Below are positions 1 through 64,000 of a stretch of DNA of 64,000 bases, piece by piece. The notes under the pieces are model-generated. The model worked only from the letters and a program-made list of their open reading frames with translations, had not been told where the DNA came from and searched no databases. The DNA is from an uncultured Mediterraneibacter sp. (lineage in GTDB: Bacteria; Bacillota; Clostridia; Lachnospirales; Lachnospiraceae). The translations under genes and the position numbers were made by a program. Location: contig CALWLJ010000015.1 in NCBI GenBank assembly GCA_944381495.1, forward strand, positions 26,916 to 90,915, read 5' to 3'. The first letter of the stretch is position 1. Each line of letters begins with the position of its first letter.

Positions 1-2
1 TG

Positions 3-1469
3 AACAGTTTTGTAAATATCCAGTTTGATACAAGAATGAACTTCCCGCAGAGCGAAAAGGCGGATGCCGGAGAACAGAAGAAAGGCGTGACAAGAGAACC
101 GGTCATGAAATGGGTATACGAAGCTACCGGCTATTTCAGTGGAGTAAACGGAAGCGCCGCTTATGCTGACGGGACCAATGTGTTCTGGATGTGGGACGCC
201 GGACTGGGGACCAGTGATTATATTTTCTTTACCTTCAGCCACGAGACTGCTCACAATCAGGACGGACGGTATTTCTACGGAGGAGCGGGCAGGCGCAGAG
301 GAACCGGGGGAGAGGCCCATGCGGACGGAAACATTGCTCAGGAGATGAGGGACGGATGCATGGTGTTCAACATTTCCAAGATCAACGACCCTGGTACAGA
401 GATGACCAACAACTTCAGCTATGAGAGGATCGATTCGGCTGATAAGGTACACAGTTTCTACCGGGAGATGTTTGAGACCGGGTATGTGCTGGATTATCTG
501 GCGGCTCAGGCTTTTCTGAGGATGACGCCGGAGCAGCAGGCCGCGGTGGCTGTACAGGCGGAGCATACAGAAGCGGGGAATGATTCCATGAAGACAGTAT
601 ATCGCCGGCTGACGGCCGACGAGATCCGGGGAATGAATCTGAAGGATATGGAAGACTTGTGGGACAACCGGATCTCCGTCCGGACTTCGCGAAATTATCC
701 GGAAACCGTAGGAACAGCTACGGACGGGAGCTATGGATTCGAGTCTTTCTACAGTATGAACTGGTATCAGTCTCACAATGATAACGGATCACCGGATACT
801 CATTCTTTTAAAAGGCTGGGACAGGAGATGCTGGGCGTCGCAGGCTATGAAAAAGGCTATATGGTGTACATGTCTGCCCTCAGTGAGAATGACCTGGACG
901 CTCTGCGAAAGATCACAGGAGATGATACGATCACCTGGAAAAAATATAAAATGAACCGGTGGAGTCAGGTGGAACAGGGGCTGGACCGGATTTCCCATTT
1001 TGACAGGGAGGCTGTGATCAGTCAGTTCCAGGTGGCTTTTGAAGAGGATGCGGCAAATGGAAATACTGACCGGAGCGTTAATATAAAAAGGACGCTCTAC
1101 AGTATGCTGAAGAGGATGACGGATGATTTCAGCAATGGCAGTATCTATAATGATCTGGCCGGAATAGCTGACAGTCTGCCTGATCAGCAGATCGTTCCCG
1201 ATCCGGAGCAGTCCGCCGGAGAACCAATACCAGAGGCGGCTCCTTCAGAAGATATAACAGAAGAACCGTCGGAAGAAACAACAGAAGAACCGTCAGAGAA
1301 ACCTTCAGAAAATACATCCGGAGATTCGACAGAAGATACTTCAGAAGATACAACAATAGAAAGTACACCTGTCAAAGAACCTGATGAAGATGACCCGACC
1401 GAGATAACGGACGATCTTGAAGACCAGCAGCCAGTTACTGTTCGGACGCGTCGCAGTATCCGGCCATAA
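3..1469 (+). CDS. ZmpB-like zinc metalloendopeptidase (peptidase M26 type), 3' part
   Basis: The frame is open to the left edge, so the N-terminus lies outside the window; 488 codons are visible. An HETAH zinc motif (coded at about 240-254) is followed 20 residues later by a glutamate in a Gly/Arg-rich stretch (GGAGRRRGTGGE). This HExxH...E spacing and the HNxDGxxFYGG-like context are typical of the C-terminal catalytic domain of the surface-bound ZmpA/B/C and IgA1-protease group. After the catalytic domain, roughly the last 80 residues are a Glu/Pro/Thr/Ser-rich low-complexity tail with repeated EEPSE/TTEEPS units and no sorting signal; in this family the anchor is usually N-terminal. Likely extracellular and acting on host or mucosal glycoproteins; the substrate cannot be read from sequence. 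The acidic tail is less typical than the catalytic part. Confidence 0.8.
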   Translation, partial: NSFVNIQFDTRMNFPQSEKADAGEQKKGVTREPVMKWVYEATGYFSGVNGSAAYADGTNVFWMWDAGLGTSDYIFFTFSHETAHNQDGRYFYGGAGRRRGTGGEAHADGNIAQEMRDGCMVFNISKINDPGTEMTNNFSYERIDSADKVHSFYREMFETGYVLDYLAAQAFLRMTPEQQAAVAVQAEHTEAGNDSMKTVYRRLTADEIRGMNLKDMEDLWDNRISVRTSRNYPETVGTATDGSYGFESFYSMNWYQSHNDNGSPDTHSFKRLGQEMLGVAGYEKGYMVYMSALSENDLDALRKITGDDTITWKKYKMNRWSQVEQGLDRISHFDREAVISQFQVAFEEDAANGNTDRSVNIKRTLYSMLKRMTDDFSNGSIYNDLAGIADSLPDQQIVPDPEQSAGEPIPEAAPSEDITEEPSEETTEEPSEKPSENTSGDSTEDTSEDTTIESTPVKEPDEDDPTEITDDLEDQQPVTVRTRRSIRP

Positions 1470-1617
1470 ACAAACTGCGCTCCACTATGGGCGAAACCGT
1501 GGCCGCCGGGGCAGCACAGCCCGTTTATGGCGGACCTCCTGAGAACACGTGAACAGGACGCCGCCTGCAGATAAAATGGCTGAGGAAAATAAGGACTTCC
1601 CATTTAGATACCCACTG

Positions 1618-1626
1618 TGATATAAT
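1618..1626 (+). promoter_or_regulatory. Extended -10 element for the MATE transporter gene
   Basis: TG-A-TATAAT is a perfect extended -10. It overlaps the first in-frame ATG (1625), so transcription begins downstream of that codon and translation must start at a later one (ATG 1667). No convincing -35 is visible, which is usual for extended -10 promoters. Confidence 0.6.
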
Positions 1627-1666
1627 GTCTGGACTTGAGATGTTCAGCGAAAGGAATGGGAAGTTA

Positions 1667-2983
1667 ATGGAGAAATACAAAAGATTTTTTGTATATGTGA
1701 TCCCATCTATACTGGCCTTTGCGCTTTCCGGCGTATATGCCATTGTAGACGGGTACTTTGTAGGAAACAGGGTAGGCGATATCGGAATCTCTACGATCAA
1801 TATCGCCTACCCTATTGTGGCCTTGATCCAGGCGGCAGGAACCGGCATCGGTATGGGCGGAGCGGTTTATTATTCCATCTTCCGCGCGGAAGGAAAGGAG
1901 AAAGAGGCCCGTGAATATACTGCAGGAACCCTCTGGATGCTGTTGGCAGCCAGCGCTGTCCTGACGGTTTTTGCCCTGGCTTTTATGACCCCGCTTCTGA
2001 AGCTGCTTGGAGCAGAGGGGGAGATCCTGAGACTGGGAGAGGAGTATATTCGCATCATAGCTTTTGGCGCTGTGCTTCAGGTGATCGGAACTGGTCTGAT
2101 TCCGCTGATCCGGAACAACGGCGGCGCAATGTTCGCCATGGCAGCTATGGTGCTGGGATTTCTGACGAATATCCTGCTGGATTTCCTTTTTGTGTGGGTA
2201 TATGACTGGAGTACGGGAGGGGCCGCATGGGCTACGATCATCGGACAGGGCGCTGCCATGGCGGCAGGCGCAGGATATCTGCTCTACAAAAAGCAGATGA
2301 CATTCCAGATCGCTCCCGGCAGAATGGGAAATGTTGCAAAACATATCATAAGGATCGGGCTGGCGCCTTTCGGACTGGCCCTGACGCCCAACTTCTCTCT
2401 GATATTTATCAACCGGTTTTCCGTGATGTACGGCGGAGAACAGGCGGTGGCAGTCTATGCCTGTATTGCCTATATCATTACCATCGTCTATCTGGTCCTT
2501 CAGGGAGTGGGAGACGGGATCCAGCCGCTGATGAGTGAATATTACGGGGCGAAAAAGGAAAAAGAGCTTCACCAGGCAAATGTATTTGCCTATGTCTTTT
2601 CACTGATCCTTTCTGCTGTCAGTATCGTGATCCTGTATCTCTACCGGGAAGAGACCGGAGTTCTGTTTGGAGCTTCCGGCGCGGTGACGGAGGAAGTGGC
2701 GGCGGTATTCCCTATTTTCCTGCTGGCAGTTCCCTTTATTGCGATAAACCGGGTCACCACAGCCAGCTTTTACGCTACAGAGAAAAGCGGATTTTCCTAT
2801 ATCCTGACCTATGTGGAGCCGGTTGCCATGCTGATCCTTATGCTGATCCTGCCGCCCCTTTTCGGCGGACAGATCATGATCTGGTGGAGCGCTACCATTG
2901 CACGGATCTTCTCAGCGGTGATCGCGGCAGGACTGAAGCTTTATACGATGAAAAAGGGAAAATATGGAAAAGTACAGGAGTGA
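1667..2983 (+). CDS. MATE family multidrug efflux transporter
   Basis: A 438-residue, very hydrophobic protein with about 12 predicted membrane segments and the MATE start pattern (IPSILAFALSGVYAIVDGYFVGN). It probably exports cationic drugs or metabolites using a Na+ or H+ gradient. The start at ATG 1667 is chosen because an in-frame ATG at 1625 sits inside an extended -10 box, while 1667 has AAGGAATGGGAAG just upstream. It is monocistronic: its own promoter lies upstream and a hairpin with a T-run follows the stop. A second, only distantly similar MATE gene lies at 8433-9767 on the other strand. Substrate unknown. Confidence 0.9.
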   Translation: MEKYKRFFVYVIPSILAFALSGVYAIVDGYFVGNRVGDIGISTINIAYPIVALIQAAGTGIGMGGAVYYSIFRAEGKEKEAREYTAGTLWMLLAASAVLTVFALAFMTPLLKLLGAEGEILRLGEEYIRIIAFGAVLQVIGTGLIPLIRNNGGAMFAMAAMVLGFLTNILLDFLFVWVYDWSTGGAAWATIIGQGAAMAAGAGYLLYKKQMTFQIAPGRMGNVAKHIIRIGLAPFGLALTPNFSLIFINRFSVMYGGEQAVAVYACIAYIITIVYLVLQGVGDGIQPLMSEYYGAKKEKELHQANVFAYVFSLILSAVSIVILYLYREETGVLFGASGAVTEEVAAVFPIFLLAVPFIAINRVTTASFYATEKSGFSYILTYVEPVAMLILMLILPPLFGGQIMIWWSATIARIFSAVIAAGLKLYTMKKGKYGKVQE

Positions 2984-2984
2984 T

Positions 2985-3016
2985 GAAGGAGACTTTAATG
3001 TCTTCTTCTTTTTTTT
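2985..3016 (+). terminator. Rho-independent terminator after the MATE gene
   Basis: GAAGGAGAC, a 6-base loop and GTCTTCTTC (9 bp with one G-U) are followed by an uninterrupted run of eight T. It isolates the MATE gene from the marR promoter that begins two bases later. Confidence 0.8.
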
Positions 3017-3017
3017 C

Positions 3018-3067
3018 TTGACATTAGTCCGATATCATACTATAATCCTGGTACGATATCGGACTAA
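3018..3067 (+). promoter_or_regulatory. Consensus promoter with paired MarR-type operators
   Basis: TTGACA (3018-3023), exactly 17 bases and TATAAT (3041-3046) make a perfect sigma-A promoter. A 13-bp perfect inverted repeat, TTAGTCCGATATC at 3024-3036 and GATATCGGACTAA at 3055-3067, flanks the -10. Each arm is also the core of an 18-bp imperfect dyad (3025-3042 and 3049-3066; shared form TAGTCCGATATCRTACYA), consistent with two dimer sites 24 bp apart centre to centre. Binding would occlude the spacer and the start site, so autorepression by the MarR protein just downstream is the natural reading. Confidence 0.85.
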
Positions 3068-3078
3068 GGAGGAGCTAT

Positions 3079-3531
3079 ATGATCATGCATCAGGAAAATG
3101 AAGTACAGGAATTTAATCATCTTTACAAAGAGCTGGATGATCTTTATCATGAGATCGCACTGAAGCTGGGAATCTCCGACAGCGCGCTGGCCATCCTGTA
3201 TACGGTATGCGCGCTGGGAGACGGATGCCTTCAGAAAGACGTATGCCGGGAAGCATATATCAGCAAGCAGACGGTCAATTCCTCGGTGAGGAATCTGGAG
3301 AGAGCCGGCTATTTATATCTGGAGCAGAGTACGGGAAGGGATAAGCATATCCGCCTGACAGAGATGGGGCAGAGATTTGTAGAGGAGAAGATCCGTCCTG
3401 TTATCCAGATGGAGAATGAGGCGTTCCTGGATATGGAACCAGAAGAACGCAAAGAGTTCATTAACCTGTCCAGAAAATATGTGGACCGGTTCCGAACTCG
3501 GGAGAAGAAACTGCTGGAGGTGCTGACATGA
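3079..3531 (+). CDS. MarR family transcriptional regulator
   Basis: 150 residues, the normal length for a MarR winged-helix repressor. The DNA-recognition helix region reads CREAYISKQTVNSSVRNLERAGYL, followed by the wing (STGRDKHIRLTEMGQ) with the conserved D-R pattern. AAGGAGG precedes ATG 3079. The gene overlaps the next by four bases (ATGA), so it is the first gene of a three-gene operon with two ABC half-transporters. It is expected to repress the operon from the paired dyads at 3024-3067 and to be released by a transported drug or metabolite. The ligand is unknown. Confidence 0.92.
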   Translation: MIMHQENEVQEFNHLYKELDDLYHEIALKLGISDSALAILYTVCALGDGCLQKDVCREAYISKQTVNSSVRNLERAGYLYLEQSTGRDKHIRLTEMGQRFVEEKIRPVIQMENEAFLDMEPEERKEFINLSRKYVDRFRTREKKLLEVLT

Positions 3532-5261
3532 AGCTTATCCTTCATTTCTTGAAGCCTTACAGGAAGCTGTGCGCCTTTACGATCCTGGCAATGCTTCTCG
3601 ATGTGGCAGGAGGACTGGTAGTCCCGAAGCTGACTTCTGATATGATTAATATCGGTGTGGGAAGCGGCAGCCTGAACTACATGATAGGAAAAGGAATGGC
3701 CATGCTGGCTGTCACCCTTATAGCCGGAGGCGGGGCGCTGCTGGGAAGCTGGCTGTGCGCAGATCTGTCGGCGAAGATCGGACGGGATATGCGCAATGCG
3801 GTCTATGACAGATCGCTGCTCTTTTCCGCCCATGATTTTGAACGGTTCGGGACAGGATCTATGATCACGCGGACGCTGAATGATATCAATGTGATCCAGC
3901 AGTCCGTAGTGTGGTGTATCCAGATGGTGCTCCCGGTTCCGGCGGTATGTATTATGGGGATCGGCATGGCCTTTGCGATCGACAGGGTCATGGGATTTCT
4001 CCTTATCGGTGTTACGGTGCTGATCATCGTGCTGGCGATCCTTGTGACGAGCAGAGCTTCCGCCATCTTTGGCAGGCTTCAGCGTCTTCTCGACCGGATG
4101 AACGTGGTGCTGCGGGAAAATCTGACCGGAGTGAGAGTGATCCGGGCCTTTCGGAAAGAAAAGGACGAGGAAAAGAGGATGAGAAGATCCTTCGAAGACT
4201 ATGCCCGGACTTCTGTCAGCGCCAACCTTCTGTTCGCGGGACTGGAGAGCACGGCCTTTTTCGTGATCAATATCTGTATCGTTGCCATCCTCTGGCTGGG
4301 CGGAGACCGGATCGGAGCAGGATACATGGAGATCGGAGATATCACTGCTCTGACGGAATACTCCATTCTCATCCTGTTCTATATCATCATGGCCCAGATG
4401 GTGATCATCCTTCTGCCGAGGGCGAGGGTGTGCATACGGCGAATCCGGGAAATCCTGGAGACAGAGCCGGAGATCCGGGACGGAGCGGAAAGGATGGGAG
4501 AACGGATACCGGAGACAGAGCCGGCAGCAGCTTTTGAGCATGTTTCTTTTCGCTTTCCCGATGCAGATGAGAATGCGTTGACAGATCTGGATTTTGTATG
4601 CAGGCGAGGTGAGACTACAGCGGTCATCGGAGGGACGGGCTGTGGAAAGTCTACACTTGCCAGACTGCTGCTCCGTTTTTATGACGTATCCGCCGGTTCC
4701 GTATCCGTGAATGGAAAGGACGTGAGGAGCATTTCACAGGAAGAACTGCGAAACCATATTGCCTATGTACCCCAGAAGGCATGGCTGTTTTCCGGTACTA
4801 TAGCGGATAACCTGCGGCAGGGGAAGGAAGACGCGACAGAAGATGAGATGCGCCGGATCCTGTCTGTGGCACAGGCGGATTTCGTGAGTTCTCTGGCAAA
4901 TGGCCTGGACGCCCATGTGGCCCAGGGAGGAACCAATTACTCCGGCGGCCAGAAGCAAAGGCTGTCTATTGCAAGAGCATTGATGAAAAAAGCTGACCTG
5001 TATATTTTTGATGACAGTTTTTCCGCACTTGATTTCAAGACAGACGCGGCGCTCAGGAAGTCTCTGAAAAGAGAGGTGGCAGACTCCGCTGTACTGATCA
5101 TCGCCCAACGGATCAATACGATCCTGAATGCCGACCAGATCATTGTTCTGGATAAAGGGCGGATCGCCGGAAAAGGAACACATGAGGAGTTGATGAAAAG
5201 CTGTCCGGTCTACCGGGAGATCGCTGCGTCTCAGATGAAAGGAGGGGAACAAAATGGCTGA
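3528..5261 (+). CDS. ABC exporter half-transporter, degenerate NBD subunit (LmrC/BmrC-like)
   Basis: 577 residues: an N-terminal six-helix ABC transmembrane domain (about 1-310) and a C-terminal nucleotide-binding domain. Walker A is GGTGCGKST (368-376) and the signature is the canonical SGGQKQR. The catalytic glutamate after Walker B is replaced by aspartate (FDDS, Asp496) and the switch histidine by glutamine (IIAQR, Gln527). These two changes mark the non-hydrolysing half of heterodimeric exporters such as LmrCD, BmrCD and TM287/288. Its signature motif should complete the active site of the partner encoded next (8-base overlap). Likely a multidrug exporter under the upstream MarR protein; substrate unknown. 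Confidence 0.92.
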   Translation: MKLILHFLKPYRKLCAFTILAMLLDVAGGLVVPKLTSDMINIGVGSGSLNYMIGKGMAMLAVTLIAGGGALLGSWLCADLSAKIGRDMRNAVYDRSLLFSAHDFERFGTGSMITRTLNDINVIQQSVVWCIQMVLPVPAVCIMGIGMAFAIDRVMGFLLIGVTVLIIVLAILVTSRASAIFGRLQRLLDRMNVVLRENLTGVRVIRAFRKEKDEEKRMRRSFEDYARTSVSANLLFAGLESTAFFVINICIVAILWLGGDRIGAGYMEIGDITALTEYSILILFYIIMAQMVIILLPRARVCIRRIREILETEPEIRDGAERMGERIPETEPAAAFEHVSFRFPDADENALTDLDFVCRRGETTAVIGGTGCGKSTLARLLLRFYDVSAGSVSVNGKDVRSISQEELRNHIAYVPQKAWLFSGTIADNLRQGKEDATEDEMRRILSVAQADFVSSLANGLDAHVAQGGTNYSGGQKQRLSIARALMKKADLYIFDDSFSALDFKTDAALRKSLKREVADSAVLIIAQRINTILNADQIIVLDKGRIAGKGTHEELMKSCPVYREIAASQMKGGEQNG

Positions 5262-7155
5262 AAATGAGACAAATTTATTTGAGGCAGATCAGGAAACGGA
5301 AATCCCTTCCAACGCCGGGAGGACAGTTCTTCGGCTGTGGGAGGCTATGGGACGGCAGAGGATCCGTCTGATCATTGTGTTCGTTTCCGTAATATTGTAT
5401 ACAGTGCTTTCTGTGGCAGCTCCCGTGTACAGCGCAGGGATCGTGGATCTGTTGTGGAAAGAGATACAGGAGTCGATGGGAGGATGCTCTGCTTTTCGGG
5501 TGACGTGGGATCACGGAGGTATGGAGATCATGATCCTTTTGATAATATATACGGTTACCGGGATTCTGTATACATTTCAGAGCTTTTTGATGGCTAGCTT
5601 TGCAGAGCGACTCAGCCTGGAACTGCGGACCAGGATCGGGGAGAAACTGAACCGTCTGCCTCTTTCCTTTTATGATGAGCATAAGACTGGTGAAGTGTTA
5701 AGCAGGGTCACCAATGATCTGGATAAAATGGCGGAAGTAATGCAGACCGGTCTGCTGAAGCTGTTTACTGCTGTAGGCATGGTGGTCGGATCACTGATCA
5801 TGATGTTCCGTTTTCATGCCGGGCTTACTTTGATCTTCCTTGTATTTACTCTGCTGTCCATGCTGTCTACGAAGCTTTTCGCGGCCAGGACGCTTCAATA
5901 TGCCATGAGGCGGCAGCAGGCAGTTAGCCGGGTTACCGGACAGGTGGAGGAAGCATACAGCGGACGGACTGTGATCAAGGCGTTCAATCAGGAAGAAAAC
6001 AGCAGGAATGCAATGCGGGAGGCCGTAGAAGAGCTTGCTGATACATCACGGAAAGCAGACTTCATGATGAATGCGGTGAATCCTTTCATCCGTCTGGTGA
6101 ACCGGGCCGGGCAGGCGGTGATCGCTGTGTCCGCGGGCAAGCTTCTGTTGGACGGCGTCCTGACTGTAGGGACATTTCAGGCATTTTTCCAGTATGTGTA
6201 CCAGGCCTCAGAGCCGCTGACCGAGGCGGCCTATATGATTAATTCTCTTCAGTCTTCCATCGCGTCTGTGGAGCGGATCTTCCAGCTGATGGATGAGAAG
6301 GAGATCCGTCCTGATCCGGATGTGAAGGAAGAGACTGGAGATATGATGGAGGCCGGAGCCGGCGTTCACAATGTCCGCCCGGATCTGCCGGAAAATGAAA
6401 ATGCGGAAGGCGGGAAGGAAGCAAGTACAAGAGGAAGGGTACAGTTTCAACATGTCCGTTTCGGCTACACTCCGGATCATATCCTGATGAAGGATATCAG
6501 CTTTACGGCGGAGCCGGGCAGGAAGATTGCCGTGGTAGGAAGTACCGGAGCGGGGAAGACCACATTGATTAACCTTCTCATGCGGTTCTATGAGGTGAAT
6601 GGAGGCCGGATCCTGCTGGATGGCAGGAATACGGGAGCTATGTCCTATGACGAACTCCGGAGAAATTTTGGTATGGTGCTGCAGGATACCTGGCTTTTTG
6701 ACGGTACGGTGGCAGAAAATATCGCCTATGGAAAGCCTGACGCTTCCCGTGAAGAGATCATCGCCGCGGCGAAAGCAGCCCGGGCAGACTTCTTCATCCG
6801 GACTTTGCCTGATGGGTATGATACTGTGCTAAATGGTGACGCGGAAAATATTTCTGCAGGGCAGAGGCAGCTGCTTACCATAGCAAGAGTATTTCTATGT
6901 GATCCGCCCATCCTGATCCTGGACGAGGCTACATCCAGTGTGGACACCCGCACGGAGATGGAAATCAGCAGAGCAATGAATGAGCTGATGAAGCATCGGA
7001 CCAGTTTTGTGATCGCACACAGGCTGTCTACCATTGTTGACGCGGATCTGATCCTGGTGATGCAGAACGGTGATATCATCGAACAGGGCAGCCACCGTGA
7101 GCTGCTGGATACAGGGGGAGCCTATGCGGATCTGTATAACAGCCAGTTTGCGTGA
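5254..7155 (+). CDS. ABC exporter half-transporter, catalytic NBD subunit (LmrD/BmrD-like)
   Basis: 633 residues with an N-terminal soluble extension of about 35 residues, six membrane helices and a C-terminal ATPase. A charged insert of about 40 residues (around 350-390) joins the two. Walker A is GSTGAGKTT, the Walker B/catalytic segment ILILDEATSS has the glutamate (Glu558), and the switch histidine is present (IAHR, His589). Its signature is degenerate, ISAGQRQ rather than LSGGQ. It is therefore complementary to the partner: one consensus and one degenerate ATP site, as known for BmrCD/LmrCD. Last gene of the marR operon; no strong terminator follows directly. Confidence 0.92.
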   Translation: MAENETNLFEADQETEIPSNAGRTVLRLWEAMGRQRIRLIIVFVSVILYTVLSVAAPVYSAGIVDLLWKEIQESMGGCSAFRVTWDHGGMEIMILLIIYTVTGILYTFQSFLMASFAERLSLELRTRIGEKLNRLPLSFYDEHKTGEVLSRVTNDLDKMAEVMQTGLLKLFTAVGMVVGSLIMMFRFHAGLTLIFLVFTLLSMLSTKLFAARTLQYAMRRQQAVSRVTGQVEEAYSGRTVIKAFNQEENSRNAMREAVEELADTSRKADFMMNAVNPFIRLVNRAGQAVIAVSAGKLLLDGVLTVGTFQAFFQYVYQASEPLTEAAYMINSLQSSIASVERIFQLMDEKEIRPDPDVKEETGDMMEAGAGVHNVRPDLPENENAEGGKEASTRGRVQFQHVRFGYTPDHILMKDISFTAEPGRKIAVVGSTGAGKTTLINLLMRFYEVNGGRILLDGRNTGAMSYDELRRNFGMVLQDTWLFDGTVAENIAYGKPDASREEIIAAAKAARADFFIRTLPDGYDTVLNGDAENISAGQRQLLTIARVFLCDPPILILDEATSSVDTRTEMEISRAMNELMKHRTSFVIAHRLSTIVDADLILVMQNGDIIEQGSHRELLDTGGAYADLYNSQFA

Positions 7156-7201
7156 TTCTTTTAACCGGCATAATTCTCCATGCGGGAGCATATAACTGAA
7201 A

Positions 7202-7235
7202 TGAGCGTGTCTCAGCGCGGGACGCGCTCAATTTT
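7202..7235 (+). terminator. Possible terminator between the ABC operon and the LysM-GH18 gene
   Basis: TGAGCGTGTC and GACGCGCTCA form a 10-bp stem with one G-U, followed only by ATTTT. A weak T-run makes this uncertain; it could also be a leader hairpin just upstream of the next ribosome-binding site. Confidence 0.4.
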
Positions 7236-7253
7236 CGCATGGGGGTGTTTTTT

Positions 7254-8369
7254 TTGATCTATACAGTGAAAAAAGGAGATACTCTGGATGGCATCTCATC
7301 GATTACGAAGGTGCCGGTCTGGAAGATCGTTTATGATAATCAGATACAGAATAAGGATAGAATCGTACCAGGACAGGCGCTTCTGGTCCTTCAGGAAGGA
7401 GAAAAGCCGGGAAGGACAAAGGGAATGACAGTGGGCGGCTATGCCTATCCTTTTATTGAGCCTGCTGTTCTGGAACAGGCGTTTCCTGCAATGAAGGAGC
7501 TGCCGGTATTTTCCTATGGATTTACTTTTGAGGGGAATCTTGTGCCTCCTCAACAGGATGATCTGTGGCTGGTGGAGGCAGCATGGAAAAATGGCGCCCG
7601 TCCGCTGCTTGTGCTGACGCCGTTTTCTCAGGGGGCGTTCAATAATCAGCTTGTCAAGATCATCGTGGAAAATGAGACGATCCAGGATCAAGTGATCAAC
7701 GGCCTGCTGGAAACGGTGAGAGAAAGGGGATATGCGGGAGTGAATATTGATTTTGAATATATTCTTCCGGAAAACAGGATCCAGTATGCTGAGTTTGTCG
7801 GGAAAGTGAGAAAGGTCATGAACGACAGCGGATATAAGGTATCTGTAGCCCTTGCTCCAAAGACATCGGATGACCAGCGGGGACTTCTTGTAGAAGGAAT
7901 GGACTATGCTCTCCTTGGAGAGAACGCGGACGCTGTATTTCTTATGACTTATGAGTGGGGATATACTTATGGACCGCCTATGGCCGTAGCTCCACTGGAT
8001 AAGGTACGCCAGGTGGTAGAGTACGCTCTGACAAGGATTCCCGGGGAGAAGATCATACTTGGAATACCGAATTACGGATACGACTGGCCGCTTCCCTATG
8101 TGAGAGGGATCACACGTGCTGCCACAATAGGAAATGCAGAGGCGGTAAATATTGCGGCAGAAAATGGTGTATCCATTGAATATGCCCAGATATCCAGGGC
8201 TCCATGGTTTACTTATAAAAAATCCGGGATCGAGCATGTGGTATGGTTTGAGGATGTGAGGAGTATAGAGGCAAAGCTGGAGCTTGCAGGGGCGTACGGC
8301 CTGTTGGGAGCGTGGTACTGGGATATCATGAGGCCCTTCCGGGCCGGCTGGCTGCTGTCAGAGCAGTGA
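7254..8369 (+). CDS. LysM-GH18 protein (SleL/YaaH-like spore cortex or peptidoglycan hydrolase)
   Basis: 371 residues: one LysM repeat at the very N-terminus (YTVKKGDTLDGIS...PGQALLVL, about 2-45), then a family 18 glycosidase-like barrel. The catalytic segment GVNIDFEY places the acid glutamate at Glu168; conserved barrel pieces include MTYEWGYTYGPP and GIPNYGYDW. Relatives are spore-coat N-acetylglucosaminidases (SleL/YaaH) that degrade cortex muropeptides during germination. The start is set at TTG 7254 because GGGGGTG lies seven bases upstream; the ATG at 7239 has no ribosome-binding site. There is no signal peptide, as expected for spore-coat proteins made in the mother cell. Monocistronic, convergent with the next gene. 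Confidence 0.88.
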   Translation: MIYTVKKGDTLDGISSITKVPVWKIVYDNQIQNKDRIVPGQALLVLQEGEKPGRTKGMTVGGYAYPFIEPAVLEQAFPAMKELPVFSYGFTFEGNLVPPQQDDLWLVEAAWKNGARPLLVLTPFSQGAFNNQLVKIIVENETIQDQVINGLLETVRERGYAGVNIDFEYILPENRIQYAEFVGKVRKVMNDSGYKVSVALAPKTSDDQRGLLVEGMDYALLGENADAVFLMTYEWGYTYGPPMAVAPLDKVRQVVEYALTRIPGEKIILGIPNYGYDWPLPYVRGITRAATIGNAEAVNIAAENGVSIEYAQISRAPWFTYKKSGIEHVVWFEDVRSIEAKLELAGAYGLLGAWYWDIMRPFRAGWLLSEQ

Positions 8370-8432
8370 TAAAAGGTGCTGACAGCAGCTCAAGGAAGAG
8401 CGTGCATAACGCATACAGAAAACAGTGACGGC

Positions 8433-9767
8433 TCAGGGAATCAGTTTCTTTTGTCTGATCATATAATATCCGATTCCCAGAGCATCCGCCAGAAACCAGC
8501 CGATAGGCACCGACCACCAGATCCCTGTTACGCCGATCGCCGGGATGGCAGAAAGGGCGTAAGCCAGCGCGACCCGGGTTCCCAGAGACATGACAGTAAG
8601 GACGACGGACATACCGGGTTTCCCAAGGGCACGGTACAGACCATAGAGCAGGAACAGAATGCCGATCAGCGCGTAAAATGCCCCTTCAATGCGCAGATAC
8701 CGGGCTCCTTCTGCGATGACAGCCTCTTCTCCGGCATCCAGGAACAGTCCCATCAGCGGTTCTGCAAAGAGAAAGACCAGCAGAGAGATCAGCAGACTGA
8801 AGGATACGGAAGTGATGACCGCAGTCCGTATCCCCTTTCGGATCCGCTCCGGCTGCTTTGCACCGTAATTTTGCGCAATGAATATAGAAAAGGCATTTCC
8901 AAAGTCCTGGACCGGAAGGTAGGCGAAGGCGTCGATCTTCACTGCTGCGGCGAAGGCTGCCATGATGGTAGTTCCGAAGCTGTTTACCAGGCCCTGCACG
9001 GCCAGGATCCCCAGGTTCATGATAGACTGCTGGAGACAGGTCAGACCGGAGAAACTGGTGATCTCTTTCATACGGCTGAGGCGGAGACGGACATCCGGAT
9101 CTCTTCGAAGAAGATGGGGGAATTTTATAATAGTATAAATTGTAATCCCTATACCGGATACATACTGGGAAATAACCGTAGCTTCGGCCGCTCCGGCTAC
9201 CCCGCGTCCCAGTCCTGCTACGAACCAGAGATCCAGCGCGATGTTGAGCAGGGCGGAGACTGCCAGAAACGCCAGAGGCACTACAGAGTTTCCCAGGGAG
9301 CGCAGGAGAGAGGCGAAAAAGTTATAAAGAAAGATTCCCACCAGTCCTGCAAAGATTACAATCAGATAGTCTTTCATCAGTGAGATGAGCTCCGAGGGAG
9401 TCCTGAGAAACCATATGATCCAGTCAATCCCTGCAAAGACCAGGACATTTAGGATAACGGTCACGATCCCTAGCAGGGTAAATGAGGCAAGGATTCCTTC
9501 TTTCAGACCTTTTTCATCTTTTTCTCCGAACCGGATGGAGAATACAGTCCCGCTTCCCATGGCAAGGCCCAGGAGGATGGAAGTGAGAAATGTCATCAGT
9601 GAAAATGCAGATCCGACCGCCGCCAGGGCGTCTGCCCCCAGGAAGCGTCCTACGATCAGCGTGTCAGCGATATTGTAGCACTGCTGCAGGAGATCTCCCA
9701 GGATCATGGGAATGGCAAACCGCAGCATGGTTTTCATGACAGGTCCCTTTGTCAGTTCATTTTCCAT
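8433..9767 (-). CDS. MATE family efflux transporter (second copy)
   Basis: 444 residues, about 12 membrane segments, with the typical N-terminus MENELTKGPVMKTMLRFAIP and the IADTLIVGRFLG motif of the DinF/NorM-like clostridial group. It shares only family-level similarity with the MATE protein at 1667-2983, so it is not a recent duplicate. The reading frame opens 12 codons earlier at a TTG (9803), but ATG 9767 gives the family-typical N-terminus. The ribosome-binding site is weak. It is transcribed divergently from the Lrp-type regulator at 9979, which may control it. Substrate unknown. Confidence 0.9.
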   Translation of the reverse strand: MENELTKGPVMKTMLRFAIPMILGDLLQQCYNIADTLIVGRFLGADALAAVGSAFSLMTFLTSILLGLAMGSGTVFSIRFGEKDEKGLKEGILASFTLLGIVTVILNVLVFAGIDWIIWFLRTPSELISLMKDYLIVIFAGLVGIFLYNFFASLLRSLGNSVVPLAFLAVSALLNIALDLWFVAGLGRGVAGAAEATVISQYVSGIGITIYTIIKFPHLLRRDPDVRLRLSRMKEITSFSGLTCLQQSIMNLGILAVQGLVNSFGTTIMAAFAAAVKIDAFAYLPVQDFGNAFSIFIAQNYGAKQPERIRKGIRTAVITSVSFSLLISLLVFLFAEPLMGLFLDAGEEAVIAEGARYLRIEGAFYALIGILFLLYGLYRALGKPGMSVVLTVMSLGTRVALAYALSAIPAIGVTGIWWSVPIGWFLADALGIGYYMIRQKKLIP

Positions 9768-9880
9768 TTTGTATCCACACTTCTTTCGTTTCGTAATTAT
9801 CAAATTAACATCTGAAATTTATCATAATAGCAGAGATCCGTTTTGTCAATGAGAATAAAGAATTATAGCAGCGCATCAGG

Positions 9881-9910
9881 TTGACTTCCTTTTTCGCGGC
9901 ATTGTATAAT
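9881..9910 (+). promoter_or_regulatory. Promoter of the Lrp/AsnC regulator gene
   Basis: TTGACT (9881-9886), an 18-base spacer and a perfect TATAAT (9905-9910) lie 69 bases upstream of the start codon. Confidence 0.7.
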
Positions 9911-9978
9911 GGCAGAAAACAACTCCGTCCCCGGCTGCTTTACCAGTCGGAAGGCAGAGAACAAGGAGAGTACAGATT

Positions 9979-10437
9979 ATGTTTTTGGACGGACTTGACG
10001 AGCTGGATCAGAAGATTGTGGACCTGCTGATCCGCAATGCCCGGATGTCTTATTCTGAGATCGGACAGCAGATCGGAATCTCACGAGTAGCGGTAAAGAT
10101 GCGGATACAGGCGCTTGAACAGAAAGGTATCATCGAGGAATATACTACGATCATCAATCCTCAGAAGATCAGCGGGGCTATATCCTGTTATTTTGAAATT
10201 GAGACCAGGCCGGATGCCCTTATGGAGGTGGCAGGGATCCTCCGTGAGAATGATACGGTCACCCAGATATACCGGGTCACGGGAAAGAGCCGGCTTCATG
10301 TTCATGCCGTGGCATCTTCCAACGAGGAGATGGAAGACCTGATATATAACACGATGGACAAACTGCCCGGGGTGCTGGAATGTACCTGTAATACGATCCT
10401 CTCCCGGATCAAGGATATCAAGGGACTGCGGCTGTAG
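9979..10437 (+). CDS. Lrp/AsnC family transcriptional regulator
   Basis: 152 residues, normal for the family: an N-terminal helix-turn-helix (LDQKIVDLLIRNARMSYSEIGQQIGISRVAVKMRIQAL, about 8-46) and a C-terminal RAM/AsnC ligand domain (about 65-145, with GKSRLHVHAVA). AAGGAGAG precedes ATG 9979. Members sense amino acids and act as octamers. It is divergent from a MATE gene and 45 bases upstream of cbiG, so either could be a target. Just past its stop, the sequence CTGCGGCTGTAG recurs as CTGCGGCTATAG, a small imperfect duplication of the gene's 3' end. Confidence 0.9.
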   Translation: MFLDGLDELDQKIVDLLIRNARMSYSEIGQQIGISRVAVKMRIQALEQKGIIEEYTTIINPQKISGAISCYFEIETRPDALMEVAGILRENDTVTQIYRVTGKSRLHVHAVASSNEEMEDLIYNTMDKLPGVLECTCNTILSRIKDIKGLRL

Positions 10438-10482
10438 AATCGGATTAAAAGGCTGCGGCTATAGCAGTGGAAAGGAACAGAT

Positions 10483-11562
10483 ATGTCGAATAAGATCATT
10501 GTTTTCAGCTTTACCAGGATCGGGACAGAGCTGAACAGGAAGCTGTGCAGCGCTTTCAGAAAGTGGGAGGACACGTTATGCTGCAGCTATGTACCCGGGA
10601 AGTATGCAGGAGACGGAGTAGATCCTTTGCCGGAGGACATAAGGATGTTTATCGGAAGGAACTGGAGAGACTGCTCTTTTCTTTTTATCGGCGCGGCGGG
10701 GATTGCTGTCCGGTATATTGCTCCCTGGGTGAAAGATAAGTTTACGGATCCGGCAGTCCTGGTTATGGATGAAAAGGGACAGTACGTGATCCCTCTCCTT
10801 TCCGGCCATGTGGGCGGCGCGGCGGCTCTGGCGGATAAAGTGGCTGAGATCACAGGCGGCACGGCAGTGCATACTACGGCAACAGATGTGCAGGGCAAGT
10901 TTGCCCCGGATGTTTTTGCAGAAAGAAACCATCTTTTTATCACAGACAGGAAGAGGGCAAAGGAAATATCAGCGGCTATACTGGAAGGAGAGCGGATCGG
11001 TTTCCTGGCTGAAGATTCCCAGAGCTGCATGGAAGGAACTGTGCCGGGCGAACTGGCTGTGTGCAGGAGTCTGGAAGAGGCGGAGAAGTTCTCACACAGG
11101 ATCATAGTATCAGATCGTAACCTCTCGGGGGAGGATGGAACCCTTCTCCTCAGACCGAAGAATGTGATCGCAGGGATCGGCTGCCGGAAAGGAATCTCTC
11201 CGGAGTTGCTGGAAAGGGGACTTATAGAGATCCTGGACCGGCATGGACTTGTGCCGGAGCAGCTGGAGGCTGTTGCAAGCATTGATCTGAAAAAGGAAGA
11301 ACCAGCCATTCTGGCCCTGACGGAGAAGTATCGAATCCCTTTTATCACATATTCTGCAGAGGAGCTGGGCAGGATCACAGAAGTAACAGCGGGTTCCGAT
11401 TTTGTGAAACAGACGACAGGAGTGGATAATGTGTGCGAGCGCGCGGCTTTGCTGTACAGCCAGGAAAGGAATTTTGAGGGAGAGATGATCCAGGGGAAAT
11501 GGATCGGGAGTTCCATGACTGCGTCATTGGTCAGGCGGCGGGTAGTATTGAGATTCCTCTGA
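10483..11562 (+). CDS. cbiG: Cobalt-precorrin-5A hydrolase CbiG with an atypical C-terminus
   Basis: 359 residues. CbiG opens the delta-lactone of cobalt-precorrin-5A in the anaerobic B12 pathway. Clear family segments are VRYIAPWVKDKFTDPAV, IPLLSGHVGGAAALAD, TTATDVQGKFAPD, the hinge GIGCRKG, and the C-terminal domain up to TTGVDNVCERAAL. After that point the usual ending, a short segment with a GVTVALA-like strand, is missing. The last 30 residues are basic and unrelated, and a different frame from 11499 stays open past the stop. A frameshift or replaced 3' end is likely, so function is uncertain. AAAGGAA precedes ATG 10483. No other cbi/cob gene is in the window, so this copy is isolated from its pathway. 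Confidence 0.85.
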   Translation: MSNKIIVFSFTRIGTELNRKLCSAFRKWEDTLCCSYVPGKYAGDGVDPLPEDIRMFIGRNWRDCSFLFIGAAGIAVRYIAPWVKDKFTDPAVLVMDEKGQYVIPLLSGHVGGAAALADKVAEITGGTAVHTTATDVQGKFAPDVFAERNHLFITDRKRAKEISAAILEGERIGFLAEDSQSCMEGTVPGELAVCRSLEEAEKFSHRIIVSDRNLSGEDGTLLLRPKNVIAGIGCRKGISPELLERGLIEILDRHGLVPEQLEAVASIDLKKEEPAILALTEKYRIPFITYSAEELGRITEVTAGSDFVKQTTGVDNVCERAALLYSQERNFEGEMIQGKWIGSSMTASLVRRRVVLRFL

Positions 11563-11599
11563 TGATGGGAGGGGGCTGTCCGTTTGCTCTTACAACACC

Positions 11600-11637
11600 A
11601 GAGGCCAGTGTGACTCATGCGAGTCATACTGGCCTCT
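11600..11637. terminator. Long stem-loop between convergent cbiG and glnK
   Basis: AGAGGCCAGTGTGACTC, loop ATGC, and GAGTCATACTGGCCTCT form a 17-bp stem with one G-U. It lies in the intergenic space of two convergent genes but has no T-run on either strand. It may be a factor-assisted or bidirectional transcription stop, or a short palindromic repeat. Confidence 0.45.
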
Positions 11638-11723
11638 GTCTTAAGCTGTCGTATTTGCAGCCATATATATTATTTAAACCTGCATTCTGTGATTTCCGGT
11701 GGATCTGTCTTTAAGTCCGGATC

Positions 11724-12080
11724 TTATACGTCTGACTGAACTGCGTCGTATCCGGTTTCTTTTGTACGGATCTTCAGAGCGCTTCTGATCTCATAGCTGA
11801 AGATCTTGCCGTCTCCGACTTCGCCGGTGTATGCAGTCTTCTGGATCACATCGATGACTTTCTTCTCCCATTCTTCTGAAGATACAACGATCTCAAATTT
11901 GATCTTGGGCTGAAGGAAGATCTCTACCTCGGATCCGCGGACAATCTCTTTATATCCGCGCTGAGCTCCGTATCCCATGACCTGGGATACTGTAATACCG
12001 TTTACCTCGATGGCATTCAGCGCATCTTTGATCTCTTCCATTTTTTCTTCTCTGACGATTGCTTCTACTTTAATCAACAT
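11724..12080 (-). CDS. glnK: PII-family nitrogen regulator lacking the T-loop tyrosine
   Basis: 118 residues from ATG 12080, which has AGGAGGAA upstream; an in-frame extension of 12 codons is disregarded. The fold signatures are present: VMGYGAQRG (the Gln of the nucleotide/2-oxoglutarate site), QPKIKFEIVV (T-loop base Lys) and TGEVGDGKIF (B-loop). In the T-loop the usual LYRGAEY reads IVRGSEV, so the uridylylated tyrosine (Tyr51 in E. coli) is a valine. Signalling here must rely on ADP/ATP and 2-oxoglutarate binding alone. It follows amtB by 49 bases in one operon, so its main task is probably gating ammonium uptake. Confidence 0.9.
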   Translation of the reverse strand: MLIKVEAIVREEKMEEIKDALNAIEVNGITVSQVMGYGAQRGYKEIVRGSEVEIFLQPKIKFEIVVSSEEWEKKVIDVIQKTAYTGEVGDGKIFSYEIRSALKIRTKETGYDAVQSDV

Positions 12081-12129
12081 AATATATGTTCCTCCTGTCC
12101 TCTCAATATTATCCACTTATCAGTTCCCT

Positions 12130-13368
12130 TTAGTCAAGACCGTTGAAGGACGGATATGCACTCTCACCATGCTGCGAGATATCAAGGCCTACAGCCTCAT
12201 CCTTCTGATCTACACGAAGAGTAGTGAAGATGCGGATGATACCGATACAGATCAGGGTTCCCACTACAGCGACAGCGATGGTCACCAGGATACTGATGAT
12301 CTGAGCAACGAACAGCCTGGTATCACCAAATACAAGACCATCCCACTGTGCAACGGAGTTGATGGAAGTCTGTCCGAAAAGTCCGGTAGCGATGCCTCCC
12401 CAGATACCGCCGATGCCGTGGCATCCGAAAGCATCCAGTGCGTCGTCGATTTTCAGTTTATGTTTGATGAAGTTCATCATAAAGTAGCAGATCGGGCTGA
12501 CCAGCGCACCGATGATAAAGGCAGCCCAGATCGGAACGAATCCTGCTCCCGGAGTGATAGCTACAAGACCTACTACAAGACCTGTGGAAGCGCCTACCAG
12601 TGTGGGTTTTCCGTCTTTTATTGTATCGAGAAGCATCCATACGAGCAGAGCCATTGCAGCGGATATAGAAGTTGTCATAAATGCATGAGCTGCAAGGCCG
12701 TCAGCTGCAAGCGCACTTCCTGCATTGAAGCCGTACCATCCGAACCAGAGGAGAGACGCTCCAAGAACAACGAAGGGAATGTTGTGGATGCGGTAAGAAG
12801 TCTTCTCGTAGCCCCGTCTTCTTCCGAGATACGTTGCAAGAACGAGAGCGCTCACACCTGAACTGATATGTACGACGTTTCCGCCTGCAAAGTCAACAGA
12901 ACCGATGGAGGCGAGGAATCCTCCCTGTCCCCATACCATGTGGGCCATCGGGTAATATACGATGATGGACCACAGTGCAATGAATGCGAACAGTGCTTTG
13001 AACTTCATCCTTCCTACGACAGCACCGGTGATCAGAGCCGGTGTGATCATGGCAAACATCATCTGAAATGCCGCGTATACAAGGTGCGGAATGCTGTCTG
13101 AATAAGGTCCTGCCTCCCAGCCTACACCGTTCAGAGCCAGCCAGTCGAAGCCTCCGATGACTCCGCCGTGGTCAGTGCCAAATGCCAGTGAATATCCGAA
13201 AAGAGCCCACATTACAACCGATAATCCCATAATCGCCACGCAGGCCATCATTGTGTTACATACGTTTTTTCTTCTTACAAGACCGCCGTAGAAGAACGCC
13301 AGTCCCGGCGTCATGATAAAGACCAGCGCCGTGCAGATCATCATAAATCCAGTGTTTCCTGTATCCAT
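12130..13368 (-). CDS. amtB: Ammonium transporter
   Basis: 412 residues, 11-helix Amt/Rh channel. Hallmarks: FIMTPGLAFFYGGLVRRKN near the N-terminus, the DFAGGNVVHISSGVSALVLA segment, and the C-terminal region before VGLDISQHGESAYPSF, which is the cytoplasmic tail contacted by PII. The start at ATG 13368 follows GGGAGG directly; a longer frame begins 15 bases earlier. First gene of an amtB-glnK operon. Its leader contains a strong hairpin with a T-run and, further up, CodY-like boxes, so nitrogen-dependent control at both initiation and elongation is plausible. Confidence 0.95.
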   Translation of the reverse strand: MDTGNTGFMMICTALVFIMTPGLAFFYGGLVRRKNVCNTMMACVAIMGLSVVMWALFGYSLAFGTDHGGVIGGFDWLALNGVGWEAGPYSDSIPHLVYAAFQMMFAMITPALITGAVVGRMKFKALFAFIALWSIIVYYPMAHMVWGQGGFLASIGSVDFAGGNVVHISSGVSALVLATYLGRRRGYEKTSYRIHNIPFVVLGASLLWFGWYGFNAGSALAADGLAAHAFMTTSISAAMALLVWMLLDTIKDGKPTLVGASTGLVVGLVAITPGAGFVPIWAAFIIGALVSPICYFMMNFIKHKLKIDDALDAFGCHGIGGIWGGIATGLFGQTSINSVAQWDGLVFGDTRLFVAQIISILVTIAVAVVGTLICIGIIRIFTTLRVDQKDEAVGLDISQHGESAYPSFNGLD

Positions 13369-13441
13369 AGAAATACCTCCCATTTGCCTTTGGATTTGCA
13401 GTGCCGGTCATGTCCGCATGCGAAAAAACATACCTGCCTGC

Positions 13442-13504
13442 TGAAATAAGAAAAGGACGCCTGATTGATGAGGCATTCTGTTTACCTTATCATCAGACGT
13501 CCTT
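13442..13504 (-). terminator. Leader attenuator/terminator upstream of amtB
   Basis: Read on the minus strand, AAGGACGTCTGAT pairs with ATCAGGCGTCCTT (13 bp, one G-U). A further inner stem GATAAGG/CCTCATC surrounds an 11-base loop, and the tract TTTTCTTATTT follows. It lies between the amtB promoter and its start codon, so it would stop most transcripts before the gene unless antiterminated. ANTAR-type antiterminators act on nitrogen genes in clostridia, but none is encoded in this window and a paired hexaloop target was not clearly seen. Confidence 0.65.
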
Positions 13505-13516
13505 GTCTTGACGTAA

Positions 13517-13545
13517 AGCATATCAGACGAAAAAAGAAAAATCAA
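13517..13545 (-). promoter_or_regulatory. Candidate amtB promoter
   Basis: On the minus strand TTGATT (13545-13540), 17 bases and TATGCT (13522-13517) would give a leader of about 140 bases that contains the attenuator hairpin. Confidence 0.5.
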
Positions 13546-13577
13546 GGAAATCTGGGGAAAAATAAATTATTTGTTAA

Positions 13578-13602
13578 AATTTTAAGAAAAATTCAGAAAA
13601 CA
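13578..13602. promoter_or_regulatory. CodY-like boxes upstream of amtB
   Basis: AATTTTAAGAAAAAT (13578-13592) matches the CodY consensus AATTTTCWGAAAATT at 13 of 15 positions. An overlapping AAAATTCAGAAAACA (13588-13602) matches at 11. Overlapping boxes are common at CodY targets, and codY is in this window. The surrounding DNA is A/T-rich, so chance similarity is possible. Confidence 0.4.
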
Positions 13603-13642
13603 TGAGGAAATATCAGTTAAAATTACAAGATATCCATATTGC

Positions 13643-13671
13643 TTGTAACTACACCGGACATCCGTTATAAT
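13643..13671 (+). promoter_or_regulatory. Promoter of the M50-like protease operon
   Basis: TTGTAA (13643-13648), a 17-base spacer and TATAAT (13666-13671). The 383-base gap between amtB and this operon therefore holds two divergent promoters, the amtB leader and CodY-like boxes; no further gene was seen in it. Confidence 0.7.
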
Positions 13672-13766
13672 GGGAGGAAGGAAAAAACAGCAGGTATCCG
13701 GCAGGAAAAACAGGTCGTGATTCAGAGCCTCCGGGGTGTGATACCAGCTATGACAAGGAGAGAGAT

Positions 13767-14945
13767 ATGGCTGAAAAAAAGAAAAGATCATCACAGAAAA
13801 GCAGGAAAACGGCAGGAGTCCTGCTTATGATACTGTCTGTTGCGGCAGGAGGTGCGGCGGGTTATGGACTGGCGGCATTTGCGGATCTGTCTGGTGCAGA
13901 GACGGGAGAATTCCTTTTTATGATGGCGGGACTGATTATTTCTATTTATATCGGGTCCTTTCTGCAGACCGTGATCCATGAAGGCGGTCATCTGATATTC
14001 GGACTGCTGAGCGGTTACCGGTTCTGCTCTTTCAGAGTCGGAAGTTTCATGTGGATCCAAAAGGGAGGAAAAATTGTCTTCAGGAGATTTTCCCTGGCCG
14101 GAACAGGCGGACAGTGCCTGATGGGGCCGCCGGATCTGACAGACGGAAAGGTTCCTTATATCCTTTATAATCTGGGCGGAGTGCTGATGAATCTGATCTC
14201 GGCGGCCATATTCTTCGGCATTGCCCTGCTGTTCAGAGAAAATTTTGCTGTGCTTGTTTTCTTTGCAGCCGCTGCAGCGATGGGACTGCTTCTGGCATTG
14301 ATGAACGGCATCCCCCTGAAGCTGGCCATGGTAAACAACGACGGACAGAACATCATTGATATAGGGAAGAGCAGCCGGGAGATGTACTCCTTCTGGCTGC
14401 AGATGAAGATCGCCGAGCTGCAGGCGGAGGGAGAACGATTGAAGGATATGCCTCAGGAGTGGTTCGAAGTGCCGAATGACGAGGAAATGAAGGGCAGCAT
14501 GACCTCGGTACGTGCAGTGTCTGCCTCCAACAGGCTTATGGAGGAACACAGATTTCAGGAGAATGCCCGGCTGATCGATCACATTCTCTCAATTGATTCT
14601 GCAATCCCAGGGATCTACCGGGGATTACTGATCTGTGACCGCATATACTGCGAACTGACGGGAGAGAAAAGCCCTGAGATCCTTGCAAAATGGACTGAAA
14701 AGGATCAGCAGAAAGTAATGAAACAGATGAAGAATTATCTTTCTGTCATCCGGACGCAGTATGCCTATGCCCTTCTGGCGGAGAATGACTGCGAGAAGGC
14801 CGGAAAACTGAAGAAACTTTTCGAAAAAAATCTCCGTACATATCCGTATGAAGCGGATGGACAGATCGAGAAGGAACTGGTTGAGACAGCGGAAGAAATC
14901 TGGAATGCAGGGAGAAAGGAGATAAGCGATGGACAGGACAACTGA
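13767..14945 (+). CDS. M50-like membrane zinc metalloprotease
   Basis: 392 residues. Membrane segments lie at about 16-38, 48-70 (running into the zinc motif) and 125-165. The zinc motif HEGGH is at 71-75. A second motif, LMNGIPLKLAMVNNDG, supplies the typical third ligand, Asp192, of site-2-protease-like enzymes. The C-terminal 200 residues are soluble, charged and helical. It has a strong promoter and AAGGAGAG before ATG 13767. The next gene starts 17 bases before its stop, so the two are translationally coupled and probably work together. Intramembrane cleavage of a regulatory protein, or a chaperone-like role, is possible; no substrate can be named. Confidence 0.75.
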   Translation: MAEKKKRSSQKSRKTAGVLLMILSVAAGGAAGYGLAAFADLSGAETGEFLFMMAGLIISIYIGSFLQTVIHEGGHLIFGLLSGYRFCSFRVGSFMWIQKGGKIVFRRFSLAGTGGQCLMGPPDLTDGKVPYILYNLGGVLMNLISAAIFFGIALLFRENFAVLVFFAAAAAMGLLLALMNGIPLKLAMVNNDGQNIIDIGKSSREMYSFWLQMKIAELQAEGERLKDMPQEWFEVPNDEEMKGSMTSVRAVSASNRLMEEHRFQENARLIDHILSIDSAIPGIYRGLLICDRIYCELTGEKSPEILAKWTEKDQQKVMKQMKNYLSVIRTQYAYALLAENDCEKAGKLKKLFEKNLRTYPYEADGQIEKELVETAEEIWNAGRKEISDGQDN

Positions 14946-16158
14946 AAAGGATGAGAAAGCAGCGGGCACTGTACAGGAAGAAGCTTCAACCGTGGAAAAC
15001 GGTGCAGCGGATGAATGGTCTGTATACTTTTCGGAGAATTTCTGGTCACAGAAACACAGGGGAAAGCCGGGCCGGGAGATACGGCTCGATCATGATTTCC
15101 GATGGGGAGACGAACAGTTCCGGCTCCTCTCACTGTATCTCTGCGAGGAAGGTGCAGTACTTGATCTGTGCAAATCCTTCAGTCGGGAGGCTTTCCATGA
15201 GTTTAAAGAAAAATGGAAGGAATCGATCGAAAAAGCAAATAAATGGACTGACAGGGAAATGGAACAATTCGAAATGGAGAATCCCTCTTCGATGGGCTTT
15301 GGCATAGAAATGCACCTGGACAGCGTATCGCTTTATTCCTGCGGATCCTGCGGAATGGGATGGTCGCCGGATTTTCCGGATCAGTCAGATCCGGAAGTGC
15401 GGCAGTTTATAAAGCATTATGACCTGGGAGAGGAAAAATGCTGGACTGTACAGAGGAGCAGCTTCGCTTTGCGGGAAGATCCCGATGGAGCCTGGGAATG
15501 CGGCGAGGAGCAGGTGTATGTCGACAGCAAGGAGCAGAGCGGGGAGGAGACACTATCTCTTCCGGAGTCCCCCGGATATATGGAACTGTCCCTTTCACAG
15601 CAGCAGAGACCGGTGCTGGCGGCTGAATTTACATTGGAAGGAACAGGCCAGGCTGTCCGCTTTACTCATCCTGTGAGCGGCAGAGAATATGAGATGGTGA
15701 TCAGATCTGTGGAAAAGAAGAAGATGGAGGACCTGGCAGCGGGGGAGGACGAGATAACTTCCAGATTCAGGATGCCTCAATGGTATACAGAGATCATCTA
15801 TACACTGGATCCTGAACCTGCGGAGGGCGGCCTGCTCATCCGCAGCAGATCTCACGGCGACGACCCTATCCCTGTGGAGAATCAGGATGACGGGGCTTCC
15901 TGCTGCACAGTGATCGGGGGCGCTGACGGCCCTACATCCATATTTCTTGCGGGAAAGTTCTCGAACAGAAAGGCAGAGGAGAGGGTAGTCCATACAGCAT
16001 ACTCCTCAATGTATTTTCAGCCTACAGAGGTAAAAGACTGGGAGGTTTTATTCTATATAAAAAAGAAGGAAGATCTGACGCTGCAGATCCCCATTGCTGA
16101 AAAATCCATGCAAGACGGGAAAACCAGCCGGGATCAGACAAAACAGCGGGAGGAATGA
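14929..16158 (+). CDS. Uncharacterised protein with a GGADGPTSIF motif
   Basis: 409 residues, not assigned to a known family. It has no signal peptide or membrane segment, is rich in Glu, Trp and Ser, and carries a CGSCGMGW segment around residue 140. Near residue 325 it contains CCTVIGGADGPTSIFLAGK, followed by a C-terminal strand-rich stretch. GGADGPTSI also occurs in the beta subunit of Na+-translocating oxaloacetate decarboxylase, where it lies in a transmembrane ion-binding region. Here the context is soluble, so similarity of function should not be assumed. AAAGGAG precedes ATG 14929, inside the upstream M50-like gene, and moaC follows only three bases after the stop, so the operon may run on. 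Confidence 0.6.
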   Translation: MDRTTEKDEKAAGTVQEEASTVENGAADEWSVYFSENFWSQKHRGKPGREIRLDHDFRWGDEQFRLLSLYLCEEGAVLDLCKSFSREAFHEFKEKWKESIEKANKWTDREMEQFEMENPSSMGFGIEMHLDSVSLYSCGSCGMGWSPDFPDQSDPEVRQFIKHYDLGEEKCWTVQRSSFALREDPDGAWECGEEQVYVDSKEQSGEETLSLPESPGYMELSLSQQQRPVLAAEFTLEGTGQAVRFTHPVSGREYEMVIRSVEKKKMEDLAAGEDEITSRFRMPQWYTEIIYTLDPEPAEGGLLIRSRSHGDDPIPVENQDDGASCCTVIGGADGPTSIFLAGKFSNRKAEERVVHTAYSSMYFQPTEVKDWEVLFYIKKKEDLTLQIPIAEKSMQDGKTSRDQTKQREE

Positions 16159-16161
16159 CAA

Positions 16162-16680
16162 ATGGGATTTACACATTTTGACGAGAACGGAAGGGCCAGG
16201 ATGGTGGATGTGACTGACAAGAAGGAAACGGTGCGTGAGGCCTCCGCGGAGGGAAGGATCCTGGTGAGCCGTGAGGTGTTTGAGGCGATCCGCTCCGGAT
16301 CAGTGGAGAAAGGCGACGTCCTTAATGTTGCCGCTACGGCGGGCATTATGGGGGCGAAGAAGACTTCGGAGCTGATCCCCATGTGCCATATCCTGCCTCT
16401 TACCAATTGCCGGGTCAGCTTCGAGATGGATCAGGAAGAGTGCGCTGTCTACTGCACCTGTACTGTAAAGGTGACGGGTAAGACAGGCGTGGAGATGGAG
16501 GCTCTGACCGGGGTCAGCACAGCACTGCTGACTATATATGACATGTGCAAGGCAATGGACAAAGGCATGGAGATCGGAGAGATCCGTCTGGTGAAGAAGA
16601 CCGGAGGAAAGAGCGGAGATGTGTATAACAAGACACATCATGAGCGAAATAGAAAGAAAAAGGAACTGAATATTCTTTAA
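16162..16680 (+). CDS. moaC: Cyclic pyranopterin monophosphate synthase MoaC
   Basis: 172 residues; typical MoaC is about 160. Converts the MoaA product to cyclic pyranopterin monophosphate in molybdenum (or tungsten) cofactor synthesis. Signatures are [40 protein letters not shown], and the end [21 protein letters not shown] precedes ATG 16162. It starts three bases after the preceding gene and leads into mogA and a MOSC gene. moaA, moeA and moaD/E are not in the window. The C-terminal basic tail (HHERNRKKK) is a little longer than usual. Confidence 0.95.
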
Positions 16681-16721
16681 AAGTTTTAATAGAAAGAATA
16701 TTAAAATAGATGGTGTGCTGA

Positions 16722-16746
16722 CGGGAGGCGTCTGCCTCCTGTTTTG
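16722..16746 (+). terminator. Hairpin between moaC and mogA
   Basis: CGGGAGGC, GTCT, GCCTCCTG and then TTTTG. A short stem with a weak T-run in the 90-base moaC-mogA gap; it may terminate part of the transcripts and set the ratio of the two genes. Confidence 0.5.
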
Positions 16747-16770
16747 TAAAATGAAAAGAGGTTATGGCAT

Positions 16771-17289
16771 ATGGAACAGTCTGGATGGAAAGCGGCAGTA
16801 GTAACACTCAGTGACAAAGGTTATGCAGGAGAGCGGGAGGATAAAAGCGGACCTCTTCTCTGTAAAATGCTGGAAGAAGAAGGCTATGATGTGACAGAAC
16901 ATCTTCTGCTCCCGGATGATCAGAAGCAGATTGAAAAGTGTCTTTGTACACTGTGTGATGAAAAAAGAAACAATCTAATACTTACAACCGGCGGAACCGG
17001 CTTTGCACCCCGGGACTGCACTCCGGAGGCAACTCTGGCAGTTGGAGAGAGAAACGTTCCGGGTATAGCAGAAGCTATGAGAAGCGCGTCTATGAAGATT
17101 ACTCCCCGTGCCATGCTCAGCCGGGGCGTTTCTGTGATCCGTGGTAACACACTGATCATCAATCTTCCCGGCAGTCCGAAGGCGGCAAAAGAAAATCTGG
17201 AGGCGGTACTCCCGGCTCTGGGCCACGGACTGGAGATCCTCTCCGGTTCCGGCGGAGAATGTGCCGTGCCTTTAAAGGAAAATCAGTGA
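16771..17289 (+). CDS. mogA: Molybdopterin adenylyltransferase (MogA/MoaB family)
   Basis: 172 residues with the MoCF-binding fold: VVTLSDKGYAGEREDKSG at the start, TTGGTGFAPRDCTPEAT (substrate-binding GGTG loop) and LINLPGSPKAAKENLE at the end. It adenylylates molybdopterin ahead of metal insertion. AAGAGG lies about ten bases before ATG 16771. It is flanked by moaC and a MOSC gene, a frequent three-gene arrangement in clostridia. MogA and MoaB cannot be told apart with certainty from sequence alone. Confidence 0.92.
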   Translation: MEQSGWKAAVVTLSDKGYAGEREDKSGPLLCKMLEEEGYDVTEHLLLPDDQKQIEKCLCTLCDEKRNNLILTTGGTGFAPRDCTPEATLAVGERNVPGIAEAMRSASMKITPRAMLSRGVSVIRGNTLIINLPGSPKAAKENLEAVLPALGHGLEILSGSGGECAVPLKENQ

Positions 17290-17305
17290 GGAGGAAGAAA
17301 TTCAT

Positions 17306-17737
17306 ATGGGAAAAGTTCTGGCAGTCTGTACAAGTCCGGCGAAAGGAACGCCAAAGCAGAATGTACAGGAAGGAAATTTTATTCAGGATTTTGGCATAGA
17401 AGGCGATGCCCATGCCGGCAAATGGCACCGGCAGGTCAGTCTTCTTTCTTATAATAAAATAGAAGAATTCCGAAAGCGCGGAGCGGAAGTGGAAGACGGA
17501 GCTTTCGGAGAAAATCTGGTGGTAGAGGGGATTGATTTCCGCGCACTGCCCGTAGGGACCCGGCTTGGGTGCAGTGATGTGGTCCTGGAAATCACGCAGA
17601 TCGGAAAGGAATGTCATCATGGCTGTCAGATCTTTCAGAAGATGGGAGACTGTATCATGCCACGGGAAGGTGTGTTTGCAAAAGTAATCCGGGGAGGAAA
17701 GATCCGTGTGGGAGATGAAATGATGATCCTGAGGTAA
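17306..17737 (+). CDS. MOSC domain protein
   Basis: 143 residues, essentially one MOSC domain: GDAHAGKWHRQVSLLS, the strand region GAFGENLVVEGID, and the conserved C-H-H-C neighbourhood (ITQIGKECHHGCQIF) with the reactive cysteine. MOSC domains bind molybdenum cofactor or carry sulfur to it. The stand-alone form sits next to mogA and moaC in many anaerobes, where it is thought to help cofactor maturation or delivery. GAGGAAG precedes ATG 17306. The exact substrate is unknown. Confidence 0.9.
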   Translation: MGKVLAVCTSPAKGTPKQNVQEGNFIQDFGIEGDAHAGKWHRQVSLLSYNKIEEFRKRGAEVEDGAFGENLVVEGIDFRALPVGTRLGCSDVVLEITQIGKECHHGCQIFQKMGDCIMPREGVFAKVIRGGKIRVGDEMMILR

Positions 17738-17744
17738 AAGCCTC

Positions 17745-17773
17745 TTGCACGCCGGGCATTTTCGGTATATTCT
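17745..17773 (+). promoter_or_regulatory. Candidate promoter of the GH25 gene
   Basis: TTGCAC (17745-17750), 17 bases and TATTCT (17768-17773), about 52 bases before the chosen start. Moderate match only. Confidence 0.4.
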
Positions 17774-17824
17774 AAATTGGTAACACTTTGGAGAAACTGG
17801 GAAAGGCAGCATGGTATAGATCCA

Positions 17825-18727
17825 ATGAGGAAGGTGAAAATCTTATTTCCGGCTCTGGTCAGTGTTCTTTTGCTCGCTGGATGCAGTCTGCATTTAGAAG
17901 ATGAGAAGGATGCCGGAGAACAGCCAGCCGGTGTGGTAATAGAAGAAAAAGACGGAATCTCCTATTTCCATTTTCAGGATGTGGAAGAAAATGAATATGA
18001 AGCGGTGCTTCTCGAATCGGTTCCCCGATGTACTTATGATTTTGACAGAATGATCACAGATGAACATTCCGGATATAAATCATATTTAGATGAAGAGCAT
18101 GGCGTGACATCCAGAATGGGGATTGATGTTTCTGAGTTCCAGGGAGAGGATATTGACTGGCAGCAGGTGAAGGCAAGCGGGATTGAATTCGTTTTTGTCC
18201 GTGTAGGATACCGTGCATACGGGGAAGGCGGTGAGCTGGTGCTCGACGCCATGTTTGACCAGAATATGCAGGGCGCTCTGGATGCCGGACTTGATGTGGG
18301 AGTATACTTTTTTTCTCAGGCCGTGAGTGCGGCAGAGGTTATCGAGGAAGCTGAATTTGTGCTGGATCATATCAGCCCATATGAGATCAGCGGTCCGGTT
18401 GTATATGATACAGAGGAGATCAGCTGGGACAAGGCACGCACGGATGAGAATACGGATCAGGAGTTTACGAATTTCTGTAAGATTTTCTGCGATACTATGG
18501 AATATGAGGGTTATGACACCATGATCTACGCCAATATGAAATGGATGGCGTTTACGCTGGATATGGAGGAACTGAAGGACTATGATTTCTGGTATGCAGA
18601 CTATCATGAGCTTCCCCAGTGTCCATACGATTATAAGATCTGGCAGTACAGTGAGTCCGGGAGCGTGCCGGGCATAAAAGGAAATGTGGATCTGGATATA
18701 TGGTTTCAGGAGGATGAAGAGAAATGA
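17825..18727 (+). CDS. GH25 family lysozyme-like lipoprotein
   Basis: 300 residues from ATG 17825. The N-terminus is a lipoprotein signal with lipobox LLLAGC, so the protein is anchored to the outer face of the membrane. After a linker of about 80 residues comes a glycoside hydrolase family 25 barrel: MGIDVSEFQGEDIDW, FVFVRVGYRAYG, GVYFFSQAV, the acidic pair in VVYDTEE, and YKIWQYSESG near the end. GH25 enzymes cut the MurNAc-GlcNAc bond of peptidoglycan. A longer frame opens at TTG 17777 but would bury the signal peptide. The ribosome-binding site is poor. It overlaps prmA by four bases (ATGA). Confidence 0.9.
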   Translation: MRKVKILFPALVSVLLLAGCSLHLEDEKDAGEQPAGVVIEEKDGISYFHFQDVEENEYEAVLLESVPRCTYDFDRMITDEHSGYKSYLDEEHGVTSRMGIDVSEFQGEDIDWQQVKASGIEFVFVRVGYRAYGEGGELVLDAMFDQNMQGALDAGLDVGVYFFSQAVSAAEVIEEAEFVLDHISPYEISGPVVYDTEEISWDKARTDENTDQEFTNFCKIFCDTMEYEGYDTMIYANMKWMAFTLDMEELKDYDFWYADYHELPQCPYDYKIWQYSESGSVPGIKGNVDLDIWFQEDEEK

Positions 18728-19695
18728 AATGGAATAAATTTCGGTTAAAGACAACAACGCAGGCAGAGGATATTGTCAGCAGCATGCTGATGGATCTCGG
18801 GATTCAGGGAGTGGAGATTGAGGACCATATTCCTTTGAGCCAGTCGGACAAGGAGCAGATGTTTGTAGATATCCTGCCTGAGATTGAGGCGGACGATGGA
18901 GTTGCCTATCTCAGTTTCTATCTGGAGGAAGATGATGACAAGGAGAAGATCCTTGCAGATGTAATGAACGGCCTCAGAGAAATGTCCGAGTATGTAGATG
19001 TAGGGGAATGTGTGATCGAAGAGTCACAGACAGAAGATGTGGACTGGGTGAATAACTGGAAACAGTACTTCCATCAGTTCTATGTCGATGATATTCTGAT
19101 CATCCCGTCCTGGGAGGACGTAAAACCGGAGGATGAGGATAAGATGGTGATTCATATTGATCCGGGGACGGCTTTCGGTACAGGTATGCATGAGACGACT
19201 CAGCTCTGTATCCGTCAGATCAGAAAGTATACGAAAGAAGGCACGAAAATCCTTGATGTGGGATGCGGCAGCGGTATTCTCGGCATGCTGGCCCTGAAGT
19301 TCGGAGCCGCTTACTCTGTAGGCACGGATCTGGATCCCTGCGCGATTGAGGCAACCAGGGAAAACATGGAGGTAAACGGAATCCGGGATGACCAGTATGA
19401 AGTCATGATCGGCAATATTATTGATGATAAGGCCGTGCAGGATAAGGTGGGATATGAGTGCTATGATATTGTGGCTGCCAACATTCTCGCGGACGTCCTT
19501 GTCCAGCTGACGCCTGTGGTCGTAAACCAGCTGAAACCGGGCGGGATCTATATCACCAGCGGAATCATTGATGACAAGGAACAGACGGTAGTGGATGCAG
19601 TCAGGGCAGCAGGGCTGGAAGTACTTGATGTGACATATCAGGGGGAATGGGTCTGTGTTACAGCCAGAAAGCCTGAGCAGGTAAAAGGAGTTTGA
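18724..19695 (+). CDS. prmA: Ribosomal protein L11 methyltransferase
   Basis: 323 residues, usual length. The N-terminal substrate-recruiting domain (about 1-100) is followed by a Rossmann methyltransferase domain. Marks are PGTAFGTGMHETTQLC, the SAM motif ILDVGCGSGILGM and DIVAANILADVL. It trimethylates lysines and the N-terminus of L11. Coupled to the upstream GH25 gene by ATGA, and followed one base after its stop by rsmE, the standard Firmicutes neighbour. Confidence 0.97.
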   Translation: MKWNKFRLKTTTQAEDIVSSMLMDLGIQGVEIEDHIPLSQSDKEQMFVDILPEIEADDGVAYLSFYLEEDDDKEKILADVMNGLREMSEYVDVGECVIEESQTEDVDWVNNWKQYFHQFYVDDILIIPSWEDVKPEDEDKMVIHIDPGTAFGTGMHETTQLCIRQIRKYTKEGTKILDVGCGSGILGMLALKFGAAYSVGTDLDPCAIEATRENMEVNGIRDDQYEVMIGNIIDDKAVQDKVGYECYDIVAANILADVLVQLTPVVVNQLKPGGIYITSGIIDDKEQTVVDAVRAAGLEVLDVTYQGEWVCVTARKPEQVKGV

Positions 19696-19696
19696 T

Positions 19697-20470
19697 ATGC
19701 AGCACTTTTTTGCAGACCGGTCGGCGATACAGGAAAACAAGATTTATCTGGAGGGTCCGGATCTCAATCATATGAAAAATGTTCTGCGTATGAAACCTGG
19801 AGAGGACGTGCAGATCAGCGATGGAGACGGCACCTCGTACCTGTGCTGTATAGACGGGTATGAGGAGAACAGAGCAGTTCTTGATATTCTGAAAATACTG
19901 GAAAATGATACAGAGCTTCCATCAAGGATCACCCTTTTCCAGGGACTGCCCAAAGGGGACAAGATGGAATGGATCGTTCAGAAAGCGGTAGAGCTTGGGG
20001 CATACGCCGTTGTTCCGTTTGCGGCAAAGCGTTCTGTCGTAAAGCTGGATGAGAAGAAGGCGGGGAAGAAGCTTTCACGCTGGCAGGCGATCGCAAAGGG
20101 AGCGGCGGAGCAGTCCGGGAGAGGCATCGTTCCCCAGGTCCATACAGTAATGACATTTGAAGAGGCGTTAAGGAAAGCAGGGGAGATGGATGTTCTGATG
20201 ATCCCTTACGAGCTTGAGGAAGGAATGACAGAAACGGTTCGGTGTGTTGAGAAGATTGAGCCGGGACAGTCAATCGGGATATTTATCGGTCCGGAAGGCG
20301 GGTTCGAACAGGAAGAGGTAGAGCGTGCCAAAGCAGCAGGAGCTGTTCCGGTTTCCCTGGGAAAGAGGATCCTGCGTACAGAGACGGCAGGTCTGACAGT
20401 TCTTTCCATCCTGATGTATCATCTGGAGAGCCGGAGCTCCTGTGTATCATCTCAGGAGCTTGAATCATAA
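19697..20470 (+). CDS. rsmE: 16S rRNA (uracil-1498-N3)-methyltransferase
   Basis: 257 residues. SPOUT-fold enzyme with an N-terminal PUA-like domain (HFFADRSAI...) and the knot motifs KGDKMEWIVQKAVELG, FIGPEGGFEQEEV and LGKRILRTETAGL. It methylates U1498 of 16S rRNA. AAAGGAG lies before ATG 19697, within the prmA 3' end. Same operon as prmA and probably the downstream desulfurase-thiI pair. Confidence 0.97.
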   Translation: MQHFFADRSAIQENKIYLEGPDLNHMKNVLRMKPGEDVQISDGDGTSYLCCIDGYEENRAVLDILKILENDTELPSRITLFQGLPKGDKMEWIVQKAVELGAYAVVPFAAKRSVVKLDEKKAGKKLSRWQAIAKGAAEQSGRGIVPQVHTVMTFEEALRKAGEMDVLMIPYELEEGMTETVRCVEKIEPGQSIGIFIGPEGGFEQEEVERAKAAGAVPVSLGKRILRTETAGLTVLSILMYHLESRSSCVSSQELES

Positions 20471-20508
20471 TTTATATCAGAAGAATAGAATAGAAAAGGA
20501 AAGGAACT

Positions 20509-21666
20509 ATGGAAGTTTATTTGGACAATTCTGCTACAACAATGTGCTATCCTGAAGTGGGAGAACTGGTCTATCAGGTTCTGTGCAGAGATTACGGAAA
20601 TCCGTCATCCATGCACAGAAAAGGTGTAGAGGCAGAGCATTATATACGGCAGTCGAAAGAAACTCTTGCAAAACTGCTTAAAGTGAATGCAAAGGAGATT
20701 TACTTTACATCCGGAGGAACGGAGAGTGACAATCTGGCTCTGATCGGATGTGCCAGAGCAAACCGGAGAGCGGGGAATCACCTGATTACAACATCTATCG
20801 AGCACCCGGCAATCTTAAATACGATGCGTTACCTGGAGGAGGAAGAAGGATTTCGTGTCACATATCTTCCGGTGGATGCGCAGGGAAAGGTGAGTCTGGA
20901 GGCACTGAAAGAAGCTCTCTGTCCGGAGACAATTCTGGTATCCATCATGTATGTAAATAATGAAGTGGGAACCGTACAGCCGGTGCAGGAAGCTGCACAG
21001 ATTGTAAAACGATATAAGCCATCTATCCTGTTTCATACAGATGCGGTTCAGGGATTTGGAAAGTACATTATATATCCGAAAAGGATGGGGATTGACCTTC
21101 TTACAGCCAGCGGGCATAAGATCCATGGACCAAAAGGCATCGGATTCCTTTATATTGACAGCAAGGTGAAGATTCATCCCATCGTATTTGGCGGGGAACA
21201 GCAGAAAAATATCCGTTCCGGCACAGAAAATGTACCGGGGATCGCAGGACTTGGGCTTGCCGCCAAGATGATCTATCAGGATCTCGGTGTGAAGACTGCG
21301 CTGATGCGCGAACTGAAGGAACATTTTATTGAGGGTATAAGGAAGATCGACCATACGGTGATCCATGGAATGACAGATGAAGGAAGCGCTCCACATATTA
21401 TCAGTGTGGGATTCGCAGGCGTACGCAGCGAAGTGCTCCTCCACACGCTGGAAGATAAAGGAATCTATGTGTCATCAGGATCCGCCTGCTCGTCAAACCA
21501 TCCTGCAGTCAGCGGCGTGCTGAAAGGAATCGGAGCGCCGAGAGAGTATCTGGATGCGACTCTGCGGTTTAGCATGTCGGAGTTTACGACAAAAGAAGAA
21601 ATTGACTATACGTTGGAAACACTATATAATTGTATACCGATGCTCAGAAGATTTACGAGAAGATAA
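20509..21666 (+). CDS. Cysteine desulfurase (NifS/IscS-like) paired with ThiI
   Basis: 385 residues, a PLP-dependent aminotransferase fold. The PLP lysine lies in TASGHKIHGPKG, the substrate loop is SSGSACSSNHP with the sulfur-accepting cysteine, and the start is YLDNSATTMCYPEV. It releases sulfur from cysteine as an enzyme persulfide. thiI follows 29 bases downstream and no iscU-type scaffold is present, so this copy most likely feeds 4-thiouridine synthesis in tRNA, as NifZ does for ThiI in Bacillus subtilis. The role is inferred from context. Confidence 0.95.
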   Translation: MEVYLDNSATTMCYPEVGELVYQVLCRDYGNPSSMHRKGVEAEHYIRQSKETLAKLLKVNAKEIYFTSGGTESDNLALIGCARANRRAGNHLITTSIEHPAILNTMRYLEEEEGFRVTYLPVDAQGKVSLEALKEALCPETILVSIMYVNNEVGTVQPVQEAAQIVKRYKPSILFHTDAVQGFGKYIIYPKRMGIDLLTASGHKIHGPKGIGFLYIDSKVKIHPIVFGGEQQKNIRSGTENVPGIAGLGLAAKMIYQDLGVKTALMRELKEHFIEGIRKIDHTVIHGMTDEGSAPHIISVGFAGVRSEVLLHTLEDKGIYVSSGSACSSNHPAVSGVLKGIGAPREYLDATLRFSMSEFTTKEEIDYTLETLYNCIPMLRRFTRR

Positions 21667-21695
21667 TATATACGTAATATGATGAAGGAGAAAAT

Positions 21696-22886
21696 ATGAA
21701 ATTTCATTCATTTTTGATCAAGTACGGTGAGATTGGAATCAAAGGAAAGAACAGATATATGTTCGAGGATGCGCTGGTTCGTCAGATCCGCTACGCGCTT
21801 CGTACGGTAGATGGAGAGTTCCTCGTTCATAAATGCCATGGACGTGTGTATGTGGATTGCGAAGGGGAGTATGATTATGAGGAGGCAGTGGAAAGCCTGA
21901 AAAAGGTGTTTGGAATCGTAGGCATTTGCCCGGTTGTCCGGGTGGAAGTCAAGGATCCGGAACTCCTGAAAAAGGATGTGGTATCCTATGTGGAACAGGT
22001 TTATCCGGACAGAAACAAGACCTTCAAGGTTGAGGCCAGAAGAGCGAATAAGAGATATCCCCAGAATTCCATGGAACTGAACTGCTCTCTTGGAGAAGCT
22101 GTTCTGGAAGCGTTTCCCGAGATGAAGGTAGATGTACACAATCCGGATATCCGGCTGAATGTGGAGATCCGCGAGGAAGTCTATATCTATTCAGAGATTA
22201 TTCCCGGACCGGGGGGGATGCCGGTAGGAACCAACGGCAGTGCGATGCTTCTTCTTTCCGGCGGGATTGACAGTCCGGTTGCCGGTTACATGGTGGCAAA
22301 GCGAGGCGTTGAGATTGAAGCAGTGTATTTCCATGCTCCGCCGTATACAAGCGAACGTGCGAAGGAGAAGGTAGTAGATCTGGCAAGACTGGTATCCGCT
22401 TATGCAGGTCCCATTAAGCTGCATGTAGTTAATTTTACAGATATTCAGCTTTATATATATGAAAAGTGCCCCCATGAGGAGCTTACAATTATTATGCGGC
22501 GCTATATGATGCGGATCGCAGAGCATTTCGCGAAGAAGGATGGATGTCTGGGACTGATCACCGGAGAAAGTATCGGCCAGGTGGCAAGCCAGACCATGCA
22601 GAGCCTCGCAGCGACAAACGCCGTATGTACCCTGCCTGTATACCGTCCGCTGATCGGATTTGACAAGCGGGAAATCGTAGAGATATCGGAGAAGATAGAT
22701 ACTTACGAGGTATCCATCCAGCCTTATGAAGACTGTTGTACGATATTCGTAGCGAAACATCCCGTAACGAAACCAGATGTTTCCAGAATCGAAAAGTCAG
22801 AGCAGAAGCTGACAGAGCAGATTGATGAGCTGATGGAAAAAGCAATCGAAACAACAGAAGTAATTTATGTAAAGTATGGGGAATGA
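21696..22886 (+). CDS. thiI: tRNA 4-thiouridine synthase ThiI (short form, no rhodanese domain)
   Basis: 396 residues: an N-terminal ferredoxin-like plus THUMP RNA-binding region (about 1-165, containing FLVHKCHGRVYVDC and FKVEARRANKRYPQNS) and a PP-loop ATPase domain starting at LLSGGIDSPVAGYM. It ends at about residue 390, lacking the C-terminal rhodanese domain of the E. coli form. Sulfur must therefore come directly from the desulfurase encoded just upstream, as known for Bacillus. It makes s4U at tRNA position 8. AAGGAG precedes ATG 21696. Confidence 0.97.
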   Translation: MKFHSFLIKYGEIGIKGKNRYMFEDALVRQIRYALRTVDGEFLVHKCHGRVYVDCEGEYDYEEAVESLKKVFGIVGICPVVRVEVKDPELLKKDVVSYVEQVYPDRNKTFKVEARRANKRYPQNSMELNCSLGEAVLEAFPEMKVDVHNPDIRLNVEIREEVYIYSEIIPGPGGMPVGTNGSAMLLLSGGIDSPVAGYMVAKRGVEIEAVYFHAPPYTSERAKEKVVDLARLVSAYAGPIKLHVVNFTDIQLYIYEKCPHEELTIIMRRYMMRIAEHFAKKDGCLGLITGESIGQVASQTMQSLAATNAVCTLPVYRPLIGFDKREIVEISEKIDTYEVSIQPYEDCCTIFVAKHPVTKPDVSRIEKSEQKLTEQIDELMEKAIETTEVIYVKYGE

Positions 22887-23002
22887 TAAAACGATCCCGC
22901 TGTTATGTATCTAAAGACATAGCAGCGGGAAAATCAGAGAACCTGGAGGGCCTTTACGGTTATAAAACAGAAAATCTGCCGTGGGTATGTTCTGAGAAGT
23001 AG

Positions 23003-23031
23003 AAAAAGCTGCCTCGTCAACAGAGACAGCT
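23003..23031 (-). terminator. Terminator of the HPr-like gene
   Basis: On the minus strand AGCTGTCTC, a loop and GAGGCAGCT run into TTTTTCT, just past the stop of the gene at 23064. A second inverted repeat at about 22886-22920 (CCCGCTG...CAGCGGG) lies between this and the thiI stop and may serve thiI; the 177-base gap holds nothing else visible. Confidence 0.7.
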
Positions 23032-23063
23032 CTTCTGCTTACTCAAAATAATAAATTAATTAA

Positions 23064-23297
23064 TTATTTAATGATGTACGGATCAAGAGCAGCGAGAATT
23101 TCGCTTACATCTCCATCAGCGTGGATATTCAGGTCGATCGGTTTGGAAAGATCCAGGCTGAAAATACCCATGATTGATTTGGCATCTATAACATATCTTC
23201 CGGATACTAAATCAAAGTCATTGTCATACTTTGTGATTTCGTTAACAAAAGATTTTACTTTGTCGATTGAATTTAATGAGATCTGTACTGTCTTCAT
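23064..23297 (-). CDS. HPr-like protein without the active-site histidine
   Basis: 77 residues from ATG 23297, behind AAGGAGGG. The second half is clearly HPr: DAKSIMGIFSLDL corresponds to the Ser46 region (KSIMGVMSLG) and the rest fits the final strand-helix. The first half lacks the GxHARPA loop; the aligned segment reads NSIDKVKS, with Asp in the position of His15. It therefore cannot carry phosphate from enzyme I, but could still be a serine-phosphorylated regulator, a Crh-like role. Monocistronic, with its own promoter, a palindrome at the start of transcription and a terminator. Confidence 0.85.
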   Translation of the reverse strand: MKTVQISLNSIDKVKSFVNEITKYDNDFDLVSGRYVIDAKSIMGIFSLDLSKPIDLNIHADGDVSEILAALDPYIIK

Positions 23298-23330
23298 TTT
23301 TAATTCCCTCCTTGGATTATACAATAAAGT

Positions 23331-23345
23331 AAGGCTTTAAGCCTT
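23331..23345. promoter_or_regulatory. Palindrome at the transcription start of the HPr-like gene
   Basis: AAGGCTTTAAGCCTT (6-bp arms, 3-base centre) lies about 7 bases downstream of the -10 box of the minus-strand promoter, where a repressor would block initiation. It could instead be a small leader hairpin. Confidence 0.4.
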
Positions 23346-23351
23346 ATGTAT

Positions 23352-23380
23352 ATTCTACGGGATGAAACAACAAAAGTCAA
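23352..23380 (-). promoter_or_regulatory. Promoter of the HPr-like gene
   Basis: TTGACT (23380-23375), 17 bases and TAGAAT (23357-23352) on the minus strand. Confidence 0.6.
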
Positions 23381-23413
23381 GAAACAATAGAGGAAAAAAG
23401 AGGTAAAATAGTG

Positions 23414-24706
23414 ATGAAAAAAGCCGCGCTTCACAATCTGGGATGCAAAGTAAATGCTTATGAGACTGAGGCCATGCAGGAGATGCTGGAGAAAGCAGGA
23501 TATGAGATTGTTCCCTTTAAAGAAGGGGCAGATGTATATGTGATCAACACCTGCACCGTAACTAATATTGCAGATCGAAAATCACGGCAGATGCTCCACC
23601 GTGCCAGAAAAATGAATCCGGATGCCATCGTGGTGGCGGCAGGCTGTTACGTACAGGCACAGGCGGAAAAAAACGAGATTGATCCCTGCATTGATATTGT
23701 GATCGGAAACAATCATAAAAAAGATCTTGTGGGAATATTAAAAAAATATGAGGCGGAGAGATCTTCCCAGAAAAGTCTGGAAGAAATCGGGAGGACCAGA
23801 GAGTATGAGGCTCTCCATCTGAGCAGGCCGGGAGATCATACCCGGGCATATATAAAAGTTCAGGATGGATGTAATCAGTTCTGCACATATTGTATCATTC
23901 CATATGCACGCGGAAGGGTCCGGAGCCGCGACATGGAGGATGTAGTGAGAGAAGTTGAAGAGCTGGCGGATAATGGCTATAAAGAGATTGTCCTTACGGG
24001 AATTCATCTGAGTTCCTACGGGATCGACTTTGACGGTCAGCGCCATCTGGCGGATCTGATCCGGGCTGTCCACGAAGTGGACGGCATCATGCGTATCCGT
24101 CTTGGATCGCTGGAACCGGGAATCATAACAGAAGAGTTTGCCCGCGAACTGGCTTCCCTGACGAAAATCTGCCCTCATTTTCATCTTTCTCTGCAGAGTG
24201 GCTGCGATGCAACTCTTAAGAGAATGAACCGCAGATATACAAGCGACGAATATTATGAAAAGTGCTGTATACTCAGAAAATATTTCGATAATCCTGCGCT
24301 GACGACAGATGTGATTGTCGGATTTCCGGGAGAGACTGAGGAAGAATTCCAGCAGTCCTATGCATTTGTGGATAAAGTGAACTTTTATGAGACTCATATT
24401 TTCAAATATTCCCGCCGGGAGGGGACAAAAGCCGCATCTATGGACGGGCAGATCGATGAACAGACTAAATCAGACCGCAGTGCCCGCATGATCGCATTGG
24501 GAGAGAAAAAGCGAAAACTTTATGAAGAAAGTTTCCGCGGAAAAGAAGTGGAGATCCTGTTTGAGGAAGATATGATGCTGGACGGCAGAAAGGTTCAGAC
24601 TGGACATACAAGAGAATATATAAAAATTGCACGGCAGTCAGAAGAAAATCTCCGTAATTGTATCGTAAAAGCCAAAATTGATCATGATTTACAAATTATT
24701 CATTGA
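23414..24706 (+). CDS. mtaB: tRNA (N6-L-threonylcarbamoyladenosine-C2)-methylthiotransferase MtaB
   Basis: 430 residues. Methylthiotransferase architecture: an N-terminal UPF0004 domain with cysteines in HNLGCKVN, INTCTVTN and AAGCYVQ; a radical-SAM domain with CNQFCTYC; and a C-terminal TRAM segment (about 365-430). LGCKVNxYE points to MtaB, which converts t6A37 to ms2t6A37, rather than MiaB or RimO. ATG 23414 follows AGAGG; a GTG one codon earlier is possible. Divergent from the HPr-like gene and upstream of ireB. Confidence 0.95.
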   Translation: MKKAALHNLGCKVNAYETEAMQEMLEKAGYEIVPFKEGADVYVINTCTVTNIADRKSRQMLHRARKMNPDAIVVAAGCYVQAQAEKNEIDPCIDIVIGNNHKKDLVGILKKYEAERSSQKSLEEIGRTREYEALHLSRPGDHTRAYIKVQDGCNQFCTYCIIPYARGRVRSRDMEDVVREVEELADNGYKEIVLTGIHLSSYGIDFDGQRHLADLIRAVHEVDGIMRIRLGSLEPGIITEEFARELASLTKICPHFHLSLQSGCDATLKRMNRRYTSDEYYEKCCILRKYFDNPALTTDVIVGFPGETEEEFQQSYAFVDKVNFYETHIFKYSRREGTKAASMDGQIDEQTKSDRSARMIALGEKKRKLYEESFRGKEVEILFEEDMMLDGRKVQTGHTREYIKIARQSEENLRNCIVKAKIDHDLQIIH

Positions 24707-24802
24707 ATTTTAAAAAACATTATATTAAAATTGTAAATAGGGATTTCGGGCTTTCCCGGAATATTTGACTTACTGTATATACAAAAAGGAGGAACGAAGA
24801 AG

Positions 24803-25066
24803 ATGAGTGATTTAAGCAATACTCAATTCTTTCAGGTTGAGCCGGGACCGCAGATCTCAGCAAAGGATATTCTTGAGATCGTGTTCAAGGCTCTTAAAGA
24901 AAAAGGATATAATCCGGTGAACCAGATCGTCGGATATATTATGTCAGGAGACCCCACTTACATTACGAGCTATAATGGTGCGAGAAGTCTCGTTATGAAA
25001 GTGGAGAGAGATGAGCTGGTAGAAGAACTGCTGAAATCGTATATTGCGAACAATACATGGGAATAA
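24803..25066 (+). CDS. ireB: IreB family regulatory phosphoprotein (UPF0297)
   Basis: 87 residues, full length for the family. It is highly conserved: [35 protein letters not shown] and [10 protein letters not shown]. In Enterococcus, IreB is phosphorylated by the IreK Ser/Thr kinase on N-terminal threonines and affects cephalosporin resistance; the threonine here is in SNTQFF. AAGGAGGAA precedes the ATG. First of the conserved trio ireB-ruvX-DUF1292. Confidence 0.95.
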
Positions 25067-25073
25067 TCCTGTT

Positions 25074-25544
25074 ATGAGGATCATGGGACTTGACTATGGG
25101 ACGAAGACGGTGGGAGTCGCAGTGAGCGATCCACTTGGTCTGACTGCCCAGGGAATTGAGACGGTAGAAAGAAAAGAAGAGAACAAGCTTCGAAGGACCT
25201 GTGCGCGGATTGAAGAACTGGTCCGGGAATACCAGGTGGAGAAGATTGTTCTTGGATTTCCAAAGCACATGAACAATGATATCGGAGAAAGAGCCCTTAA
25301 AACTCTTGAATTCCGCGATATGCTGGCCAGACGGACCGGACTTGAAATCATAATGTGGGATGAACGCCTTACCACAGTGTCGGCAGAACGTACACTGATG
25401 GAAAGCGGAGTAAGACGTGAAAACCGCAAGAAATTTATAGACAAGATCGCGGCTGTTTTTATTCTGCAGGGATACCTGGATTCTCTTTCTATAAAAGGAA
25501 ATGGGCATGTACCGGCGGAGACAGAGGAAACAGGCAGTTTTTAG
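25074..25544 (+). CDS. ruvX: Putative Holliday junction resolvase RuvX (YqgF)
   Basis: 156 residues from ATG 25074. RNase H-like fold with the acidic residues in [31 protein letters not shown] and the terminal [14 protein letters not shown]. Members are linked to 16S rRNA 5' processing and junction resolution. A TTG ten codons earlier extends into ireB and lacks homology. Seven bases separate it from ireB. Confidence 0.95.
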
Positions 25545-25631
25545 ATAATCCTTTTTATCAAAGGATACCTTATATTTACAATTAAAAGATATTCTTCTTT
25601 ATCAGGGGATATTTTTCAGGGGACATTTATT

Positions 25632-25892
25632 ATGGAAAAAGTAAGATTTACTTTTGGCGATGGGAGCGGAGGGGACGAATTTTTTGTCCTTGAAGAGACA
25701 AAAATAAATGGTGCGGCATACATACTTGTGACAGACTCACAGGAGGATGACGCAGAGTGTCTGATCCTGAAGCAGATTGGCGAAGGACACCAGGAGGACA
25801 GTGTTTATGAGATCGTTGAGGACGAGACAGAACTCCAGGCTGTGTCGAAAGTATTTGAAGAACTGCTTGAGGATGTGAACATAGAAATGTAA
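25632..25892 (+). CDS. DUF1292 family protein (YrzB-like)
   Basis: 86 residues, acidic. The family pattern is a start like VRFTFGDGSGGDEFFVLEE, then AAYILVTD and a C-terminal helix with LQAVSKVFEELL. It regularly follows ireB-ruvX in Firmicutes; the molecular role is unknown. The 87-base gap upstream contains a small inverted repeat (ATCCTTTTTATCAAAGGAT). Confidence 0.9.
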   Translation: MEKVRFTFGDGSGGDEFFVLEETKINGAAYILVTDSQEDDAECLILKQIGEGHQEDSVYEIVEDETELQAVSKVFEELLEDVNIEM

Positions 25893-25949
25893 GATTTCAG
25901 ATCTTTACAATAGATTATTTATTTACTGCGGGGAGACGGAAGAACACGG

Positions 25950-26411
25950 ATGGAACAGAAAAAGACAGAGGAGCTGCTGAAGGAACGGTTAAAAGAAAAA
26001 GGATTAAAGGTTACGCACCAGAGGCTGCTCGTTTTATCGGTCCTCGAACAGAACAGTGGCAGACATATGACTGCGGAGGATGTATATGCCCTTGTTTCTC
26101 AAGATTATCCGGAAATCGGACTGGCGACTGTGTACAGAACACTCCAGCTTCTCTATGAAATGCAGCTGGCGGACAGGATTAGTCTGGATGACGGGTGTGT
26201 GCGCTATGAGATCGGACATCTGTTTGCCGGAGAATCAAAGCACAATCATCACCATCTTATCTGCAGAAGATGCGGTGCGGTGATTCCATTTGGTGATGAT
26301 CTGCTGGATGATCTGGAGCATCATATTGAGAAGGCGACTGGTTTTCATGTTCTGGACCATGAACTGAAATTTTACGGAATTTGTAAGCAGTGTCTCGGAA
26401 AGGAAAAGTAA
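25950..26411 (+). CDS. Fur family metal-dependent repressor
   Basis: 153 residues: an N-terminal winged helix (VTHQRLLVLSVLE...GLATVYRTLQLL, about 20-75) and a C-terminal dimer domain with the metal segment HNHHHLICRRC and two CxxC pairs (CRRC and CKQC) that hold structural zinc. The conserved DxxxRYE (DGCVRYEIG) is present. The sequence fits Fur or Zur better than PerR, but the metal cannot be assigned. It sits between DUF1292 and RNase J, a common Lachnospiraceae order. Confidence 0.92.
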   Translation: MEQKKTEELLKERLKEKGLKVTHQRLLVLSVLEQNSGRHMTAEDVYALVSQDYPEIGLATVYRTLQLLYEMQLADRISLDDGCVRYEIGHLFAGESKHNHHHLICRRCGAVIPFGDDLLDDLEHHIEKATGFHVLDHELKFYGICKQCLGKEK

Positions 26412-26504
26412 ATTCCAGGACAGTTTTAGGAGACACTGTTGTTCTTTTTGTGCCCGAAAGTAAAGAAATATACCTACATAAAATACAGCGGAGGTGTTTA
26501 TTTA

Positions 26505-28175
26505 TTGAAGAAAGAAAAAAAAGGAAAACTAAGAATCATACCCCTGGGAGGACTTGAGCAGATCGGTATGAACATTACTGCTTTTGAATATGAGGACAGT
26601 ATTGTTGTCGTTGACTGCGGACTTGCTTTCCCGGAGGATGATATGCTGGGAATCGATCTTGTGATTCCTGATGTAACATATCTGAAGGACAATGCCGATA
26701 AAGTGAAAGGTTTTGTCATTACTCATGGTCATGAAGATCATATTGGCGCGCTGCCGTATGTTCTCAAGGAAATTAATCTTCCGATCTATACTACCAAACT
26801 TACGATGGGAATCATTGAGAACAAGCTGAAGGAGCACAATCTTCTCAGAAGTACGAAAAGAAAGGTAGTCCGTCATGGGCAGTCCATTAATCTGGGGAAA
26901 TTCCGGATTGAGTTTATCAAGACAAACCACAGTATTCAGGATGCATCAGCTCTGGCAATTTATTCTCCGGCCGGGGTTGTGGTACACACGGGAGACTTCA
27001 AGGTGGATTATACACCGGTATTCGGAGATGCCATCGACCTTCAGCGGTTTGCCGAGATTGGTAAAAAGGGTGTTCTGGCGCTGATGTCCGACAGTACGAA
27101 TGCAGAACGTAAGGGATTTACACAGTCTGAAAGGACAGTAGGCATTACGTTTGACCACATTTTTGCAGAACACCAGAATACCCGTTTGATTATAGCTACA
27201 TTCGCATCCAACGTAGACCGAGTGCAGCAGATCATCAACTCTGCATATAAATACGGCAGAAAAGTTGTTGTGGAAGGCCGGAGTATGGTTAATATCATTT
27301 CGACAGCTTCAGAACTGGGATATCTGAATGTTCCTGATAATACGCTGATCGAGATTGACGAGATGAAGAACTACCCGCCTGAGAAGATGGTGCTGATCAC
27401 TACGGGAAGCCAGGGTGAGTCCATGGCGGCCCTGTCACGAATGGCGGCGGATGTACATCGCAAAGTGACGATCCAGCCCAATGATACCATCATATTCAGT
27501 TCCAATCCTATTCCGGGTAATGAGAAGTCTGTTTCCCGGGTGATCAATGAACTGTCGGCGAAGGGCGCGGAAGTTATCTTCCAGGATGCCCATGTTTCCG
27601 GACATGCCTGTCAGGAGGAACTGAAGCTGATCTATTCACTAGTGAAGCCCAAATATGCTATCCCGGTTCATGGAGAGTACCGCCATCTTAAGGCGAATGC
27701 CGGCGTTGCGCGGTCCCTGGGTATACCGAAGGAAAACATCTTTATCGTACAGTCCGGCGATGTGCTGGAATTGGATGAGGAGTCCTGCAAGATTGTAGAC
27801 AAGGTTCACACAGGAGCGATCCTTGTAGATGGTCTTGGCGTCGGCGATGTGGGAAATATCGTGCTCCGTGACCGTCAGCATCTGGCAGAGGACGGCATCA
27901 TTATTGTTGTTCTTACTCTTGAGCGCAGGACGAATCGTCTGCTGGCGGGTCCGGATATCGTATCCCGCGGTTTTGTCTATGTCCGTGAGTCAGAACAGCT
28001 TATGGGTGAGGCAAAAAAAGCGGTGAATGATGCACTTGATAAATGTCTGTCCGGACGTCATACAGACTGGAACAGGATCAAGCTGGTCATCCGGGATGCG
28101 ATGAATGACTATATCTGGAAGAAGACAAAACGGAAACCTATGGTAATTCCGATTATTATGGATGTGGATGTGTAA
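26505..28175 (+). CDS. rnj: Ribonuclease J
   Basis: 556 residues from TTG 26505, which has GGAGGTG eight bases upstream and gives the family's usual length; an upstream in-frame ATG (26439) has no ribosome-binding site. Metallo-beta-lactamase/beta-CASP nuclease with the zinc motif THGHEDHIGALPY, HTGDFKVD, SDSTNA and the beta-CASP motif HVSGHA, plus a C-terminal domain. It acts as 5'-3' exonuclease and endonuclease in mRNA turnover and rRNA maturation. Followed three bases later by trmR. Confidence 0.97.
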   Translation: MKKEKKGKLRIIPLGGLEQIGMNITAFEYEDSIVVVDCGLAFPEDDMLGIDLVIPDVTYLKDNADKVKGFVITHGHEDHIGALPYVLKEINLPIYTTKLTMGIIENKLKEHNLLRSTKRKVVRHGQSINLGKFRIEFIKTNHSIQDASALAIYSPAGVVVHTGDFKVDYTPVFGDAIDLQRFAEIGKKGVLALMSDSTNAERKGFTQSERTVGITFDHIFAEHQNTRLIIATFASNVDRVQQIINSAYKYGRKVVVEGRSMVNIISTASELGYLNVPDNTLIEIDEMKNYPPEKMVLITTGSQGESMAALSRMAADVHRKVTIQPNDTIIFSSNPIPGNEKSVSRVINELSAKGAEVIFQDAHVSGHACQEELKLIYSLVKPKYAIPVHGEYRHLKANAGVARSLGIPKENIFIVQSGDVLELDEESCKIVDKVHTGAILVDGLGVGDVGNIVLRDRQHLAEDGIIIVVLTLERRTNRLLAGPDIVSRGFVYVRESEQLMGEAKKAVNDALDKCLSGRHTDWNRIKLVIRDAMNDYIWKKTKRKPMVIPIIMDVDV

Positions 28176-28178
28176 AAG

Positions 28179-28859
28179 ATGATTGTAGATGAACGTATTG
28201 TTACATTCATCAATTCACTGGACACAGAGAACAGCGACATACTGGAAACAATTGAGAAAGAAGCTCTTGCATCTGACGTTCCGATCATACGGCGTGAGAT
28301 GCAGAGCTTTCTCAAAGTTCTGCTTATGCTCAAAGGACCTGCGCGCATTCTGGAAGTCGGAACGGCCGTAGGTTTCTCTGCGTTATTGATGAGTGAATAC
28401 GCCCCTGAAGGGTGCAGGATAACAACAATAGAAAATTATGTGAAAAGGATTCCCATTGCCCGGGAAAATTTCCGGAGAGCAGGAAAAGAAGAGATGATTG
28501 AACTGATCGAAGGAGATGCCGCTGAGGTCCTGAAAGAATTGGACGGACCTTATGATTTTATCTTCATGGACGCTGCCAAGGGACAGTATATCCATTATCT
28601 GCCCGATGTGCTTCGACTGCTTCCGGAAGGAGGCTGTCTCGTGTCAGATAATGTGATGCAGGACGGCGACGTGATCGAGTCACGGTTCGCGGTGGAGAGG
28701 AGAAACCGGACTATTCATGCCCGCATGAGGGAATATTTATATGAGCTGAAGCACAACGATGAACTCGTAACGACGATTCTGCCGCTTGGAGATGGGGTGG
28801 CAGTAAGTGTAAAGAGGTGTACGGGGCATAAAATACATTCGACAGGAAAGGAAATGTGA
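28179..28859 (+). CDS. trmR: tRNA 5-hydroxyuridine O-methyltransferase (TrmR/YrrM type)
   Basis: 226 residues, class I SAM methyltransferase of the O-methyltransferase-3 family: ILEVGTAVGFSALLM (SAM loop), TTIENYVKR, DFIFMDAAKGQY with the metal-ligand aspartate, and LVSDNVMQDG. B. subtilis TrmR (YrrM) methylates ho5U34 to mo5U34. The adjacent U32 protein (next gene, one base away) is the enzyme type that makes ho5U. The pair thus forms a complete wobble-uridine route; the substrate assignment is by analogy. Confidence 0.85.
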   Translation: MIVDERIVTFINSLDTENSDILETIEKEALASDVPIIRREMQSFLKVLLMLKGPARILEVGTAVGFSALLMSEYAPEGCRITTIENYVKRIPIARENFRRAGKEEMIELIEGDAAEVLKELDGPYDFIFMDAAKGQYIHYLPDVLRLLPEGGCLVSDNVMQDGDVIESRFAVERRNRTIHARMREYLYELKHNDELVTTILPLGDGVAVSVKRCTGHKIHSTGKEM

Positions 28860-28860
28860 G

Positions 28861-30090
28861 ATGAGCAGACATCCTGAACTACTGATTCCGGCAAGCAGCC
28901 TGGAAGTGTTAAAGACTGCGGTTATATTTGGCGCAGATGCCGTCTATATCGGGGGGGAGGCATTTGGCCTCCGGGCGAAGGCAAAGAACTTCTCCATGGA
29001 TGACATGCGGGAGGGAATTGCATTTGCCCATGAGCATGGTGTAAAAGTATATGTTACCGCCAACATACTGGCCCACAATGAGGACCTTCCCGGAGTGCGC
29101 GCGTATTTTGAAGAATTGAAAGAAATAAAGCCGGATGCGCTGATCATTGCTGATCCGGGAGTATTTGATATAGCAAAAGAGGTGTGTCCGGAGATTGACA
29201 GACATATCAGCACCCAGGCGAATAATACAAATTATGGCACTTACAATTTCTGGTACCGCCAGGGAGCAAGCCGTGTTGTATCCGCCCGGGAACTTTCCAT
29301 GAAAGAAATCAAAGAAGTGAGGGCGAATATTCCCGCAGATCTGGAGATTGAGACCTTTATTCATGGGGCTATGTGCATCTCGTATTCCGGACGATGCCTT
29401 CTGAGCAACTATTTCACCGGAAGGGATGCCAACCGGGGAGCGTGTACCCATCCCTGCCGCTGGAAGTATGCTGTGGTCGAAGAAACACGGCCTGGAGAGT
29501 ACATGCCAGTGTATGAAAATGAGCGGGGAACCTATATTTTTAACTCAAAAGATCTTTGTATGATCGAATATATTCCTGAACTGATCGATGCTGGAATTGA
29601 CAGCTTCAAGATTGAGGGAAGAATGAAAACTGCGCTTTATGTGGCGACAGTGGCACGAACATACCGCAGGGCGATTGATGATTTTCAGAAAGATCCGGAG
29701 CTTTACAAGAAAAATATGCCCTGGTATCTGGATCAGATATCTAACTGCACATACCGGAAGTTTACTACCGGCTTCTTTTTTGGCAAACCAGATCAAGACG
29801 CACAGATTTATGACAGTAATACCTATGTGAAAGAATATACTTACCTGGGTATTGTTGGAAATGTGGCAGATGGTATGTGCCGGATTGAACAGCGTAACAA
29901 GTTTTCCGTTGGAGAACAGATCGAGATTATGAAGCCGGACGGGCGCAATGTGGAAGTAGTAGTAGAACGCATTCTTAACGAAGCAGGAGAAGAGCAGGAA
30001 AGCGCGCCTCATCCCAAACAGGTTTTGTGGGTGAAATTGAGTGAAGCGCCGGAAACATATGATATCCTCAGGAGGATGGAGTGGGATTGA
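28861..30090 (+). CDS. trhP: U32 family protein, probable tRNA 5-hydroxyuridine synthase (TrhP/YrrO type)
   Basis: 409 residues. The U32 signature ETFIHGAMCISYSGRCLLS is complete, followed by the cysteines of GACTHPCRW that hold an iron-sulfur cluster in this group. The N-terminus (ELLIPASSLEVLKTAVIFGADAVYIGG) is family-typical. Formerly called collagenase-like peptidases, TrhP/YegQ/YrrNO proteins use prephenate to hydroxylate U34 of tRNA. Its position behind trmR supports that role. It ends at a bidirectional terminator shared with sigK. Confidence 0.88.
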   Translation: MSRHPELLIPASSLEVLKTAVIFGADAVYIGGEAFGLRAKAKNFSMDDMREGIAFAHEHGVKVYVTANILAHNEDLPGVRAYFEELKEIKPDALIIADPGVFDIAKEVCPEIDRHISTQANNTNYGTYNFWYRQGASRVVSARELSMKEIKEVRANIPADLEIETFIHGAMCISYSGRCLLSNYFTGRDANRGACTHPCRWKYAVVEETRPGEYMPVYENERGTYIFNSKDLCMIEYIPELIDAGIDSFKIEGRMKTALYVATVARTYRRAIDDFQKDPELYKKNMPWYLDQISNCTYRKFTTGFFFGKPDQDAQIYDSNTYVKEYTYLGIVGNVADGMCRIEQRNKFSVGEQIEIMKPDGRNVEVVVERILNEAGEEQESAPHPKQVLWVKLSEAPETYDILRRMEWD

Positions 30091-30100
30091 TATGAAGCTG

Positions 30101-30148
30101 AAAAAAGCTGCTGAGTGTCATTCGTGAAGACAGTCAGCAGCTTTTTTT
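30101..30148. terminator. Bidirectional terminator between trhP and sigK
   Basis: AAAAAAGCTGCTGA, a 19-base loop and TCAGCAGCTTTTTTT. The stem is flanked by A-run and T-run, so it works on both strands and ends the rnj-trmR-trhP and sigK transcripts. Confidence 0.9.
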
Positions 30149-30764
30149 AAAAGAAGGCCCTCAGTTTTTCTATGGCCCCCTTTTCAATCCGTGAGACATA
30201 AGAGCGGGAAATTCCAAGCTGTCTTGCAATTTCCCGCTGCGTGTATTCTTCTCCGTTATACAGGCCATAACGCATTTTTAAGACGAGCTTTTCCCGTTGA
30301 GAAAGCTCGCTTTCTACTTTTTCATATAGTTTCTGGATATTTTCCTTGAGCTGGATCCTGTCAGGAATCTCATTTTCCTCAGTTTCGATAATGTCATAAA
30401 GCCTTATCTCATTGCCCTCTCTGTCTGTTCCGATTGGTTCATAGAGAGAAATTTCTTTTCCGTTTTTTTTTCGGGAACGCAGGTGCATCAGAATTTCGTT
30501 TTCTACACATCGTGAGGCATATGCGGCAAGCCGGTTTCCTTTTTCGGGATTAAAGGTGACGACAGCTTTGATCAGCCCGATCGTGCCGATGGAAATCAGG
30601 TCTTCCGGGTCTTCTTCCAGATTCTGATATTTTTTAATCACATGAGCTACCAGACGCAGGTTTCGCTCAATCAGAATATGTTTTGCCTCAAGGTCCCCTT
30701 CCGTATATTTCCTGATATAATATTTTTCTTCCGAGGGAGTGAGTGGGTTAGGAAATGACTGCAA
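30147..30764 (-). CDS. sigK: RNA polymerase sporulation sigma factor SigK (uninterrupted gene)
   Basis: 205 residues. Region 2 reads NLRLVAHVIKKY, DLISIGTIGLIKAV and ENEILMHLRSRKK; region 4 ends YTQREIARQLGISRSYVSRIEKGAIEKL. This matches the late mother-cell sigma factor SigK. The whole protein is in one frame, so no skin-type element splits it. The N-terminal pro-sequence is very short, so activation by proteolysis as in Bacillus is unlikely. TTG 30764 is chosen because AGAGGTG lies five bases upstream; a GTG six codons earlier is possible. Its presence implies spore formation. Confidence 0.92.
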   Translation of the reverse strand: MQSFPNPLTPSEEKYYIRKYTEGDLEAKHILIERNLRLVAHVIKKYQNLEEDPEDLISIGTIGLIKAVVTFNPEKGNRLAAYASRCVENEILMHLRSRKKNGKEISLYEPIGTDREGNEIRLYDIIETEENEIPDRIQLKENIQKLYEKVESELSQREKLVLKMRYGLYNGEEYTQREIARQLGISRSYVSRIEKGAIEKLRAFF

Positions 30765-30852
30765 GACGGCACCTCTTAGCACATTTGATATAGTTTATGA
30801 AAATATGATGAAATTTGTGCTTTTCCAAAGAGAAAGAAAATACAGAAAGAGA

Positions 30853-30881
30853 TTGACAGAAACCCGGACGGGTTGTATTAT
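30853..30881 (+). promoter_or_regulatory. Promoter of the yifB-dprA-topA group
   Basis: TTGACA, a 17-base spacer (containing CCCGGACGGG) and TATTAT (30876-30881). About 190 bases of leader follow before the yifB start. This makes up most of the 308-base gap between sigK and yifB; no gene was seen there. Confidence 0.65.
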
Positions 30882-30893
30882 GTTCTTACATTT

Positions 30894-30912
30894 CCGGAGA
30901 ATTCTTCTCCGG
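30894..30912. promoter_or_regulatory. Palindrome just after the yifB transcription start
   Basis: CCGGAGAA-TTC-TTCTCCGG, a perfect 8-bp inverted repeat 12 bases after the -10 box. Position suits an operator or a stable 5' hairpin of the leader. Confidence 0.4.
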
Positions 30913-31072
30913 CAATCAAATCCGGCTGATTCAGCCAAATTTTCAGCTGCTTGTTTTTGGAGACAGGATATAATCCTGAAGGAAACAAAAGGTATGCCTG
31001 AAAAAAAGTGTGGTGTTTTACTGATTGTTTTAATTGAAGATGGAGCGGGAACTCATGGAAAGGAGCAAAAAG

Positions 31073-32608
31073 ATGAGTTTCAGCAAAGTTTTGTCCGCTG
31101 CGGTGAAAGGGATGGATATCGAGTTCGTTTACGTAGAGGCGGATGTATCAAATGGACTTCCGGTGTTCAATATGGTGGGATATCTGTCATCGGAGGTGAA
31201 GGAGGCGGGAGAGCGTGTACGTACTGCGGTACGCAATTCAGGCCTTGATTTTCCGGCAAAAAGAGTGGTGATCAATCTGTCACCGGCAACACTGAAGAAA
31301 AGAGGCGCGTCTTTTGATCTGCCGATCGCGCTGGCTGTTCTTGCTGCATTAGGGCAGATTCCGGCAGAACGGCTTCGAGGAAGTCTGGCTATAGGAGAAC
31401 TGGGACTGGACGGTAGTGTCAGAAAAGTTCCGGGAATACTTCCTATTATGATGGAGGCGTCAAAGGAGAATCATGTGGCATGCTGCATTGTGCCGAAGGA
31501 GAATGCGGCTGAAGCGGCCCTTGTGGAAAATATAAGCGTGGTTGGCGTGGAGTCGCTGGAACAGGCTGTGTTATTCCTGAGGGGGAAAATACAGTTGAAG
31601 GAGGTATGCAGAAAGAAGAAAAACAGCAGGGTTCATATTGTACAAGAACCGGATTTTGCGGATATATGCGGACAGGAGAATGTGAAAAGAGCTGCTGAGA
31701 TCGCTGTGGCGGGCGGGCACAATCTTCTGCTTATTGGCCCTCCGGGGAGCGGAAAGACGATGGCAGCCAAATGTCTGCCAGGTATTTTGCCTCCGGTAAG
31801 CCGGGAAGAAAGTATGGAAATTACAAAAATATATAGTGTAATGGGCATGCTGGATGAGAATACCCCTCTTATAACCAGACGGCCCTTTCGCGAAGTACAT
31901 CATACGGCTACCCGGGCGGCTCTTACAGGAGGAGGACTGGTTCCCAGGCCGGGAGAAATCAGCCTTGCTCATGGAGGTGTTCTCTTCCTGGATGAGCTTC
32001 CGGAGTTCAGAAAAAGTGTGCTCGAAGTTCTTCGTCAGCCGTTAGAGAGCAGAATGATACAGATATCCAGAGCACATGGAAAATACAGTTTTCCTGCAGG
32101 GTTCATGCTGGTGGCGGCCATGAATCCATGTCCCTGCGGAAGATTTCCTGCCCCGGAATGTGTATGTACCCCTGCTCAGATCCAGGGATATCTGGGGAAA
32201 ATAAGCCAGCCATTTTTGGATCGGATTGATCTGTGCGCGGAGGCATCCAGAGTAAAATATGAAGATCTTTCCGCAAAAAAGAGAGGGGAGGATTCTGCCG
32301 AGATCAGACGGCGGGTATGCCGAGCCCGGAAAATACAGCAAGACCGGTATAAGAAAACAGAAATCCGGGTGAATGCAGAACTTGGCAGCCGAGAACTGAA
32401 GAAATTCTGTGAACTTGGTTCGGATGAACAGAAGCTGATGTCCCAGGCTTTTTCGATATTGAATCTTACAGCCAGAGCTTATCACCGGATCATACGAACC
32501 GCACGGACAATCGCAGATCTTGACGGTGCTGAACAGATCCGTACAGAGCATCTAAATGAAGCAATCGGATACAGAGTAGTAGATAAAAGATACTGGAGGC
32601 AGCAGTGA
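31073..32608 (+). CDS. yifB: YifB/ComM family magnesium chelatase-like AAA+ ATPase
   Basis: 511 residues from ATG 31073 (AAAGGAG at 31058-31064); the frame extends 13 codons upstream but without a ribosome-binding site. N-terminal ChlI-type fold (VYVEADVSNGLPVFNMVG), an AAA+ domain with Walker A GPPGSGKTM and Walker B LFLDELPEF, a Cys-rich segment NPCPCGRFPAPECVC, and a C-terminal helical lid. ComM relatives are branch-migration helicases that help integrate transforming DNA; here dprA follows with a one-base overlap. Confidence 0.93.
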   Translation: MSFSKVLSAAVKGMDIEFVYVEADVSNGLPVFNMVGYLSSEVKEAGERVRTAVRNSGLDFPAKRVVINLSPATLKKRGASFDLPIALAVLAALGQIPAERLRGSLAIGELGLDGSVRKVPGILPIMMEASKENHVACCIVPKENAAEAALVENISVVGVESLEQAVLFLRGKIQLKEVCRKKKNSRVHIVQEPDFADICGQENVKRAAEIAVAGGHNLLLIGPPGSGKTMAAKCLPGILPPVSREESMEITKIYSVMGMLDENTPLITRRPFREVHHTATRAALTGGGLVPRPGEISLAHGGVLFLDELPEFRKSVLEVLRQPLESRMIQISRAHGKYSFPAGFMLVAAMNPCPCGRFPAPECVCTPAQIQGYLGKISQPFLDRIDLCAEASRVKYEDLSAKKRGEDSAEIRRRVCRARKIQQDRYKKTEIRVNAELGSRELKKFCELGSDEQKLMSQAFSILNLTARAYHRIIRTARTIADLDGAEQIRTEHLNEAIGYRVVDKRYWRQQ

Positions 32609-33723
32609 TGGAAAAAAGAGAAGAACAGAGAACTGCGGACAGAAAATATGAGTACTGGTTTGCCGGAATAAAAAATCTTTCTTCCAGGAAAAAATATATG
32701 CTTCGAGAACACATGAAATCAGCCAGAGCAGTCTATTATATAGAAGAAACAAAGATAAATAAGCTTCCGTTTCTTAATGATCGGGAGAAAAAAATACTTA
32801 TTGAATCAAAGCAGGACAAAAATATAGAAGATGCCTATAAGAAACTGGAGGAAAAAGAAATCCGGTTCATCCCCTGGTTTTCACCGGAATATCCGGAAAG
32901 GCTGCTGGAACTGCCGGACTTCCCATATGCTCTGTATGTAAAAGGCAGCCTTCCGTCACCTGAGGGAAAGAAGGCGGCTATTGTCGGGGCCAGGAAATGT
33001 ACACCGTACGGAGAAAAATATGCCTTGGAATTCGGGTGTGAGCTGGCCAGAGCGGGGGTAGAGATCATCAGCGGACTTGCCAGGGGAATTGACGGAATGG
33101 GGCAGAGAGGCGCCCTGACAGGACGGGGAAAAACCTTCGCCGTGCTTGGGTGCGGTGTTGATATATGCTATCCCAGAGAGCACATCGGACTGTACATGGA
33201 TATACTGGAGCAGGGCGGAGGAATTATATCAGAACTGGTACCTGGTACGCCGCCTCTTGCTCAAAATTTTCCCGCCAGAAACCGGATCATCAGCGGGCTT
33301 GCCGATGCAGTTCTGGTGATAGAGGCCAGAGAAAGGAGCGGATCTCTGATCACGGCAGATCAGGCACTGGAGCAGGGAAGGGATGTATTTGCCCTTCCGG
33401 GGCCTGTAAACAGTCCTCTGAGTGCAGGATGCAATCTGCTGATCCGGCAGGGGGCGGGGCTGCTGCTCACGCCGGAAATGCTTCTGGAAGAGTGGAATCT
33501 GTCTTGTCCGGATGCTGCCCGAAAGGAACTGAAAAATAAAAAAAAGCTTGAAAGTCAGGAAAAATTGGTGTATAGTCGAATCGGTTTGTATCCGAAGAAC
33601 GTGGATCAGCTGGCAGAAGAGACTGAGATGGAAGTGCGGGAACTTATGGCCCAGCTGGTATCATTGGAATTGAAAGGGTACATAAGAGAAATATCGAAGA
33701 ATTACTATATCACGATACAATAA
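32608..33723 (+). CDS. dprA: DNA-processing protein DprA/Smf
   Basis: 371 residues. Extended Rossmann fold with IVGARKCTPYGEKYA, SGLARGIDGMGQRGAL, AVLGCGVDICYP, NFPARNRIISGLADAVLVIEA and GSLITADQALEQGRDVFALPGP, plus a C-terminal winged-helix-like segment (about 310-370). It loads RecA on incoming single-stranded DNA during transformation. ATG 32608 overlaps the yifB stop (TGATG), with GGAGG upstream. Confidence 0.97.
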   Translation: MEKREEQRTADRKYEYWFAGIKNLSSRKKYMLREHMKSARAVYYIEETKINKLPFLNDREKKILIESKQDKNIEDAYKKLEEKEIRFIPWFSPEYPERLLELPDFPYALYVKGSLPSPEGKKAAIVGARKCTPYGEKYALEFGCELARAGVEIISGLARGIDGMGQRGALTGRGKTFAVLGCGVDICYPREHIGLYMDILEQGGGIISELVPGTPPLAQNFPARNRIISGLADAVLVIEARERSGSLITADQALEQGRDVFALPGPVNSPLSAGCNLLIRQGAGLLLTPEMLLEEWNLSCPDAARKELKNKKKLESQEKLVYSRIGLYPKNVDQLAEETEMEVRELMAQLVSLELKGYIREISKNYYITIQ

Positions 33724-33798
33724 ATCTGATTGTCGTGGTATTTAAAAAAGAAACAGCATTAAGACGGCAGAAGCTGCTGTATGGAGGAGTTTGGGTTT

Positions 33799-35874
33799 AT
33801 GGCACATTATCTGGTTATCGTAGAGTCACCTGCTAAAGTGAAAACGATTAAAAAGTTTCTGGGAAACAATTATACGGTCGCGGCGTCCCAGGGGCATGTC
33901 CGCGATTTGCCGAAAAGCTCACTGGGGATAGATGTTGAACATGATTTCGAGCCGAAGTACATCACGATAAGGGGCAAGGGAGATATCCTTGCCGGTCTGA
34001 GAAAAGAAGTGAAGAAATCGGATCGGGTTTATCTGGCAACCGACCCTGACCGGGAAGGAGAGGCAATATCCTGGCATCTTGCGGCAGCTCTTAAGCTGGA
34101 TGATAAGAAAATGCGGAGAATCACTTTCAATGAGATTACAAAGAATGCGGTGAAAGCTTCTCTTAAGAACCCACGAGATATAGACATGAATCTGGTAGAT
34201 GCGCAGCAGGCTCGGCGAGTTCTGGATCGAATGGTAGGATATATGATCAGTCCCATCCTTTGGAAGAAGGTGAAGAGAGGGCTTAGCGCCGGTAGAGTTC
34301 AGTCGGTTGCGCTGAGACTGATCGCGGACCGTGAGGATGAGATCAATGCATTTATTCCGGAAGAGTACTGGACTCTTGACGTTGTGCTGAAAGTAAAGGG
34401 AGAAAGAAGACCCTTGACCGCCAGATTCTATGGAACGGATAAGAAAAAAATGACAATCCATTCTCAGAAGGAACTGGATGAGATCTGTGCGGCTGTTGAA
34501 CAGGCGGAGTTTAAAGTTGCAGACATTAAGACAAGTGAAAGAATCCGCCGGGCGCCACTCCCGTTTACCACCAGTACACTTCAGCAGGAAGCGGCAAAAG
34601 CACTTAATTTTGGTACGCAGAAGACTATGCGTATAGCACAGCAGCTTTATGAAGGTGTTGATATTAAGGGAAATGGAACGGTAGGTGTGATCACATATCT
34701 GCGTACAGACTCCACCCGTATCGCAGAGGAAGCAGAGGCTGCGGCTGAGGAATACATTTCTTCTGTCTATGGAAAAGAGTATGCTGCAGAAGGAAAACAG
34801 GGGAAAAATGACGGAAAGAAAATCCAGGATGCGCATGAGGCTATCCGTCCTACGGATATCGCCCGTACTCCGGCTTCTCTGAAGGATTCTCTGACCAGAG
34901 ACCAGTTTCGACTCTATCAGCTGATCTGGCGTCGTTTTACGGCAAGCAGGATGGAGCCGGCACGTTACGAATCAACAGCAGTAAAGATTGCCGCCGGGGG
35001 ATACACCTTTACTGTTTCTACATCTCGTCAGCTGTTTGACGGCTTCAGATCTGTCTATACCGAAGCAGATGAAGAGAAGGAAGAAAGCAATGTGCTGGTT
35101 GGAAATCTGGGAATGGATTCTGTCCTGACGCAGGAAGAGCTGGATAGAAAGCAGCATTTTACCCAGCCGCCGGCTCATTATACGGAGGCTACTCTTGTAA
35201 AGACTCTGGAGGAACTGGGAATCGGACGGCCCAGTACTTATGCGCCGACGATCTCTATAATCCTGGGACGGCGTTATGTGACAAAAGAAGCGAAAAATCT
35301 TTATATCACTGAAATCGGAGAGGTTGTCAACAGCATGATGAAACAGTCTTTCCCAAGTATTGTTGATGTTAATTTTACGGCAAATATGGAAGGACTTCTT
35401 GATATGGTCGCTGAAGGAAAAGTACAGTGGAAAGAAGTTATCCGTAATTTCTATCCGGATCTGGAAGATGCAGTTGAGAAGGCGGAGAAAGAACTGGAGA
35501 CAGTAAAGATTGAAGATGAAGTGACAGATGTAATCTGCGAGGAATGCGGCCGCAATATGGTGATCAAATACGGACCTCATGGTAAATTTCTTGCCTGTCC
35601 GGGATTCCCGGAGTGCAGGAATACCAAGCCTTATCTGGAAAAGATAGGAGTGCCGTGCCCGCTCTGCGGCAAAGACATCGTTATCCGCAAGACAAAAAAA
35701 GGCAGAAGATATTATGGGTGTGAGAATAATCCGGAATGTGAATTCATGTCATGGCAGAAGCCGTCCAAAGAAAAATGTCCGGTCTGCGGAGGTTATATGG
35801 TCGAAAAGGGGAATAAACTGGCCTGTGCAGATGAAAAATGCGGCTATGTCACTACTCTTCCTAAAGAAGGATGA
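33799..35874 (+). CDS. topA: DNA topoisomerase I (type IA)
   Basis: 691 residues from ATG 33799 behind GGAGGAG. TOPRIM domain at the start (YLVIVESPAKVKTIKKFLG; ATDPDREGEAISWHL), the active-site tyrosine in GVITYLRTDSTR (Tyr300), and three C-terminal zinc-ribbon repeats of the CxxC...C...C type (CEEC, CPLC, CPVC). It relaxes negative supercoils. Order yifB-dprA-topA-codY is widely kept in Firmicutes. A short in-frame ATG at 33781 is less likely as start. Confidence 0.98.
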   Translation: MAHYLVIVESPAKVKTIKKFLGNNYTVAASQGHVRDLPKSSLGIDVEHDFEPKYITIRGKGDILAGLRKEVKKSDRVYLATDPDREGEAISWHLAAALKLDDKKMRRITFNEITKNAVKASLKNPRDIDMNLVDAQQARRVLDRMVGYMISPILWKKVKRGLSAGRVQSVALRLIADREDEINAFIPEEYWTLDVVLKVKGERRPLTARFYGTDKKKMTIHSQKELDEICAAVEQAEFKVADIKTSERIRRAPLPFTTSTLQQEAAKALNFGTQKTMRIAQQLYEGVDIKGNGTVGVITYLRTDSTRIAEEAEAAAEEYISSVYGKEYAAEGKQGKNDGKKIQDAHEAIRPTDIARTPASLKDSLTRDQFRLYQLIWRRFTASRMEPARYESTAVKIAAGGYTFTVSTSRQLFDGFRSVYTEADEEKEESNVLVGNLGMDSVLTQEELDRKQHFTQPPAHYTEATLVKTLEELGIGRPSTYAPTISIILGRRYVTKEAKNLYITEIGEVVNSMMKQSFPSIVDVNFTANMEGLLDMVAEGKVQWKEVIRNFYPDLEDAVEKAEKELETVKIEDEVTDVICEECGRNMVIKYGPHGKFLACPGFPECRNTKPYLEKIGVPCPLCGKDIVIRKTKKGRRYYGCENNPECEFMSWQKPSKEKCPVCGGYMVEKGNKLACADEKCGYVTTLPKEG

Positions 35875-35895
35875 GAAATTATTAATAAAATTATG

Positions 35896-35924
35896 TTGAT
35901 ATAACGCAAATTGTATGATAACAT
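35896..35924 (+). promoter_or_regulatory. Candidate codY promoter
   Basis: TTGATA (35896-35901), 17 bases and TAACAT (35919-35924) preceded by TGA (extended -10). Downstream in the leader is a perfect 12-bp palindrome TTGTATATACAA (35952-35963) of unknown use. Confidence 0.5.
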
Positions 35925-36057
35925 AGTCTCATATACGAACTTTGGTGCGAGTTGTATATACAATTTTGACAAATGATATCATGGCAGGCGGAATTGCTGA
36001 TAAAAATGGGGAAGCTGTGAGATCATAAAGATATATGTAAAAGATGCGGAGGAAACA

Positions 36058-36837
36058 ATGAGCGTACAATTGTTGGATAAAACCAGAAAGATTAATAAGC
36101 TGCTGCACAATAATAATTCGAGCAAAGTGGTATTTAATGATATCTGTGCTGTGCTGACGGAGATTCTTGACTCTAATGTGCTGGTGGTCAGTAAAAAAGG
36201 AAAAATACTCGGAGTCAGCAAATGTGCAAAGGTAAATGCTATCAGTGAACTGATTACGGAATCGGTGGGGGCTCACATTGACAGTATGTTGAATGAAAGA
36301 CTTCTGAGCATTTTATCCACGAAAGAAAATGTGAATCTTGAGACACTGGGATTTTCTCACGATGCGGTTGAGGGATATCAGGCGATTATTACCCCCATTG
36401 ACATTGCAGGAGAGAGGCTGGGAACTCTGTTTATTTACAAGCAGGATGCCACCTATTCCATTGACGATATTATTCTCAGTGAATATGGGACTGCCGTTGT
36501 AGGGCTGGAGATGCTCCGTTCAGTTAACGAAGAAAGCGCCGAAGAGACCAGGAAAGAGCATATTGTCCAGTCGGCTATCAGTACACTTTCCTTTTCTGAA
36601 CTGGAAGCAATCATACATATTTTTGATGAGCTCGGCGGGAACGAAGGAATTCTTGTCGCGAGCAAGATTGCAGACAGGGTTGGGATTACCAGATCGGTGA
36701 TCGTGAACGCACTCCGCAAATTTGAAAGTGCAGGTGTGATCGAATCCCGGTCATCCGGCATGAAGGGAACTTATATCAAAGTCCTGAATGATTACGTGTT
36801 CACAGAGCTTGAACAGATCAAGAAAGAGCGTATGTAG
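36058..36837 (+). CDS. codY: GTP- and branched-chain amino acid-sensing repressor CodY
   Basis: 259 residues, exact family length. The N-terminal GAF domain (MSVQLLDKTRKINKLLH...) binds Ile/Leu/Val; the C-terminal winged helix contains ASKIADRVGITRSVIVNALRKFESAGVIESRS. CodY represses nitrogen and nutrient genes when GTP and BCAA are high. Candidate boxes matching its 15-bp motif occur in the window before gltB (13/15 and 12/15), near amtB (13/15) and near 47535 (12/15). GGAGG precedes the ATG. Confidence 0.98.
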   Translation: MSVQLLDKTRKINKLLHNNNSSKVVFNDICAVLTEILDSNVLVVSKKGKILGVSKCAKVNAISELITESVGAHIDSMLNERLLSILSTKENVNLETLGFSHDAVEGYQAIITPIDIAGERLGTLFIYKQDATYSIDDIILSEYGTAVVGLEMLRSVNEESAEETRKEHIVQSAISTLSFSELEAIIHIFDELGGNEGILVASKIADRVGITRSVIVNALRKFESAGVIESRSSGMKGTYIKVLNDYVFTELEQIKKERM

Positions 36838-36906
36838 TTACAGCAGCACACGGATTCTGCACGGATAGGCCTGCGGGCGGTGCGGAACAGTAACGGAGGA
36901 ACAGCT

Positions 36907-37233
36907 ATGTATGAAGGAAATCCTGTAGATTTGCAGATGGAAAAAGTAATATCTGCAGATGGAATTTTTGACGACTCAACGAGAAAGTGTCAGGTTTATA
37001 AGTATGATCTGGAGGAGGATTATATTTATCTCGAGTTAAAAGAAGGAGACCTGACTTCTATTTCTCTGGATGCATGGTACAGGTGTTACATTTCAACCCG
37101 CTCAGAGCTTTTGTATTGTACCGGGGTCGTAAAGGAACGGTACCGCAGCCAGGATATGAATCTTCTGAAATTTCGTATTAAAAACGGGTTTTACAATGTG
37201 TATGAGGGAAGAAAAATGACAAAGCGTGCGTGA
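36907..37233 (+). CDS. Hypothetical protein downstream of codY
   Basis: 108 residues from ATG 36907 (GGAGG seven bases upstream). Not recognised with certainty. It is soluble and strand-rich: YKYDLEEDYIYLELKEGDLTS, LDAWYRCYISTR, GVVKERYRSQDMNLLKFRIKNGFYNVYEGRK. This pattern of short strands with a receptor-like N-terminal half recalls YcgR-N/PilZ-type proteins, but no RxxxR or DxSxxG c-di-GMP motif is seen. It lies between codY and groESL and ends at its own terminator, which starts inside the last codons. Confidence 0.7.
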   Translation: MYEGNPVDLQMEKVISADGIFDDSTRKCQVYKYDLEEDYIYLELKEGDLTSISLDAWYRCYISTRSELLYCTGVVKERYRSQDMNLLKFRIKNGFYNVYEGRKMTKRA

Positions 37234-37248
37234 GCACGCTTTTGTTTT
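37221..37248 (+). terminator. Terminator overlapping the 3' end of the hypothetical gene
   Basis: AAAGCGTGC-GTGA-GCACGCTTT followed by TGTTTT. The left arm is still coding; the stop codon lies in the loop. Confidence 0.85.
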
Positions 37249-37336
37249 GCCGTTTTTAGAATGATTCAGGGGAAAAAGAAAAGATCGGGAAATTTTGCAT
37301 GACGCAGTCTCTTTTATAAAAAAAGTTTAAACTGTG

Positions 37337-37365
37337 TTGACAAATATGGATTGGAGTGCTATTTT
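37337..37365 (+). promoter_or_regulatory. groESL promoter
   Basis: TTGACA (37337-37342), 17 bases and TATTTT (37360-37365), preceded by TG-C, so an extended -10. The CIRCE operator begins 12 bases after the -10. The spacer/-10 region also contains GAGTGCTA (37355-37361 region), a near copy of the CIRCE right arm. Confidence 0.8.
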
Positions 37366-37376
37366 ATAAGCATGGG

Positions 37377-37403
37377 TTAGCACTCGGGTGAAATGAGTGC
37401 TAA
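37377..37403. promoter_or_regulatory. CIRCE operator (HrcA site)
   Basis: TTAGCACTC, nine bases, GAGTGCTAA: the exact consensus inverted repeat bound by the heat-shock repressor HrcA. It lies in the groES leader. hrcA itself is not in the window. Confidence 0.97.
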
Positions 37404-37429
37404 TAAACAACTTTCAAGGAGGAATTACA

Positions 37430-37717
37430 ATGAAGTTAGTACCTTTAGGTGACAAAATTGTTTTAAAACAGTTAGAAGCAGAAGAAACTACAAAGTCCGG
37501 TATCGTGCTGCCGGGACAGGCAAAAGAGAAACCCCAGGAAGCTGAAGTTATTGCTGTCGGACCTGGCGGAAATATAGATGGAAAAGAAGTTGTAATGCAG
37601 GTAAAACCGGGGGATAAAGTTATTTATTCTAAATATGCGGGAACAGATGTAGAGCTTGATGGAGAGGAATATATCATCGTAAAACAGAATGATATTCTTG
37701 CAATTGTAGAGGCTTAA
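37430..37717 (+). CDS. groES: Co-chaperonin GroES
   Basis: 95 residues from ATG 37430 behind AAGGAGG. Family pattern: MKLVPLGDKIVLKQLEAEE, the mobile loop TTKSGIVLPG, and GDKVIYSKYAGTDVELDGEEYIIVKQNDILA. Heptameric lid of GroEL. HrcA/CIRCE-controlled operon with groEL 44 bases downstream. Confidence 0.99.
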   Translation: MKLVPLGDKIVLKQLEAEETTKSGIVLPGQAKEKPQEAEVIAVGPGGNIDGKEVVMQVKPGDKVIYSKYAGTDVELDGEEYIIVKQNDILAIVEA

Positions 37718-37734
37718 GCCATCCGGAAATTTAA

Positions 37735-39384
<1,650 letters not shown>

Positions 39385-39462
39385 TAGCCTCAGACAGTCG
39401 GAAAATGGAAAAAATATGAAATGAAGAAGAACCTTCACCTCTAAAGAGGCGGAGTGTGTTCA

Positions 39463-39503
39463 AAATCCGGACGGAAATCAATCAGAACCGTCCGGATTTT
39501 TTT
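39463..39503 (+). terminator. groESL terminator
   Basis: AAATCCGGACGG, 13-base loop, CCGTCCGGATTT and further T. It is the first element of the 346-base gap before guaB; the rest holds the guaB promoter and otherwise nothing clear. No guanine-riboswitch core was seen. Confidence 0.9.
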
Positions 39504-39654
39504 GTTTGCCAGGAGGATTTGAAAGCTCAAAGATGAAGCAAAATTAACATGTCTCATTCTCACAGATAATGAAATGCTTTTATTTATTAGTAATACTTAT
39601 ATAGAAACTTTAAAATAAATCAACTTGATAACACGGACCTGTGGAGGAAAACTC

Positions 39655-39683
39655 TTGACATCTATTACGAATTTCTGTAGTAT
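39655..39683 (+). promoter_or_regulatory. guaB promoter
   Basis: TTGACA (39655-39660), 17 bases and TAGTAT (39678-39683). Leader of about 40 bases, ending in AGAGAGG before the start codon. Confidence 0.6.
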
Positions 39684-39691
39684 ATCGTTAA

Positions 39692-41185
<1,494 letters not shown>

Positions 41186-41236
41186 AATGTGATATTATAT
41201 CAGAATATAGTTGGCGGGTGTACACTCGACAGAAAG

Positions 41237-41270
41237 GGACATGGGAATGCTGATTCTCATGTCCTTTTAT
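41237..41270 (+). terminator. guaB terminator
   Basis: GGACATGGGAAT-GCTG-ATTCTCATGTCC (12 bp, one G-U) then TTTTAT. Confidence 0.88.
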
Positions 41271-41352
41271 AAAATCCTAAGAATTATTTCACAATACCTT
41301 ATAAAATCCATGGTATGATGAAATAAGTTTAAAGAAGAGAGGCGTACAGAAG

Positions 41353-42051
41353 ATGAGGACATCCGGCGGAAAAGGCGGGGGATATACAAAGAGGAACTCC
41401 GGGATGCATAGAAACAATGGAAGAAGAAAAAAGAAAAATCACAAGATTACATTTATAAAGGCGGGGATTCTTCTTCTTGCAGTAGGAATGTTTGCGGCAG
41501 TTTTATATTCGATGAGTTCGGTCAGGGGGCAGAACGTAGCGGACGTGGATGCATCCCAGCCGGATATTGATGTACAGCTTTTGGATGTGAATCCTTATTC
41601 CAGGCCGGGGATACAGTCTGACGGTATCAAAGGTATTGTGGTTCATTATACAGCAAATCCGGGAAGCACCGCACAAGAAAACAGGGATTATTTTAACGGA
41701 CTTCAGTACAGCCATGAGACTGAGGCGAGCAGTAATTTTATTATTGGGCTTGAGGGGGAAATCATCCAATGTGTTCCGACATGGGAAGTGGCATATGCGT
41801 CAAACGATAGGAATTGCGACACGGTGTCTATTGAATGCTGCCATCCGGATGAAAGCGGTAAATTTACAGATAAGACTTATCGTTCTCTTGTTCAGCTTAC
41901 GGCGTGGCTGTGCGTGAAGTTTGGCCTCGGACCGGAGGATGTTATCCGGCACTATGATGTGACTGGTAAAATATGTCCGAAATATTTCGTGGAGGATGAA
42001 GAGGCATGGGAGAAGTTTCGGACAGATGTGGGGAATGCGATTGATAAATAA
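41353..42051 (+). CDS. Membrane-anchored N-acetylmuramoyl-L-alanine amidase (amidase_2/PGRP type)
   Basis: 232 residues. A basic N-terminus (GGKGGGYTKRN...RRKKKNHK) and one membrane helix (about 33-53) anchor it, with the enzyme outside. The amidase-2 domain has the zinc histidine in GIVVHYTANPG, further conserved TWEVAYASNDRNCDTVSIE, and the second zinc histidine and cysteine in RHYDVTGKICP. It cuts the bond between MurNAc and L-Ala of the stem peptide. AGAGG precedes the ATG. Monocistronic; target site (vegetative or spore wall) unknown. Confidence 0.9.
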   Translation: MRTSGGKGGGYTKRNSGMHRNNGRRKKKNHKITFIKAGILLLAVGMFAAVLYSMSSVRGQNVADVDASQPDIDVQLLDVNPYSRPGIQSDGIKGIVVHYTANPGSTAQENRDYFNGLQYSHETEASSNFIIGLEGEIIQCVPTWEVAYASNDRNCDTVSIECCHPDESGKFTDKTYRSLVQLTAWLCVKFGLGPEDVIRHYDVTGKICPKYFVEDEEAWEKFRTDVGNAIDK

Positions 42052-42149
42052 TATATCTTTATAAGATCGCTATGATGTATGGGAAAGGCGGCTGCTGCGG
42101 TTTTCGCGATTATCCTGTGGATCAGATTTTCATATGACTGTTTTCATTC

Positions 42150-42178
42150 TTGCTATCATGCGGGAAAATTGATATAAT
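42150..42178 (+). promoter_or_regulatory. Promoter of the aroQ-aroK fusion gene
   Basis: TTGCTA (42150-42155), 17 bases, extended -10 TGA-TATAAT (42173-42178). Confidence 0.75.
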
Positions 42179-42212
42179 ATCTTGTATTGTGTAGAAAGTA
42201 TGGAGGACAGAG

Positions 42213-42998
42213 ATGAACGATTTGGAGATGTACCGGGAACAGCTTGCTATCTGTGATGATAAGATCATTGATGCCCTGGCAGAGAGAAACTCTGTTGTGG
42301 AAAAGATCATGGCTTATAAGGAGCAGTATGGTATGCCGATCCTTCAGCCTGCTCAGGAACAAAAACAGGAGCGCAGGCTGAATGAAAAGCTGAAGGACAA
42401 TAAATATCGAGATGAAATACTTGATGTATTCAGCCGCATCCTGAGGAACAGTAAGAAAATCCAGGCGCGGAAGCTTTTTTCTTATAATATTGTACTGATT
42501 GGGTTTATGGGAGCGGGAAAGTCTACAGTATCCGATTATCTCAGCACCATGTTTGATATGAGACTTGTTGAGATGGATCAGGAGATTTCCGACAGAGAAG
42601 AAATGAGTATTCCGGATATTTTCGCTACTTATGGTGAAGAATATTTCCGAAAGAAGGAAACAGAACTCCTGAAAGAACTTCAAAATGAAAAGAACTGTAT
42701 CATATCATGCGGCGGCGGGGCTGCTCTTCGGGAAGAAAATGTAGTTGAGATGAAAAAGAACGGAAGAGTTGTACTTCTTACAGCAAGCCCGGAGACGATT
42801 TATGACCGGGTGAAAGACAGCAATGACCGCCCGATCCTTAATGGTAATAATAATGTGGAGTTTATTGCGGAAATGATGGAAAAACGTCGGGAAAAATATG
42901 AGGCTGCGGCAGATATAGTTGTGCAGACGGATAATAAGACGATCCTTCAGATCTGCGAGGAACTGATTTCAAGACTGATGGAGCTGGATAACAGATAA
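42213..42998 (+). CDS. Bifunctional chorismate mutase / shikimate kinase
   Basis: 261 residues. An AroQ-type helical chorismate mutase at about 1-85 (LEMYREQLAICDDKIIDALAERNSVVEKI, with the Arg/Lys/Glu pattern of the pocket) is fused to a shikimate kinase from about 90 on, with Walker A GFMGAGKST, shikimate-binding MDQEI, the YGEEYFRKKE segment, SCGGGAA and RPIL lid. The two steps lie on either side of the chorismate branch point: kinase before, mutase after. This fusion is known in clostridia. GGAGG precedes ATG 42213; it overlaps yqeG by one base. Confidence 0.93.
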   Translation: MNDLEMYREQLAICDDKIIDALAERNSVVEKIMAYKEQYGMPILQPAQEQKQERRLNEKLKDNKYRDEILDVFSRILRNSKKIQARKLFSYNIVLIGFMGAGKSTVSDYLSTMFDMRLVEMDQEISDREEMSIPDIFATYGEEYFRKKETELLKELQNEKNCIISCGGGAALREENVVEMKKNGRVVLLTASPETIYDRVKDSNDRPILNGNNNVEFIAEMMEKRREKYEAAADIVVQTDNKTILQICEELISRLMELDNR

Positions 42999-43507
42999 TG
43001 TTTAATAGATTTTTTCCGGATGAGTATGTGGCATCCACATATGTCATTCCTTTTGAAAAGTTGTACGAAGAGGGCTACAGAGGGGTTATATTTGATATAG
43101 ATAATACGCTTGTTCCCCATGGAGCTCCTGCGGATGAACGGGCGAAGAAACTGTTCAGACGGCTGAAAGAGATTGGATTTGCATCCTGCCTGATCTCTAA
43201 CAACAGGCAAAGCCGGGTTGAGATGTTTAACAAGGACATCGGGACAAAATATATTTATAATGCCTGCAAGCCTTCCATTAAGAACTATATCAGAGCAATG
43301 GAAATCATGGGAACTGACAGAACCAATACATTGTTTGTCGGTGATCAGCTCTTTACTGATGTGTGGGGGGCGAAAAGAGCAGGGATCTATAATATACTTG
43401 TACAGCCGATCCATCCGAAGGAAGAGATACAGATTGTACTGAAGCGCTTGTTGGAGAAGATTGTCCTATATTTTTATAAAAAAGAAAAAGCAGAAAAAAA
43501 GGATTGA
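42998..43507 (+). CDS. YqeG family HAD phosphatase
   Basis: 169 residues, HAD subclass IIIA: motif I FDIDNTLV, motif II SNN, motif III/IV with the lysine in ACKPS and the GDQLFTDVWGAKRAG acidic end. Members include the mitochondrial PGP phosphatase group, so phosphatidylglycerophosphate dephosphorylation is a candidate role, but this is unproven in bacteria. Coupled to the chorismate mutase/shikimate kinase gene by TAATG and followed by efp after 74 bases. Confidence 0.88.
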   Translation: MFNRFFPDEYVASTYVIPFEKLYEEGYRGVIFDIDNTLVPHGAPADERAKKLFRRLKEIGFASCLISNNRQSRVEMFNKDIGTKYIYNACKPSIKNYIRAMEIMGTDRTNTLFVGDQLFTDVWGAKRAGIYNILVQPIHPKEEIQIVLKRLLEKIVLYFYKKEKAEKKD

Positions 43508-43581
43508 AAAAACAGGGAAATTATTATACACTTAATAAATGGAACGTCAGTAAAGGCGTATGATTTGAAGGAGGATTTTAA

Positions 43582-44139
43582 ATGGTTTCAGCAGGAGATT
43601 TTAAAAACGGACTTACCATTGAGATTGATGGAAATATTTTCCAGATTCTGGAATTTCAGCATGTAAAACCTGGAAAGGGCGCTGCGTTCGTAAGGACTAA
43701 GTTGAAGAATATTATCAGCGGCGGTGTTGTTGAGAAAACATTCCGTCCGACAGAGAAGTTTGAGAATGCACATATCGACAGAAAGGACATGCAGTATCTT
43801 TATAAAGATGGTGATCTGTATAACTTCATGGATATGGAGACATATGATCAGATTGCTCTTAACGCAGATGTAGTTGGCGATGCACTGAAGTTTGTAAAAG
43901 AAAATGAGACGGTAAAGATCTGTTCACATAAAGGCAATGTATTCTCTGTAGAGCCTCCGCTGTTTGTAGAGCTTGCGATTACAGAGACAGAGCCGGGATT
44001 TAAGGGAGATACAGCTCAGGGCGCGACAAAGCCTGCTACAGTGGAAACCGGAGCAACTGTTATGGTACCGCTGTTTGTAGAGGTTGGAGATGTCCTCAAG
44101 ATTGATACCCGTACAGGAGAGTATCTGTCCAGAGTTTAA
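43582..44139 (+). CDS. efp: Elongation factor P
   Basis: 185 residues, three beta-barrel domains. The tip of domain I is [10 protein letters not shown] with Lys32, the residue that carries the modification in B. subtilis (5-aminopentanol type), rather than the E. coli beta-lysine context. The C-terminal domain has the signature region [14 protein letters not shown]. Relieves ribosome stalling at polyproline. AAGGAGG is nine bases before the ATG. Confidence 0.98.
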
Positions 44140-44199
44140 TTTATCAAGGTATGAAAAAAGCTGGATGATCTACAGATAATCCAGATGTTTTATCAAAAG

Positions 44200-44227
44200 A
44201 AAGCAGCTGATCACACAGCTGCTTTTT
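44200..44227 (+). terminator. efp terminator
   Basis: AAAGCAGCTG-ATCACA-CAGCTGCTTT then TT. A separate inverted repeat CTGGAT...ATCCAG (44161-44184) precedes it. The 238-base efp-DUF5688 gap otherwise holds the next promoter. Confidence 0.85.
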
Positions 44228-44242
44228 GTGCAAAATTACATA

Positions 44243-44278
44243 TTGATTTTATTCTTAGAGTGACATATAATAACACTC
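44243..44278 (+). promoter_or_regulatory. Promoter with dyad upstream of the DUF5688 gene
   Basis: TTGATT (44243-44248), 17 bases, perfect TATAAT (44266-44271). GAGTG (44258-44262) and CACTC (44274-44278) form an inverted repeat around the -10, a possible operator. Confidence 0.65.
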
Positions 44279-44377
44279 ACATAATATTGTTCAAATCATT
44301 TATTTCTATTTCAAAATGATACATTTCGTATCGGTTTTCTCGTTAAATTTAAGCGGACCGCGTTAGAAAGGAGAAGA

Positions 44378-45301
44378 ATGGATTACAGAGAATTTGTATA
44401 CGCGGTAGAGGAAGAGTTGAATCGAAAAATGGGAGGTGATGTAAGCGTTTCGATATATTCTGCGATGAAAAATAATTCTACAGAGAGGATAGGCGTACTT
44501 ATTGAAAAACCGGGTGTGAATATTTCTCCGACAATATATTTGGAAGAATATTTTGAGTGCTACAAAAGTGGAAAGTCTCTTGATCAGATTGCGGAGGAGA
44601 TACAGCGTTTTTACGAAAGCGTCCGAAAGGAGGAATCATGGGATTATGACAGAATTCTCCAATATGAAGGTGTAAAGGAACAAATGGTATTTAAGCTGAT
44701 CAATACAGAAAAAAACAGAGCATTTCTTGAAACAGTACCCAATATTCCTTTTCTGGATCTTTCTATTGTGTTTTATGTCCTGCTGGAGGCGGGCGGCGAT
44801 GGAAGCGCAGCCATGGTAGTGAATAATATGCATATGGCCAGGTGGAACACGGACGTGCAGACACTCTGGGAAGATGCGAAGTCAAATGTGAGAAGACTGC
44901 TGCCCGCAGAGTTTGTTACTATGAATTCGGCTTTAAAAGAACTCATCCATGTGTGCGGAAAGACGAAGAAAAGAACATCAGGAAATAATCTGCTGACGGA
45001 GCCGGAGGTGGAGAAAGATGCCATGTATGTTCTGTCAAATCATATAAGGAATTATGGCGCGGCATGTATTGCATACCCATTTATCCCCGATATGATCGCG
45101 CATGTTCTGAAAGAAGATTTCTACATACTTCCGAGCAGTGTTCATGAGCTTATTGTTATTCCGTGCTCTATGGGAATCGGACAGGATGACATGAATTCTA
45201 TGATCAGAGAGATAAATGATACTCAAGTTGCTGAAGAAGAGGTGCTGAGTGATCATTTCTATCTGTACCGCAGGAGTTCTGGGAAGATAACAATGGGATA
45301 A
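44378..45301 (+). CDS. DUF5688 family protein
   Basis: 307 residues, soluble, acidic. The pattern fits the DUF5688 group that is frequent and often multicopy in Lachnospiraceae: NNSTERIGVLIEKPGVNISPTIYLEEYFECYKSG at the start, LAAGGDG-like VLLEAGGDGSAAMVVNNMHMARW in the middle, and EDFYILPSSVHELIVIPCS at the end. No enzyme motif is recognised and the function is unknown. AAAGGAG precedes ATG 44378. It has its own promoter and stands alone between efp and tRNA-Arg. Confidence 0.8.
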   Translation: MDYREFVYAVEEELNRKMGGDVSVSIYSAMKNNSTERIGVLIEKPGVNISPTIYLEEYFECYKSGKSLDQIAEEIQRFYESVRKEESWDYDRILQYEGVKEQMVFKLINTEKNRAFLETVPNIPFLDLSIVFYVLLEAGGDGSAAMVVNNMHMARWNTDVQTLWEDAKSNVRRLLPAEFVTMNSALKELIHVCGKTKKRTSGNNLLTEPEVEKDAMYVLSNHIRNYGAACIAYPFIPDMIAHVLKEDFYILPSSVHELIVIPCSMGIGQDDMNSMIREINDTQVAEEEVLSDHFYLYRRSSGKITMG

Positions 45302-45392
45302 GGAGGAGATGGACGTGAAAGGGCCTGGACGCGGTTGTGTGAAGGGCTCTTTCATGACGCTTCCTCTAATGCTTTTCTATGTCAAAAAGAGC

Positions 45393-45421
45393 TTTACAAT
45401 TCATTTGTTTTGTGATAATAT
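45393..45421 (+). promoter_or_regulatory. tRNA-Arg promoter
   Basis: TTTACA (45393-45398), 17 bases, TAATAT (45416-45421) with TGA before it (extended -10), about 44 bases upstream of the mature tRNA. Confidence 0.65.
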
Positions 45422-45464
45422 ATATAAGGCTGTTGGACAGAGATTATTTGTGAACAGTTGGAAT

Positions 45465-45536
45465 GCGTCTGTAGCTCAGTGGATAGAGCAATGCCCTCCG
45501 GAGGCATGTGCGGCGGTTCGACTCCGCTCAGACGCT
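45465..45536 (+). tRNA. tRNA-Arg, anticodon CCG
   Basis: Full cloverleaf of 72 bases: acceptor GCGTCTG/CAGACGC, D-arm GCTC-AGTGGATA-GAGC, anticodon stem ATGCC/GGCAT with loop CTCCGGA (anticodon CCG, reads CGG), 4-base variable loop, T-arm GGCGG-TTCGACT-CCGCT. No CCA is encoded. The discriminator base is T, unusual for arginine tRNAs. A terminator begins 13 bases downstream. Confidence 0.95.
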
Positions 45537-45548
45537 TATATTTTTATG

Positions 45549-45579
45549 AAAAAAGAATCCCTGATCGGGATTCTTTTTT
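45549..45579. terminator. Bidirectional terminator after tRNA-Arg
   Basis: AAAAAAGAATCCC-TGATC-GGGATTCTTTTTT. A-run and T-run on both sides serve the tRNA on the plus strand and the ABC-2 operon on the minus strand. Confidence 0.9.
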
Positions 45580-45586
45580 CGTATGT

Positions 45587-46381
45587 CTAAAGCAGATTAA
45601 TCTTTTTTGTCATGATATAATGTGTAGCGGCATAGGTGATAACAGCAGTGACCAGGGTAATTGCTCCGCCCAGTATTGATGTACCCGTGATATAATCCCG
45701 CATAGTATCTGGACCCGTGCTCCCGTATCCCGGTATGAGGTGAAAAGCAGCCATGAGAACCAGGGTGATCAGCTGGATCACAAAACCTGTTATAAAGTAT
45801 ATGGCTACCGAACAGAGTACCCTGTGTCCGGGAAAAAGCTGACCTGCCGCAATATAGAAGTAGGTCTGCATGACTGTTGCCAGGCAGGAGGCAAGCATGA
45901 GCAGGAACATATAAAGGGCAAATGTGCTTACAGGCATACCCAGCTGTTCTGTAAAATCTGCGGCAATAGTCTGGTAGGAACTGACAACGTTTTCCCCGGT
46001 GACAAGGATCAGGATCCCGCCTGACACGATCACGGTGTCCGCTGCAAGAAAGATGTATCCGGAGATGATCTTGCTCCACAGATGTTCCAGAGCAGAGGCC
46101 GGGAGTGTCCAGGACAGATAGCCCTCACCACTGAACAGATTCCGGTAAAAGCGAAAAGCCAGGATCAGCCATGTGCTGAACCAGAGTACAAAGATTACCA
46201 GAAATACCATGACAGTACAGATGAGCATAGGGGTGAACAGGACCTTGGCAGGCAGGGTGAAGTCCAGCCTGTCGACAAAAAACAATCGGAGAGAAATACA
46301 CAGGACCAGATAGAGCAGATGTATAAGGATCAGGATCTTTGCTGATGCCTTCAGGTCGTATTTGATCAGTTTTGCCAGCAT
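45587..46381 (-). CDS. ABC-2 type transporter permease
   Basis: 264 residues with six hydrophobic segments (starting at about 17, 58, 108, 150, 180 and 235), and a short basic start LAKLIKYDLKASAKIL typical for permeases of GntR-controlled (YtrA-like) systems. GGGAGGTG lies before the ATG, which overlaps the end of the ATPase gene by 16 bases. Last gene of the gntR-ATPase-permease operon; probably exports a lipid-like or antimicrobial compound. Substrate unknown. Confidence 0.85.
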   Translation of the reverse strand: MLAKLIKYDLKASAKILILIHLLYLVLCISLRLFFVDRLDFTLPAKVLFTPMLICTVMVFLVIFVLWFSTWLILAFRFYRNLFSGEGYLSWTLPASALEHLWSKIISGYIFLAADTVIVSGGILILVTGENVVSSYQTIAADFTEQLGMPVSTFALYMFLLMLASCLATVMQTYFYIAAGQLFPGHRVLCSVAIYFITGFVIQLITLVLMAAFHLIPGYGSTGPDTMRDYITGTSILGGAITLVTAVITYAATHYIMTKKINLL

Positions 46382-47073
46382 TTAAACACCTCCCGGAATA
46401 ATGTGTCCACGGATTTCCCGTGCTTTCCGCGTATCTCGTCGACAGTTGCATTAAGAGCCAGCTGTCCCTTTTGGAGAAAGAGCACCCTGTCCAGAATATT
46501 CTCTATGTCTGCAATCAGATGGGTTGAGATCAGGACCGAAGCATCCTCGCTGTAATTAGTCAGGATCGTGTGAAGAATGTAGTCTCTGGCTGCAGGATCC
46601 ACTCCGCCCAAAGGCTCATCCAGTACATAGAGGTCAGCCTGACGGCTCATGACGAGGACAAGCTGTACCTTTTCTCTTGTGCCTTTGGAGAGGGAGGAAA
46701 GCCTCGCTCTTTGATCGATATCAAGGGAATCCAGCATGGAAAATGCCTTTTCCCTGCTGAAATCTTTATAAAAATCCATGTAAAAGTTTACAATTTCCCG
46801 GACCCGCATGTGTCGGTTCAGATAAGTGCGGTCCGGCAGATAGGATACCAGTTTCTTTGACTCTGGTCCGGGAGCCAGACCGCTGATCAGAACAGAGCCC
46901 TCAGTTGGAGTGAGCAGCCCGTTAATGAGTTTGATCAATGTAGTCTTCCCGCTTCCGTTTGGACCCAGCAGACCAATGATCTCTCCCTTGCCAAGAGTGA
47001 GGTCCAGACCGGAAAGAGCAGAAAAGTTTCTATATTTTTTAGTCAGGTTCCGGCATTCAAGAATCGGTCTCAT
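46366..47073 (-). CDS. ABC transporter ATP-binding protein
   Basis: 235 residues. Walker A GLLGPNGSGKTT, Q-loop region SYLPDRTYL, signature LSKGTREKVQL (a variant of LSGGQ), Walker B LYVLDEPLGGVD and switch His in ISTHLIADIE. Partners the permease downstream (16-base overlap) and starts 17 bases before the GntR stop. Belongs to the BcrA/YtrB-like exporter ATPases. Confidence 0.93.
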   Translation of the reverse strand: MRPILECRNLTKKYRNFSALSGLDLTLGKGEIIGLLGPNGSGKTTLIKLINGLLTPTEGSVLISGLAPGPESKKLVSYLPDRTYLNRHMRVREIVNFYMDFYKDFSREKAFSMLDSLDIDQRARLSSLSKGTREKVQLVLVMSRQADLYVLDEPLGGVDPAARDYILHTILTNYSEDASVLISTHLIADIENILDRVLFLQKGQLALNATVDEIRGKHGKSVDTLFREVFKCWQN

Positions 47074-47440
47074 GATTTTGTACCTCCAGTTTCTTCTCTA
47101 TCAGTTCCAGCGTTTCAGGATTGGAGAAACCAAGATGCTGCATCTGTCTGAGAAACTGACAGATGTGTTCTTCCGCCAGTTCTTTGCGCACTTTTTGTAT
47201 CAGGGTCCTGTCATCCGTAATATATCGGCCGCTGGTGCGCTGGGAGTGGACAAGACCTGCCCTTTCCAGCTCTGACAGTGCCTTTTGCATCGTATTCGGG
47301 TTTACCGCTGCATCCAGCGCCAGATCCCGGACGGAAGGAATCTTATCGCCGGGCTTGTAGACTCCGGCAGCGATATCATGTCGGATGCGTTCCATCAGCT
47401 GGAGATAGATGGGGCGGTCGTCATCAAAGTTCCATGGCAT
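47057..47440 (-). CDS. GntR family transcriptional regulator (YtrA-like)
   Basis: 127 residues. Winged helix at about 10-75: RPIYLQLMERIRHDIAAGVYKPGDKIPSVRDLALDAAVNPNTMQKALSELERAGLV, followed by a short C-terminal helix rather than a large ligand domain, which is the YtrA subfamily. GAGGTGATCC precedes ATG 47440. It is the first gene of the operon it most likely represses; a 20-bp dyad lies upstream at 47482-47501. Confidence 0.93.
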   Translation of the reverse strand: MPWNFDDDRPIYLQLMERIRHDIAAGVYKPGDKIPSVRDLALDAAVNPNTMQKALSELERAGLVHSQRTSGRYITDDRTLIQKVRKELAEEHICQFLRQMQHLGFSNPETLELIEKKLEVQNHETDS

Positions 47441-47481
47441 TGGATCACCTCGTTTTCCGTATTGATATATTCGTTCATGAC

Positions 47482-47501
47482 TGTACTATCACTATAATAC
47501 A
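47482..47501. promoter_or_regulatory. Candidate operator of the GntR-ABC operon
   Basis: TGTATTATAGTGATAGTACA (minus strand) is an imperfect palindrome with 14 of 20 positions symmetric (TGTAnTAT...ATAnTACA). It lies 42-61 bases upstream of the gntR start, and YtrA-type regulators bind such dyads at their own promoter. Confidence 0.4.
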
Positions 47502-47546
47502 ATCATAAGCTCCGGAGCTGTACGGTGTCAAGTGCATTTTCTGAAA

Positions 47547-48455
47547 TTAGGCTTTCTCGTTATCCTGTATGATCTTATCTTTCAGATCCGGGTCGAACAG
47601 ACCGCTGCGGAGCATGGCAATTTCATATTTATACGGAGCATAGGATTTTTTTGGTTTTGATGGAGATGGAATGTAGGGAGTCTCCAGTATCTTTGGAACC
47701 TGATCAAAGTCCGGATGATGGACGATATAGTTCAGAGCGTCAAAACCGATATGGCCAAAGCCGATGTTCTCGTGCCGGTCTTTTGCTGCACCGGGAGTGT
47801 TTTTGCTGTCATTAATATGGAAGACCGCGATCTGATCCTTTCCGATGATGCGGTCAAATTCATCTATGACATTATCGAAATGATGAATGATATCATAGCC
47901 GCTGTCGCTGGTATGGCAGGTGTCAAAGCAGACTCTCAGGCGGCTGTTGTATGTTACTCCGTCGTAAATGCGGGCAAGCTCTTCGAAGGAACGCCCAATC
48001 TCAGAACCCTTTCCAGCCATGGTCTCCAGAGCGATAAGGCAGCCATTGCCGGAGGCAAGTACTTCGTTGAGACCCTTTATGATCTGGCGGATCCCTGTAT
48101 CGGTTCCTTCCCCTACATGGGCGCCGGGGTGGAGGATAAGTACATTGCTCCTGCACGCCTCAGTACGCTCAATCTCTTTGGCGAGAAACTCAACCGCCAG
48201 GGAGAATGTTTCAGGCTTTACTGAATTGCCCAGATTGATGATATAGGGGGCGTGTACGATGATCTCGCTGATCCCGTGTTCCTTCATATAATCCCATGCC
48301 GGATCAATGTTCAGCTCGCTGATCTCCTTCCTGCGGGTGTTCTGAGGAGCCCCTGTATAGAACATAAATGTATCTGCGCCGTAAGATACGGCTTCTTTTG
48401 CGGATCCAAGCAGCATCTCTTTGCCGCTCATTCCAACGTGTGAACCTATTTTCAT
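47547..48455 (-). CDS. nfo: Endonuclease IV (AP endonuclease)
   Basis: 302 residues, TIM-barrel with zinc ligands in [37 protein letters not shown] and ETPYIP. Incises DNA at abasic sites in base-excision repair. AAAGGAAT precedes ATG 48455. Transcribed alone, divergent from argS. Confidence 0.96.
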
Positions 48456-48626
48456 TTTTTATATTCCTTTCATTTTGATATATGGTATATTTTAAATGTT
48501 TTTGATTTGAAGTAAAAGCTTTATTTTTGAAATATTCCGGTGTTTTTCCCAATGATTGAAAAGTTCCTTTGTTTATCTCGAATGGAGGGGTGTGTTCGTG
48601 AGATGATAGATTTCCCCCCTAAGAAC

Positions 48627-48655
48627 TTGCCGTCGCAAAATATACATGATATACT
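48627..48655 (+). promoter_or_regulatory. argS promoter
   Basis: TTGCCG (48627-48632), 17 bases, extended -10 TGA-TATACT (48650-48655). The leader is only about 27 bases, too short for a T-box. Confidence 0.75.
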
Positions 48656-48688
48656 GTCAATCATACGGATAAAGGAGTGTGGAAAAGA

Positions 48689-50455
48689 TTGAAGACATTA
48701 CTGGAAATAATAACAATAGAAATGGAGAAGGCGTTTGAGGATGCCGGATATGATGCGTCTCTTGCAAAGGTAACGCTTTCGAATCGTCCGGATTTGTGCG
48801 AGTACCAGTGCAACGGAGCTATGGCGGGAGCAAAGACATACAAGAAGGCTCCGATCATGATAGCGGAGGATGTAGTATCTCGTTTGGAGGGCAACAGCTG
48901 TTTTGCATCTGCGGAGGCGGTAAAACCGGGATTTATCAACCTGAAGCTGGCGCCGGAATTTGTGTCAGGATATCTGAATGACATGGCGGCTGATGAGAAA
49001 CTGGGAGTGGAAGAAGAGACCAGGCCCAAGACGATAATCATCGATTATGGCGGACCAAACGTGGCAAAGCCGCTGCATGTAGGGCATCTTCGTTCAGCTA
49101 TCATCGGTGAGAGCGTAAAAAGGATCATGCGCTTCAAAGGAAACAAAGTGCTGGGAGATATCCATCTGGGAGACTGGGGATATCAGATGGGGCTGATCAT
49201 AACAGAGTTGAAAAAGCGCCAGCCGGAACTTCCGTATTTTGATGAAGCTTTTACCGGAGAGTATCCGGCGGAGGCTCCGTTTACTATCAGCGAGCTGGAA
49301 GAAATCTATCCGACAGCCAGCGCTTATGCAAAGGAACATGAAGATTATCGGGAGGAAGCATTGCATGCTACCTATCTTTTGCAGAATGGATACCGCGGAT
49401 ACCGTGCTCTGTGGCATCATATTATGAATGTCTCAGTGACGGACCTGAAGAAGAACTATGAGAAACTGGACGTACATTTTGACTTATGGAAGGGAGAATC
49501 GGACGCCCAGGAATATATACCGGACATGGTGAAAAGGCTGAAGGATGAGGGATATGCCCGTTATGATGAAGGCGCTCTTGTTGTTGATGTGCAGGAGGAG
49601 TCTGACAATAAGGAGGTACCGCCCTGTATGATCCTGAAGTCTGACGGCGCGGCTCTGTATGATACAACGGATCTGGCGACTCTTGTAGAGCGGGAGAAGG
49701 ATTATCATCCGGATGAGGTGATCTATGTGGTGGACAAACGTCAGGAACTTCATTTTATCCAGGTATTCCGCTGCGCAAAGAAGACGGGCATTATTCCCAA
49801 TGAAACCGAGCTTAAGTTCCTCGGATTTGGAACGATGAACGGAAAAGACGGCAAACCGTTTAAGACCAGGGAAGGCGGTGTTATGCGTCTGGAAAATCTG
49901 ATCCGTGAGATTGATGAAGAAATGTACCGGAAGATCATGGACAACCGGACTGTTGAAGAAGAAGAGGCAAAGCGCACGGCAGAAACGGTGGGACTTGCTG
50001 CTATCAAATATGGAGACCTTTCTAATCAGGCGTCCAAGGATTACATTTTTGATGTGGACCGATTTACATCTTTTGAGGGCAATACAGGTCCTTATATCCT
50101 TTATACCATTGTGAGGATCAAGTCTATTCTCAATAAATATGTGGAAGCAGGCGGAACCCTCGGGGGGCTTGAAATCCGTCCGGCGGAGGATCTTTATGAA
50201 AAGGCGCTTATGCTTCAGGCTGTCAAGTTCAACGATGTGATCAATGCAGTATATGAGGAGACTGCTCCTCACAAGATCTGTGCCTATATTTATGAACTGG
50301 CTAATGAGTTTAACAAATTCTATCATGAGACGAAGATTCTCTCGGAGGAGGATGAGCAGCGTAAGGCAGGGTATATTGCCCTCCTGGGACTGGTGAAGAG
50401 CGTTTTGGAGACATGTATAGATCTGCTGGGATTCGATGCGCCGGAAAGGATGTAG
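48689..50455 (+). CDS. argS: Arginyl-tRNA synthetase
   Basis: 588 residues from TTG 48689; AAAGGAG is 11 bases upstream and the resulting N-terminus (KTLLEIITIEMEKAF) fits. Class I synthetase: N-terminal Add-1 tRNA-binding domain, HVGH in GGPNVAKPLHVGHLRS, and a C-terminal DALR anticodon domain. A standard KMSKS is absent (GKDGKPFKTREG at the expected site), as in most ArgRS. First gene of argS-alaX-CPBP. A tRNA-Arg gene lies 3 kb upstream. Confidence 0.97.
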   Translation: MKTLLEIITIEMEKAFEDAGYDASLAKVTLSNRPDLCEYQCNGAMAGAKTYKKAPIMIAEDVVSRLEGNSCFASAEAVKPGFINLKLAPEFVSGYLNDMAADEKLGVEEETRPKTIIIDYGGPNVAKPLHVGHLRSAIIGESVKRIMRFKGNKVLGDIHLGDWGYQMGLIITELKKRQPELPYFDEAFTGEYPAEAPFTISELEEIYPTASAYAKEHEDYREEALHATYLLQNGYRGYRALWHHIMNVSVTDLKKNYEKLDVHFDLWKGESDAQEYIPDMVKRLKDEGYARYDEGALVVDVQEESDNKEVPPCMILKSDGAALYDTTDLATLVEREKDYHPDEVIYVVDKRQELHFIQVFRCAKKTGIIPNETELKFLGFGTMNGKDGKPFKTREGGVMRLENLIREIDEEMYRKIMDNRTVEEEEAKRTAETVGLAAIKYGDLSNQASKDYIFDVDRFTSFEGNTGPYILYTIVRIKSILNKYVEAGGTLGGLEIRPAEDLYEKALMLQAVKFNDVINAVYEETAPHKICAYIYELANEFNKFYHETKILSEEDEQRKAGYIALLGLVKSVLETCIDLLGFDAPERM

Positions 50456-50461
50456 GAAAGC

Positions 50462-51625
50462 ATGGCGGAAAAACTATTTTATGCAGACAGCCATATGGCT
50501 TCTTTTACGGCTGTGGTAACAGACTGCCGGAAAAACGGGGAACGCTTTGAAGTGGAACTGGACCGCACAGCGTTCTTTCCGGAAGGCGGCGGACAGTATG
50601 CTGACCGTGGAACGCTGGATGGGGTCAGAGTGCTTGATGTTCAGGAAAAGGAGGGGAGGATCTTTCATATGACGGAGTCCCCTCTGGAAATCGGAAAAAC
50701 CGTGGAAGGACAGATTGACTGGGATGAGCGCTTTATGAAGATGCAGCAGCATACTGGTGAACATATCGTGTCCGGTCTGGTGCATTCCAGGTTCGGTTAT
50801 AATAATGTGGGGTTTCATCTGGGCAGCGAGGACTGTACTATGGATTTCGATGGAGAGATTACCAGGGAGGAACTGACCCAGATCGAGCTGGAGGCCAATC
50901 AGGCGGTATGGAAGAACATTGAGATACGAGTGTTATATCCCGGCGAGGAAGAATTGAAGACGATATCTTATCGAAGCAAGATAGAAATTGAGGGTCAGGT
51001 CCGTCTGGTGGAGATCCCGGGATATGATATGTGTGCATGTTGTGCGCCGCATGTGGAAAGGACCGGCGAGATTGGTGTGATCAAACTGGTGAATGTACAG
51101 CGATATAAGGGCGGCGCCCGTGTGACCATGCTCTGCGGCGTGAGAGCGCTTGCTGATTACAGCCTCAGACAGGGACAGACGGATCAGGTGTCAGCTATGC
51201 TCTGTGTGAAAACAGACGAAATTTCAGAAGCAGTGTCTCATCTGCAGAAAGAAATTTCTGCGCTGAAGTATGAAAATGGCGAGAAAGAAAAAATTCTGGC
51301 AATTCATATTGCAGACAGTGTTCCTGAGGATGAGGATGTTGTGTGTCTGTTTCCTGATTCTATCGGGGGAGACTCGATGAGAACAGTCATGAATCGTGTG
51401 CTGGAGAATGGTCATCGTATCTGCGGAGTGTTTCATGGAAATGAAACAGATGGATACCGGTATGTAATTGGAAGCCGGAGCGTTGATATGAGGACTCTGG
51501 TGAAAGAGTTCAATGCTGCTTTTTCCGGAAGAGGAGGCGGTAAGCCGGAGATGGTCCAGGGAACGGTCCGCGGAACATCGGCAGAGATACGTCAGTGGCT
51601 TGCAGAGAAAGCGGAGGTTTTGTGA
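50462..51625 (+). CDS. Alanyl-tRNA editing protein AlaX (long form with DHHA1 domain)
   Basis: 387 residues. Editing domain with zinc motifs HTGEH (about 97-101) and CxxCAPH (CACCAPH, about 196), plus FFPEGGGQYADRG near the start, and a C-terminal DHHA1 domain ending SGRGGGKPEMVQG. It hydrolyses Ser- or Gly-mischarged tRNA-Ala. Located six bases after argS and one base before the CPBP gene. AGGAAAG precedes the ATG. Confidence 0.93.
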   Translation: MAEKLFYADSHMASFTAVVTDCRKNGERFEVELDRTAFFPEGGGQYADRGTLDGVRVLDVQEKEGRIFHMTESPLEIGKTVEGQIDWDERFMKMQQHTGEHIVSGLVHSRFGYNNVGFHLGSEDCTMDFDGEITREELTQIELEANQAVWKNIEIRVLYPGEEELKTISYRSKIEIEGQVRLVEIPGYDMCACCAPHVERTGEIGVIKLVNVQRYKGGARVTMLCGVRALADYSLRQGQTDQVSAMLCVKTDEISEAVSHLQKEISALKYENGEKEKILAIHIADSVPEDEDVVCLFPDSIGGDSMRTVMNRVLENGHRICGVFHGNETDGYRYVIGSRSVDMRTLVKEFNAAFSGRGGGKPEMVQGTVRGTSAEIRQWLAEKAEVL

Positions 51626-52572
51626 TGGAACAAAAGATTCGCAGAAGAAGTCCGTTCTGGAGTCTGGCAGGTCCTCTTCTGGGGTACTGGGGAATTCAGC
51701 TTGCGGTTCAGTTTATTCTTCAGATTGTGATAGAACTGCCTTATTTTATGCGCGCTTACGCCAGTGTGATGTCGGGAGATATGACTACTTTTGATGAGAT
51801 TATGTCGGAATACTGGAAGATTATGAGCCCGGCTCTCGAACAGGTGCTTCGTATGCAGGTGGAGATCACCAGCGTGGCAGCAGTATGTACGCTTATCATG
51901 ACAGGGATTCTTTTTTCAAGAGACAGAAAGCTGGAAAAGGCATCTGGACTGCCTGTATGGAGAAAGGCACCGGCCGGACAGTATTGGACTATTGGCGTAT
52001 TTGGAATTGCAGGATGTATAGGAGTTACCTGCCTGTCAATACTGGCCCAGGCAGCATTTATAGATGCTGAGTATCAGCAGGCAGCATCAGAGATGTATTC
52101 TGCTCCGTTTCTTGTACAACTGGCTGCCTTGGGAATTGTGATCCCTGTAGCGGAAGAGATGATGTTCCGGGGAGTTATGTTCCGACGATACCGGGAGAAC
52201 AGAAGCTTCCTGTTTTCTGCTATCTGGTCAGCCCTGTTCTTTTCACTGATGCATACCAACATGATCCAGATGGTTTATTCTTTCCTGCTTGGCGTGCTGT
52301 TAGCTTATGTATATGAAAAGTTTGGGTCAGTGAAGGCACCTGTCCTTCTTCATGTTTTGTTGAATACCGGATCTGTGGTTTTTACGAAGCTGGGACTTTT
52401 TGAATGGATGGCTTCCGGTTTCGTACGCATCGCTGCGGGAGCAATCGCAGGCGCATTTGTGTGTTCAGCTATGTTTGTACTTATACAGAGGATGGAAGGA
52501 GCTCGTGAGGAACAGAAAACAGATGGACAGACTCCTCCTGAAAACCGGAGAGGGCCCTTGGATTTCTTCTGA
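51625..52572 (+). CDS. CPBP family intramembrane glutamic endopeptidase
   Basis: 315 residues, about eight membrane helices. Motif 1 EEMMFRG (tandem glutamates and arginine, about 185), motif 2 FFSLMHTN and motif 3 LHVLLNT define the CPBP/Abi group (Rce1-like). Members process membrane or secreted peptides, for example in bacteriocin self-protection. ATG 51625 overlaps the alaX stop (TGATG), with GGAGG upstream; a longer frame runs into alaX. The C-terminal 30 residues are hydrophilic. Substrate unknown, and the link with tRNA quality control is not obvious. Confidence 0.88.
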   Translation: MEQKIRRRSPFWSLAGPLLGYWGIQLAVQFILQIVIELPYFMRAYASVMSGDMTTFDEIMSEYWKIMSPALEQVLRMQVEITSVAAVCTLIMTGILFSRDRKLEKASGLPVWRKAPAGQYWTIGVFGIAGCIGVTCLSILAQAAFIDAEYQQAASEMYSAPFLVQLAALGIVIPVAEEMMFRGVMFRRYRENRSFLFSAIWSALFFSLMHTNMIQMVYSFLLGVLLAYVYEKFGSVKAPVLLHVLLNTGSVVFTKLGLFEWMASGFVRIAAGAIAGAFVCSAMFVLIQRMEGAREEQKTDGQTPPENRRGPLDFF

Positions 52573-52612
52573 TCAAATGATTTATTTTTGAAAAAAATAT
52601 AAGTAAAATTGT

Positions 52613-52650
52613 GCACGGCAGAATGAAAAAAACTGCCGTGCTATTTTTTT
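52613..52650 (+). terminator. Terminator after the CPBP gene
   Basis: GCACGGCAG, 11-base loop, CTGCCGTGC, then TATTTTTTT. It begins the 356-base A/T-rich gap before gltB, which also holds two CodY boxes and the gltB promoter. Confidence 0.9.
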
Positions 52651-52728
52651 GCTTAAGAAATTTTTCTAGATATTTAAAGGAATTATAGATAATATCAGTA
52701 AAAATTATTATTGTGTATGAAAATAGAT

Positions 52729-52743
52729 AATTATCAGAAAATA
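52729..52743. promoter_or_regulatory. CodY box 1 upstream of gltB
   Basis: AATTATCAGAAAATA matches AATTTTCWGAAAATT at 13 of 15 positions, including the whole CWG centre. Centred about 96 bases before the expected transcription start. Confidence 0.6.
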
Positions 52744-52766
52744 ATTAAAATAATTATAAATATTCG

Positions 52767-52781
52767 AATTATCTGACAACT
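52767..52781. promoter_or_regulatory. CodY box 2 upstream of gltB
   Basis: AATTATCTGACAACT matches the CodY motif at 12 of 15 positions, 38 bases downstream of box 1 and just upstream of the -35 element. Control of glutamate synthase genes by CodY is established in Lactococcus lactis. Confidence 0.55.
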
Positions 52782-52796
52782 TAAAAATATTTTTTA

Positions 52797-52825
52797 TTTA
52801 CAAACCGGAAAAAATCGTGTATATT
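52797..52825 (+). promoter_or_regulatory. gltBD promoter
   Basis: TTTACA (52797-52802), 17 bases, TATATT (52820-52825), about 97 bases before the gltB start. A second TTGACA at 52866 has no matching -10. Confidence 0.6.
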
Positions 52826-52928
52826 TTTCTGAGAACCTCCGATGCGTGGAAAAGAACAAATTGTGTTGACAGGGGATTTTGGCAGATACCGCGCACGGTC
52901 TAAAACATTCAGAGAAAGGACAGCGATT

Positions 52929-55900
52929 ATGAGAAAAGAAAAAACAGGCCCCCAGGGTTTATATCGTGAAAGTTTTGAACATGACAACTGTGGAATTGGC
53001 GCCATTGTCAATATCAAGGGTGTTAAGAGCCATAGTACGGTTGCGGGTGCCCTTGAGATCGTAGAGCATCTGGAACACAGAGCCGGCAAGGACGCGGAAG
53101 GTAAGACGGGAGACGGAGTAGGTATCCTGCTGCAGGTTTCCCACAGATTTTTTTCAAAAGTCTGTAAGCCCCTTGGTATAAATATTGGCGGAGAAAGAGA
53201 TTATGGTGTGGGAATGTTTTTCCTGCCCCAGGATGAGCTGAAGAGAAATCAGGCCAAGAACATTTTCGAAGTAATCGTCAAAAAAGAGGGCCTGAATTTC
53301 CTTGGATGGAGAGAAGTGCCGATTCATCCGGAGATCCTCGGTAAAACAGCAGTTGACTGTATGCCGTGTATCATGCAGGCTTTCATTGAGAGACCGAAGA
53401 GAGTGGAAAAGGGTCTGCCGTTTGACCGCCGTCTGTATGTAGTGCGCAGGATCTTTGAGCAGAGCAGTGATGACACATATGTAGTATCTCTTTCCAGCAG
53501 GACGATTGTTTACAAAGGCATGTTCCTTGTGGGACAGCTGAGACAGTTCTTCGGTGATCTGCAGGATGAGGATTTCGAGTCTGCTATCGCTATGGTACAT
53601 TCAAGATTCAGTACTAATACGGCACCCAGCTGGCAGAGAGCTCATCCGAACCGTTTCATCGTACACAACGGTGAGATTAATACAATCAGAGGAAATGCGG
53701 ATAAGATGCGGGCGCGTGAGGAAACCATGGAAGCCGGCTGCCTGAAAGGAGAGCTGCATAAAGTTCTTCCGGCCATTAATACGTCTGGATCAGACTCGGC
53801 TATGCTGGATAATGCACTGGAGTTCATGGTCATGAGTGGTATGGAGCTTCCGCTGGCTGTTATGATCGCGATTCCGGAACCCTGGGTGAATAACCGCAGC
53901 ATGTCTCAGAATAAGAAGGATTTCTACCAGTATTATGCAACCATGATGGAACCCTGGGACGGTCCGGCTTCAATCCTTTTTTCTGACGGGGATGTGATGG
54001 GAGCGGTTCTGGACCGCAACGGTTTGCGTCCGTCCAGATACTATATTACGGATGACGATAACCTGATCCTGTCATCCGAAGTAGGTGTGCTTGATATCGA
54101 TCCGTCCAAGATCCTGATCAAGGAGAGGCTGCATCCGGGCAAAATGCTCCTGGTGGATACGGTTGCGGGAAGAGTGATCGACGATGAAGAGCTGAAAGAA
54201 AAATATGCAAATGAGGAGCCTTATGGAGAGTGGCTTGACCGAAATCTGATCGAGCTCAAGGATCTGAAGATCCCTAACAAGGATATCCCGAAATATACAA
54301 AAGAAGAATGTACGCGTCTTCAGAAAGCTTTCGGATACACATATGAAGATGTGAAGACTTCGATCCTTACCATGGCGAAAAACGGTGGGGAAGGCATTGC
54401 GGCGATGGGAATCGACAGTCCTCTGGCAGTACTTTCCCAGAAGCATCAGCCACTGTTCGGATATTTCAAGCAGCTGTTCGCACAGGTAACAAATCCGCCT
54501 ATCGATGCGATCCGCGAGGAGATCGTTACATCTACGACAATATATATAGGAAAAGATGGAAATCTGCTCGAGAAGAAAGAAGAGAACTGTAAGATGCTGC
54601 GGGTGAACAACCCGATCCTTACCAACACGGATCTTCTGAAGATCAAGAACATGAACGTGGAAGGATTCAAGGTAGCTGAGATCCCGATCACATATTACAA
54701 GAATACAAGCCTGGAGAAGGCTATTGAGTATCTGTTCATCGAAGTAGACCGTGTGATCCGTGAGGGCGCGAATATCCTCATCCTGACAGACCGGGATGTG
54801 GATGAGTATCATGTGGCGATTCCGTCTCTTCTGGCTGTATCCGGACTGCAGCAGCATCTGGTCCGCACGAAGAAGAGAACGTCCGTTGCCATGATCCTTG
54901 AGAGCGGCGAGCCGAGAGAGGTACATCATTTTGCCACACTGCTTGGTTATGGCGCATGTGCTATCAATCCGTATCTGGCTCATGAGTCCATCCGCCAGCT
55001 GATCGAGTCACGGCTCCTTCACAAGGATTACTATGCGGCTGTAGATGATTACAACTCTGCGATCATCCACGGCATCATCAAGATCGCTTCCAAGATGGGT
55101 ATCTCAACGATCCAGTCCTACCAGGGGGCTAAGATCTTCGAGGCCATCGGACTGAAAGAGGAGTTTATCAGCAGATACTTTACAGATACAGTAAGCCGTG
55201 TGGGCGGCATCGGCATCGAGGAGATCGCAGCAGATTACACTGCGTTCCATTCAGAAGCGTTTGATCCCCTTGGATTGGAAGTTGATATGACTCTGGACAG
55301 TGTGGGACGTCATGAGTACAAGAGCGGCGGAGAAGAACATCTCTACAATCCGCAGACGATCCACATGCTTCAGCAGTCCACAAGGCGCGGCGACTACCAG
55401 ATGTTCAAGGAATACACGAAGATGGTAGATGCGGAGGGCGAGAAGATCAATCTGAGAGGACAGCTTGATTTCAATTATCCGAAGAAAGGCATACCTCTGG
55501 AGGAAGTAGAAAGTGTGGACTCCATCGTTACCAGATTTAAGACAGGAGCTATGTCATACGGATCTATTTCAAAGGAAGCTCATGAGACACTGGCCATCGC
55601 TATGAACACGCTTCATGGAAAGTCCAACTCCGGTGAGGGAGGTGAGGATATCGAGCGTCTCGATACGAACCGTTGTTCCGCTATCAAACAGGTGGCTTCC
55701 GGACGTTTTGGCGTGACATCCAGATATCTGGTCAGCGCTCAGGAAATCCAGATTAAGATGGCGCAGGGCGCAAAGCCGGGAGAAGGCGGACATCTTCCGG
55801 GAGGAAAAGTATATCCGTGGATCGCAAAGACCCGTCATTCTACGCCGGGAGTGAGCCTGATCTCACCGCCGCCGCACCATGACATCTACTCCATCGAGGA

Positions 55901-57461
55901 TCTGGCACAGCTGATCTACGACTGTAAGAATGCGAATAAAAACGCAAGGATCTCTGTAAAGCTTGTGTCTGAGGCAGGCGTTGGAACGGTCGCAGCAGGT
56001 GTGGCAAAGGCAGGAGCGGGAGTTATCCTGATCTCCGGTTATGACGGAGGTACCGGAGCGGCTCCGAGAAGTTCCATCCAGAATGCAGGACTTCCGTGGG
56101 AGCTGGGACTTGCCGAGACACATCAGACCCTGATCCAGAACGGTCTTAGAGAGCGGGTACGCATCGAGACAGACGGAAAACTGATGAGCGGCCGGGACGT
56201 TGCCATTGCAGCGCTTCTGGGAGCCGAAGAGTTTGGTTTTGCTACGGCTCCGCTTGTTACCATGGGATGTGTCATGATGAGAGTCTGCAACCTGGATACA
56301 TGCCCGGTAGGTGTGGCAACACAGAATCCGGAACTGAGAAAGAGATTTACCGGAAAACCGGAATACGTGATCAACTTCATGCGTTTCATCGCAGAGGAAC
56401 TGAGAGAATATATGGCAGCCCTTGGCGTGCGCACGGTAGATGAACTGGTGGGACGCACGGATCTTCTAAAAGTAAAAGACGTGCCTACGTCAGATCGCGC
56501 GGCGGCACTGGATCTCAGCAGCGTACTCTATAATCCTTATGCAAAGGAGAAGAAGGGCAGAATCTTTGATCCGAAGAAAGTCTATGACTTTGAGCTGGGC
56601 AAGACGCTGGATGAAAGAGTGCTCATGAAACAGCTTCTTCCGGCTCTTGAGAAAGGCCAGAAGAGGAGCCTGGAAGTTGATGTGACCAACACGGACCGTA
56701 CGTTTGGAACCATCTTCGGCTCGGAGATCACCCGCAGATATCCGGACGGGCTGGAGGAAGATACTTTTGTGATCAAGTGTAAAGGCGCCGGCGGACAGAG
56801 CTTCGGAGCATTTATCCCGAGAGGACTGACCCTGGAACTGACTGGTGACAGCAACGACTACTTTGGAAAAGGTCTTTCCGGCGGAAAACTTGTTGTATGC
56901 CCGCCTAACGGAACCAGATTTAAATCTGATGAAAATATTATCATAGGAAACGTTGCCTTCTACGGAGCTACGAGCGGTAAGGCATTTATCGGAGGAGTGG
57001 CAGGAGAGAGATTCTGTGTGCGTAACTCCGGTGTCCGCGCGGTAGTAGAAGGCGTGGGAGACCATGGGTGCGAATATATGACAGGCGGCTGCGTTGTCGT
57101 GCTGGGCAAAGTGGGCAAGAACTTTGCTGCAGGTATGAGCGGCGGTATTGCTTATGTACTGGATACAGACAGTACCCTTTATAAGACAGTCAACAAAGCT
57201 ATGGTCAACATCGAGCGTGTAACAGATAAATATGATGTGCAGGAGCTCAAGGAGATGATTCAGGAGCATGTTGCATATACCAACTCAGAGGTTGGAAAGA
57301 AGATCCTGGATCATTTTGAAGAATATCTTCCGAAGTTCAAGAAGATCATTCCGGAGGACTATGAGAAGATGATGGCGGCAATCCTTCAGATGGAGGAAAA
57401 GGGCCTGAGCAGAGAAAAAGCACAGATCGAAGCATTCAACAAGATCAAAAACGGAAGATAG
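52929..57461 (+). CDS. gltB: Glutamate synthase large subunit
   Basis: 1510 residues. N-terminal class II amidotransferase with a short propeptide: the catalytic cysteine is Cys21 (EHDNCGIGA) and becomes the N-terminus after cleavage. A central domain, an FMN barrel (GGEDIERLDTNRC, SGYDGGTGAAPRSS), the 3Fe-4S cysteines in CVMMRVCNLDTCPVG, and the C-terminal glutamate synthase beta-helix (GGCVVVLGKVGKNFAAGMSGG) follow. Makes two glutamates from glutamine and 2-oxoglutarate. ATG 52929 (AAAGGAC upstream) is preferred; the frame extends 29 codons upstream, overlapping the leader. Two CodY boxes lie upstream. Confidence 0.98.
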   Translation: MRKEKTGPQGLYRESFEHDNCGIGAIVNIKGVKSHSTVAGALEIVEHLEHRAGKDAEGKTGDGVGILLQVSHRFFSKVCKPLGINIGGERDYGVGMFFLPQDELKRNQAKNIFEVIVKKEGLNFLGWREVPIHPEILGKTAVDCMPCIMQAFIERPKRVEKGLPFDRRLYVVRRIFEQSSDDTYVVSLSSRTIVYKGMFLVGQLRQFFGDLQDEDFESAIAMVHSRFSTNTAPSWQRAHPNRFIVHNGEINTIRGNADKMRAREETMEAGCLKGELHKVLPAINTSGSDSAMLDNALEFMVMSGMELPLAVMIAIPEPWVNNRSMSQNKKDFYQYYATMMEPWDGPASILFSDGDVMGAVLDRNGLRPSRYYITDDDNLILSSEVGVLDIDPSKILIKERLHPGKMLLVDTVAGRVIDDEELKEKYANEEPYGEWLDRNLIELKDLKIPNKDIPKYTKEECTRLQKAFGYTYEDVKTSILTMAKNGGEGIAAMGIDSPLAVLSQKHQPLFGYFKQLFAQVTNPPIDAIREEIVTSTTIYIGKDGNLLEKKEENCKMLRVNNPILTNTDLLKIKNMNVEGFKVAEIPITYYKNTSLEKAIEYLFIEVDRVIREGANILILTDRDVDEYHVAIPSLLAVSGLQQHLVRTKKRTSVAMILESGEPREVHHFATLLGYGACAINPYLAHESIRQLIESRLLHKDYYAAVDDYNSAIIHGIIKIASKMGISTIQSYQGAKIFEAIGLKEEFISRYFTDTVSRVGGIGIEEIAADYTAFHSEAFDPLGLEVDMTLDSVGRHEYKSGGEEHLYNPQTIHMLQQSTRRGDYQMFKEYTKMVDAEGEKINLRGQLDFNYPKKGIPLEEVESVDSIVTRFKTGAMSYGSISKEAHETLAIAMNTLHGKSNSGEGGEDIERLDTNRCSAIKQVASGRFGVTSRYLVSAQEIQIKMAQGAKPGEGGHLPGGKVYPWIAKTRHSTPGVSLISPPPHHDIYSIEDLAQLIYDCKNANKNARISVKLVSEAGVGTVAAGVAKAGAGVILISGYDGGTGAAPRSSIQNAGLPWELGLAETHQTLIQNGLRERVRIETDGKLMSGRDVAIAALLGAEEFGFATAPLVTMGCVMMRVCNLDTCPVGVATQNPELRKRFTGKPEYVINFMRFIAEELREYMAALGVRTVDELVGRTDLLKVKDVPTSDRAAALDLSSVLYNPYAKEKKGRIFDPKKVYDFELGKTLDERVLMKQLLPALEKGQKRSLEVDVTNTDRTFGTIFGSEITRRYPDGLEEDTFVIKCKGAGGQSFGAFIPRGLTLELTGDSNDYFGKGLSGGKLVVCPPNGTRFKSDENIIIGNVAFYGATSGKAFIGGVAGERFCVRNSGVRAVVEGVGDHGCEYMTGGCVVVLGKVGKNFAAGMSGGIAYVLDTDSTLYKTVNKAMVNIERVTDKYDVQELKEMIQEHVAYTNSEVGKKILDHFEEYLPKFKKIIPEDYEKMMAAILQMEEKGLSREKAQIEAFNKIKNGR

Positions 57462-57476
57462 GAGGCGCGAAAAGAG

Positions 57477-58976
57477 ATGGGAAAACCGACAGGATTTATG
57501 GATTATAAAAGACAGGACAAGACTGCGGAAAAACCGCAGGACAGGATCAGACATTTCAATGAATTCTATACGCCTCTTCCGAAGGATGAGCAGGAACTGC
57601 AGGGGGCTCGGTGCATGTCATGCGGCGTGCCGTTCTGCCAGTCCGGCCTGAACCTGATGGGAATGGCCAGCGGGTGCCCGCTGCACAATCTGGTGCCCGA
57701 GTGGAACGATCTGATCTATAATGGAAACTGGGAGGAAGCATATTATCGTCTGGTGAAGACAAACAACTTCCCGGAGTTCACCTCCCGTGTCTGCCCGGCG
57801 CTCTGTGAGAATGCCTGTACATGCGGGCTTAATCAGGAGCCGGTGGCAACGAAGAGCAACGAGTATGCCATCATCGAAAATGCCTATGAAATGGGCTATG
57901 CGAAAGCAAAGCCGCCGAAAGTAAGAACAGGGAAGAAGGTGGCTGTCATTGGTTCTGGCCCTTCCGGGCTTGCGGCTGCAGACCAGCTGAACCGGAGAGG
58001 ACATTCTGTGACTGTTTTCGAGAGAGAAGACAAGCCAGGTGGACTGCTCCGCTACGGAATCCCGAACATGAAGCTGGAGAAACAGTATATTGACCGCAAA
58101 ATCGCGGTCATGGAAGCGGAAGGTGTGGAGTTCCGCACCGGAGTCAATGTGGGAAAGGATGTGAAACCTGCGGAACTGCTCAAAGAGTACGACAGGGTGA
58201 TCCTGGCCTGCGGAGCTTCCAACCCGAGAGATATCAAGGCTCCGGGAAGAGACGCGCAGGGAATTTATTTTGCAGTAGATTTCCTGAAGTCTACTACAAA
58301 AGCACTCTGGGCCAATGATATGCAGCTGAAGGACGGCACTTATATCTCGGCAAAAGGAAAGCATGTGATCGTTATCGGAGGCGGTGATACAGGAAATGAC
58401 TGTGTAGGAACTGCCATCCGTCACGGCGCGAAATCAGTGCTCCAGCTGGAGATGATGCCAAAGGCTCCGGATGTGAGAGCAGAGAACAATCCATGGCCGG
58501 AGTGGCCGAAGGTCTGCAAGACAGACTACGGCCAGCAGGAGGCAATCGCGGTATTCGGCAGCGATCCCCGGGTCTACACCACCACGGTTAAGGAATTTGT
58601 CAAAGATAAAAAAGGCAAGCTTTGCAAAGCTGTCCTGGTGAAGCTGGAAAGCAAAAAGGATGAGAATACAGGACGCATGGTAATGGCGGAGATCCCTGGC
58701 AGTGAGTATACGGTGGATGCAGATATGGTGCTTATCGCCGCAGGATTCCTTGGCAGTGAGAGTTACGTGACCAAAGCATTCGGCGTGGAGGTAAATGGCA
58801 GGACAAATGTCCAGACTGAGCCTGGAAAATACGCTACAAATGTGAAGCATGTCTTTGTGGCAGGAGACATGCACAGGGGCCAGTCGCTGGTTGTATGGGC
58901 CATCCGGGAAGGTCGTGAGGCAGCACGTGAAGTAGATGAGAGCCTCATGGGATATACCAATCTGTCTGTACAGTAA
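57477..58976 (+). CDS. gltD: Glutamate synthase small subunit
   Basis: 499 residues. N-terminal cysteine clusters for two 4Fe-4S centres (CMSCGVPFCQ, CPLHN and CPALCENACTCG), FAD site AVIGSGPSGLAAADQL and NADPH site VIVIGGGDTGNDC, and the terminal FVAGDMHRGQSLVVWAIREGR. Passes electrons from NADPH to GltB. GGAGG precedes the ATG, 15 bases after gltB; last gene of the operon. Confidence 0.98.
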   Translation: MGKPTGFMDYKRQDKTAEKPQDRIRHFNEFYTPLPKDEQELQGARCMSCGVPFCQSGLNLMGMASGCPLHNLVPEWNDLIYNGNWEEAYYRLVKTNNFPEFTSRVCPALCENACTCGLNQEPVATKSNEYAIIENAYEMGYAKAKPPKVRTGKKVAVIGSGPSGLAAADQLNRRGHSVTVFEREDKPGGLLRYGIPNMKLEKQYIDRKIAVMEAEGVEFRTGVNVGKDVKPAELLKEYDRVILACGASNPRDIKAPGRDAQGIYFAVDFLKSTTKALWANDMQLKDGTYISAKGKHVIVIGGGDTGNDCVGTAIRHGAKSVLQLEMMPKAPDVRAENNPWPEWPKVCKTDYGQQEAIAVFGSDPRVYTTTVKEFVKDKKGKLCKAVLVKLESKKDENTGRMVMAEIPGSEYTVDADMVLIAAGFLGSESYVTKAFGVEVNGRTNVQTEPGKYATNVKHVFVAGDMHRGQSLVVWAIREGREAAREVDESLMGYTNLSVQ

Positions 58977-59070
58977 TTATGGAATTAATATGCCGGCATC
59001 GGTATAAATAGTCATAATGAAAGCTTGGGACGGATAACGGAACAAAATGAAATCCGTGATAATTATAAGA

Positions 59071-59104
59071 AACAGTTCAGTCTGCGGGCTGGACTGTTTT
59101 TTTG
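59071..59104 (+). terminator. gltBD terminator
   Basis: AACAGTTC...GGACTGTT (8 bp, one G-U) followed by TTTTT. First element of a 482-base gap before the NlpC/P60 gene. Confidence 0.8.
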
Positions 59105-59244
59105 TGAGGGACCTGAAGAGCGGTAACACCAAAAATGCGTACAAAAAGTGATGCTCATATGGCAGCGAAATAGTTGGTATGTGACCACAGCAATGTATAG
59201 TTAAATGAATTTAAGAAAAATGTTACAAAAATATTAAAAATATA

Positions 59245-59273
59245 TTGAAATTACTTCGGTTTTTTATTATAAT
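59245..59273 (+). promoter_or_regulatory. Promoter of the NlpC/P60 gene
   Basis: TTGAAA (59245-59250), 17 bases, perfect TATAAT (59268-59273). It implies a 5' leader of about 180 bases. Confidence 0.75.
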
Positions 59274-59340
59274 CTATTACGTGATTTGATAATATGATAA
59301 ACGTGTCCGTATATATTGTGCTTTTTTAGAAACAGTATTG

Positions 59341-59458
59341 AAAAAGGATGACGAATCCTGTATTATTGTGCATATATGCGGGGAGAGCAGGGATTCAGAA
59401 TATATTTCGTCGGCTTCGGCTGATATGGATCCCGAATAATATAAGGATTGGTGGAAAA
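59341..59458 (+). promoter_or_regulatory. Structured 5' leader of the NlpC/P60 gene
   Basis: Two mutually exclusive stems share GGGATTC (59390-59396): upstream GAATCCTG (59353-59360) pairs with CAGGGATTC, and downstream GGATCCC (59427-59433) pairs with GGGATTC. The second alternative encloses a hairpin with a C(UUCG)G tetraloop (about 59409-59424). Such competing stems are typical of RNA switches. It does not match the c-di-AMP (ydaO) consensus that precedes many cell-wall hydrolase genes. Confidence 0.4.
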
Positions 59459-60616
59459 ATGAAATTTAAAAAGTTTTGGGGTTTGTTTTTGACAGCAGCG
59501 CTTACTTTTTCACTGGCAGTAACTCCTGTTATGGCCGATGAAGTAAGTGATCTGCAGGACAAGGTAAACGATCTGAAAGATCAGAAGGAACAGGTTCAGG
59601 GAGAAGTCAACAGTCTGCAGACAGAGCTGGAAACAATCATGACCAGACTTTCGGAGCTGGAGAATGACCTGATTGAAACCGGTGAGGAGATCACGGAGAC
59701 TCAGGAAGATCTGGAACAGGCACAGGAAGAAGAAAAGCAGCAGTACGAAGCTATGAAACTGCGAATCAAATATATGTATGAGGCTGGAAGTGGTTCTGCA
59801 ACTGTGGAGAAGGTTCTTACCTCTGGCGATATGACCAGCGTTCTGACACAGGCTGAATATTCAGAGCAGGTACATAGCTATGACCGTGAGAAACTGGAAG
59901 AATATGCGGCTACTGTTAAAAAGGTGGAAGAGCTTAAGACATCTCTGGAAGAAAAGCAGGATCAGCTGGAAGCATCTCAGACTGAATTTGAAGAAAAGCA
60001 GGATGAGCTGAATACAACAATAAGCGAGAAGAGCAGTGAGATTGATAATCTGGATGTGCAGATAGAAGAAGCTGCGAAGAAAGCAGAGGAAGCTGCAAGA
60101 AAGAAGGCTGAAGAAGAGGCCAGAAAGAAAGCAGCGGAAGAAGCTGCAAGAAAAGCGGCACAGGAGGAAGCTGCAAGACGGCAGAATGCTGCATCAAACA
60201 GCAGTTCTGATGATGAGGAAAAGGAAAGCAGCGGAAGCAACAGTGGAAGCAGCAGCGGAAGCGGACAGACCTATGTTCCGGATTACAACCAGAGCAAAGG
60301 AGAAATCATTGTTAATGCCGCGTATTCACAGCTTGGAGTACCATATGTATGGGGCGGTTCCACACCGTATGTAGGTCTTGACTGTTCCGGTCTTGTACAG
60401 TGGTGTTACAGGCAGGCAGGTATTTCAATTCCAAGGACAAGCGGTGCGATCATGTCGAGCGGTACGATCGTAAGTAATCCGCAGCCCGGTGACATCTGCT
60501 GGAAACCAGGACATGTTGCTATCTATATCGGAAATGGTAAAATGATCGAGGCACCTCATACAGGAGCGGTCGTAAGAGTCGCAAATGTGAGGGTTACATA
60601 TTATATCAGATATTAG
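59459..60616 (+). CDS. Secreted coiled-coil NlpC/P60 peptidoglycan endopeptidase
   Basis: 385 residues from ATG 59459, which directly gives a signal peptide (MKFKKFWGLFLTAALTFS, cleavage after VMA). A long coiled coil (about 27-210), an Ala/Lys/Glu-rich stretch (EEAARKKAEEEARKKAAEEA), a Ser/Gly linker and a C-terminal NlpC/P60 domain follow. Catalytic residues are Cys309 in GLDCSGLV and His352 in GHVAIYIGNG. The architecture is that of CwlO/PcsB-type D,L-endopeptidases, in which the coiled coil interacts with an FtsEX-like activator. An in-frame extension to 59348 has no ribosome-binding site and overlaps the structured leader. Confidence 0.92.
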   Translation: MKFKKFWGLFLTAALTFSLAVTPVMADEVSDLQDKVNDLKDQKEQVQGEVNSLQTELETIMTRLSELENDLIETGEEITETQEDLEQAQEEEKQQYEAMKLRIKYMYEAGSGSATVEKVLTSGDMTSVLTQAEYSEQVHSYDREKLEEYAATVKKVEELKTSLEEKQDQLEASQTEFEEKQDELNTTISEKSSEIDNLDVQIEEAAKKAEEAARKKAEEEARKKAAEEAARKAAQEEAARRQNAASNSSSDDEEKESSGSNSGSSSGSGQTYVPDYNQSKGEIIVNAAYSQLGVPYVWGGSTPYVGLDCSGLVQWCYRQAGISIPRTSGAIMSSGTIVSNPQPGDICWKPGHVAIYIGNGKMIEAPHTGAVVRVANVRVTYYIRY

Positions 60617-60627
60617 TCAGAATACAG

Positions 60628-60664
60628 ACAAGCCGATGCGGAAAACTGCATCGGCTTGTTTTAT
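60628..60664 (+). terminator. Terminator after the NlpC/P60 gene
   Basis: ACAAGCCGATGC-GGAAAACT-GCATCGGCTTGT, a perfect 12-bp stem, then TTTTA. Confidence 0.88.
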
Positions 60665-60743
60665 GTACAGGCAATGAAATTGTGGATACAGGACCGGCTA
60701 AAGACGGCATTGTTGTAGTATGTGATCAGAAAAACAATAATGA

Positions 60744-61112
60744 TTATTTTGCAGGAACGATTTCCAGCCAGTAGCCGTCCGGATCTGATATAAAATAAAT
60801 CCCCATGGAAGGATTTTCAAAACAGATGCATCCCATTTCTTCATGTTTCTTGTGAGCAGCTTCAAAATCATCTACAGTAAAAGCAAGATGGATCTCATTG
60901 TCACCCAGATTATATGGACGGTCCATATCCCTCAGCCATGTGAGCTCCAGCTGGTGAGGCGTTACACCGTCTCCCAGATAAACCAGTGTAAAACTGCCGT
61001 CTTCTGCATTTTTTGTACTAGTGACCGTAAGGCCGAGGGCTTCTTTATAAAAAGCCAGTGACTTTTCCAGGTCATAAACATTCAGATTATTGTGGGCAAA
61101 AGTAAATTTCAT
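60744..61112 (-). CDS. VOC (glyoxalase/bleomycin-resistance fold) protein
   Basis: 122 residues with two beta-alpha-beta-beta-beta modules. The start KFTFAHNNLNVYDLEKSLAFYKEALGLT and the end GIYFISDPDGYWLEIVPAK are family-typical; metal ligands would be His6 region, Glu57 (HQLELTW) and Glu at the end (WLEIV). It resembles lactoylglutathione lyase but the substrate is not assignable. GGAGGAAG precedes ATG 61112. Single gene on the minus strand. Confidence 0.9.
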   Translation of the reverse strand: MKFTFAHNNLNVYDLEKSLAFYKEALGLTVTSTKNAEDGSFTLVYLGDGVTPHQLELTWLRDMDRPYNLGDNEIHLAFTVDDFEAAHKKHEEMGCICFENPSMGIYFISDPDGYWLEIVPAK

Positions 61113-61448
61113 GAGTACTTCCTCCGTTTATTAATAGTGTTATTACGGTCTTTCTTATTTGTTGAGCTTCTTTTCTGACAGGTGTCAAAAAGAAGCGTGT
61201 CTGATAGAGATGATGACTGATTCTTCTGAGATACAATTCTGTCAGAATGAACTATAATATAAAGACCTTATATACAGCATAACAGAAGCAAAAACCTGTT
61301 GCAATCAAAACATTTCTGTGATATACTACACACGTTGCAAAAAAACACGTATGCGGATATTTTTGAAGGTGCCTAAGCCGGCAGTGCCGGACGGTCTCAA
61401 AAGAGGATGAAGCATGCGGAAGTAAAAAACCAAATGGAGGAAAGAAAC

Positions 61449-62210
61449 ATGAGTGTTATTTCAATGAAACAGCTTCTCGAAGCAGGTGTTCACTTTGGAC
61501 ATCAGACAAGAAGATGGAACCCGAAAATGGCTCCGTACATCTACACGGAGAGAAATGGTATCTACATCATCGACCTGCAGAAATCTGTAGGAATGGTTGA
61601 TGACGCATATAAAGCAGTATCTGACATTGCTGCTGACGGCGGCACGATCCTTTTCGTTGGAACAAAGAAGCAGGCTCAGGATGCAATCAAGACTGAGGCA
61701 GAGCGCTGCGGTATGTTCTATGTTAACGAGAGATGGCTGGGCGGTATGCTCACAAACTTTAAGACGATCCAGAGCCGTGTAAAACGTCTGAAAGAGATCG
61801 AGGCTATGTCAGAAGACGGAACATTTGATGTTCTGCCGAAGAAAGAAGTTATCGCTCTGAAAAAAGAGTGGGCTAAGCTGGAGAAGAACCTTGGCGGAAT
61901 CAAAGAGATGAAGAGACTGCCGGATGCAATCTTCGTAGTAGATCCGAAGAAGGAGAGAATCTGTGTTCAGGAAGCACATGCTCTTGGAATCACTCTGATC
62001 GGTATCTGCGATACAAACTGCGATCCGGAAGAGCTGGATTATGTAATTCCGGGTAACGATGACGCTATCAGAGCTGTCAAGCTGATCGTTTCCAAGATGG
62101 CAGACGCTGTTATCGAGGCGAATCAGGGCGCGACAGGCGAAGAAGAATATTACGATGAGGCAGCTGAAGAAGTAGAAGCAGCAGAAGCTGAAGAGGCTGT
62201 AGAAGAGTAA
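61449..62210 (+). CDS. rpsB: 30S ribosomal protein S2
   Basis: 253 residues from ATG 61449 behind GGAGGAAAG; the frame extends 14 codons upstream without support. Start [36 protein letters not shown] and [12 protein letters not shown] are conserved. The acidic C-terminal tail ([14 protein letters not shown]) is common in clostridia. The leader contains a CCGGC-AGT-GCCGG hairpin (about 61380-61392) where autoregulation could occur. Confidence 0.99.
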
Positions 62211-62223
62211 GAGCCGGACAGAG

Positions 62224-62263
62224 ATGCTTCAGCCTGTAGTATAACAGGTTGAAGCATTTTTTG
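62224..62263 (+). terminator. Terminator between rpsB and tsf
   Basis: ATGCTTCAGCCTGT, loop, ACAGGTTGAAGCAT (14 bp, one G-U) and TTTTTT. A full intrinsic terminator inside the operon that tsf transcripts must read through. Confidence 0.85.
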
Positions 62264-62300
62264 AAGAAGCAAGCTAATATCTGAAATGGAGGAATTTATC

Positions 62301-63224
62301 ATGGCAATCACAGCGGGAATGGTAAAAGAATTAAGAGAAATGACAGGCGCAGGAATGATGGACTGCAAGAAAGCTCTCAACGAGACAAACGGAGATATGG
62401 ATGCAGCCGTTGAGTACCTGAGAAAGAACGGACAGGCTAAGGCTGAGAAGAAAGCCGGTAGAATTGCAGCAGAGGGTATCGTTAAGACTGTTGTCAGAGA
62501 TGACAAAGTTGCAGCTATCGTAGAGGTTAACTCTGAGACAGACTTCGTTGCAAAGAACGATGAGTTCCAGGGATTTGTAGAGGCTGTTGTAAATCAGGTT
62601 GCTGACAACGATCCGGCTGATATGGATGCTTTCATGGCTGAGCCGTGGGCAGCAGACACTTCCAAGACTGTAAAGGATGCTCTCGTAGAGAAGATCGCAG
62701 TTATCGGAGAGAACCTGAACATCAGAAGATTTGAAAGAGTAGTAGCTGAGAACGGATGCGTTGTTTCCTACATTCACGGCGGCGGACGTATCGGTGTTCT
62801 TGTAGTGGCTGATACAGATGTTGTGAACGACGAGATCAAGACATGCCTGAAGAACGTAGCTATGCAGGTAGCAGCTATGTCTCCGAAGTATGTATCCCGT
62901 GACGAAGTTTCTCAGGAGTTCCTTGATCATGAGAAAGAGATCCTTCTCGCTCAGGCTAAGAAAGAGAATCCGGAGAAGCCGGACAACATCATCGAGAAGA
63001 TGATCATCGGACGTCTCAACAAAGAGATGAAAGAGTACTGCCTGCTTGATCAGGTATATGTACAGGACAGCGACCTGACAGTTGCAAAATATGTAGATAA
63101 GGTTGCAAAAGAGAATAATGCAAATGTAACAGTTAAGAAGTTCGTACGCTTCGAGACAGGCGAAGGAATCGAGAAGAAAGAAGAGAACTTTGCTGAGGAA
63201 GTTGCAAAACAGATGAATATGTAA
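62301..63224 (+). CDS. tsf: Elongation factor Ts
   Basis: 307 residues from ATG 62301 behind GGAGG. The N-terminal UBA-like module (MVKELREMTGAGMMDCKKALNETNG) and the core (VEVNSETDFVAKNDEF) are conserved. Recycles EF-Tu-GDP. Normally pyrH and frr follow in Firmicutes; here a terminator and an unusual non-coding region come next. Confidence 0.99.
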   Translation: MAITAGMVKELREMTGAGMMDCKKALNETNGDMDAAVEYLRKNGQAKAEKKAGRIAAEGIVKTVVRDDKVAAIVEVNSETDFVAKNDEFQGFVEAVVNQVADNDPADMDAFMAEPWAADTSKTVKDALVEKIAVIGENLNIRRFERVVAENGCVVSYIHGGGRIGVLVVADTDVVNDEIKTCLKNVAMQVAAMSPKYVSRDEVSQEFLDHEKEILLAQAKKENPEKPDNIIEKMIIGRLNKEMKEYCLLDQVYVQDSDLTVAKYVDKVAKENNANVTVKKFVRFETGEGIEKKEENFAEEVAKQMNM

Positions 63225-63247
63225 TTTCATAGACCGTAAGGTGCTTA

Positions 63248-63293
63248 AAGCCCTTGAAAATCCCGAAAAACGGGCGTTTTCAAGGGCTTTTTT
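63248..63293 (+). terminator. tsf terminator
   Basis: AAAGCCCTTGAAAA...TTTTCAAGGGCTTT with an inner CCCG/CGGG stem and TTTTTT. Its T-run is part of a 15-bp sequence repeated at 63622-63636. Confidence 0.92.
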
Positions 63294-63299
63294 GCGTTC
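63285..63299 (+). repeat. 15-bp direct repeat, left copy (att-like)
   Basis: GGCTTTTTTGCGTTC, identical to 63622-63636. The left copy is the end of the tsf terminator and the following bases. The arrangement resembles left and right attachment sites of an inserted segment of about 337 bases. Confidence 0.6.
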
Positions 63300-63317
63300 C
63301 GGAGCGAATCCGTAAAG

Positions 63318-63331
63318 TATCATAAATTATC
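63318..63331 (+). repeat. 14-bp direct repeat, left copy
   Basis: TATCATAAATTATC; the partner TATCATAAGTTATC at 63517-63530 differs at one base. The pair encloses the TTGGGGGA cluster. Confidence 0.7.
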
Positions 63332-63340
63332 GTATTTTAC

Positions 63341-63514
63341 GGGTAAATTTGGGGGATTTTTGGGGGAAGAGTTGGGGGAAAGCTATCCCCCAAATGCCAT
63401 GTGAAACTTCGCCTCTTTCTTCTGAAATGAACAGGAGAAGTTTGCGTGCCGTTTCTTTTTGGGGGATAACGCTATCCCCCAAATTTGAACGTGAGTTAAT
63501 GTATCTTCCCCCAA
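63341..63514. repeat. Cluster of seven TTGGGGGA octamers with a G-quadruplex motif
   Basis: Plus-strand copies begin at 63349, 63360, 63372 and 63459; reverse copies TCCCCCAA begin at 63386, 63475 and 63507. Neighbouring opposite copies form hairpins (63458-63468 with 63473-63483, perfect 11 bp; 63372-63379 with 63386-63393). GGG at 63341 and the first three G5 tracts are separated by 7, 6 and 7 bases, meeting the usual G-quadruplex rule. No convincing gene covers the region. Confidence 0.75.
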
Positions 63515-63516
63515 AT

Positions 63517-63530
63517 TATCATAAGTTATC
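63517..63530 (+). repeat. 14-bp direct repeat, right copy
   Basis: TATCATAAGTTATC, 13 of 14 identical to 63318-63331, directly abutting the last octamer. Confidence 0.7.
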
Positions 63531-63584
63531 AGCAAAAGAAACAGGCAAACTCTGTTTATGAATAAGTGAATATGGATAGATTAT

Positions 63585-63632
63585 GCAAAAGGCCGTTTGT
63601 TCTTTATAGTAGAGAGCAGGCGGCTTTTTTGC
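63585..63632 (+). terminator. Hairpin with T-run before the last gene
   Basis: GCAAAAGGCCG and CGGCTTTTTTGC enclose a 25-base loop, with the T-run inside the right arm. It contains most of the right 15-bp repeat. Confidence 0.55.
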
Positions 63633-63636
63633 GTTC
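63622..63636 (+). repeat. 15-bp direct repeat, right copy (att-like)
   Basis: GGCTTTTTTGCGTTC, identical to 63285-63299 at the tsf terminator. Confidence 0.6.
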
Positions 63637-63684
63637 TATAAATATATGGCTTTTGTCAGATTTAAAGAAAGAGAGGAAATGTCA

Positions 63685-64000
63685 ATGAAGAATGATGTCA
63701 ACAAGATCAAAGATGTAAAAAGCACTGTAAATCTGATCTCCGGGGCCTATACATTGCCCCTGATCAACAAACTATTTTCCAACAGTCAGAGGATTGAGGA
63801 TATGGATGATATTTATTTCTCCATGACTGCATTGATGGATACAGACAGAATCAGCGAGGTGTTCCATATGATAAGAGGATTGTTTGGAATTGCCGGTATG
63901 GAATACCCGCAGGAGATCGCACAGTTGGAAAAATCGGAAGAACTGCAGGAATCTTTTGTGTCGGAATTTATTTTTGATTTTTATGATGTGATTGAGGATA
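63685..64000 (+). CDS. Unrecognised protein, 5' part (runs off the window)
   Basis: At least 105 codons, open at the right edge, so only the N-terminus is visible: MKNDVNKIKDVKSTVNLIS, then LPLINKLFSNSQRIEDMDDIY, and an acidic end (QESFVSEFIFDFYDVIED). GAGAGG lies eight bases before ATG 63685; an ATG two codons earlier is too close to it. It appears soluble and helical with no recognised motif. It lies beyond the repeat cluster where pyrH would normally be, so it probably belongs to accessory DNA. Confidence 0.6.
   Translation, partial: MKNDVNKIKDVKSTVNLISGAYTLPLINKLFSNSQRIEDMDDIYFSMTALMDTDRISEVFHMIRGLFGIAGMEYPQEIAQLEKSEELQESFVSEFIFDFYDVIED

What the first reader, a model, noticed from the sequence alone, without database searches (positions are those of the whole stretch)
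63285..63636. Att-like cassette of about 337 bp inserted at the tsf terminator
The 15-mer GGCTTTTTTGCGTTC occurs at the end of the tsf terminator and again, identical, 337 bases on. Inside this pair is another direct repeat (14 bp, one mismatch) and an array of octamers in both orientations, with no convincing gene. Nested direct repeats around dense short repeats are what the recombination end of an integrative element looks like (core sites plus arm-type sites). Either this is one end of an element extending past 64000, or a minimal remnant that could be mobilised in trans. Part of the 15-mer is terminator-like (GGC plus T6), so some similarity could arise by chance.
Basis: partly seen in the sequence, partly recalled or inferred. 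Interest (0 to 1): 0.75.

Follow-up and report, generated by a model that had tools for sequence, protein, structure and literature searches.

The report
Left end of a tsf-inserted element
The short repeat-rich stretch behind the translation-factor gene tsf is not a separate 337-bp cassette but most likely the left end of a larger mobile element that slots into the end of tsf in many gut bacteria and carries a row of probable binding sites for its integrase.

Summary
The repeats are real: the 15-mer occurs twice (63285, 63622), and all six exact TTTGGGGGA sites of the window lie between the copies. The cassette reading fails. In contigs from three other genera a 399-bp block spanning the tsf terminator and both 15-mers is 95-96% identical to the window, while tsf itself is only 68-71% identical, so the mobile boundary lies at the tsf 3' end. 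A genome-collection scan for the paired site gave 62 stretches; in 33 it lies just downstream of tsf. One relative with both ends (15.0 kb, another Lachnospiraceae genome) has tsf-3'-end-like direct repeats, TTTGGGGGA arrays at both ends, relaxase, Tn916-type Xis, and a tyrosine integrase whose stop codon abuts the right array; it sits behind another element, and no tsf was found in the 40 kb read there. The window thus shows attL: tsf 3'-end core, terminator, seven arm-type sites, second terminator, first cargo ORF. The contig stops at 64000. No right end, cognate integrase or second array was found in this genome, so the copy may be a remnant or unassembled. Four congeners with one 15-mer are best read as deletions between the twin terminators. 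Known kind (IME/ICE); tsf as target was not found in the papers searched.

The parts
62301..63224 (+). tsf (elongation factor Ts), host target gene; its last codons lie in the core
63201..63218 (+). attL core at the tsf 3' end, GTTGCAAAACAGATGAAT
   Evidence: Similar direct repeats bound the element of G447 (TTCGCAAA[G/A]CAGATGAAT) and lie beside the right junction in L041, G448, G446 and G475; exact exchange point inferred
63247..63297 (+). Terminator 1, carried by the element left end; 14-bp perfect stem, T6; its end is 15-mer copy 1
   Evidence: hairpins of the same type lie between tsf and the array in the tsf-linked left ends printed (seen by eye)
63314..63331 (+). TATCATAAATTATC-type repeat, copy 1 (accessory site?)
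   Evidence: similar repeats precede the array in relatives with other arm motifs
63348..63394 (+). Proximal arm-type cluster, order +++-: 63348+, 63359+, 63372+ (TTGGGGGA), 63386-
   Evidence: order +++- kept in 29 of 33 tsf-linked left ends
63458..63515 (+). Distal arm-type cluster, order +--: 63458+, 63475-, 63507-
   Evidence: complete in 7 of 33 tsf-linked left ends (L251, L253, L257, L267, L271, L299, L306)
63513..63530 (+). TATCATAAGTTATC-type repeat, copy 2
63592..63636 (+). Terminator 2 (GCCGTTTGTTCT..AGAGCAGGCGGC, T6), ending in 15-mer copy 2; similar hairpin after guaA in G002 and G061
   Evidence: guaA identity
63646..64000 (+). First cargo ORF, open at window and contig end; likely start 63679 or 63685; no Pfam match here, no Pfam or NCBIfam match for the G034 homologue
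   Evidence: its start travels with the left end to other genera (L251, L299, L306)

Best explanation
63201-64000 is the left junction (attL) of an integrative element of the IME/ICE kind, inserted by a tyrosine integrase into the 3' end of tsf. The element brings its own last tsf codons, stop and terminator, so tsf stays intact and insulated. Behind them lie seven arm-type sites (consensus TTTGGGGGA) to which the integrase's N-terminal domain would bind to build the integration and excision complex with the core at the tsf 3' end; a matching array would lie at the far end beside int. A second terminator then precedes the cargo. The two terminators share the 15-mer, and loss of the DNA between them by recombination or slippage gives the single-15-mer variants, which lose all arm sites of this end and should be immobile. 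Shown by sequence: the block's spread across genera, the conserved left-end layout behind tsf, and a relative with core repeats, arrays at both ends, xis and int. Inferred: binding of the motif by integrase, the exact crossover, the deletion mechanism. Unknown: whether this genome still holds the rest of the element.
For: Block 63238-63636 is 95.5, 96.2 and 95.2% identical in L251 (Acetatifactor), L299 (Merdisoma) and L306 (Scybalocola), on the same contigs as tsf genes that are 68.2, 69.7 and 70.6% identical. In the genus 9 of the 11 genomes with the pattern (58 searched) have it beside tsf. G447: core repeats 15,023 bp apart; all TTTGGGGG-type sites between them lie in the two end arrays; int with Phage_integrase and SAM_3 domains, Tn916-Xis, Relaxase, NikA-like. 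The integrase with its stop beside a TTTGGGGGA array and tsf-like cores (L316) is found, 100% identical, in the same assembly as L251 (G448, a bin; other contig), which has the window-type left end. Relatives of it at 74-79% occur in G446, G447, G456 and G475, four more genomes with TTTGGGGGA left ends. G007 has another tsf insert with both junctions on one contig and its own motif, TTTGGTA, at both. Phage contigs L189, L138 and L101 carry such sites on both sides of a tRNA or tRNA-3'-end-like stretch next to an integrase gene (ARAGORN confirms a tRNA only in L138).
Against: In this genome no second array, no integrase at E<=1e-50 to the cognate one and no match to the cargo following the left end in G034 were found (91% complete, 39 contigs). 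No tsf was found in the 40 kb read around the G447 element, nor in the stretches read of G456 and G475, so its insertion at tsf rests on the core sequence and the left-end type. In one search, given 31 left-end genomes (29 of the 33 tsf-linked plus those of L249 and L250) and six others, 12 of 37 had any match at E<=1e-50 and only six (five if G271 and G448 are one assembly) an integrase of 74% or more. 29 of 62 stretches with the paired motif are not seen beside tsf. G456's integrase is not followed by an array at its stop; an array and tsf-like cores lie about 1.2 kb further on. In viral contigs the paired motif lies within 500 bp of an integrase ORF in 17 of 104 loci (6.1 expected at random positions): enriched, but most are not.
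Confidence: 0.87

Rival explanations
1. The 337-bp segment is itself a minimal mobile cassette with 15-mer core sites, inserted at the tsf terminator and mobilised in trans by an integrase.
For: Exact 15-bp direct repeats around dense arm-type sites. Four genomes have one copy of the 15-mer (in G036 and G005 with a base changed) and no insert.
Against: The region was found at no other place in this genome, and in the 61 genomes its large matches lie only beside tsf. In other genera the terminator to its left moves with it while tsf does not. The hairpin to its right is joined to TATAA.ATATATGG in the guaA locus of G002 as well. The G447 element uses a tsf-3'-end-like core. The no-insert genome G007 shares its left flank with filled G025 (by eye), and no-insert G023 shares both flanks with filled G002 (98.3 and 97.6%).
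Confidence: 0.05
2. It is a dead remnant: only the left end and a few hundred bases of a former element remain in this genome (a version of the best explanation, not exclusive of it).
For: No second array, cognate integrase or G034-type cargo was found here. Damaged copies exist in the genus: G073 breaks off after the second site, G065 has a deletion from the distal array into the cargo ORF.
Against: The contig ends 364 bp after the second 15-mer, the assembly is about 91% complete, the seven sites are intact, and G034 with the same left end continues into genes that include a conjugation-type TraG P-loop protein.
Confidence: 0.5
3. The array is an operator or regulatory binding region for the first cargo gene rather than integrase arm sites.
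For: It lies upstream of a cargo ORF and contains paired inverted sites.
Against: The same motif lies at both ends of the G447 element, at the far end directly behind int, and directly behind int in G446, G475 and G448, and around tRNA-like stretches next to int in three phage contigs; G007, with a different motif, shows that one at both ends too. No binding data.
Confidence: 0.07

Closest known systems
IMEs and ICEs with site-specific tyrosine integrases inserted in 3' ends of housekeeping genes (rplL, rpsI, rpmE, rpmG, lysS, guaA), as surveyed in streptococci (PMC4701971, PMC5357655) and reviewed (PMC5704250); passages read in each
   Same: Integrase gene at one end facing the attachment site, short direct repeat (12-54 bp reported for the streptococcal ICEs) made of the target gene's 3' end, target gene restored, relaxase.
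   Different: Target is tsf, hosts are Lachnospiraceae; 'tsf' and 'elongation factor' do not occur in the held main texts of these three papers.
Tn916 family Int/Xis
   Same: The xis of the G447 element matches Tn916-Xis above Pfam's cut-off; the related integrase P0001 matches the Tn916 integrase DNA-binding domain only weakly, below the cut-off.
   Different: Apparent single-gene target with a core at the tsf 3' end; Tn916 has low integration specificity (passage of PMC4701971).
Arm-binding tyrosine recombinases (classification in PMC8138268; passages read, one of them from the abstract)
   Same: SAM-like core-binding plus catalytic domain with extra N-terminal region, repeated accessory sites beside the core.
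   Different: Not placed in that paper's subgroups by any test here; the N-terminal domain itself was not shown.

Membership tests
Site-specific tyrosine-integrase element (IME/ICE), family level | Direct repeat of the target gene's 3' end at both boundaries | tested here: met
   G447: TTCGCAAA[G/A]CAGATGAAT at both ends, 15,023 bp apart; tsf itself not within the 40 kb read
Site-specific tyrosine-integrase element (IME/ICE), family level | Tyrosine integrase gene at one end | tested here: met
   G447 int 74% identical to the L316 int, right array begins within 10 nt of its stop codon
Site-specific tyrosine-integrase element (IME/ICE), family level | Mobilisation or conjugation genes | tested here: met
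   Relaxase and NikA-like in G447; TraG P-loop protein in G034 after the left end
Site-specific tyrosine-integrase element (IME/ICE), family level | Excision and transfer take place | not testable with these tools
   No reads or experiments
Site-specific tyrosine-integrase element (IME/ICE), this copy in G000 | Left junction with core, terminator, arm-type array | tested here: met
Site-specific tyrosine-integrase element (IME/ICE), this copy in G000 | Right junction and cognate integrase present | tested here: inconclusive
   None found, but the assembly is 91% complete and the contig ends at 64000
Independent 337-bp mobile cassette | Mobile boundary at the 15-mers | tested here: not met
   The high-identity block starts just behind the tsf 3' end, not at the 15-mer
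Arm-binding tyrosine recombinase | N-terminal domain binds the repeated motif | not testable with these tools
   Only motif placement at both ends, and a weak Tn916 arm-domain match for P0001

The most novel reading that the evidence does not exclude
The twin terminators are a built-in locking device: recurrent precise loss of the DNA between the two 15-mers removes every left arm site, so the element can no longer excise, while the tsf terminator is kept. At least two lineages (G007 from a G025-like copy, G023 from a G002-like copy) would have done this independently.
Probability: 0.1. Interest if true: 0.6.

Novelty: new member of a known kind. Interest (0 to 1): 0.4.

Why it matters
It points to the 3' end of tsf as a shared integration hotspot in gut Lachnospiraceae, apparently used by related integrases with different arm motifs (TTTGGGGGA, TTTGGTA), with tandem accretion of elements. 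Motif and integrase can be paired from sequence, which makes arm-site specificity testable, and the left-end signature (terminator plus +++- array about 126 bp behind tsf) can be used to annotate these elements and their remnants.

Tried and rejected
Cassette bounded by 15-mers: rejected. Array as both arms of one element with the middle deleted: rejected because L271 and other left ends carry the whole array on one side of cargo. P0001 (L250) as the cognate integrase: dropped, since the sites behind it read TTGAGTA; the L316 type fits. G073 and G065 as full elements: G073 breaks off after the second site, G065 has a deletion. The region downstream of tsf in G029 as a guide to the right junction: it matched only scattered places. 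P0001 in viral contigs gave two distant hits. The 80 kb read behind tsf of G018, G028 and G001 held no integrase matching P0001 at E<=1e-10 nor my integrase profile at E<=1e-6. Paper search for the bare motif: 275 papers, the 15 listed are unrelated by title. Searches for tsf as integration site: searches gave no paper; one search gave 4, unrelated by title and start of abstract. A first count of arrays beside integrases in viral contigs (16 of 93, repeated) had lost 11 loci, L089-L099, to a naming slip; one search counts all 104.

Full report
Observation. The 15-mer pair and the array are real. Both copies are the T-tract ends of terminator-like hairpins. The array comprises seven sites, order +++- then +--, consensus TTTGGGGGA; all six exact copies of the window lie here. 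The contig ends at the window's end, so nothing to the right can be read directly.

Relatives in the genus. The genus is Mediterraneibacter-like: contigs with the same lengths and match positions as genus genomes carry Mediterraneibacter or Lachnoclostridium names. Of 61 genomes searched with the 421-bp region 13 match, the own included. Whole or nearly whole inserts are in G000, G002, G034 and G080; G024 runs to its contig end; G003 diverges near the right end; G025 has an internal deletion; G073 breaks off and G065 has a deletion into the cargo ORF. A single copy of the 15-mer (one base changed in G036 and G005) joined directly to TATAAATATATGG occurs in G023, G007, G036 and G005. At first sight these are empty sites; but their right flank is the ORF region that travels with the left end, clearly in G007, for about 150-200 bp in G023, with a further gap in G036, and for only 37 bp in G005. 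G007's left flank is of the G025 type (by eye) and G023's flanks are of the G002 type (98.3 and 97.6%), and both partners are filled. Loss of the insert is therefore the simpler reading, at least twice.

Where the mobile boundary lies. A scan of genome contigs for TTTGGGGGAWWTTTGGGGGA gave 62 stretches; 33 lie downstream of tsf on the same strand, 28 of them 125-137 nt behind the end of the tsf match, and 29 of the 33 have the order +++-. In L251, L299 and L306, from other genera, tsf is 68-71% identical to the window's (in L306 over 812 of 890 nt) but the 399-bp block 63238-63636, terminator, both 15-mers and array included, is 95-96% identical. A block bounded by the 15-mers would not drag the left terminator along.

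An element with both ends. G447 contig C12 holds, reading towards int: core CTTCGCAAAGCAGATGAATCAGTAA, terminator, left array +++-+, cargo, a 60-aa Tn916-Xis-like protein, integrase, right array +----+ starting within 10 nt of the int stop, then core GTTCGCAAAACAGATGAATGCATAA; the cores are 15,023 bp apart. Cargo includes Relaxase, NikA-like, an ABC transporter with FtsX-type permease, a two-component system and a TnpV protein. In the 40 kb read, the only other sites are a pair near 39970, next to what looks like another partial right end. The element sits in tandem behind another integrase, P0001; no tsf was found in these 40 kb. The integrase of L316 is also found, 100% identical, in G448, the assembly of L251 with the window-type left end, on another contig; relatives at 74-79% occur in G456, G446, G475 and G447. 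Right arrays follow int directly in G446, G447, G475 and G448; in G456 the array is about 1.2 kb further on.

Other tsf elements. G007 has a roughly 33-kb insert between tsf and the older left-end remnant, with TTTGGTA sites at both ends and an integrase 46% identical to P0001 next to the right junction. G028, G018, G001 and G076 have TTGGGTA-type arrays behind tsf. Arm motif varies, while a TATC[A/G]TAAATTATC-like repeat next to the array recurs.

Viral contigs. Of 104 stretches with the paired motif, 17 have it within 500 bp of an integrase ORF found by my profile, 6.1 expected at random positions. In L189, L138 and L101 the sites flank a tRNA or tRNA-3'-end-like stretch beside int; ARAGORN calls a tRNA only in L138, the other two are judged by eye.

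This genome. No second array, no cognate integrase at E<=1e-50 and no G034-type cargo (the tool warns that this query had no positive control) were found. Whether the copy in the window is intact or a remnant is open.

Literature. Tyrosine-integrase elements in 3' ends of housekeeping genes are well known (passages of PMC4701971, PMC5357655, PMC5704250); tsf is not named in these main texts, nor in PMC8138268, and searches found no report of it. The library holds only open-licence papers, so a report elsewhere is possible.

Noticed in passing
L041 and L217 (G007:C125, about 18.4-51.6 kb): A second type of tsf-inserted element of about 33 kb with TTTGGTA sites at both ends, placed in front of the older left-end remnant: accretion at tsf.
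   Followed up: partly
L209, L210, L212, L205: Behind tsf of G028, G001, G018 and G076 lie arrays of a third motif, TTGGGTA, with similar surroundings; no integrase was found in the 80 kb read for G018, G028 and G001.
   Followed up: partly
L039:10100-10200; L228:1-200: A hairpin like terminator 2 follows guaA (Pfam GMP_synt_C) in G002 and G061; in G002 it continues into TATAATATATGG and a small ORF, as if related elements also use guaA.
   Followed up: partly
L247, L261, L269, L276, L279, L280, L288, L303: In eight Pseudomonas contigs the paired TTTGGGGGA motif lies at or near one end of an integrase ORF, so the motif may be shared by distant integrases.
   Followed up: no
L314, L318 (behind int): Three successive tsf-3'-end-like segments of about 32 bp in a row, like ghosts of repeated insertion and loss.
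   Followed up: no
L196, L197 (G016:C26, G027:C56): TTTGGGGGA pairs in the genus not shown to be beside tsf (G027's on another contig; no tsf match in G016).
   Followed up: no
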